Assembly (NCBI GenBank): GCA_947627255.1
Contig: CANQVI010000006.1
Coordinates: 1-47,993 of the forward strand
Direction: 5' to 3'
DNA: 47,993 bases
DNA from: an uncultured Clostridia bacterium
GTDB lineage: Bacteria; Bacillota; Clostridia; TANB77; CAG-465
Under the pieces are notes generated by a model, which was not told where the DNA came from, did not search any database, and saw only the letters and a program-made list of their open reading frames with translations. The position numbers were made by a program, and so were the translations under genes. Shown here one piece after another: positions 1 through 47,993 of the stretch. The first letter of the stretch is position 1, and each line of letters opens with the position of its first letter.

Positions 1-695
1 TATTTATTGCACATTTGAACAAATTCTTGTGGTACTGAAGAAGCTCCATGAAGTACAATAGGAAATCCTGGTAATCTGTTTCCAATTTCTTCTAGTATAT
101 CATATCTAAGTTTTGGCTCTCCTTTAAATTTATATGCTCCATGGCTTGTTCCTATTGCTATAGCTAAAGAATCGCATCCAGTTCTTTTTACAAATTCAAC
201 TGCTTCATCTGGATTAGTATACATTGCATCATCACTTGATACATTAACATCATCTTCAACTCCTGCAAGTTTTCCAAGTTCAGCCTCTACAACAACGCCT
301 CTTGCATGTGCATATTCAACAACTTTTTTAGTAAGTTCAACATTTTCTTCAAAACTGTATTTAGATCCATCTATCATTACTGATGTAAATCCACCATCTA
401 TACAGTCTTTACATGTTTCAAAATCTGGTCCATGGTCTAGATGTAATACTACAGGTATATCTTTTCCTGCTTGTTTATTACATTCAATAGCTGCTTCTAC
501 TAATTTTTTTAAATAGATAGGATTAGCATATTTTCTTGCACCAGCTGATACTTGTAGTATTACTGGTGAGTTTGTCTCATTTGCTGCTTCCATTATACCT
601 TGAATAATTTCCATATTATTCACGTTAAAAGCTCCTACTGCATAACCTCCTTCATATGCTTTTTTAAACATTTCTTCTGTTGTTACAAGTCCCAT
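1..695 (-). CDS. fba: Class II fructose-bisphosphate aldolase, truncated by the left window edge
   Basis: Minus-strand translation MGLVTTEEMFKKAYEGGYAVGAFNVNNMEIIQGIMEAANETNSPVILQVSAGARKY...VVLHLDHGPDFETCKDCIDGGFTSVMIDGS...; start ATG at 693-695, RBS upstream; frame runs off the window. Confidence 0.93.
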   Translation of the reverse strand, partial: MGLVTTEEMFKKAYEGGYAVGAFNVNNMEIIQGIMEAANETNSPVILQVSAGARKYANPIYLKKLVEAAIECNKQAGKDIPVVLHLDHGPDFETCKDCIDGGFTSVMIDGSKYSFEENVELTKKVVEYAHARGVVVEAELGKLAGVEDDVNVSSDDAMYTNPDEAVEFVKRTGCDSLAIAIGTSHGAYKFKGEPKLRYDILEEIGNRLPGFPIVLHGASSVPQEFVQMCNK

Positions 696-707
696 AAAAA
701 TACCCCC

Positions 708-2168
708 TTAATTATTTCCACTTGTTTTCTTTGGTTTTCTTTCTATTTGATATTCTTGTTGCTCTTTCTTTTGCTCTAACAATTCTTCATTTGCCTTTTT
801 CTCTATTTCATCTTTGGCAATATTTTGAATTCTTTCAATATCTTCTTCATCAATTTCATCCATATTTTGAACACCAGATCTTAATTGATCAAAAAACATA
901 TCATCATTTCTTTCTTGTGTTTTTTCAACATCTTTTTTTGTTTCTGAATATGTTGACTGTTTTGGTGTTTGTTCAATGTTTTCATCATATATTCTTCTTG
1001 ATGTTTGTGAGTCACCAATTTCTTTTGCGGCTTTATAGTTTCCTTTATCTATTTGTGATCTTTGTGCCTGTATAGTGTAATCGAAATTACGTTCATCTCT
1101 TACCTGCTCATCTCTTTTTACTTCATCAATAATTTCAGCCATTTTTGAATCAGTTACTTTTTGAGAATTGTTTTTAGAATCATCTAAGTTTTTATTATCT
1201 ATTCTACTATTTACAGCAGATTTATTTTCAAGTCCTGCCTCTTTAGCAAGTCTTTCATTTTCACCTTGAACTTCTAATTCTTGTGTATATTCATTTAATG
1301 AAGGCATATTTTGAATTAAATCATAGTTAGCTTTATCATATGCTTGTTTATACATAGCAATTTCTTGTGGAGTTTTTGATTTATCCATCATTGCATCCAC
1401 ATACTCTCTATGTTTTGCTTCTCTTACTTTATATAATCTATTAATTTCTATTGACCTTCTATTAGTTGTAGCTTCAACGCCTTTTTCAACATACTCAAAT
1501 TTATTTTTAAAATCTTCTCTTTGATTTTTTATATTTTTGTCCATTGAAAAATCTTTACCTGTTGTTCTATTATATCTAAGCTCAATTCTATCTAAATTTC
1601 TTTCCATAGCAATCATTTGCATAGCTTCTTTACTACTTATTGCAACGTCCATTGCTCCAAACTGAGAATTTTTCATTTTCAAAGCTAAAGATGCATAATC
1701 TTTATACATACTTTTATATGTAGCCTTATATATTCTTGATTGTAATTCTTTCTTTTTATCTTTTTCGCCTTCTTTTTTAGGCTCATTATTTTCTTCTTCA
1801 ATTAGTTCTTCATAGACTTCATCTTTAGTCTTTTTGTCTTGACCTTCTAAAGTTGAGTCAATTTCTTTCTTCATTTCCTCATGTTCTAATTGTTTCTTAG
1901 CTATTTCTTGTTGATTTAAATCATCTCTAGATATCTTTAAATATTTTTTCATTAAATCATTTTGGATATCTTCCTTATTTTGATTGCTATATATCTCTAG
2001 AATTTGATCATTAATAGTATTATCCTCTTTTTTAATAGGTTTTAACTTTTTAGATATTTCTTTATATGTTTGTGCTACTTCTCTTTGTCCATACGTTTTA
2101 GCTAAAGCATCATTTACATTATAGTCTCTACCGCTAATATTATCTAAAACTTTATCCCATAATCCCAT
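708..2168 (-). CDS. Highly charged, probably coiled-coil protein of unknown function
   Basis: Long intact ORF (486 aa), rich in K/E/D/Q/N; no signal peptide or TM segment seen; overlapping antisense ORF looks spurious. Confidence 0.8.
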   Translation of the reverse strand: MGLWDKVLDNISGRDYNVNDALAKTYGQREVAQTYKEISKKLKPIKKEDNTINDQILEIYSNQNKEDIQNDLMKKYLKISRDDLNQQEIAKKQLEHEEMKKEIDSTLEGQDKKTKDEVYEELIEEENNEPKKEGEKDKKKELQSRIYKATYKSMYKDYASLALKMKNSQFGAMDVAISSKEAMQMIAMERNLDRIELRYNRTTGKDFSMDKNIKNQREDFKNKFEYVEKGVEATTNRRSIEINRLYKVREAKHREYVDAMMDKSKTPQEIAMYKQAYDKANYDLIQNMPSLNEYTQELEVQGENERLAKEAGLENKSAVNSRIDNKNLDDSKNNSQKVTDSKMAEIIDEVKRDEQVRDERNFDYTIQAQRSQIDKGNYKAAKEIGDSQTSRRIYDENIEQTPKQSTYSETKKDVEKTQERNDDMFFDQLRSGVQNMDEIDEEDIERIQNIAKDEIEKKANEELLEQKKEQQEYQIERKPKKTSGNN

Positions 2169-2228
2169 AATATCCCCTCATTTCTAAAACTATTCTACTA
2201 TATATTTTTCTATTTTTCAAGAACAAAT

Positions 2229-2984
2229 TTAAAAGTCAATTTCAAGACTTATAGGACAATGGTCACTACCCATAACTTGAGTATAAATATTTGCCTCTTT
2301 AATATTATCTTTTAAAGAATCAGATACTATAAAATAATCTAGTCGCCATCCTATATTTTTCTCTCTTGCATTTCTCATATATGACCACCAAGAATATTCA
2401 ATTTTATCTGGATATAAATATCTATATGTATCTATAAATCCATTTGATAATAAATTAGTCATTTTTTCTCTTTCTTGATCAGTAAATCCAGCACTAAAAT
2501 GATTAGTTTTTGGATTTTTTATATCTATTTCCTGATGTGCTACATTTAAATCTCCACAATATATTACTGGTTTGTTTTTCTCTAGATTTTTGAAATATTT
2601 TAGTATTTCATCTTCCCAGCTCATTCTATAATCTAGTCTTTCTAATTCTCTTTTTGAATTTGGTGTATAGCAATTTACCAAATAGAACTTATCATACTCT
2701 AAAGTTATAATTCTTCCCTCATTGTCATAATCTTCAATGCCAAGTCCATATGTAACATTTAATGGTTTTTCTTTAGTAAATATTATAGTTCCAGAATATC
2801 CTTTTTTCTGAGCACTATTCATATATCTATAATATCCATCATAATTTATGTCCAATGCTTGATCTTCTTGCATTTTTGTTTCTTGAATACAAAAAGCATC
2901 TGCGTCAATACTTTTAAAAAAGTCATTAAAGCCTTTTGTTATACATGCTCTTAATCCATTTACATTCCATGATACTAACTTCAT
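2229..2984 (-). CDS. xth: Exodeoxyribonuclease III
   Basis: MKLVSWNVNGLRA, CIQETKMQ, YCGDLNVAH, GWRLDYFIVS, SDHCPI motifs of the ExoIII/AP endonuclease family. Confidence 0.95.
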   Translation of the reverse strand: MKLVSWNVNGLRACITKGFNDFFKSIDADAFCIQETKMQEDQALDINYDGYYRYMNSAQKKGYSGTIIFTKEKPLNVTYGLGIEDYDNEGRIITLEYDKFYLVNCYTPNSKRELERLDYRMSWEDEILKYFKNLEKNKPVIYCGDLNVAHQEIDIKNPKTNHFSAGFTDQEREKMTNLLSNGFIDTYRYLYPDKIEYSWWSYMRNAREKNIGWRLDYFIVSDSLKDNIKEANIYTQVMGSDHCPISLEIDF

Positions 2985-3619
2985 TATTTTTCCTCCTTAA
3001 CAAATTTTTTGCAAAAACTTGGCCTATGTAGTGGTGTAAGACCATATTTTTGTATTGCCTCAATATGTGCTTTTGTACCATAACCCTTATGCTTTGCAAA
3101 GCCATATTCAGGATATTTTTTATCCCATTCAATTAACATTCTATCTCTTGTAACTTTTGCTATAATTGATGCGGCAGCTATTGACTCAGATTTTGCATCA
3201 CCTGATATAACTGTTTCTCCTTTTATATCTATATCTATCATTTGATTGCCATCAATTAATACATATTCTGGTCTTATTTTTAAGTTATCTATTGCCTCTT
3301 TCATAGCAAGTTTAGTAGCATTTAATATATTTACTTTTTCTATTATATCCACATCTTTTATTCCAATACCTACTGCAAGTGCATTTGACATTATATCTTC
3401 ATATAATTTTTCTCTCTTTTTCTCAGATAGCTTTTTAGAATCATTTACACCTTCTATCATATCATCTGGTTTAAGTATTACAGCAGCAGCTACAACAGGT
3501 CCACATAATGGTCCACGTCCTGCCTCATCTACTCCACAAATAATCTTATATCCTTTCTGATACAAGCTATCTTCTATTTCAAGCATATGTTTTAATCTTT
3601 CTTCCTCTTTTTCTTTCAT
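2984..3619 (-). CDS. rnhB: Ribonuclease HII (start refined to internal ATG, MKEKEEERLKHML)
   Basis: ICGVDEAGRGPLCGPVVAAAVIL, DGN, AAASIIAKVTRD motifs; GAGGT RBS precedes ATG at 3617-3619; track start is at 3661. Confidence 0.95.
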   Translation of the reverse strand: MKEKEEERLKHMLEIEDSLYQKGYKIICGVDEAGRGPLCGPVVAAAVILKPDDMIEGVNDSKKLSEKKREKLYEDIMSNALAVGIGIKDVDIIEKVNILNATKLAMKEAIDNLKIRPEYVLIDGNQMIDIDIKGETVISGDAKSESIAAASIIAKVTRDRMLIEWDKKYPEYGFAKHKGYGTKAHIEAIQKYGLTPLHRPSFCKKFVKEEK

Positions 3620-3682
3620 AATTACCTCACTATCATGGTAATTATATAACAATATTTTCAAAAAGTATATATATAAATTAAT

Positions 3683-3709
3683 AAAGTAGGATAAAATTTA
3701 TCCTACTTT
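3683..3709 (-). terminator. Hairpin downstream of rnhB, overlapping the 3' end of rsmI
   Basis: Inverted repeat aaagtaggataaa / tttatcctacttt. Confidence 0.5.
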
Positions 3710-4560
3710 ATATCTAAACATTCTTTATATATTTCATTTTTATTAACACCATATTCTTTTGCAACTTTCTTTATTGCTTCTTTTTTGTCCATTCCTTGAC
3801 TAATATATAATTTTACTACATCTTTAGGGTCTGTTTTTTCTAATTCTTCTTTTTTCTTTTTATTAATTTCTTCCTCAGATTTTCCCTCTACTATTAAAAC
3901 AATTTCGCCTTTTATTCCATTTTCTTCTATTTTCTCTATAGCCTCTTTAAAAGTTGTATTTACATATTCTTCATGTATTTTAGTAAGTTCCCTACAAATA
4001 CATATATTTCTATTTCCAAATATTTCATACATATCTTTTAATGTATATAATATTTTATGTGGTGCTTCATAAAATATCATTGTTCTAACTTCGTCTTTTA
4101 GTTCATTTAACCTATTAATTCTTTGCTTTTTACTTACAGACAAAAAGCCTTCAAATGTAAATCTTGTAGAATCAAGACCAGATTTAACAACAGCTGTAAT
4201 TAATGCAGTAACTCCTGGTATTACTTCTATTTTATAATCATTTTCTACTAAAAATCTAACAAGACCTTGTCCCGGGTCAGATATAATTGGCATACCAGCA
4301 TCTGAAACTAAAGCTATATTTTTTCCTTCATCTAAAAGTGATACTACCATATTAATTTTGGCATCTTCATTATGTCTGTGATAGCTTATCATTTGCTTAG
4401 ATATATTTAAGTGATTTAACAATTTCATTGTTTGTCTTGTATCTTCTGCAAGAATTAAATCTACTTCTTGAAGTGTTTCTATTGCTCTTAATGTTATATC
4501 TTTTAAGTTCCCAATAGGTGTACCCACAACATATAATACACCTTTTTCGTTATTTTTCAT
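3703..4560 (-). CDS. rsmI: 16S rRNA (cytidine(1402)-2'-O)-methyltransferase
   Basis: LYVVGTPIGNLKDITLRAIETL, LAEDTRQT, LVSDAGMPIISDPG motifs. Confidence 0.95.
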   Translation of the reverse strand: MKNNEKGVLYVVGTPIGNLKDITLRAIETLQEVDLILAEDTRQTMKLLNHLNISKQMISYHRHNEDAKINMVVSLLDEGKNIALVSDAGMPIISDPGQGLVRFLVENDYKIEVIPGVTALITAVVKSGLDSTRFTFEGFLSVSKKQRINRLNELKDEVRTMIFYEAPHKILYTLKDMYEIFGNRNICICRELTKIHEEYVNTTFKEAIEKIEENGIKGEIVLIVEGKSEEEINKKKKEELEKTDPKDVVKLYISQGMDKKEAIKKVAKEYGVNKNEIYKECLDIK

Positions 4561-5287
4561 TTTTATCTGCTCCTATTCCATATATATTATGTATCTCTTT
4601 AGAATAATTACCATTTTCATCATATTCATATAATGGTGGTAAAATATTAAGTTCTTTTCCACCATAGTATACATATTCAATTAATACTATACTTGGCATA
4701 CTGTTTGTAGTAGGATATACAAACCTAATCTTTTTAGGCTCTAATTTATACTTTCTTGCAATAGTAATTAAATCTGCTAACCTTTGTGGTTTATGCACAA
4801 GATATAGTTTTCCCTTTTGTTTTAAAATCTTTGAAGTGCATGAAAATATATCTTCTAGCTTACATTCTTTTTCATGTCTTGCTATATATTTTACATCATT
4901 TGAATTTTCTGTTCCTGTTCCTACCTCTTTATATGGTGGATTTGATACAACAATATCTACTTTCTTAGAAATATTAAAATCTTTAATATTAAGATTATAT
5001 GGTATTATCTTATCTTCTAATTTGTTTAATTTAATATTCTTTTCTAGTAAATCATACATTTCCTTTTGAAGCTCTACAGCATAGATTTTACTATATTTTT
5101 TCTTTTGTGAAGCAATAATACTAATAACTCCACTACCAGAACACAAATCTACAATTTCATTTTTACTACTATTAGACTCAATAAAATTTGCTATTAATAC
5201 ACTATCTATTCCAAAACAAAAGTAGTCTGTATTTTGTATTATTTTTTTACCATTTATTCCTAAATCATCTATACGTTCTTTATTCAT
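4550..5287 (-). CDS. TrmN6-like tRNA1(Val) (adenine(37)-N6)-methyltransferase / class I methyltransferase
   Basis: VDLCSGSGVISI SAM motif and VSNPPY catalytic motif; overlaps rsmI start, a common neighbour. Confidence 0.85.
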   Translation of the reverse strand: MNKERIDDLGINGKKIIQNTDYFCFGIDSVLIANFIESNSSKNEIVDLCSGSGVISIIASQKKKYSKIYAVELQKEMYDLLEKNIKLNKLEDKIIPYNLNIKDFNISKKVDIVVSNPPYKEVGTGTENSNDVKYIARHEKECKLEDIFSCTSKILKQKGKLYLVHKPQRLADLITIARKYKLEPKKIRFVYPTTNSMPSIVLIEYVYYGGKELNILPPLYEYDENGNYSKEIHNIYGIGADKNEK

Positions 5288-5423
5288 ATTTCTCTCTTTC
5301 TAAACAAGTATATTATACAATAATTGCAATTAATTTTCAATATTAAAAATATTAGAATATATTTATTTTATAGCTATTTATTTTACAATAAAAATATTGT
5401 ATAATCTATCTTAGGAGAAAAAG

Positions 5424-6350
5424 ATGAAATTAAATTACAAAGTTTTAAAATATGATGAAAACAAAAAATTAAAAGATATATTAAAAAAACGATTAAATAT
5501 TTCAACTGAGCTTTTAAAAAAGCTCAAATATTCTAACTCAATATTTGTAAATAACAAAAACGAGTTTGTAAACTATATTGTAAAAGAAAATGATGAAATT
5601 TTAGTTGATTTAGAAAATTACTTGTTACTTAAAGATGCACCTAAATTTGAAGATAAATTTATATTAAATGATGCTCCTTTAGATATACTTTATGAAGATG
5701 AATATTTATTAATAGTAAATAAACCTGCAAATATGCCTACTCATCCTAGTTCAGATAACTATGATAATACACTTTCAAATATTGTTGCTTCTTATTTAAA
5801 AAAACAAAATATATTTAATATACATATAGTAACAAGATTAGATAAAAATACTACTGGTATTTGTATTTTTGCAAAAAACGAATATATACAAGAATTATTT
5901 GTAAGGAAAAAGGATAAAATTAATCTTCAAAAAGAATATATTGCAATAGTTAATGGCATAGTTGAAAATAATCACGATATAATAACTAAAAATATAAAGA
6001 GAATGGAAAACACTATTATTCTTAGAGAAACTACTGATTTAGATCTAGGTGATTGGGCTAAAACTGAATATACCGTACTCAAACGTAATCTTGACTTAAA
6101 TTATACAGTTCTAAAAGTTTTACTTCATACCGGTAGAACTCATCAAATAAGAGTACATATGATAGATATAGGGCATATTCTACTTGGAGATACACTATAT
6201 GCTACACATTATAATATTGAAAATATTGACAAACTAATTAGTAGACAAGCACTACATGCATATAGCGTAACTTTTAACCATCCAATAACAAACGAGGTTA
6301 TTAAAATAGTGGCACCTATTCCCGAAGATATGAAAAAATTAATAAAATAA
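5424..6350 (+). CDS. RluA-family pseudouridine synthase
   Basis: S4-like N-terminus, LYEDEYLLIVNKPANMPTHPS, VTRLDKNTTG, LHTGRTHQIRVHM motifs. Confidence 0.92.
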   Translation: MKLNYKVLKYDENKKLKDILKKRLNISTELLKKLKYSNSIFVNNKNEFVNYIVKENDEILVDLENYLLLKDAPKFEDKFILNDAPLDILYEDEYLLIVNKPANMPTHPSSDNYDNTLSNIVASYLKKQNIFNIHIVTRLDKNTTGICIFAKNEYIQELFVRKKDKINLQKEYIAIVNGIVENNHDIITKNIKRMENTIILRETTDLDLGDWAKTEYTVLKRNLDLNYTVLKVLLHTGRTHQIRVHMIDIGHILLGDTLYATHYNIENIDKLISRQALHAYSVTFNHPITNEVIKIVAPIPEDMKKLIK

Positions 6351-6385
6351 AAAGAAGCAGAATTATTGAGTTCTACTTCTTTTTT
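6347..6385. terminator. Hairpin terminator between convergent genes
   Basis: aaagaag c agaa ... ttct a cttcttttttt inverted repeat; overlaps the end of the downstream minus-strand CDS. Confidence 0.6.
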
Positions 6386-7125
6386 AGTACATCTACAACT
6401 TGTCTAAAATTTCTTAATTGAATTCCCCTATTGTATATAGAAGTTAAGCCAAACTTGTCAGCAACTCCATTAATAAGTTTCATAATATATTTTATGGCTT
6501 TACTATTACCTATATAAATATATGGAGAACCAATTCTGTAAGAATTAAGCAAATCGTCAGAAAAATTATTTCCTATTACGCATACTTTGCCATTAGAGTT
6601 TTCTACCATCTCTCTAAATTGCTTTTTCTTCTTAGTATTTCTTAGTATCACAAGATGCAATTTTTCTTTATATAGACTTTCCATTTTAAACAAATGATTA
6701 TCTAATAAATTTTTTGCATACACGTTTTTAGTTACAATAGCAATTTCATATCCATCATCTATAAGTTTTACAAGAGATGTAGCATAAACACCTAATAGTT
6801 CAATTCTTGCCAATTCTTCATACATACTTCCATACATTGATTTGCACTCTTTATAGCTATACTTACTAAATAATGAGTAAAATACAAGTCTTAGCTTTAG
6901 TCCTGTATAGCCATTACCTAAAATGTCTAATCTGTTTATCTTCCATAAAATATTATCTATAGTGTCGATTATTCTGCTGTCTGGAAATATTTCTTTTATT
7001 ATTATGTTGTCGATTTTTTCAAAATCTATTAATGTACCATCAAGGTCAATTATTAATAGTTTTGAATCCTTTAGCATTTTTTTTAGATATCCATCATAGT
7101 TAGATAAATTTTTAGAGCCTGTCAT
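6373..7125 (-). CDS. HAD-superfamily hydrolase
   Basis: LLIIDLDGTLIDFE motif I, VTKN motif II, VIGNNFSDDLLN motif IV. Confidence 0.75.
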   Translation of the reverse strand: MTGSKNLSNYDGYLKKMLKDSKLLIIDLDGTLIDFEKIDNIIIKEIFPDSRIIDTIDNILWKINRLDILGNGYTGLKLRLVFYSLFSKYSYKECKSMYGSMYEELARIELLGVYATSLVKLIDDGYEIAIVTKNVYAKNLLDNHLFKMESLYKEKLHLVILRNTKKKKQFREMVENSNGKVCVIGNNFSDDLLNSYRIGSPYIYIGNSKAIKYIMKLINGVADKFGLTSIYNRGIQLRNFRQVVDVLKKK

Positions 7126-7154
7126 GTTTGACCACCTCTTTCCATATAAAAATA

Positions 7155-8270
7155 CTATTTAAGTATATCATTTTTTACATAATTTTTCAAGTATTCATAT
7201 ATGAATTCATCTATCTTTCCATCCATAACTGCCTGAACATTACCTGTTTCGTATCCTGTTCTATGGTCTTTTACTAATGTATATGGACAAAATACATAGG
7301 ATCTAATTTGACTTCCCCATGCAATATCTGTAACTTCTCCTTTAATATTATTTATTTTTTTATCATGATTTTCTTTTTCTAATTTATATAGCTTAGCTTT
7401 TAACATTTTCATTGCATATTCTCTATTTTGCATTTGTGAACGTTCTGTCTGACAAGTTACAACAATTCCTGTAGGTATATGTTTTAATCTTACTGCTGAT
7501 GATGTTTTATTTACGTGTTGTCCACCAGCACCACTTGCTCTATATACATCCATTTGTATATCTTCTGGCCTTATATCCACATTAATTTCATCAGAAATTT
7601 CTGGTAAAACCTCAAGAGCAGCAAAAGAAGTATGTCTTCTACTATTTGCATCAAAAGGTGAAATTCTAACTAATCTATGTACTCCTGCTTCACCTTTAGT
7701 ATATCCGTATGCATTCTCACCTTTTATTAAAAATGAAACAGATTTTACTCCTGCTTCTTCTCCATCTTGATAATCTAATACCTCAATTTCAAATTCCATC
7801 CTTTGTGCCCATCTACTATACATTCTATATAGCATTAAAGCCCAATCTTGTGACTCTGTACCACCAGCACCTGGATGAATTGTAATTATGGCATTATTTT
7901 TATCATACTCATCAGATAATAAAGTAGTAACTTCTAATTTTTCTAAGTCTTTTTCTAATTTTGAAACTAGATTTTTTGCCTCTTTAAAAGCCTCAACATC
8001 ATTTTCTTCTTTTGAAAGTTCCAAATAAGTATATGCATCTTCATATTCTTTTTCGACCGAATAATATTTAGCTATATCTGATTTTATTTGTTTCATTTCA
8101 GATAAAATTTTAGAAGAATTTTCATTATCATTCCAAAAATTTTCTTCTAGAGTTAGTTTTTCTAATTCTTTTAATCTAACTTCTTTTTCCTCTACTCTTA
8201 TAGCTTTTTTTAAAGTATCTAATTTTGCTTTATATTCTTCTAAAATTATTCTTATACTATCATAATCCAT
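7155..8270 (-). CDS. prfB: Peptide chain release factor 2 (single continuous frame; start probably MDYDSIRI)
   Basis: RISPFDANSRRHTSF (SPF motif) and SGAGGQHVNKTSSAVRL (GGQ motif); track start at 8285, alternative ATG at 8268-8270. Confidence 0.95.
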   Translation of the reverse strand: MDYDSIRIILEEYKAKLDTLKKAIRVEEKEVRLKELEKLTLEENFWNDNENSSKILSEMKQIKSDIAKYYSVEKEYEDAYTYLELSKEENDVEAFKEAKNLVSKLEKDLEKLEVTTLLSDEYDKNNAIITIHPGAGGTESQDWALMLYRMYSRWAQRMEFEIEVLDYQDGEEAGVKSVSFLIKGENAYGYTKGEAGVHRLVRISPFDANSRRHTSFAALEVLPEISDEINVDIRPEDIQMDVYRASGAGGQHVNKTSSAVRLKHIPTGIVVTCQTERSQMQNREYAMKMLKAKLYKLEKENHDKKINNIKGEVTDIAWGSQIRSYVFCPYTLVKDHRTGYETGNVQAVMDGKIDEFIYEYLKNYVKNDILK

Positions 8271-8971
8271 TATATCACATCCCATATTTCATCATGTGTT
8301 TCTAATTCATTAGGTAGAAATTTAAACTCTAAATATTCATCCTTTGTAGGGTGAAAAAATGATAAATAATATGAAAATAACGCTAAATTTTGTCCAACTT
8401 TATTTACTTTTTGTCCATATTTAATATCGCCATATAAAGGATGACCAATATTTGCAAATTGTAGTCTAATTTGATGATGTCTACCTGTATGTAAATCTAC
8501 ATCTACTAATGAATAGTCTTTTTGATTATATTTAAAGTTTTTTATAACTTTATATTCAAGAATTGCCTCTTTAGCACCTTTTACAGATTTATCTACAACT
8601 TTAGACATATTTAGTCTTTCATTTTTTATTAAATAATTTCTTAATTCAATTTTTTTGTCTGATACTTCCATAGTACCATTTACTATAGCTAAATATCTCT
8701 TTTTTACATTTTTCTGTCTTATATATTCAGATATTCTAGAAGCAGCTTTTGAAGTCTTAGCAAATACCATAACTCCACCTACCATTCTATCTAATCTGTG
8801 AACTAATCCTAAATATACATTTCCTGGTTTGTTATATTTTTCTTTAATATATTGCTTAATTATAGTAAGCATATCTAAATCCCCTGTTTTATCTGCTTGA
8901 GTAGGAATTTTAGCTTCTTTTACAACTACAATTATATGATTATCTTCATACAATATTTTTAAATCTTGCAT
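8270..8971 (-). CDS. RluA-family pseudouridine synthase (second copy, no S4 domain)
   Basis: LVHRLDRMVGGVMVFAKTSKAA and LHTGRHHQIRLQF motifs. Confidence 0.92.
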   Translation of the reverse strand: MQDLKILYEDNHIIVVVKEAKIPTQADKTGDLDMLTIIKQYIKEKYNKPGNVYLGLVHRLDRMVGGVMVFAKTSKAASRISEYIRQKNVKKRYLAIVNGTMEVSDKKIELRNYLIKNERLNMSKVVDKSVKGAKEAILEYKVIKNFKYNQKDYSLVDVDLHTGRHHQIRLQFANIGHPLYGDIKYGQKVNKVGQNLALFSYYLSFFHPTKDEYLEFKFLPNELETHDEIWDVI

Positions 8972-8992
8972 TTTAAACTCTCCCTAAACGCG

Positions 8993-9018
8993 AAAAAACC
9001 CCACTGTTTTGTGGAGTT
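8993..9018 (-). terminator. Intrinsic terminator after rpmF
   Basis: Minus strand ACTCCAC AAAACA GTGGGGT followed by TTTTT. Confidence 0.8.
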
Positions 9019-9026
9019 ACTTTTAA

Positions 9027-9221
9027 TTACGCTTCTTTTTTTGGTTCTTTAATTTCAACTACTTGTTTTTTATTGTAATATCCACAAGAAGGACATGCTT
9101 TGTGTGAAAGTACTGGTTCACCGCAGTTAGCGCAAGTAGATAAATTTGTTTCTTCTAATTTCCATGTAGAACGTTTTGTATGTGTTCTTTGTTTTGACCA
9201 TCTTCTTTTTGGTTGTGCCAT
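9027..9221 (-). CDS. rpmF: 50S ribosomal protein L32 (zinc-binding C+ form)
   Basis: MAQPKRRWSKQRTHTKRSTWKLE...CANCGEPVLSHKACPSCGYYNKKQVV. Confidence 0.97.
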   Translation of the reverse strand: MAQPKRRWSKQRTHTKRSTWKLEETNLSTCANCGEPVLSHKACPSCGYYNKKQVVEIKEPKKEA

Positions 9222-9492
9222 TTATATTCCCTCCTTAAAAGCCATATACAACTATGCTTTTGAACATAGGTATTATCTTAAAATTAATTTGTTACTCGTA
9301 TATTATATAATAGTTGATATAAAAAGTCAAGTTATAGTTTAAAAAATCATAATAAATATTTAGTAACAAAATATGTAATATTTTTAGTTTTTATGTAAAT
9401 TTTTGCTTAACTCTTTATTTTAGCATCAAACTATGTTATAATGTATAAGGTTTTTTATATTGTATATCTATTTTAATAAAGGAGGTAGTATT

Positions 9493-19243: not shown

Positions 19244-19297
19244 TAAATCAACCCCACTACTCTATATTAATATTTTATTATTAATGTTAAAAAAAGT

Positions 19298-20605
19298 CTA
19301 TTTCTTTTTTATATTTTCTAAGAAAACTTTAATAAATTCACTATTATTTTTAGTTTTTATTAAAATATTCATTATTTTTTCTACCATATCTGCATTTGAA
19401 TTTGATTGTAATAATAATCTTCTAATATATGTAGAACATTCTTGTTCTTGTTTATTAAATAGTAAGTCTTCCCTTCTTGTACTTGATTTAGTTATATCTA
19501 TTGCAGGATATATTCTTCTTTCAGATAATTTTCTATCTAAAAATACTTCCATATTTCCTGTTCCTTTAAACTCCTCAAATATCATATCATCCATTCTACT
19601 ACCAGTTTCTACCAGATTAGTAGCAAGAATTGTAAGACTACCACCATTTTCAATATTTCTAGCTGCACCAAAAAATTTCTTTGGAAAATATAATGATGCA
19701 GGATCAAGTCCACCAGATAAAGTTTTTCCACTAGGATCTACTTCTAAATTACTTGCTCTAGTAAGTCTTGTTAAGCTATCTAATAAAATTACTACATCTC
19801 TATTATGTTCTACAAGTCTTTTAGCTCTTTCAAGTACCATTTTTGCCACTTTTATATGATGCTCTGGAGATTCATCAAAAGTAGAATGTATAACTTCTGC
19901 ATCAATAGAACGTTCTATATCTGTTACTTCTTCTGGTCTTTCATCTATTAATAATACCATAAGTTTAACTTCCGGATTATTTTTTAGTATTCCATTTGCA
20001 ATTTGTTTTAAAAGTGTAGTTTTTCCTGCTTTAGGTTGGGCTACTATAAGTCCACGTTGACCTTTTCCTATAGGTGCTAAAAGGTCTATTATTCTTGTTG
20101 CATATTCTTTAGTATCTGTTTCAAGACGTAATCTTTCATTTGGATAAATTGGTATTAAAGTATCAAAAGACCTTCTTTTTAATGCTATTTCCACTCTGTC
20201 ATCATTAATTGCATCAACGTAAATTAATGAAGGAAATTTATTTTGAGGGTCAGTAGTAAATCTTGCAATTCCCTTTAGTTTATCTCCTGTTGCAAGTTTA
20301 AATCTTCTAATTTGTACTTGTGATACATATACATCTTTATTTCCTGGAAGATAGTTATCACTACGTAAAAATCCATATCCATCAGGCATTACTTCAAGTA
20401 TTCCCTCTGTTATATAGTCTGTTTCAGGATTTTCTATTTGTGCATCAACTTTATCTTCTATTTCATTATTATCTTCTAAGTTCTTTATAATTTCTTCAAC
20501 TAAATATTCCTTTTTTAATCTTTCATATCCTTCTAATTTTATATTTTCTGCTATTTGTCTTAGCTCAGACAAAGTTGCACTTTTTAAGCTTTCTTTATTG
20601 TACAT
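19298..20605 (-). CDS. rho: Transcription termination factor Rho
   Basis: YGFLRSDNYLPGNKDVYVSQVQIRRFKL, PIGKGQRGLIVAQPKAGKTTLLKQIA, LLIDERPEEVTDIERS, DSLTRLTRA. Confidence 0.97.
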   Translation of the reverse strand: MYNKESLKSATLSELRQIAENIKLEGYERLKKEYLVEEIIKNLEDNNEIEDKVDAQIENPETDYITEGILEVMPDGYGFLRSDNYLPGNKDVYVSQVQIRRFKLATGDKLKGIARFTTDPQNKFPSLIYVDAINDDRVEIALKRRSFDTLIPIYPNERLRLETDTKEYATRIIDLLAPIGKGQRGLIVAQPKAGKTTLLKQIANGILKNNPEVKLMVLLIDERPEEVTDIERSIDAEVIHSTFDESPEHHIKVAKMVLERAKRLVEHNRDVVILLDSLTRLTRASNLEVDPSGKTLSGGLDPASLYFPKKFFGAARNIENGGSLTILATNLVETGSRMDDMIFEEFKGTGNMEVFLDRKLSERRIYPAIDITKSSTRREDLLFNKQEQECSTYIRRLLLQSNSNADMVEKIMNILIKTKNNSEFIKVFLENIKKK

Positions 20606-20614
20606 ATATTCCTC

Positions 20615-21949
20615 CTATTCTACAATTTCTGCAAATAAATCATAGTCATTACAATCTACGATTTTAACTTTTGCATAATCACCTATTATTACTTTATCTG
20701 CTGTGTTTTTATCTATTTTAATATATATTCTTCCATCTACATCAGGAGCCTCAAGCATAGACCTGCATGAAAAATACTTATCATCATCTGATACATCTTC
20801 TACGATTACTTCATATTCTTTTCCTATTCTTTCTTTATTTTTTTGTAAAGAAATTTTCTTTTGCACATCAAATAATTTTTTTAGTCTTTCTTCTTTAATT
20901 TTTTCATCTATTTGATTTTCAAAATCATAGCTTTTTGTGTCTTCTTCTCTAGAATATGTAAAAGCTCCAAGTCTATCAAATTTTAATTCTTTTATTCCAT
21001 CTAATAATTCGTCATATTGCTCTTGTGTTTCTCCTGGGAAACCTACAATACAAGTTGTTCTTAAAATTGCATCTGGTACCATTTCTCTAATTTTAGCAAT
21101 TCTTTCATAAATTAGTTTTTTATTGTCATGTCTATTCATATCTTTTAATAATTTATCATTTAAATGTTGAATAGGTATATCAAAATACTTACAAACTTTT
21201 GGATTTTTAGCTATTTCTTCAATTAATTCATCTGTTGTTTCAAATAAATACATATATAGTATTCTTATCCATTTTACGCCTTCAATTTTACTCATTTTAT
21301 CTAATAACTCTGCAAGTTTTAATTCATTATATATATCTAAACCATATTTTGATGTATCTTGAGAAATTATGCAAAATTCTTTTATTCCTTTTTTAGCAAG
21401 TTGCTCTACTTCTTCTAAAATATCTTCCATTTTTCTACTTTTAAATGGTCCACGAATTAAAGGTATAGCACAATAACTACATCTATTATCACAACCATCA
21501 GATATTCTTATATATGCAAGTGGATAATTTGAAGAAATAATCCTATTTTTAAAATCTAACTCATGAGAAAATTTACATTGATCTATTAATTTTTTTTGAC
21601 TAAAAAACTCTGATAAAATATTTGCTAAATTACTATATTCATCTACACCTATACACAAATCTACCTCAGGCATAGATTCTAATATTTCCTTTTTATATCT
21701 TTTTGCTAGGCATCCAGTAACAATTAATGCCTTACATCTTCCATACTCTTTATAATCTGCCATCTCTAGGATTGTATCAATAGCTTCTTTTTTTGCCGAT
21801 TCAATAAAACCACATGTATTTACTAAAATTACATCGGCTTCTTCTACTTGATTTACAATATTAAATCCTTGTGATTTAAATACTCCAAGTATCATTTCGC
21901 TATCTACTGTATTCTTAGTGCATCCCAAAGTTACAAGTCCTATATTCAT
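20615..21949 (-). CDS. rimO: Ribosomal protein S12 methylthiotransferase RimO
   Basis: IGLVTLGCTKNTVDSEMI, VNTCGFI, RISDGCDNRCSYCAIPLIRG (CxxxCxxC), C-terminal TRAM. Confidence 0.94.
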   Translation of the reverse strand: MNIGLVTLGCTKNTVDSEMILGVFKSQGFNIVNQVEEADVILVNTCGFIESAKKEAIDTILEMADYKEYGRCKALIVTGCLAKRYKKEILESMPEVDLCIGVDEYSNLANILSEFFSQKKLIDQCKFSHELDFKNRIISSNYPLAYIRISDGCDNRCSYCAIPLIRGPFKSRKMEDILEEVEQLAKKGIKEFCIISQDTSKYGLDIYNELKLAELLDKMSKIEGVKWIRILYMYLFETTDELIEEIAKNPKVCKYFDIPIQHLNDKLLKDMNRHDNKKLIYERIAKIREMVPDAILRTTCIVGFPGETQEQYDELLDGIKELKFDRLGAFTYSREEDTKSYDFENQIDEKIKEERLKKLFDVQKKISLQKNKERIGKEYEVIVEDVSDDDKYFSCRSMLEAPDVDGRIYIKIDKNTADKVIIGDYAKVKIVDCNDYDLFAEIVE

Positions 21950-22102
21950 ATTAATTGCCCCCTTGTTTAATACAAGTAGTATTATAACATAAATTTAACA
22001 TAAAATAAAGAGATTTTGCCTTTTTTATCATTATTTTATATTTACATATTATGTAAAGTATGTTAAAATATAAGTGTATAAAAAAATTAAGGAGGAATTA
22101 AT

Positions 22103-22421
22103 ATGAAATCTAGTTTGAAAATTAAAAAGCTACTTTTAGATAAGGAGCTAAATCCAATTATTCAAGAAAACAGTGATCGGAACTGTAATTGAATATTGTA
22201 AAGAGCGTACTGCAAGTTATGAATTAACTTATCATTATTTATTTGACAGACTAATTTTTATATCACAAAAGACACCAAAGAATAACAGAAAATACAACTT
22301 TGTACAAATATTTATGGCTAAGATGGAATCTTTATTATTTTTCGATAAAATGCTTTACTACGGATATAAAAAAGATGATTTAATTTTAGTAAATCTATTT
22401 AATAAAATGCTCATATATTAA
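22103..22421 (+). pseudogene. Small orphan gene with an apparent reading-frame shift (two overlapping frames)
   Basis: GGAGG RBS then ATG at 22103 (MKSSLKIKKLLLDKELNPIIQENSDRNCN*, stop 22190-22192); downstream frame 22152-22421 continues with ...VIGTVIEYCKERTASYEL...NKMLIY. Confidence 0.5.
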
Positions 22422-22426
22422 CTTTA

Positions 22427-22456
22427 AAATCCTTGAATATTATTCAAGGATTTTTT
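22427..22456. terminator. Hairpin terminator between convergent genes
   Basis: aatccttgaata ttat tcaaggatttttt. Confidence 0.75.
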
Positions 22457-22458
22457 AT

Positions 22459-23058
22459 TTATTTAAAAAATAATTGTTTCTTTAAAAACTCATGATTTGA
22501 TATATTATCATTATATCTATATGTAATTAATTCTTGTTTTATTCCATATAACTTTAATATATCTATAATTATTTCGTAGTTATTAAAATATGATTTTTTA
22601 TCTTTTAATATATCATTTAAATTTTCTATATTATTTCTTCCAACAAAGTGATTTAACCAAGCTATTTGGTGAGCATAGCTATCCATATCATATCCTAGCT
22701 CTTTTAGTTTATCACTTGCTCCAAAACTAATGTAGTCATATATTCTTTTATTAAAGCTATACTTTTCAATAACAGCTATAGACTCACAAGATGTAGCCAT
22801 AAAAGTATCTTGTGCTACCCTTTTTGATATTTTTCTAATTATACTTTTATTTGTGGCTAAATCTTCAAATTTGAAATAATCTGATGATATAATACAGATA
22901 TTATTCTGTGTGTCTTGTATTAAATCTATCTTTATTGAAGCATCACTTTCATTACATTTGGTATATTCTAAATCTAATATCATTTTTTCTATCTTTTTAA
23001 CAATAAAATCTAAAGTTTCATTATTAAATATAATAATATTAGAAAATTCTTTATTCAT
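22459..23058 (-). CDS. Protein of unknown function (start refined to MNKEFSNIIIF)
   Basis: Intact ORF; GGTGATAACT RBS upstream of ATG at 23056-23058; track start 23103 overlaps dpaB. Confidence 0.7.
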   Translation of the reverse strand: MNKEFSNIIIFNNETLDFIVKKIEKMILDLEYTKCNESDASIKIDLIQDTQNNICIISSDYFKFEDLATNKSIIRKISKRVAQDTFMATSCESIAVIEKYSFNKRIYDYISFGASDKLKELGYDMDSYAHQIAWLNHFVGRNNIENLNDILKDKKSYFNNYEIIIDILKLYGIKQELITYRYNDNISNHEFLKKQLFFK

Positions 23059-23099
23059 AGTTATCACCAATAAAAGTATATAAAAGTTTTCTAAATTTG

Positions 23100-23678
23100 T
23101 CAAACAAGTAATGGCTGGATTTGCTCTCCCATAAGTGCTAATTTTATTGTATCAATTACTTTATTATAATCTAATACTAATGATTTAGGCTTTTTATTAT
23201 AGTCATCCTGTCTAAATGGTACAAAATAAAAATTTTTGGTATCATATAGCATTCCTATATTTTTAAAATTAGCTCCAAGACCATCATTTGTAGATATTCC
23301 TATTACTACTGGCTTATTATTTCTAATATGTCCCTTAGTTGCCATTAAAACAGCACTATCACTTATTCCATTTGCAAGTTTTGCAACAGTATTTCCTGTG
23401 CATGGAACTATTAGCATAATATCTATCATATTCTTTGGTCCTATAGGCTCTGCATCTACTATATTATCTATAATTTTTTCTCCAGTTTCTCTTTCTAACA
23501 TTTCTAAAAAATTATCTTTTACAAAGAAACGTGTATCATAAGTTTTACTTACAAAAGAAACTATAGGAATTATTTTTTTAGCTTTTTCTTTTTTTAAACT
23601 ATCTATTAAAGATTTTATTTTAGGAAAATTACAAAATGATCCAGTTATACCTAAACCAATACTTAAATCTTGTAACAT
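23100..23678 (-). CDS. dpaB: Dipicolinate synthase subunit B
   Basis: LSIGLGITGSFCNFPKIKSLIDSLK...IVSFVSKTYDTRF...AEPIGPKNMIDIMLIVPCTGNTVAKLANGISDSAVLMATKGHIRNNKPVVIGISTNDGLGANFKNIG...VPFRQDD. Confidence 0.93.
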   Translation of the reverse strand: MLQDLSIGLGITGSFCNFPKIKSLIDSLKKEKAKKIIPIVSFVSKTYDTRFFVKDNFLEMLERETGEKIIDNIVDAEPIGPKNMIDIMLIVPCTGNTVAKLANGISDSAVLMATKGHIRNNKPVVIGISTNDGLGANFKNIGMLYDTKNFYFVPFRQDDYNKKPKSLVLDYNKVIDTIKLALMGEQIQPLLV

Positions 23679-23727
23679 ACTCCACCTCCAATAATATAGT
23701 TTATGACTATAAAAAAATAACGTGAAA

Positions 23728-23766
23728 AAAAGACATTAAAGTTAATAAGTTCTTTTAATGCCCTTT
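23728..23766 (-). terminator. Intrinsic terminator
   Basis: Minus strand GGCATTAAA AGAACTTATTAACT TTTAATGTC followed by TTTTTTT. Confidence 0.6.
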
Positions 23767-23780
23767 TATTTAATACCTTA

Positions 23781-24239
23781 TTAAGAGGCAACTATTGTCC
23801 CTTCTCCAAATTGTTCATAATTTATTTTTCCATTTTTTATACTTAATTTATACTTTTGGCTTTTACTTTCATATCCATATTTATTTCTTGAAATTGTCAC
23901 ATTCAAAATATTAGTTTTAGGAAAAAACTCTATAGATAATGTGTATGGATTATTTGAATTATCCTTTTTATCTTCAAATTTCCTTAAACGTTCAATATTT
24001 TCTTCATCAAATCTTTCTCCTGTTATTATATTTTTTAAAGTATTGTCACTTAAAATTATATTATCATTAATATTCATACTTGAAATAAAATCATTATAAA
24101 TTTCAATTAGAACATCAACTTGATTATCATTACTTAGTAATATATTTTTTTCATTATTTCTTATAAAAAAAATACTAATCAATGCAATAATAACTATAAA
24201 AATTAATAATAATGCTATAAATATAATTCTATTTTTCAT
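23781..24239 (-). CDS. Membrane-anchored or secreted protein of unknown function
   Basis: N-terminal hydrophobic segment MKNRIIFIALLLIFIVIIALISIFF; intact ORF. Confidence 0.65.
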   Translation of the reverse strand: MKNRIIFIALLLIFIVIIALISIFFIRNNEKNILLSNDNQVDVLIEIYNDFISSMNINDNIILSDNTLKNIITGERFDEENIERLRKFEDKKDNSNNPYTLSIEFFPKTNILNVTISRNKYGYESKSQKYKLSIKNGKINYEQFGEGTIVAS

Positions 24240-24295
24240 AAAACCACTCCATATAAAATTATTGTATACTATATTTATATATTAGTCAATATATA

Positions 24296-24322
24296 AAAAA
24301 GCCAACTCAAATTGAGTTGACC
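24296..24322 (-). terminator. Intrinsic terminator of the metallopeptidase gene
   Basis: Minus strand GTCAACTC AATTT GAGTTGGC TTTTTT. Confidence 0.75.
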
Positions 24323-24329
24323 TTAAATT

Positions 24330-24899
24330 TTAATAAAGTTTATCTAATAGTGCTAAATCTTCTTCTGTTAATGTTGCATTTCCTGTATATGCATAATTAA
24401 ATACATTATTAGTCAAATAAAAATGATCTTCATTTTCAAATCCTAGTGCATGGAAAAGCTCATGCATTAATATAGATTTTAAATAATATTCTCCTGATGA
24501 GGTACCTCCATTATTATATGTTTCATTGGAGTTAAATGTTATTACTGCACTATGTGTATATCCAGATGAAAATACAGTTTAACCTAAATTATTACCAGCT
24601 TGAGAATCCGGATTAAAAGGAGCTTTAGTCACACCTATACAGTTATTAGAAAGTATAATCTGACTTGTAGGTTTTTGACCAGAATACACAAAAAATGTTC
24701 CAAATCTAGTAGAGTTAAAAGATGTTATTGCTTCTTTCAATTGTTCTAATTCCATAGTTGTCAACTTATTATCTGCATACACTGGAATTGGTCTACTTCT
24801 CCATCCATTAGTCATTGCATTTGCACTTCCTGAAAAACTAAAAATAGTAATTATTGTAATCACAACTATAAGTGATAATGATAAAATTTTTTTCTTCAT
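24330..24899 (-). pseudogene. Secreted zinc metallopeptidase (matrixin/metzincin-like) interrupted by an in-frame TAA
   Basis: ORF 24579-24899 starts with signal peptide MKKKILSLSLIVVITIITIFSFSGSANA and ends ...NNLG*; the same frame continues TVFSSGYTHSAVITFNSNETYNNGGTSSGEYYLKSILMHELFHALGFENEDHFY...LALLDKLY* to 24330. Confidence 0.8.
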
Positions 24900-25037
24900 A
24901 GAAAAATCCTCCTTAAAATTATTAAATTTTTTGTAAGTACTATGATGATTATTTAATAGAACCTTTGGTGTAAAAAAATTACTCCCTCCTTTCTAGAATA
25001 TTATTAAACTTCTAGTCCACTCTTTCGTTGTGCTCAT

Positions 25038-25066
25038 ATTATATACATTTTGGAATAATATGTCAA
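25038..25066 (-). promoter_or_regulatory. Consensus sigma-A promoter upstream of the metallopeptidase gene
   Basis: Minus strand TTGACA - 17 nt - TATAAT, exact consensus. Confidence 0.75.
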
Positions 25067-25126
25067 TCTTTTTGCTATTTTTTTGGCTAATTTTAAATTT
25101 TACTATATTTTAAAGTCATAACAAAA

Positions 25127-25155
25127 AAAGAACCTACTCTTATATAGGTTCTTTA
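25127..25155 (-). terminator. Intrinsic terminator of lexA
   Basis: Minus strand AAAGAACCTA TATAAGAG TAGGTTCTTT TTTTG. Confidence 0.8.
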
Positions 25156-25163
25156 ATCATTTT

Positions 25164-25772
25164 TTATATTTTTCTAAATAGTCCTATTACTTTACCAATA
25201 ATTTGGACATCTCTTACTATAATTGGCTCCATTGTATCATTTTCAGGTTGAAGTCTTACATGGTCTTTTTCTTTATAAAAAGTTTTAACAGTAGCTTCAC
25301 CATCAATCATAGCAACAACAATTTGACCATTTCTAGCAGTTTCTTGTTTAGAAACTATTATATAGTCACCATTATTAATTCCAGCATTAATCATACTTTC
25401 ACCTTGTACTCTTAATATGAAATTATCATTTTGTAGTGCGTCTCTTGAGAAGAAACTTTCACCTATAGCCATATAATCTTCAATGTTTTGAGTTGCTAGA
25501 ATTGGCTCACCTGCTGCTACTTTTCCAACTATTGGAACAGATACAGTAGCTTCATTTCCTACAACTTTTATAGCTCTAGTTTTTAAATCTCCTTTATCTA
25601 TATATCCTTTTTCAGCAAGTCTCCATATGTATTGGTGTGCAGATGAAGTAGATTTAAATCCAAGTGCAGCACAAATCTCCCTTACAGAAGGTGGATAACC
25701 TGTATCTTTAATTTGCTTTTTTATATAATCTAATACTCTTTGCTCTTGTGCATTTAAAGTAATTTCATTCAT
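25164..25772 (-). CDS. lexA: LexA repressor
   Basis: Winged-helix N-terminus GYPPSVREICAALGFKSTSSAHQYIWRLAEKGYI; VAAGEPILA cleavage region; RVQGESMINAGI (Ser) and VVAMIDGEATVKTFYK (Lys). Confidence 0.97.
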   Translation of the reverse strand: MNEITLNAQEQRVLDYIKKQIKDTGYPPSVREICAALGFKSTSSAHQYIWRLAEKGYIDKGDLKTRAIKVVGNEATVSVPIVGKVAAGEPILATQNIEDYMAIGESFFSRDALQNDNFILRVQGESMINAGINNGDYIIVSKQETARNGQIVVAMIDGEATVKTFYKEKDHVRLQPENDTMEPIIVRDVQIIGKVIGLFRKI

Positions 25773-25786
25773 ATATTTACTCCTTT

Positions 25787-25844
25787 CAAACTAACGTTTG
25801 TTAAATTATATCATATTGATTTTTTGTTGTCAAACAAAAGTTCG
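25787..25844 (-). promoter_or_regulatory. lexA promoter with two SOS-box-like operators
   Basis: -35 TTGACA (25828-25833), 17-nt spacer, -10 TATAAT (25805-25810); boxes CAAACTAACGTTTG (25787-25800) and CAAACAAAAGTTCG (25831-25844), each near the Gram-positive consensus CGAACRNRYGTTYG. Confidence 0.7.
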
Positions 25845-25856
25845 ATTTTTTGACAT

Positions 25857-25891
25857 AAAAAAATACATTACTAAAAAAGTAATGTATTTTC
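25857..25891 (-). terminator. Intrinsic terminator of pfkA
   Basis: Minus strand AAATACATTACT TTTTT AGTAATGTATTT TTTT. Confidence 0.8.
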
Positions 25892-25896
25892 TATAT

Positions 25897-26976
25897 CTAT
25901 TCTTCTTGACCGAAGCAAACTCCCATATCTCTTGCTGTCTTACATAAGTCATTTGTTGCCATATCTAATATTCGTGGTATTCTCTCTTTAGGAAATGCCA
26001 TTTTAACAATGTTTCCGCCCTTAATTCCAACTATATATCCTGGCTCACCATGAACTAGTAATTGACAAGCTGCATTTCCAAGTCTTGCTCCAAGTATTAT
26101 ATCTGATGTAGTAGGCTCTCCACCTCTTTGAATATGTCCTAAAATAGTAGCTCTAGTTTCATATCCAGTTAATTGCTCTATTTCTGCTGCTAATTTTTGT
26201 GATACACCACCATATCTTTTTTGCTCAAAACTATCTTTTACAATTTGAGATATAGTTTCTTCTCCACCTTTTTCTTTAGCTGCCTCAGAAACTGCAATAA
26301 TTACATATCTTTTTCCAGAATTCATAATTTCATTAACTTTATCACAAACTACTTTCAAGCTATAGTCTTGCTCTGGTAAAAGTATTATATCAGCACCTGA
26401 TGCAAAACCAGCATAAAGTGTTAAATATCCAGATGTTCTACCCATAAGTTCAACTACCATTACTCTCCTATGAGAATATGCAGTTGTAATTATTTTTCTT
26501 ATTGCATCAACAGCAGCATCTATTGCTGTTTGGAATCCTATTGTAGGCTCAGAAGCAGACATATCATTATCTATAGTCTTTGGAATTCCAACTGTTGGCA
26601 TTCCGTGTTCATAAATTACTCTGGCAGAGTCTAATGTACCATCTCCACCTATTATTACCATACCTTCTACGCCTTGTTTTCTTAATTTTTCAATTCCTTC
26701 ATCTACTCTATCTTCAAATTCTCCAGTTTCTTTATTATAATAATGGAAAGGACATTCTTTATTAGAAGATCCAAGCATTGTTCCACCTTTTGTTTCAATA
26801 CTTCTTACAACATCTGCATTAAGTGGAATATATCTTCCTTCTACAAATCCTATATATCCATCCATAACACCTATCACTTCTATTTGCTGAATACTAGCAG
26901 TCATAACTATAGATTTAATAGCACTATTTAATCCTGCACAGTCTCCTCCAGCTGTCATAATTGCAATTTTTTTCAT
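25897..26976 (-). CDS. pfkA: 6-phosphofructokinase
   Basis: IAIMTAGGDCAGLNSAIKSIV, VIIGGDGTLDSARV, PKTIDNDMSASEPTIGFQTAID, VELMGRTSGYLTLYAGFASGAD. Confidence 0.93.
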   Translation of the reverse strand: MKKIAIMTAGGDCAGLNSAIKSIVMTASIQQIEVIGVMDGYIGFVEGRYIPLNADVVRSIETKGGTMLGSSNKECPFHYYNKETGEFEDRVDEGIEKLRKQGVEGMVIIGGDGTLDSARVIYEHGMPTVGIPKTIDNDMSASEPTIGFQTAIDAAVDAIRKIITTAYSHRRVMVVELMGRTSGYLTLYAGFASGADIILLPEQDYSLKVVCDKVNEIMNSGKRYVIIAVSEAAKEKGGEETISQIVKDSFEQKRYGGVSQKLAAEIEQLTGYETRATILGHIQRGGEPTTSDIILGARLGNAACQLLVHGEPGYIVGIKGGNIVKMAFPKERIPRILDMATNDLCKTARDMGVCFGQEE

Positions 26977-26988
26977 AATAATCTCTCC

Positions 26989-28350
26989 TCACTTTAACAT
27001 ATTCTTTTCTTCAATACACATTTTTTCAGTTGCATATGATTTTAAAATATTAGGTAATTTTTTATAATTATTCTTTTCTATTAGATATTTTAATGTATCT
27101 TTTGGATTAGCTTTATATAATTCTCTTAGTACCCATCCATTTGCTTTTTGAATCAAATGGTATTCATCATAAAAGACATCTTCTAATACTTTCATAACAA
27201 GCTCTTTTCTGTTGCTTTTTGCAAAGTATAGTAATGATACTATGCCTATTCTTTTAATCCAAATATTAGCCGATTTTGTGTATTTTCTTAGCATATTATA
27301 TACTTTTTTATCCGATTCATTCAAATTTAATTTTCCTATACAAATAGGAGCACATGAATCAACTAAATCCCAGTTATTAATATGATTTATATTTTCATCT
27401 ATAAAATTCTTTATTTCATTTTTATTATCACTATTTGCCATATTTACTAATGAAAAAATAGCAAATCTTCTATAATCATGAATATCAGAACTAATAAAGA
27501 AACTTAAAGTATCTAACGAAATTATATTATACCACATTTTTGCTAATTTGCGAAGTCTTGGAATTTTAATTCCAAGTAAAATATCGCCTTTTGCATATCC
27601 ACCATCAACTACTTGTAAAGTCCTAGCCTCAAAATCTAAATTTGCCTCTTTAGGCATTTTCTCTATATTTTCTATTATATTTAATATAGCTATTTTATCT
27701 TTCAAGTTTTCTTTGCTTTTAGTTAAAAAACTTCCTACTACTAAACTATTTGCTCCTGCTCTTATTGGTAGATTAAAAATATTATCATTTATTCCGCCAT
27801 CTACTTGTATTAATACATTTTTATATTTTTCTTTTATTTCTTGTATTTTAGTAGTAGCACTTTCTATATACTTTTGACCACCAAATCCAGGCTCAACAGA
27901 CATTACTAATATTTTATCTATATTTTTAATATATTTTTCTAATACTTTTATATCTGTATTTGGTTTTAAAGATACACCAATTTTTAAATTATTTTCTTTT
28001 TTCTTTTTTAATAAATAATTAAATGCACTATCAAAATTATCTATTTCATAATGAATTGTTATATCTTTACATCCATATTCAATAGCTCTGTCTATATATT
28101 TATCCTCAACAGGCTTTTCAACCATTAAATGTGTATCAATATAAAACCCATACTCTTTTACTAATTTTATTTTTTCAATATCAACTCCTTTATTAGGGAC
28201 AAATTTATTATCCATAACGTCAAAATGAATAGATATATCTAAAATATTTTCTACTTTACTCTTAGATAATTCTTTTTGTATAGCTTTTACATTTTCTAAA
28301 AATTCAGATAAATTATCTACATTTAAAATCGAAATAGATAAATTAGTCAT
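26989..28350 (-). CDS. Fusion protein: ribulose-phosphate 3-epimerase - AlkD-like DNA alkylation repair (HEAT-repeat) domain
   Basis: N-terminus SISILNVDNL...HFDVMDNKFVPN...DTHLMVEKP...VMSVEPGFGGQKYIESA...IQVDGGIN (Rpe); C-terminus YAKGDILLGIKIPRLRKLAKMW...NNWDLVDSCAPICIGK...WIKRIGIVSLLYF...HLIQKANGWVLRELYKANP (AlkD). Confidence 0.9.
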   Translation of the reverse strand: MTNLSISILNVDNLSEFLENVKAIQKELSKSKVENILDISIHFDVMDNKFVPNKGVDIEKIKLVKEYGFYIDTHLMVEKPVEDKYIDRAIEYGCKDITIHYEIDNFDSAFNYLLKKKKENNLKIGVSLKPNTDIKVLEKYIKNIDKILVMSVEPGFGGQKYIESATTKIQEIKEKYKNVLIQVDGGINDNIFNLPIRAGANSLVVGSFLTKSKENLKDKIAILNIIENIEKMPKEANLDFEARTLQVVDGGYAKGDILLGIKIPRLRKLAKMWYNIISLDTLSFFISSDIHDYRRFAIFSLVNMANSDNKNEIKNFIDENINHINNWDLVDSCAPICIGKLNLNESDKKVYNMLRKYTKSANIWIKRIGIVSLLYFAKSNRKELVMKVLEDVFYDEYHLIQKANGWVLRELYKANPKDTLKYLIEKNNYKKLPNILKSYATEKMCIEEKNMLK

Positions 28351-28418
28351 ATATTACCTCCATTTTTTCACATTTAAATATTACTATAATTAAATCAATA
28401 TTTCAAGATGTAAGAAAT

Positions 28419-28443
28419 AAAAAACCGCAAGAGCGGTTTTTTT
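28419..28443. terminator. Intrinsic terminator downstream of rsgA
   Basis: aaaaaccgc aaga gcggttttttt. Confidence 0.8.
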
Positions 28444-29347
28444 ACTTATATCTTCTGTCATATTTTTCTTTTAACTTTTCGTATATATATACATATCTTT
28501 CATATCTACCTTTATCTATAACATTTGTATTCACTTTTCTTTTAACATCACAAACACTTTCATCTTCTATAATATGAGCACAATCATCATAATCACATTG
28601 GCATTTTTCAAATTCAGTATAATATTTTCGTAGTTCTTTATGCTCTATATCATATAACTCATAGCTTGAAAAACCAGGTGTATCTAAAATATATGTATTT
28701 TCTCCAATATTATATAAATTTACTGATTTAGTTGTATGTTTTCCTCTTTTGCTTTTTCTACTTATATCTCCAATTTGAACTACATGATGTGAATCTATTA
28801 TTTCCTTTGTAATAGAAGACTTACCAACTCCAGAATTTCCTGAAAACGCAGATGTTTTATTTTTTAGTAATGCTTCTAAATTAGTTATACCTTTTTTCTC
28901 TTTAGCACTAGTAGATACAATAGTATAACCAAGTTTACCATATACATCTAGTATATATTCCATATCATTTTTAACAGATTCATCTTGACTAACTAAATCT
29001 ACTTTATTTATACATATAATAGGTTTAATATTTTTACTTAAACATAACACTATCTGTTTATCTAGTAATATATAATCTGGCTTTGGTGCACCAACAGATA
29101 CAACAATTATCATCTGGTCAATATTACTTACAGGTGGTCTTATTAATGAATTTTTTCTTGTAATAACAGAATTTATCATATAATCATCTAAGACTTTTTC
29201 TACACTAACTATATCGCCTACAAGTACATTATCTTTCTTTTTTAAATTTCCTCTAAGTTTTGCTGTAATTATTTCATCAGTACTTTCTACATTTAATATA
29301 TATATATCTAAATCTATTCTTATTACTCTTGCAATTATTTTTTCCAT
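28442..29347 (-). CDS. rsgA: Ribosome small subunit-dependent GTPase A
   Basis: Circularly permuted GTPase motifs ICINKVDLV, SAFSGNSGVGKSSITKEII, DTPGFSSYEL; zinc knuckle C..C..H..C. Confidence 0.95.
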   Translation of the reverse strand: MEKIIARVIRIDLDIYILNVESTDEIITAKLRGNLKKKDNVLVGDIVSVEKVLDDYMINSVITRKNSLIRPPVSNIDQMIIVVSVGAPKPDYILLDKQIVLCLSKNIKPIICINKVDLVSQDESVKNDMEYILDVYGKLGYTIVSTSAKEKKGITNLEALLKNKTSAFSGNSGVGKSSITKEIIDSHHVVQIGDISRKSKRGKHTTKSVNLYNIGENTYILDTPGFSSYELYDIEHKELRKYYTEFEKCQCDYDDCAHIIEDESVCDVKRKVNTNVIDKGRYERYVYIYEKLKEKYDRRYK

Positions 29348-29422
29348 AAATTCTCCTTGATTAATATTTTAACACATTATTAAAAAAAAGAGAAGCATTA
29401 AATTTAATGCTTCTATACTATA

Positions 29423-29998
29423 CTATATTTTATTTTTCCTATACTTAAAATAGTCCTCTAAATTTCTATTTACAAATATATTTTTTTCTTGCTTTAATTC
29501 TTCCATAAGTTTATTTGCTTCAGAATATGCAAGATTATATTCTTCTTCATCAATAATACCATTTCTTAATGCTTCTTTTAATTCATCTCTATCGTCTAAT
29601 AATATAAATTTTGATGATTTAGTAGCAGCTTCTTGATAATACACCACGTCTAAATATAAATCATTATAAAAAGGTACATCTTGACCATCTATATTTTCAA
29701 TTTTATTTTCAAGAATTATATCAAAATAATATTCTAGTATTTCTAGTTTATCATTTATGTGTACTCTTACATTATATAGCTTGTCTAAAGGAGTATATTC
29801 TAAAATAGTATAATTTTTATCTAATTTTGTAATCCAATTTCCATTTACAGGTATTATATGTGGCTCACTTACCGCATTTATTTCTTTTAGTGTTATATAT
29901 GCGTTAAGAGTTTCATCTTTGGTTATAGTAACATTCATATCTGTAACTTCTCTTACTTGTCTTTTTCTTACATCTACCCATTTGTTTAATTCTTTCAT
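29423..29998 (-). CDS. DUF402 family protein
   Basis: YYFDIILENKIENIDGQDVPFYNDLYLDVVYY...LLDDRDELKEALRNGIIDEEEYNLAYSEANKLMEEL pattern. Confidence 0.75.
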   Translation of the reverse strand: MKELNKWVDVRKRQVREVTDMNVTITKDETLNAYITLKEINAVSEPHIIPVNGNWITKLDKNYTILEYTPLDKLYNVRVHINDKLEILEYYFDIILENKIENIDGQDVPFYNDLYLDVVYYQEAATKSSKFILLDDRDELKEALRNGIIDEEEYNLAYSEANKLMEELKQEKNIFVNRNLEDYFKYRKNKI

Positions 29999-30015
29999 TG
30001 TATACTCTCCTTTTT

Positions 30016-30697
30016 CTAAATATTTGGTTCTTCAGGATATGATAAATCTACTGGATAAAAATTATTTATAAAATCGATATTTGCTTTATTATGAAAATTT
30101 CTAGAATATAAAAATTTCATTGTTTCCATATCTATCTCATCTAAATTTTCTCCATGTTCTTTTATAACATGCATAATTCTTTCTATTTGACTTACAGCTA
30201 CATTAATATCATCATTAATAACTAGCCAATCACAAACTTGTGAAGCTGATGCTATTTGTACTTTGCTCCTATTTATTCTACTAGCATCTCTATACTCCAT
30301 TTGAGCTATTAGCCTTTCACAATTTGGAGGAATTATGTATACAAAAATAGCATTTTTATATTTTTTCTTAAATTCTAATGCTCCTTTTGCACCCATATCC
30401 ATAATTAAAAACTTACCTTTGTTTTCTTCACTTTGCATATCAATTATAGGAGCACCGATACAAGAACCCGTCAACAACAGACTTTGCCATTAATGAGCCC
30501 TTTCTATCTAATTTTTCGTACTCCTCTTTAGTTATAAAATGATATTGTTCATTATCTCTTTCATTTGGCCTTTTAGGTCTAGTAGTATATGTAGATATCC
30601 TTTTATACGTATTAGTATCTTTAGCTAATAATTCATTTATTATTGTACCTTTTCCACCACCACTAGGGCCAGATATAACAACTAATAAATTATTCAT
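30016..30697 (-). pseudogene. Guanylate kinase-like gene disrupted by a one-nucleotide frame shift
   Basis: First ORF MNNLLVVISGPSGGGKGTIINELL...STYTTRPKRPNERDNEQYHFITKEEYEKLDRKGSLMAKSVVDG; second ORF GSCIGAPIIDMQ...LIMDMGAKGALEFKKKYKNAIFVYIIPPN. Removing one G from GACGGGTTC (plus-strand ccc 30467-30469) restores a continuous frame. Confidence 0.8.
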
Positions 30698-30710
30698 TTT
30701 TCTCTCCTAT

Positions 30711-31382
30711 CTATTTTCTTATTAATAGAAAATAATGCCAATAGCTATTAAAAGAACCATCTTCTTTTTGTTTAAATTCTTGATTATGATAAAGAAGTTC
30801 TATTTTAAATTTTTTAAATAACTCTGGTATTATATTCATATCTGCGTAAAAATGCTGAACACCTTTTTCCGGTCCATCATCCATTCTAATTTTTGTGTTT
30901 TCATCTAAAACAGGATTTTTTGGATCTTTATATGTACTAGCATTTTTAGAGCCTAATGTTAAAAAACATTCTCCATCTTTTTTTAGCAAGTCATATATTC
31001 TGTCTAAAATACATTTTATTCCATCAGTATCAGTATGTGAAATAACATTTCTACATAGTATGCAATCAAATGATTCATCTTCATATGGTAATTCCATCAT
31101 GTCAGTATTTAGAAAATCAATAGATAAATTTTCTTCTTGAGCCCATTTTTTAGCATAGTCTACTGCATCTTTAGATATATCTATAGCTTTAGTATTAAAA
31201 CCTGCTTTACTAAATTGTATAGTATGTCTACCAAGCCCACATCCTATATCTAAAAATTCTTTTTTACCTTGCCTTTTCCATCTATTTAATAAATAATATG
31301 ACTCCATAGATGGTTCTAGCCATATTTCTTTTTTAGTTTCATCATTTAGCATTTTCCAATTCCAACCTTTTGATTTTACCAT
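30711..31382 (-). CDS. Class I SAM-dependent methyltransferase
   Basis: FLDIGCGLGRHTIQFSKAGFNTKAIDIS motif I/II, FDCILCRNVISHT. Confidence 0.87.
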   Translation of the reverse strand: MVKSKGWNWKMLNDETKKEIWLEPSMESYYLLNRWKRQGKKEFLDIGCGLGRHTIQFSKAGFNTKAIDISKDAVDYAKKWAQEENLSIDFLNTDMMELPYEDESFDCILCRNVISHTDTDGIKCILDRIYDLLKKDGECFLTLGSKNASTYKDPKNPVLDENTKIRMDDGPEKGVQHFYADMNIIPELFKKFKIELLYHNQEFKQKEDGSFNSYWHYFLLIRK

Positions 31383-31394
31383 AAATATTCCTCC

Positions 31395-32499
31395 TTACAT
31401 AGAAATTAATCTTTCATCTTCTCTTTTTTTCAAAGAGTCTGCTTTGATATTCTTTTTTGTTATATGCCTTAAGTAAGAAACTTCTTCTTGCCAATATTGT
31501 CCATCAAGTTTTATATAATGTTCTAATATTTCAAAGTGTGCGTTTTCTGCACCTATATTTTTTAATAGGCCTCTAAAATAGCTTTTTGATATTTTTCTTT
31601 TACTCTCTTCTTTGCATCTGTTATAATTTGGACAATCAGTTGTGCAAAAACCAATTTTACTTTCTCCAATACATGTTTTATAACTAGAGCAATTAGGATT
31701 ACAATAGTAAATTCTTGCACTATGTCCGTTATAATCTGCCATATTAAAAGCATAACTTACTCCACAAGACGTCTTTTTAAAAGTCGGATATTCTTTCTTT
31801 GTTTCTTTAAATATTTTTTTGATTTTTTCATAAGTTTCTGGTAGCAATACTTTATGATCAGGATCGTATTTTTTTGGAATGTCTATATCTAAACTATCTA
31901 ATACTTTACTTAAATATGAATTTAATCTAATACCAGATATTATACTTGCATTACAATATTTGGTGGCAATTTTAGCAACATGTCTAATTGTTTTTTCATC
32001 TGTATTTATTCCTTCAATTACTGGCCTATAATAGTTTATAAGTTTAAGATTACTGCATTTTGAAATATTTATCATAGACTTAATTTGTAAAGTTTCATCT
32101 CTGTTTTCCATAATTTTAGATATTCCAGAGAAAGTATATAAAATAGCTATATTCATATTTAGTTTAGATAATTCTTCCGCCTGAGCCTTAGAAATATATC
32201 CTTTAGTTATAATCATAATTGGATTTTTCATCTTGTAGTACTTAATATACCTTAAAATTTTAACTGTGCTTTTGTATACTTCTTCATTTAGAAAGGGATC
32301 TGTCTGATTATTAATAGAAATCGGTATATCCTTTGTGTAAAGTCTAAAGTTTAATAAGCCGTTTTACAAGTTCTTCTTCGTCTGATACTTTACGAACGTT
32401 GCCTCTATTTCCTAGTACACTTAAAATGCAATATTTACATCCAACTGTACAGCCATCATAAGATGAAATTGAAATAGATGATTTTAAATAATTCATCAT
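31395..32499 (-). pseudogene. Radical SAM protein disrupted by a frame shift
   Basis: Frame 1 (32344-32499, GGGAGG RBS): MMNYLKSSISISSYDGCTVGCKYCILSVLGNRGNVRKVSDEEELVKRLIKL*, with CxxxCxxC; frame 2 continues NFRLYTKDIPISINNQTDPFLNEEVYKSTVKILRYIKYYKMKNPIMIITKG... into track ORF 31395..32231. Confidence 0.8.
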
Positions 32500-32552
32500 A
32501 ATATTTTACCTCCCTTATAAATATATATAAGAATAATTATAAAATTTAATTG

Positions 32553-32644
32553 CAATACAAGTTAGAATCGTAGGCTTTATAATTACTCAACCATAATACC
32601 TTAAATTATTACTGGTGCCTTAACTTAAAATGTTGCTTGTATTG
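32553..32644 (-). other. Candidate structured 5' leader (long-range inverted repeat)
   Basis: caatacaag (32553-32561) complementary to cttgtattg (32636-32644), with weaker internal pairings; lies in the gap upstream of the radical SAM gene. Confidence 0.3.
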
Positions 32645-32677
32645 TAACACAGTTGTAACTCATTTGCAATAAAAATG

Positions 32678-32710
32678 ACAAAAAAAGTGCAAATGAATTG
32701 CACTTTTTTA
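32678..32710 (-). terminator. Intrinsic terminator of prkC
   Basis: Minus strand AAAAAAGTGCAA TTCAT TTGCACTTTTTTT. Confidence 0.85.
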
Positions 32711-32718
32711 TTACTTAT

Positions 32719-34697
32719 CTAAAAACTTGCTCCACCACTATTAAATAATGAGCCAGATATTGTTACTGTATATGAATATTTTTCATATCCACTTACTGTA
32801 AATGATATTTGTCCTTTTTCATTATCATAAGAGAAACTATATGTATTTGATACACCACCATCTACACTTACACTTACTACAATATCATTTCTTGATGTTC
32901 CTTCTGGTATTCCTTCTACAGTTATTGGCTTACTTATAACTCTCCTATTTACAGTTAATTTTACTAAATCTCCTTCTTTAAGTACAGAATTTTGTGGATA
33001 TGACTGAGATAATACTGTTCCATTAGTTTTTCCTTCATCTTCATCATATTCTATTTCGACAACTAATTTAGAATCTTCTAACTGCTTTTTAGCATCATTT
33101 ATGTTTTTACCAACTACATTTGGCATAACAACTTCTTTTTTGCCATCGCCAGAACTTACTTTTAATTTAATTACACTTCCATATGGTCTTTCAACATCTT
33201 TATAGTCTTGTGATATTACTAATCCAGCTGCTACTGTATCAGATTTTTCTTGTTCTTCTTCAACGATAAATCCAAGTGTGTTTTCTAATTCATATCTAGC
33301 AACTTTTATATTCTTTCCTTCAATATTTGTTACTTTAACTAATCTAGTACCCTTACTAACATCTACTTGTATAATTTTATTTTTGGTTTTAGTACCAGCT
33401 ACTGGATTTTGGTTAAATATCTTTCCTTCTTCATATTCAGAATTCCAATCTTCTGAATTTTGATATATTGTAAATCCTTTTGCTTCTAATTCTTCTTTTA
33501 TTGTATCATAATCTTTACCAACTAAATTTGGTATTTCAACTTCTTCTTCTTTTCCATTATTTACTATTTTGCTTATAAAGTAACCAGATAAAGCACCAAC
33601 TACTATTATTAATACTGCAAAAACAGCTATTATAATCTTAGTCTTTTTGCTCATTGGCTTTTTCTTTTTATCTGTATTTTCATTATTTTTTTCTTCTTCT
33701 ATTGCCTTTGCTTCTTTGGGAGATGGTATATATGCAGATCTTGAATTAGTTTGTCTTGTTCTGACATTTGGCACTAAATTTTCATCATCTACATCATTAA
33801 GTATTGGTATAACTTGTGTATCTCCAGCTTCTATTGAGCTTTGTGGTCTTGCAACTAAACTTGTAGTAGGTTTTGAAAGAGCAATAGATATATCTGTAAG
33901 CATTTCTGTTGCTGTTTGATATCTAGTTGCAGTAGATTTTTCCATAGCCTTTAATATTATTTGATTTAACGCTGTACTTACTTCTGGATTAATCTCCTTT
34001 GGAGGTACAGGCTCCTCTTGAATATGTTTTAATGCCACAGAAACAGCAGATTCTGCATCAAAAGGTAGTTTTCCTGTAGCCATTTCATACATTACTACAC
34101 CTAAAGAATATAAGTCAGATTTTGCATCTGTATATCCACCTTTTGCATGTTCAGGTGAAAAATAATGTACTGAGCCCATAGTTTTTCCAAAACTTGTTAT
34201 TGTAGCAGATGTTGCATTTGCAACTTTTGCTATACCAAAATCTGTAACTTTTGCTACTAAGTTTTGATTTAATATTATATTTTGTGGTTTAATATCTCTA
34301 TGGACAATATGTGCTTTATGTGCTGCTTCAAGTGCTGAAGCAATTTGAGCAGCGATTTTTAAAGTAATCTCACTAGAAAGTGCGCCTTTAGATTGTATAT
34401 AATCTTTTAGTGTCTTGCTTTCAAGCAATTCCATTACAATAAAGCTAATTCCTTTATCTTCTCCAACATCGAAAACTGATACTATATTTGGATGAATAAG
34501 AGAAGCTGCACTTTGTGCTTCTGTTCTAAATCTCTTAACAAAAACTTCATCTTTTGAATATTCCTCTTTTAATACTTTTACTGCTACATATCTATTTAAA
34601 AGGCTATCTCTGGCTTTAAATACATATGCCATACCACCTTCACCAATTTTTTCAATTATTTCATATCTACCAGCAAGTATTTTACCAATCAATTCCA
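32719..34697 (-). CDS. prkC: PASTA-domain Ser/Thr protein kinase (start refined to MELIGKILAGRY)
   Basis: GRYEIIEKIGEGGMAYVFKARD, IVHRDIKPQNII, VTDFGIAKV; TM segment; three PASTA-like repeats; additional C-terminal domain. Confidence 0.95.
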
Positions 34698-34711
34698 TAA
34701 ATGACTCCCCT

Positions 34712-35449
34712 TTATATTTCCACAACTATTACAGTTATATTATCTGTACCACCATTTCTATTTGCTTGATCTACAAATTTATCTGATAGTGTAGAAAATT
34801 CATTTAAATTAACCATTTTTAATATATCCTCATTTTTTAACATATTAGTTAATCCATCTGAACACAAGATAAGATATCCGTCTTTTTTATCTAACTGATT
34901 AACTTGTGTATCAAGTCTATTAAAAATACCTATTGCCTTAGTAAGTACATGCTTTTGAGGATGATTTTCAACTTCACTTTTCTTTATTACATCTTGTTTT
35001 AATAATTCGTTAACAAAGGTATCGTCTACTGTTATTTGTTCAATATTAGTTTTACTTGAATTTATATAATATAGTCTACTGTCTCCAACAGACTCATAAT
35101 ATATTTTTCCATTAATTTTAGCAACAACTACTACTGTTGTTCCCATTCCATTATATTTTTTATTAGATTGCTGAATTTGATATACTTTATCATTTGCTAC
35201 AGTTATTAATTGTTTTAAAAAATGCTTTACTTTATCATTATCTGCATTTTTTACTGCCTTTAAATTAAGTTCGAAATTGTCTTTAATGCTATTTACTGCA
35301 ATTTGACTTGCTACTTCTCCACTAGAATATCCACCTAATCCATCAGCAACAATAAATAGTGCATCATTTTCATCATAAATTTTTGCAAATAAGTTATCTT
35401 CATTATTATCTCTTTTTTGTCCTATATCTGTTCTAGCTGTATATCTCAT
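34712..35449 (-). CDS. prpC: PP2C-family protein phosphatase (Stp/PrpC)
   Basis: TDIGQKRDNNEDNLFA, FIVADGLGGYSSGEVAS, LCSDGLTNML, GGTDNITVIVVEI. Confidence 0.95.
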   Translation of the reverse strand: MRYTARTDIGQKRDNNEDNLFAKIYDENDALFIVADGLGGYSSGEVASQIAVNSIKDNFELNLKAVKNADNDKVKHFLKQLITVANDKVYQIQQSNKKYNGMGTTVVVVAKINGKIYYESVGDSRLYYINSSKTNIEQITVDDTFVNELLKQDVIKKSEVENHPQKHVLTKAIGIFNRLDTQVNQLDKKDGYLILCSDGLTNMLKNEDILKMVNLNEFSTLSDKFVDQANRNGGTDNITVIVVEI

Positions 35450-35510
35450 CTTTTCACCTCTTATTTTTTTATTATATCAAACAAATAAAACTTTTTTCAA
35501 GCATTTTAAA

Positions 35511-36587
35511 TTAATCGCATTTATTTGTGTATTTTTTATCTTTAAATTCATCAGTTTTATCTATATATTTTTTTCTTAACTGTCCGCAAGCTGCATCAAT
35601 ATCTGAGCCTAACTCCCTTCTTACAGTTGTAACTACTCCACATGAATTTAATGTATTCATAAATTCTTCTATATGATTTTCTGGTGCTTTTTTATATATT
35701 CCATTTTTTATTTCATTTACTGGTATTAAATTTACATGAGCTATCATTCCTCTAAGAAGTTTTGCAAGATTTAATGCATCTTCTTTAGAATCATTTTGAC
35801 CATATATTAAAGCATATTCAAATGATATTCTTCTACCTGTTATTTTAATATATTCTTTACAAGCATCCAATATTTCTTTAATTGTATATTTATTTGCAAT
35901 CGGCATTGTTTCTCTTCTTTTTTCATCAGTTGTTGCGTGTAGAGATATTGAAAGTGTACATTGGATATTTTCTTGGGCGAGTCTATAAATATTAGGTACT
36001 AATCCGCATGTAGATAAACTTATATGTCTTGCCCCTATATTTAATCCTAAAGGATAATTTATTTGTCTAATTGATTTTACTACATTATCATAATTATCTA
36101 AAGGCTCACCTATTCCCATATATACTATATTAGATATTTTTTCACCAGTATATCTTTCAACAGTATGTAGTTGTCCCTCTATTTCTGAGGCAAGAAGTGG
36201 TCTTACAAATCCATCTTTAGTAGATGCACAAAACTTGCATCCCATTTTACATCCGACCTCAGAAGAAACACAAATTGTATTTCCATGATGATATTTCATA
36301 AGTACAGACTCTATTGCATTATTGTCTGGAAGCTCAATTAAAAATTTCATTGTTCCATCTTTTTTAGATATTTGACATTCTAATACTTTTAATACTAAAA
36401 TATATGCCTTTTCATTTAATTTTTCCCTTAGAGCTTTAGAAATATCTGTCATTTCATCAAAAGTTGTTACTTTTTCTCTATGTATCCATTTATATATCTG
36501 ACGTGCATGAAACTTCTTTTCGCCTAGTTCTTCAATAAATTTTTCAAGTTCTTCAAAAGTAAGTTCATTTATATTTATTTTATCCAT
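35511..36587 (-). CDS. rlmN: 23S rRNA (adenine(2503)-C2)-methyltransferase
   Basis: SSEVGCKMGCKFCASTKDGF (CxxxCxxC), MGIGEPLDNYDNV, LSISLHA, C-terminal CGVVTTVRRELGSDIDAACGQLR. Confidence 0.96.
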   Translation of the reverse strand: MDKININELTFEELEKFIEELGEKKFHARQIYKWIHREKVTTFDEMTDISKALREKLNEKAYILVLKVLECQISKKDGTMKFLIELPDNNAIESVLMKYHHGNTICVSSEVGCKMGCKFCASTKDGFVRPLLASEIEGQLHTVERYTGEKISNIVYMGIGEPLDNYDNVVKSIRQINYPLGLNIGARHISLSTCGLVPNIYRLAQENIQCTLSISLHATTDEKRRETMPIANKYTIKEILDACKEYIKITGRRISFEYALIYGQNDSKEDALNLAKLLRGMIAHVNLIPVNEIKNGIYKKAPENHIEEFMNTLNSCGVVTTVRRELGSDIDAACGQLRKKYIDKTDEFKDKKYTNKCD

Positions 36588-36653
36588 TTTATCTCCTTAT
36601 TATTAACACATATATAATACTACAAAATACGCTTTATTTCAAGAAAAAACAAA

Positions 36654-36675
36654 AGATGTACAAAAAGTACATCTA
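36654..36675 (-). terminator. Intrinsic terminator after the MazG-like gene
   Basis: agatgtac aaaaa gtacatct; minus strand followed by TTTGTTTTTTC. Confidence 0.6.
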
Positions 36676-36978
36676 ATTTTCACCTTCAATTTTTATATTA
36701 ACGCCATTAACTTTCTTATATACTCTTTTTTCGTTTTTTACCATTTTGTTTTCTATCTGTTCTTTTAAGTCAAAACCTAAAATCTCAGAAAGACCTAATA
36801 AGTATATAGCTATATCTGCAAGTTCTTCTCCTAAGTCTTCTTTTTCTTTTAAATATGCATCATATGCTTCTGCGACTTCACCATATAAATAACAAAACTC
36901 CATTGGTACATTTGTTATATTAAATCCTTTATTTACTTTATTTTGATATACTCTTTTTTGCATTTCACTTAAATCCAT
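36673..36978 (-). CDS. MazG-like nucleotide pyrophosphohydrolase
   Basis: FCYLYGEVAEAYDAYLKEKEDLGEELADIAIYLLGLSEILG (ExxE...ExxD pattern). Confidence 0.82.
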   Translation of the reverse strand: MDLSEMQKRVYQNKVNKGFNITNVPMEFCYLYGEVAEAYDAYLKEKEDLGEELADIAIYLLGLSEILGFDLKEQIENKMVKNEKRVYKKVNGVNIKIEGEN

Positions 36979-36988
36979 ACTAACACCC

Positions 36989-37948
36989 CTATATAAACTT
37001 ATCCATCATATTTAATCTATTTCCAGCCATAAATGCTTTTATATCCATTCTTTTAGAATTTTCAGGTTGTATTTTTTTAATAATAACATACCCATCTTTA
37101 CATCTTATATATAATGAGTCCTTTGCCATTAATAATATATCACCTGGCATAACTGTTTTATCTATTTTTTCATCTACAACATAGCCTACATCAAAAACTT
37201 TATATTTCTTACCATTTTCCATCTCCATATATGTTCCAGGAAATGGTGAAAGCCCTCTTACAAAATTAAATATTTCTCTAGCATTTTTATTAAAATCTAT
37301 TTTAGTCATTTCTCTATCAATCATAGGAGCAATAGTTCCTTCTTCTGGTTGTGGAATTCTAACAATACTTCCATCTACAACTTTATCTATAGTCTTTACT
37401 AAAAGATTTGCACCTATTACCATTAGTTTATCATGAACATCTTCTAAATTATATTCCTCTTTAATTTCAAGTTCTTCTTTAAGTAGCATATCTCCTGTAT
37501 CCATTCCTACATCCATAAACATAGTAGTAATACCTGTTTTTTCTTCGCCATTTATTATTGCCCATTGCATAGGAGCTGCCCCTCTATATTTTGGAAGTAA
37601 AGAGCCATGTACATTTATACACCCATATTTAGGAATTTCTAATACTTCTTTTGGAAGAATTTTACCATAAGCTACAACTGCTATAATATCTGGTTTTAAT
37701 TCTTTTAATGTATTTATTACTTCTTCATTATTTCTTAATTTTTTAGGTTGATACACTTCTATATTTTTTTCTAATGCATATTCTTTTACAGCAGATGCTT
37801 TTAGTTTCATCCCCCTTCCAGACGGCTTATCTGGATTTGTAAAGCAGCCTACAATATTAAAACCAGCTTCATACAATTTTACTAGTGATTCTCTTGCAAA
37901 TTCAGGAGTCCCCATAAAAACTATTCGTATATCTTTTCTCACAAACAT
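36989..37948 (-). CDS. fmt: Methionyl-tRNA formyltransferase
   Basis: IVFMGTPEFARESLVKL, GCFTNPDKPSGRGMKL, NVHGSLLPKYRGAAPMQWAII, FVRGLSPFPGTY. Confidence 0.97.
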   Translation of the reverse strand: MFVRKDIRIVFMGTPEFARESLVKLYEAGFNIVGCFTNPDKPSGRGMKLKASAVKEYALEKNIEVYQPKKLRNNEEVINTLKELKPDIIAVVAYGKILPKEVLEIPKYGCINVHGSLLPKYRGAAPMQWAIINGEEKTGITTMFMDVGMDTGDMLLKEELEIKEEYNLEDVHDKLMVIGANLLVKTIDKVVDGSIVRIPQPEEGTIAPMIDREMTKIDFNKNAREIFNFVRGLSPFPGTYMEMENGKKYKVFDVGYVVDEKIDKTVMPGDILLMAKDSLYIRCKDGYVIIKKIQPENSKRMDIKAFMAGNRLNMMDKFI

Positions 37949-37966
37949 CTTCCTTTCTTGAAAGAA

Positions 37967-37994
37967 AAGATTAAGATATAAATACCTTAATCTT
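37967..37994 (-). terminator. Hairpin between the 38-kb orphan gene and fmt
   Basis: aagattaag ... cttaatctt inverted repeat. Confidence 0.45.
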
Positions 37995-38916
37995 ATATTT
38001 CTACATTTACTTTATTAAATTTTAATTTATCGTCTTCTATATTAAAGAATATTTCTACCTTTCCAATAGTTTTGTTAGAACGTTGTGTTTCATCTAAATT
38101 ATATAAAACATATTGATAAGCAACAAATTCTAAAATTCCATCATTATTTACATCTGCAAATTTAAATTCAGAAAATTTATCTCTTAAATATGTTTCTCTA
38201 TATCTTGAAATATCTACTCCAAGTTCAGAAAAGTCTAATTTTTTTTCTTCATTTACAGCTCCAATATATTCTTTTGAATAATTGTCTAGTGTAATATTTA
38301 TGACGTTAGGATTTTCTTCATCTTTTTTGGTATATATAGTATAACCTAGAAATTCTTTTTCTGTAGTATTTTTAACTATATCTATTATCTTTTCATCTAT
38401 ATTTTGCATATCTTTTTGTGATATTTTACAGCAACATACATTACCACTATAATCCGATATTAAGAAATATCTATTTTTTTCATCTTCTACTATACTAAGA
38501 TTTACATTTGCATCAAAATCTTTGTTAGTATTATATGTATATACTTCTTGATTTTTGCCATCAAGAATTACAAAATCTAATGACTTATATAACTCTACTA
38601 TAGAATTTAAAGCATTATCATTACTTCTTACTTCTTCTGCACATATAAATATATAGTCTAACTTTTTATCTTCATTTACATCTCTTTTATATACTTTTAT
38701 TATACTTTTTCCTTGTAAATCTACATTCTTCATTATTTCTTTTGAGTAGATTTTCTTTAAACCAGATTCAGAATTTTCAAATTCATAAAATAAAAATACA
38801 CTAACTCCTATTATTGCAAATAATATAATTAAAACAAAAGCTCTTCTAAGCCTTCTAAATGAAAATGTAAACCCTAAACTTTTAATATATTCAGAAATCT
38901 TTTTCATTTTTCCCAC
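37993..38916 (-). CDS. Single-pass membrane protein of unknown function with FG-GAP/EF-hand-like DVNxD motifs
   Basis: TM near N-terminus (FVLIILFAIIGVSVFLFYEF); RDVNEDKKLDYIFI and ADVNNDGILEFVAY motifs. Confidence 0.7.
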   Translation of the reverse strand: MGKMKKISEYIKSLGFTFSFRRLRRAFVLIILFAIIGVSVFLFYEFENSESGLKKIYSKEIMKNVDLQGKSIIKVYKRDVNEDKKLDYIFICAEEVRSNDNALNSIVELYKSLDFVILDGKNQEVYTYNTNKDFDANVNLSIVEDEKNRYFLISDYSGNVCCCKISQKDMQNIDEKIIDIVKNTTEKEFLGYTIYTKKDEENPNVINITLDNYSKEYIGAVNEEKKLDFSELGVDISRYRETYLRDKFSEFKFADVNNDGILEFVAYQYVLYNLDETQRSNKTIGKVEIFFNIEDDKLKFNKVNVEI

Positions 38917-38930
38917 CTTTATGTTTGGTA

Positions 38931-39419
38931 TTAATTTTGTTCATCAAATCTATCTAAAAATACTATTCCATCTAAGTGATCAATTTCATGCTGTAATACA
39001 ACTGCTTCAATTTCTTTTGCATTTATTTTCTTCTTTTTTCCATTTATGTCTAAGTATTCAACTGTAACTTTTTCATGTCTTTTTACATTTTTATACACAT
39101 CAGGAAAAGATAGACATCCTTCCTCAACTTCTATCATAGTTTTAGATCTAGAAGTTATTTTAGGATTAATTAATATATGTCCTTCTTTTTGAGCATCTTC
39201 TTCTATATATTTTATATCATAAACAATCATTCTTTTTAGCATACCAACTTGACATGCAGCAAGACCTATACCATCATTTTTATACATAGTATCTAACATA
39301 TCTTGCCCTAATTGTTTAATTTTATCGTCTATAACTTCTACTTCTTTCGATTTTTTTCCTAAAATTTCATCTCCGTCTTTTCTTATTTCTCTAATAGCCA
39401 TTAAATGCTTTCCCTCCAT
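38931..39419 (-). CDS. def: Peptide deformylase
   Basis: GIGLAACQVG, EGCLSFP, LQHEIDHLDGIVF motifs. Confidence 0.95.
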   Translation of the reverse strand: MEGKHLMAIREIRKDGDEILGKKSKEVEVIDDKIKQLGQDMLDTMYKNDGIGLAACQVGMLKRMIVYDIKYIEEDAQKEGHILINPKITSRSKTMIEVEEGCLSFPDVYKNVKRHEKVTVEYLDINGKKKKINAKEIEAVVLQHEIDHLDGIVFLDRFDEQN

Positions 39420-41905
39420 TATAATTCAATATCTATCTTTGACTTTTTATCCTCGTCTTCTATATCTGATGCACTATTTTGTATAATACCTTCATTATCC
39501 TCTTCATCACTATCTTCTTGAGCAGAAGCACCATTTCCCATTTTTAATTCTTGCCATTCTTCCTTAGATATTAAAACTTGTCTAGGTTTACTTCCATCAT
39601 ATCCAGAAATTAAACCTCTTGCTTCCATTTGGTCAACTATTCTTCCAGCTCTTGAATATCCTATTTTAAATTTTCTTTGAAGCATTGAAGCAGATGCCTG
39701 TCCCATATCCATAACTAAATCTATTGCATCATTTAAAAGCTCGTCTGCGTCATCCTGTTCTTCTTCTTGCTTAGCATTTTTTCCATTTGCTTTTTCAATG
39801 CTCTCTATTATTTCATTATTATATTTTACATTTGTATTAGCTTTAATTTCTTCAACTATATTTTCTATTTCTGATTCAGATATAAATGTTCCTTGCATTC
39901 TTAGAGGTTTTGTTTCTCCAACTGGGAAGTATAACATATCACCTTTACCAAGAAGTTTTTCTGCACCAGCCATATCTAATATTGTTCTTGAATCTACTTG
40001 AGAAGAAACAGTAAATGCTATACGTGATGGTATGTTTGCCTTGATTATACCTGTAATAACATCAACTGATGGTCTTTGTGTAGCAATAATTAAATGCATA
40101 CCAGCAGCTCTAGCCATTTGTGCAAGTCTACATATTGCATCTTCTACATCATTTGGTGCTACCATCATTAAATCTGCAAGCTCATCTATTATTATTACTA
40201 TTTGAGGTAATTTTGCTCCATCTTCTTCTTTTTCCATTACAGCATTATATCCCTTTAAGTCTTTAACACCTTTTGAAGCAAATAAATTATATCTATTTAC
40301 CATTTCTTGTACAGCCCAATTTAAAGCTCCAGCAGCTTTTTTAGGATCAGTTACAACTGGTATTAAAAGATGTGGTATTCCATTATATCCTGAAAGTTCA
40401 ACCATTTTAGGATCTACAAGTATCATTTTTACTTCACTTGGTTTAGATTTATATAATATTGAAACTATAATAGAATTTATGCATACACTCTTACCTGAAC
40501 CTGTTGCACCAGCAATAAGCATATGTGGCATTTTAGCTATATCTCCAACACATACCTCACCAGCTGCATTTTTTCCAAGTGCAAATGCAAGTTTAGATTT
40601 ATGATTTTTAAATGTATCTGATTCTATTACTTCTCTTAGCATTACAGATTCTGTAACTTCATTTGGTACTTCAATTCCAACTGCTGCTTTACCTGGAATA
40701 GGAGCTTCTATTCTTATTGATTTAGCAGCTAAATTTAAAGCAATATCGTCAGACAAATTAACTATTTTACTTACTTTAACACCAGTGCTTGGTGTAAGTT
40801 CATATCTAGTTACAGTTGGTCCTTTTGTAATATTTGTTACTTTAGCATCAACTCCAAAACTAGCAAGTGTTTTTTGTAATCTTACAGCAACAGATTTTAT
40901 AGCTTTAGCATCAAAAACTTTTCCCTCTGTTGGCTCTGCTAGCAGTTCAATAGATGGAAAAATATAATTATCTTCTTCAACATGTGCTGTATGGTCAAGT
41001 GTAAGAACTTCTTTTACACTTTTATCTTCTTTTTCCTCTTTTTGTAATTTAAAAAATTCATCTCTTTTTTGTTTTCCTTTAATTTCAGCTTCACTTGGTT
41101 TTCCTCCAAGTTTGTTAAAATCAAACTCAACTTGCTCTGTTTTATCTATATTTAGATTTTCATCTACATTATTGCTTCCTGGCTCTTTTAATTTATTTTG
41201 TCTTTCTTGTTCTTTTTCTAGTTTAGCTTTTTCTCTACGAGATAGCTTTACTACCTTGTTTCCGTAACTATCTGTATATTCATAACGTTTTACTTCATCA
41301 TCTCTAAATAATGTATTTATTATTTTATTTATATGGTCTGCGGCATAACTTACAGAATATGATACAGCACCGAAGAACTGTTTAAATGATATATTGCATA
41401 ATACTAAAATAGCAATAAATGTTACAACAGGAAATATTATTCTTGCAGTAACAATTCCTATTAATCCAGCAACAGCACCACCTACAAGTGTTCCCACAGC
41501 ACCGCCATAATTTTGAGATAGTATTCCTAAATTTACACTATCTGCAATAGTTTTGATAGGGTTAGAATATATAGTTACATTACTTTGTGTAAATACTGTA
41601 AGTGTAGCTGCAATAAGAGCAATAGCAAGTAATCCTTTTCTTATCTCAGATAACGGCTTTACTTTCTTTTCAGACATAATACAGTAAGTTCCAACTATCA
41701 TTAAAAGTATAGGAAAAGAATACGCAGATTTTCCTAGCAGTCCTAAAAAGAATACCTTGCATATCTGTGCAAAACTTCCTATATTTTTAAAACCAATAAA
41801 TACTACTAAAATTAGACCAAGAACAATAAGAACTCCACCTAACATATCATTTGTTATAGTCTTTTGCTCTTTTTTACTTGGTCTTCCTCTTTTTCCTCTT
41901 CCCAT
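39419..41905 (-). CDS. ftsK: FtsK/SpoIIIE DNA translocase
   Basis: N-terminal TMs; MLIAGATGSGKSVCINSIIVSIL Walker A; IVIIIDELADLMM Walker B; C-terminal gamma winged helix. Confidence 0.96.
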   Translation of the reverse strand: MGRGKRGRPSKKEQKTITNDMLGGVLIVLGLILVVFIGFKNIGSFAQICKVFFLGLLGKSAYSFPILLMIVGTYCIMSEKKVKPLSEIRKGLLAIALIAATLTVFTQSNVTIYSNPIKTIADSVNLGILSQNYGGAVGTLVGGAVAGLIGIVTARIIFPVVTFIAILVLCNISFKQFFGAVSYSVSYAADHINKIINTLFRDDEVKRYEYTDSYGNKVVKLSRREKAKLEKEQERQNKLKEPGSNNVDENLNIDKTEQVEFDFNKLGGKPSEAEIKGKQKRDEFFKLQKEEKEDKSVKEVLTLDHTAHVEEDNYIFPSIELLAEPTEGKVFDAKAIKSVAVRLQKTLASFGVDAKVTNITKGPTVTRYELTPSTGVKVSKIVNLSDDIALNLAAKSIRIEAPIPGKAAVGIEVPNEVTESVMLREVIESDTFKNHKSKLAFALGKNAAGEVCVGDIAKMPHMLIAGATGSGKSVCINSIIVSILYKSKPSEVKMILVDPKMVELSGYNGIPHLLIPVVTDPKKAAGALNWAVQEMVNRYNLFASKGVKDLKGYNAVMEKEEDGAKLPQIVIIIDELADLMMVAPNDVEDAICRLAQMARAAGMHLIIATQRPSVDVITGIIKANIPSRIAFTVSSQVDSRTILDMAGAEKLLGKGDMLYFPVGETKPLRMQGTFISESEIENIVEEIKANTNVKYNNEIIESIEKANGKNAKQEEEQDDADELLNDAIDLVMDMGQASASMLQRKFKIGYSRAGRIVDQMEARGLISGYDGSKPRQVLISKEEWQELKMGNGASAQEDSDEEDNEGIIQNSASDIEDEDKKSKIDIEL

Positions 41906-41935
41906 CTAATCACAACCTCTACTTAAATAAAATAT

Positions 41936-42388
41936 TTATTTTAATTCTCTTCTATTATTATGAACTAAGTCCATAGTTTCTCTTAAAACGTTTTCTACTT
42001 TTTCTAATATGCCATCAGCATATTCTCTAGTACCTTCTGATATTTCTTTTGAAACTTTATTAGCATTTTCTATTATTTCTTCTTTTTGAGCTAATGCTTG
42101 TTTTGTTATTTCATGTTCATCTATTAAATTAATTATTTTGCTCTCTGTTTCTTTTAACGCTTTTTGTGCTTCAAATTCAGCATCAGATATAATTCTTTGT
42201 CTTTCTTCTTTAACCCATTTTGCTTGTTTTAATTCATCTGGTAATTTAAGTCTTATATCTTCTATTATTTCTCTTAATTCCTCTGCATCTACCATAACCT
42301 TAGTTGAAAATGGTACTTTATTTCCTGATTCTATTACTTCTTCTAAATTCTCTAACAATGTGAATACTTCCATTTTTTCTACCTCCAT
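41936..42388 (-). CDS. Coiled-coil protein of unknown function
   Basis: Intact ORF, heptad-like charged composition, adjacent to rsmD. Confidence 0.65.
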   Translation of the reverse strand: MEVEKMEVFTLLENLEEVIESGNKVPFSTKVMVDAEELREIIEDIRLKLPDELKQAKWVKEERQRIISDAEFEAQKALKETESKIINLIDEHEITKQALAQKEEIIENANKVSKEISEGTREYADGILEKVENVLRETMDLVHNNRRELK

Positions 42389-42966
42389 TTATACATTTTT
42401 AAAACTACATTTCCATAATTACGTTCATCAATACATTGCAGATTTTTAAAACTATCTAGAATATCTAATTTATTATTCTTTTCTAGTTTCAAAAGAAAGT
42501 TTTTATCTGTTTCATATATAATTATTCCATCCTCTTTTAAAAAATGTTCTTTAGATTCAGATATAATTTGTAGTGTATCTATTCCTAAATTACTATCATA
42601 AGGTGGATCTAAAAATATAACATCAAATAACATATTTTCATTTAATATTTGAGTTAAACATTTTGCATAATCTTTCTTAGTTATTTTAACACATTCAAGA
42701 CTATTAGTCAACTTAGCATTAGACAATATTGTTGAAATACTAAGGTTTTCTTTGTCGTTAATCCATGCAAATTTTGCTCCTCTACTTATAGCTTCAAATG
42801 CAAGATTTCCTGTTCCTCCAAATAAATCTAATACATCTGCATTTTTTATATATCCATTTATTATTGAAAAAAGTGCTTCTTTTACTCTATCTAATGTTGG
42901 CCTAGTTTTTTCTGTTTTAGGACTTATTAATCTTTTGGCCTTAGCATTTCCTGCTATTATTCTCAC
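42379..42966 (-). CDS. rsmD: 16S rRNA (guanine(966)-N2)-methyltransferase
   Basis: MRIIAGNAKAKRL...TRPTLDRVKEALFSI, DLFGGTGNLAFEAISRGA, FLDPPY. Confidence 0.95.
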   Translation of the reverse strand: MRIIAGNAKAKRLISPKTEKTRPTLDRVKEALFSIINGYIKNADVLDLFGGTGNLAFEAISRGAKFAWINDKENLSISTILSNAKLTNSLECVKITKKDYAKCLTQILNENMLFDVIFLDPPYDSNLGIDTLQIISESKEHFLKEDGIIIYETDKNFLLKLEKNNKLDILDSFKNLQCIDERNYGNVVLKMYKWR

Positions 42967-42967
42967 T

Positions 42968-43456
42968 TTATTCCTCCACTTCTAAAAACATATATGTTTT
43001 ATTATACTCTTTCATTATTTTTTCTATATTTTTAGGAGAAAAAGCAATACTTGCTGTATTATCATTAGGATGAAATGAAACATTGTCATAACCCATAATT
43101 TCCTTATCTATAACAAATGTAACATCTGTATTTGGTGCTCCAATAACATTTAAAATAGATACAGAACCAGGCTTTATATGAAGTTTTTCCCATAATTCTT
43201 CTTCATTTCCAAATGATAATCTATGTGAATTGATTTCATCTGATATTTTCTTTAAATCAGCTCTTTTAAATACTGGTAAAGAAACAAGATAAAATCTATT
43301 ACTCTTTTTATCTTTTAAGAATAAATTTTTACAAATTTCTCCTTTAAAATCTATATCTTTTACTTTTTCTTCATCTGCTCTTGAAAAAATTGCAATATGT
43401 CTTACTAATGTATAATCTATACCTAGCTTATTAAATACATTTATTACTTCTTCCAA
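42968..43456 (-). CDS. YbaK/ProX-family prolyl-tRNA deacylase-like protein
   Basis: KNLFLKDKKSNRFYLVSLP, LSFGNEEELWEKLHIKPGSVSILNVI, VSFHPNDNTASIAF. Confidence 0.87.
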   Translation of the reverse strand: MEEVINVFNKLGIDYTLVRHIAIFSRADEEKVKDIDFKGEICKNLFLKDKKSNRFYLVSLPVFKRADLKKISDEINSHRLSFGNEEELWEKLHIKPGSVSILNVIGAPNTDVTFVIDKEIMGYDNVSFHPNDNTASIAFSPKNIEKIMKEYNKTYMFLEVEE

Positions 43457-43522
43457 TTTAATATCTCCTTTTTCATATATATATGATACTACAAAATAGC
43501 CTATTTTTCAACTTTGAGAAGA

Positions 43523-43561
43523 ATAAAAAATAAGAAATAAAAAATTATTTCTTATTTTTTT
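43523..43561 (-). terminator. Hairpin terminator after pdp/deoA
   Basis: aaaaaataagaaataa aaaa ttatttcttatttttt. Confidence 0.65.
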
Positions 43562-43565
43562 AATA

Positions 43566-44957
43566 TTATAAATTACTTTCATCAATAATATCTAGTACAT
43601 GAGGCTTTGTTCTTAGTGCATTTACAACGTCTGGTTCAATATTATCAATATAAATTGCATTTTCTATATATTCAAAAGCATTTTCAAATTTTTCTTTATC
43701 ATTGTATAATACCGTTAATATAGTATCTCCCTCTTTAACTTTATCTCCTACTTTTTTAGCAAATTCAAATCCAACTGAATAATCTATACTATCTTCTTTT
43801 CTATTTCTTCCACCACCAAGTGCTACTAGTGCTTCTCCTATTTTTTTGCTATCTATTGATACTATATATCCGTCTGATTGTGCATGTATTTCTTTTAAAT
43901 AACGAACTTTATCATTTAAAACAGGCATATCTAAATTCATTCCTATCCAATCCATATATACATTGTATATATGACCTCCTTGTGCCTTAATAAGTTCAAT
44001 AAATTTATCGTATGCTGCACGTGATACTATAGCTTTTGTTATATTTTTTCTGTTTTCTTCCATATCTTCGCATACTCCAGACATTCTTATCATCTGAGCT
44101 GCTATTTCATATACTATTTCTTTTAAATCTCTGATTTCTTCGCTTTCAAGTGTAGTTTCATCTGAAAGTAAAAATGAAATTACTTCTTTAATTTCTAGTG
44201 CATTTCCAACATTTCTTCCAAGTGGTTCACTCATTGAAGTTATTACTGCCTTAGTTTCTACACCAGCAAGTTTACCAATTTTTACCATTGTCTTAGAAAG
44301 TTTTCTAGCATCTTCTAGTGTCTTCATAAAAGCACCAGTTCCAACTGTAACATCTAGCAGAATTTTATCTACTCCTGAAGCTAATTTTTTAGACATTATA
44401 GAAGAAGCTATAAGGTCAATAGACTCAACTGTAGCAGTAGTATCTCTTAATGCATATATCTTTTTATCCGCAATAGCTATCTCAGGGCTTTGAGATATTA
44501 AGCATACACCTATATCTTGTACTTGTCTTATTGCGTCATTAATTGGGATATTTACATTATATCCAACAATTGATTCTAGTTTATCTGCTGTACCTCCTGT
44601 AAATCCTAGTCCTCTTCCACTCATTTTACATATTCCTACTCCTAAAGCTGCAACTATTGGAAGTACAATAAGTGTAATTTTATCTCCAACTCCTCCTGTT
44701 GAATGTTTATCTACTATATACTTACCTGGTATTTTTATACTAGATAAATCTAAAGTCTTAGCAGAATTTGCCATAGCAAAAGTTAGATTTTTAAGTTCTT
44801 CATCACTCATACCATTTAAAAATATCGCCATAAGTAATGCAGACATTTGATAGTCTGGTATCTCACCCTTACTATATCCGTTTACAAAAAATTCTATTTC
44901 TTCTTTGGACAATTCATATTTATCTCTTTTTTTCTCTATTATCTCATACATTCTCAT
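43566..44957 (-). CDS. pdp: Pyrimidine-nucleoside (thymidine) phosphorylase
   Basis: VDKHSTGGVGDKITLIVLP, KMSGRGLGFTGGTADKLES, YALRDTTATVESI. Confidence 0.96.
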   Translation of the reverse strand: MRMYEIIEKKRDKYELSKEEIEFFVNGYSKGEIPDYQMSALLMAIFLNGMSDEELKNLTFAMANSAKTLDLSSIKIPGKYIVDKHSTGGVGDKITLIVLPIVAALGVGICKMSGRGLGFTGGTADKLESIVGYNVNIPINDAIRQVQDIGVCLISQSPEIAIADKKIYALRDTTATVESIDLIASSIMSKKLASGVDKILLDVTVGTGAFMKTLEDARKLSKTMVKIGKLAGVETKAVITSMSEPLGRNVGNALEIKEVISFLLSDETTLESEEIRDLKEIVYEIAAQMIRMSGVCEDMEENRKNITKAIVSRAAYDKFIELIKAQGGHIYNVYMDWIGMNLDMPVLNDKVRYLKEIHAQSDGYIVSIDSKKIGEALVALGGGRNRKEDSIDYSVGFEFAKKVGDKVKEGDTILTVLYNDKEKFENAFEYIENAIYIDNIEPDVVNALRTKPHVLDIIDESNL

Positions 44958-44978
44958 ATTTGTTTCTACCTCACTTTA

Positions 44979-45344
44979 TTATATTCTTAATTCCTCTGTC
45001 CACTGTTTCTCTTTATCACTAATTCCTATGTATATAAGTTTACCATGTTCAATTTTAAATTTGGATAAATCTGTTTCTATTATATCTGGTATTATTGCCT
45101 TAATTTTTGCTCCGTATGCATTTAAATCATCTGAGTTAAATTCACTATTATTTTGTGCCATATCTTTTTTATAATTTTCCACTTGCAAATAATATTGATA
45201 CACATTTAATTTAAACGCTTCTTCTTCTGAGGCATCTATACTAGTGTTATTATACACTCTGCAAACAAAAAATAATATTAAGCATACAACAGCTATAACA
45301 ATTACAAGCATTATAATACTTGCTCCTCTTTTATTATTTAACAT
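44979..45344 (-). CDS. Small membrane-anchored (possibly prepilin-like) protein of unknown function
   Basis: MLNNKRGASIIMLVIVIAVVCLILFFVC N-terminal hydrophobic stretch after a short basic segment. Confidence 0.6.
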   Translation of the reverse strand: MLNNKRGASIIMLVIVIAVVCLILFFVCRVYNNTSIDASEEEAFKLNVYQYYLQVENYKKDMAQNNSEFNSDDLNAYGAKIKAIIPDIIETDLSKFKIEHGKLIYIGISDKEKQWTEELRI

Positions 45345-45482
45345 TCTATCACACCCCTTATATACTCTTATATTTTGATAATATACTAAAACAACACATT
45401 TTTCAACAAATGTAATAAAAATTTAAAGATAAAATACTCATAAATATTATAACTCATTAATATTATAAATTGAGGTGATTTT

Positions 45483-47324
45483 ATGTGTGGATTTTGTGGC
45501 TATATGCAAAATGATGACATAACAGAAAAGGATACAATTTTAGCTATGAAGGAAAGTATTATACAAAGGGGAAATTCAGACAATAATATATACATTAATA
45601 ACAATGTAGCATTAGGTCACGTGCGACTTAGTATAATTGATATTAAAAATGGTACTCAGCCCATGAAAAAAACTATCAACAACAATAGTTATACTATAGT
45701 GTATAATGGTGAATTATATAATACTAATCTTTTACGAAATATACTTATTACACGTGGATATGATTTTACTACTGAATGTGATACTGAGGTGCTACTTCTT
45801 CTCTATGTAGAATTTAAGGAAAAAATGCTAAGATTTATAAACGGAATATTTGCATTTGCAATATATGATGAAAATGAAAATAGCATATTTGTAGCCAAAG
45901 ATAGACTAGGCATTAAGCCACTATTTTATACTGTTTCAAATGATAAATTTATTTTTTCTTCTGAAATAAAAGGAATTCTTGCTAGTAAGTTTATTTCGCC
46001 TACTATGGGAAAAGAAGAACTACTAGAGTTATTCTCTCTAGGACCTGCTCATAGTCCCGGTAAAACATATTTTAAAAATATATTTGAACTAAAAGCTGGT
46101 CATTATGCATTATATAAAAATAACACATTAACTATTAATAAATATTGGGACCTTGAAGAAAAAAAGATGTTTGATGATGATAGTGAAATAATAGATAATG
46201 TTAAATTTCTTGTTAGTGATTCTACAAAAAAGCAATTAGTTTCTGATGTAGGAATGTCCTCTATGTTATCTGGTGGCTTAGATTCTAGCATTGTAACTAA
46301 AATTGCTAGTGATAATATAAAAGAGCTTAATACCTATTCAATAAACTATGAAAATAATGATAAAGACTTCGTAGCAAATAGCTACCAATTAACAAAAGAT
46401 AGTGACTTTGTAAAAATAATGGTAAAATACTTAGATACTAATCATAAGACAATTATAGTTGATGATAACTCGCTATTTAATAGCCTATATGAATCTGTAA
46501 TAGCAAGAGATATGCCTGGCATGGCAGATATTGATAGTTCTATGTATGTATTTTGCAAGGAGATAGCAAAAAATGATGAAAAAGTAATTTTATCTGGTGA
46601 GTGTTCAGATGAAATATTTGGTGGTTACCCTTGGTTTTACAAAGAACATCTAAAAAAAGCAAAAGGATTTCCGTGGGCATTATCTGAAAATTTAAGACAA
46701 AATTTATTAAAAGAAAATTTATTAAATAAAGATGATATATTAAATTACATATTATCTAGTAAAAATCATACACTAAAAGATATTCGACATATCTCATTAG
46801 ATTCATTTGAAAATGAGTTTAAAGAAATTAATTATTTAACTATTAAGTATTTTATGAACACACTAATTGAAAGAACTGATAGAATGTCTATGAGAAATTC
46901 TTTAGAAGTTCGTGTACCATATGCAGATCATAGAATATTTGAATATGTATATAATGTTGATGCAAAATTAAAACTAGGACTAAGAAATAGCAATGAAGTT
47001 GTTGAAAAATATATATTAAAACAAGCTTTTAAAAATGATATACCAACCGATATAACAAATAGGAAAAAATCTCCTTTTCCTAAAACATATAGTAAAACAT
47101 ATCTTTTACTTCTAGAGGAAAAATTAAATAATATATTAAATAATCCAAGTTCAAGATTAAATGAAATTATAAATGTAGACTATGTTAAAAATTTAATAGA
47201 AACACATGGAAATGAGCTAAAAGAAAATTTATTTGGTCAATTAATGACATATCCACAAACTCTTGCATTTCTTATACAAATAGATTATTGGTTAACAACT
47301 TATAACGTAAAAATAATAATATAA
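45483..47324 (+). CDS. asnB: Asparagine synthetase (glutamine-hydrolysing)
   Basis: MCGFCGYMQ (Cys nucleophile), VYNGELYNT, LSGGLDSSIV, LSGECSDEIFGGYPWFY; GAGGTGA RBS. Confidence 0.97.
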   Translation: MCGFCGYMQNDDITEKDTILAMKESIIQRGNSDNNIYINNNVALGHVRLSIIDIKNGTQPMKKTINNNSYTIVYNGELYNTNLLRNILITRGYDFTTECDTEVLLLLYVEFKEKMLRFINGIFAFAIYDENENSIFVAKDRLGIKPLFYTVSNDKFIFSSEIKGILASKFISPTMGKEELLELFSLGPAHSPGKTYFKNIFELKAGHYALYKNNTLTINKYWDLEEKKMFDDDSEIIDNVKFLVSDSTKKQLVSDVGMSSMLSGGLDSSIVTKIASDNIKELNTYSINYENNDKDFVANSYQLTKDSDFVKIMVKYLDTNHKTIIVDDNSLFNSLYESVIARDMPGMADIDSSMYVFCKEIAKNDEKVILSGECSDEIFGGYPWFYKEHLKKAKGFPWALSENLRQNLLKENLLNKDDILNYILSSKNHTLKDIRHISLDSFENEFKEINYLTIKYFMNTLIERTDRMSMRNSLEVRVPYADHRIFEYVYNVDAKLKLGLRNSNEVVEKYILKQAFKNDIPTDITNRKKSPFPKTYSKTYLLLLEEKLNNILNNPSSRLNEIINVDYVKNLIETHGNELKENLFGQLMTYPQTLAFLIQIDYWLTTYNVKIII

Positions 47325-47352
47325 AAACCTTACAATTAATCTTGTAAGGTTT
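47325..47352. terminator. Bidirectional terminator between convergent genes
   Basis: aaaccttacaa ttaatc ttgtaaggttt. Confidence 0.75.
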
Positions 47353-47356
47353 ATTT

Positions 47357-47993: not shown

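Follow-up and report, generated by a model that had tools for sequence, protein, structure and literature searches.

The locus lies within a 47,993-nt stretch of DNA (the window) from an uncultured Clostridia bacterium, whose genome assembly comprises 1.40 Mb in 66 contigs at an estimated completeness of ~95%. On the minus strand, a frame of 453 codons at 26989..28350 runs from an ATG at 28350 to a TAA at 26989–26991 without an internal stop, and a Shine-Dalgarno sequence read from the DNA (GGAGG; 28357..28361, minus strand) stands 6 nt before the ATG. An earlier, sequence-only reading had placed this frame correctly but omitted its strand; its proposal that one 453-aa frame joins a ribulose-phosphate 3-epimerase-like (Rpe) half to an AlkD-like half is borne out by Pfam and PDB matches for both and by an NCBIfam match for Rpe, and all the motifs it quoted are found in the protein. 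Briefly, residues 1–229 (27664..28350, minus) make up an Rpe barrel, in which Pfam family Ribul_P_3_epim (PF00834) matches residues 33–208 (E 5.9e-43; 147 bits against a cut-off of 21.1), and residues 231–453 (26992..27660, minus) make up an AlkD-type HEAT-like repeat DNA glycosylase domain, in which DNA_alkylation (PF08713) matches residues 254–444 (E 1.4e-37; 129.9 bits against a cut-off of 21). Among PDB sequences, the first half matches Rpe structures including human RPE, and the second half matches B. cereus AlkD (3jxz; phmmer, 3.2e-13). Against NCBIfam, the Rpe half scores above the cut-off for the PRK05581 subfamily (NF004076; 174.7 vs 165) and falls short of the threshold for the TIGR01163 equivalog (146 vs 212.6 bits). 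This gene, rpe-alkD, is the sole match to the Rpe family and the sole match to the AlkD family genome-wide, and the proposed check for a second rpe accordingly returned none.

The gene follows rsgA (28442..29347, minus) and is itself followed after 12 nt by a 6-phosphofructokinase gene (pfk; 25897..26976, minus), both conserved neighbours identified by profile matches and locus comparison. The order in genomes carrying the fusion is rsgA, rpe-alkD, in some of them the MTA/SAH nucleosidase gene mtnN, then pfk and, where the flank reaches, lexA. A terminator-like hairpin (28419..28442, minus; 7 such sites found, 1.0 expected) occupies the rsgA/rpe-alkD interval and suggests that rpe-alkD has its own promoter. 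Control by LexA/SOS was considered and rejected, a scan for GAACNNNNGTTC at one mismatch giving 4 sites against 6.5 expected and none upstream of rpe. A perfect extended sigma-70-type promoter (TTGACA-17-TATAAT with TG; 25805–25833, minus) lies just upstream of lexA. In seven loci (L015, L018, L019, L020, L021, L025 and L026), an mtnN frame, assigned by NCBIfam for the L018 copy and by evident similarity for the other six, begins some 20 nt or less from where the fused frame ends; L017 has an amidohydrolase similar to MTA/SAH deaminases behind the fused gene. SAM is an endogenous DNA methylator, and this neighbour is a weak hint at an imaginable "SAM by-product" theme; most fused genomes lack the arrangement, mtnN is absent behind rpe-alkD in the window's own subclade, and the window's own PNP-family gene is located elsewhere. 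The E. coli operon dam-rpe-gph likewise places rpe by DNA-related genes, but there as operon neighbours, with neither fusion nor AlkD, whereas the window gene is a fusion. Further along the window (30016–30697, minus), the genome's only match to guanylate kinase (gmk) spreads over two frames, with a short interruption of the profile (80 to 85) between them; because gmk is normally essential, the break has the look of an error in the sequence or of a frameshift that happened recently.

A search of the family, covering 37 genomes, recovered the full-length single frame in 24 of the 28 genomes of the genus (the window's own included) and in the sole genome of a sister genus (g3), giving 25 fused proteins at 45–70% identity to the window protein. 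The four exceptions within the genus are G001, in which a one-base insertion close to the junction breaks the frame and leaves both halves open (locus L028, about 1500–1520, reverse strand); G019, which gave no match and is 85% complete; and G020 and G024, which encode Rpe alone. Outside these 25, no fusion was found among 388 genomes of the order, where the other listed matches lay in rpe-sized frames, or among 245 class and 399 phylum genomes at a cut-off of 1e-45, which a fusion of unrelated halves could escape. A scan of 84,980 species using the AlkD half as query gave ten fused members of the same clade among the best 80 loci, and the flanks of the 70 standalone AlkDs (up to 3 kb per side) held no Rpe frame; independent fusions elsewhere were thus rejected for the order, class and phylum sets and for these best 80 relatives. 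Three genomes of another genus of the family (g5; G034, G035 and G036, 94–100% complete) had no rpe or AlkD match, an apparent loss of Rpe altogether.

To place the two halves relative to each other, AlphaFold2 was run on the 25-row alignment and returned a model with a mean pLDDT of 95.4, a pTM of 0.92 and no low-confidence linker; at this pTM for two domains, their mutual placement is confidently predicted. Foldseek recovered both folds from the model: ranks 1–39 were all Rpe or allulose-6-P 3-epimerase structures (target-normalised TM 0.76–0.86; human RPE 3ovr, 0.82, E 1.1e-15), and AlkD chains followed at 0.68–0.72 by target (5uuf, 0.72). The last Rpe helix in the model, residues 216–230 (27661..27705, minus), stands at the place of AlkD helix A. 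It is the final helix of the barrel, where the solo Rpe of G024 stops, and residues 216–230 are also those against which standalone AlkDs align their N-terminal helix. We infer that this single helix serves both domains, which in the model form one rigid, linkerless unit.

The Rpe half retains every residue expected to hold the metal and to catalyse. Aligned to human RPE, His42 and Asp44 (28219..28227; human His35 and Asp37), His74 (28129..28131; human His70) and Asp184 (27799..27801; human Asp175), all on the minus strand, are invariant in 25/25 fused proteins; we take His42, Asp44, His74 and Asp184 to be metal ligands, with the two aspartates also acting as acid/base. Ser7, Met46, Met76 and Met150 are equally invariant, and the VEPG-x-GG-Q stretch is mostly so, Gly158 being altered in two proteins (L012 and L014). 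The Rpe half had been described as having a short N-terminus, and its activity had been doubted for reading MDN instead of MDG. Neither point finds support: strand 1 (residues 3–7) is present, with Ser7 and Leu9 invariant, and the third position of "MDN" is free among relatives (N, G, K, L, A or Q), so that the substitution is immaterial given that all metal and catalytic residues are invariant and that the genome has no other rpe. Transketolase is present in the genome, and Rpe therefore has its pathway. In comparison with known Rpe (PF00834, PRK05581, human RPE 3ovr), the fused protein shares the whole barrel, the metal and acid/base residues, the place after rsgA and the status of only genome copy, but differs in its C-terminal AlkD extension and its score below the equivalog cut-off.

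The AlkD half combines intact catalytic residues with altered DNA contacts. The catalytic trio of AlkD, Trp109, Asp113 and Trp187 in B. cereus (PMC8626424), corresponds to Trp327 and Asp331 (27358..27372) and Trp406 (27133..27135), and Arg148 corresponds to Arg367 (27250..27252), all on the minus strand; each is invariant in 25/25 fused and 70/70 standalone proteins. In helix B, Thr244-Leu245-Gln246 (27613..27621, minus), the equivalents of B. cereus Tyr27-Met28-Lys29, replace the [FY]-F-K motif. Its first aromatic residue (F/Y) occurs in 68/70 standalone AlkDs vs 0/25 fused proteins and its lysine in 62/70 vs 0/25, the fused proteins carrying T/L/I, then L/I, then Q/M/N/S (n = 25). Because a basic contact at the Lys29 position is missing throughout (Gln, Met, Asn or Ser in 25/25), we class the domain as AlkD-type, not canonical AlkD. 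The standalone set consists of relatives at about 30–42% identity only and was collected by patterns outside helix B, so that its selection did not predetermine the helix-B contrast; in the aligned B. cereus AlkD, the first 32 residues agree with Tyr27, Met28 and Lys29 as named in two papers. In B. cereus AlkD, the K29A substitution reduces affinity for abasic DNA by a factor of 10,000 or more (PMC4433238). An Arg or Lys at residue 243, three residues ahead of the Lys29 position, is present in 22/25 fused proteins and might stand in for the lost lysine. Furthermore, Arg438 is present in 70/70 standalone relatives but replaced by Ser in all 25 fused proteins, and Arg434, likewise 70/70 in those relatives, is kept in 2/25; Arg267 (AlkD Arg43), Arg367 and Arg409 are retained, and the net charge of the domain (+6 to +17) stays inside the range of standalone relatives. 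This loss of the helix-B DNA-contact motif beside intact catalytic residues is unexpected, had been missed before, and makes the AlkD half, rather than the Rpe half, the one more in question. The domain thus resembles AlkD (B. cereus 3jxz/5uuf; PF08713) in its HEAT-like repeat fold and in the four residues above, and differs in sitting behind Rpe, with an Rpe helix at the helix A position and the Tyr27/Lys29 equivalents replaced. It also resembles AlkD2 (S. mutans 4X8Q) in having an altered N-terminal DNA-binding cap; membership of AlkD2, which lacks helix B and a residue-187 equivalent, is ruled out by the invariant Trp406 and a helix modelled at 238–245.

Both halves are under purifying selection, with dN/dS over six sequence pairs of 0.15–0.40 for Rpe and 0.12–0.26 for AlkD (the near-identical pair L011/L012, with too few changes, was left out). 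The fused AlkD halves group as a single clade (SH-aLRT 88) apart from all sampled standalone AlkDs, and sister-group genomes carry rsgA-rpe(-pfk) at the same place without AlkD; both observations agree with the earlier suggestion that rpe, in its canonical place, acquired AlkD at its C-terminus. G020 and G024 read rpe-pfk, with AlkD absent exactly at its place. On the Rpe tree, G024 nests inside the fused clade (branch 98/99) and has therefore lost AlkD, while the placement of G020 is not fixed. The nearest standalone relatives, about 30–42% identical, are spread across many phyla, DPANN archaea among them. Because AlkDs elsewhere in the order are of a different, "DNWAICD" type and only weakly similar (best 2.7e-15), the domain probably came from outside and was inserted once behind rpe. 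A single event, in which the common ancestor of the genus and one sister genus gained an AlkD coding sequence directly behind rpe, would account for the fusion, which would later have been lost at least once. Among other members of the order, loci L166–L172 encode a divergent AlkD-like protein with the DNWAICD motif, a separate subfamily.

The result is a new domain architecture made from known families. The literature searched yielded no description of Rpe fused to AlkD or to DNA alkylation repair, nor of any central-carbon enzyme fused to a DNA glycosylase; UniProt/InterPro may list the Rpe and AlkD architecture uncommented. The fusion is old, clade-wide and structurally tight, and it therefore lets one ask, in a natural setting, whether coupling metabolism to base excision can be useful. 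It is also a natural experiment on AlkD itself, in which 25 homologues keep the catalytic trio while the B-helix residues considered critical for damage recognition are replaced. The host belongs to a small-genome gut clostridial lineage, which holds its only Rpe and its only AlkD-type enzyme in one two-headed protein.

The explanation that we favour, and consider reasonably probable, is a bifunctional protein that pairs a putatively active epimerase with a putative AlkD-type N-glycosylase of remodelled damage recognition. The N-terminal barrel would be the cell's ribulose-5-phosphate 3-epimerase, interconverting ribulose-5-P and xylulose-5-P around a metal bound by His42, Asp44, His74 and Asp184. 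The C-terminal domain would most likely excise cationic alkylated purines (3-methyladenine, 7-methylguanine) from DNA, although such canonical excision is likely but not certain because the defining basic helix-B contact is absent. With the last barrel helix at the place of helix A, the domains would move as one rigid body without a linker; since Rpe now supplies helix A and [FY]-F-K is gone from helix B, damage recognition would be left to the remaining arginines, and the lesion spectrum may differ. The benefit of fusion would presumably lie in co-production or stability, not substrate channelling. Counting against the bifunctional protein are the helix-B lysine missing from all 25 proteins and the changes at Arg438 and Arg434; moreover, no mechanistic reason ties the epimerase to the glycosylase reaction.

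Largely compatible with this explanation, and differing from it only on whether the fusion matters, is a frozen accident, to which we assign slightly less than an even chance: two independent enzymes on one chain, with no functional coupling, kept since the cell needs both and the structure fixes the junction. The housekeeping operon context, the intact Rpe of G024 and G020 after loss or absence of AlkD, and the want of a known shared substrate all favour such an accident, whereas the rigid joint and the near-universal retention in the genus hint at more than tolerance.

It is unlikely, in our estimation, that the AlkD half has ceased to be an alkylpurine DNA glycosylase and now acts on another substrate (branched or abasic DNA, RNA, a modified nucleoside) or tethers the epimerase to DNA. 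The missing [FY]-F-K, the two lost arginines that are invariant in standalone relatives and the Rpe helix in place of helix A are what such a change might leave, and non-catalytic HEAT-like relatives do exist (PMC4433238), AlkD2, AlkF and AlkG being AlkD-like folds without glycosylase activity. Against this, drift of the AlkD2 type would not require the equivalents of Trp109, Asp113, Trp187 and Arg148 to stay invariant in 25/25, and the charge of the domain is still that of standalone AlkDs. Less probable again is a new job, in which the rebuilt cap, made of the Rpe helix and the altered helix B, directs AlkD to another substrate or links epimerase activity to DNA binding; if true, it would tie flux through the pentose-phosphate pathway to the repair of DNA damage arising from metabolites or SAM.

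We regard as very improbable a full-length product accompanied by AlkD made from an internal start. The window does offer an ATG at residue 232 and a TTG at 216, but neither has a Shine-Dalgarno sequence, no start codon in the junction is shared across the genomes, and in five of them residues 205–262 contain none; the separate proteins by internal initiation that the sequence-only reading had contemplated find no support here. An assembly or sequencing artefact, with a stop between two genes missed near residues 215–235, can be set aside almost entirely: the broken gmk frame on the same contig and the one-base frameshift at the G001 junction make sequence errors conceivable, but conservation refutes it, 25 independent genomes from as many species carrying the single frame at 45–70% identity.
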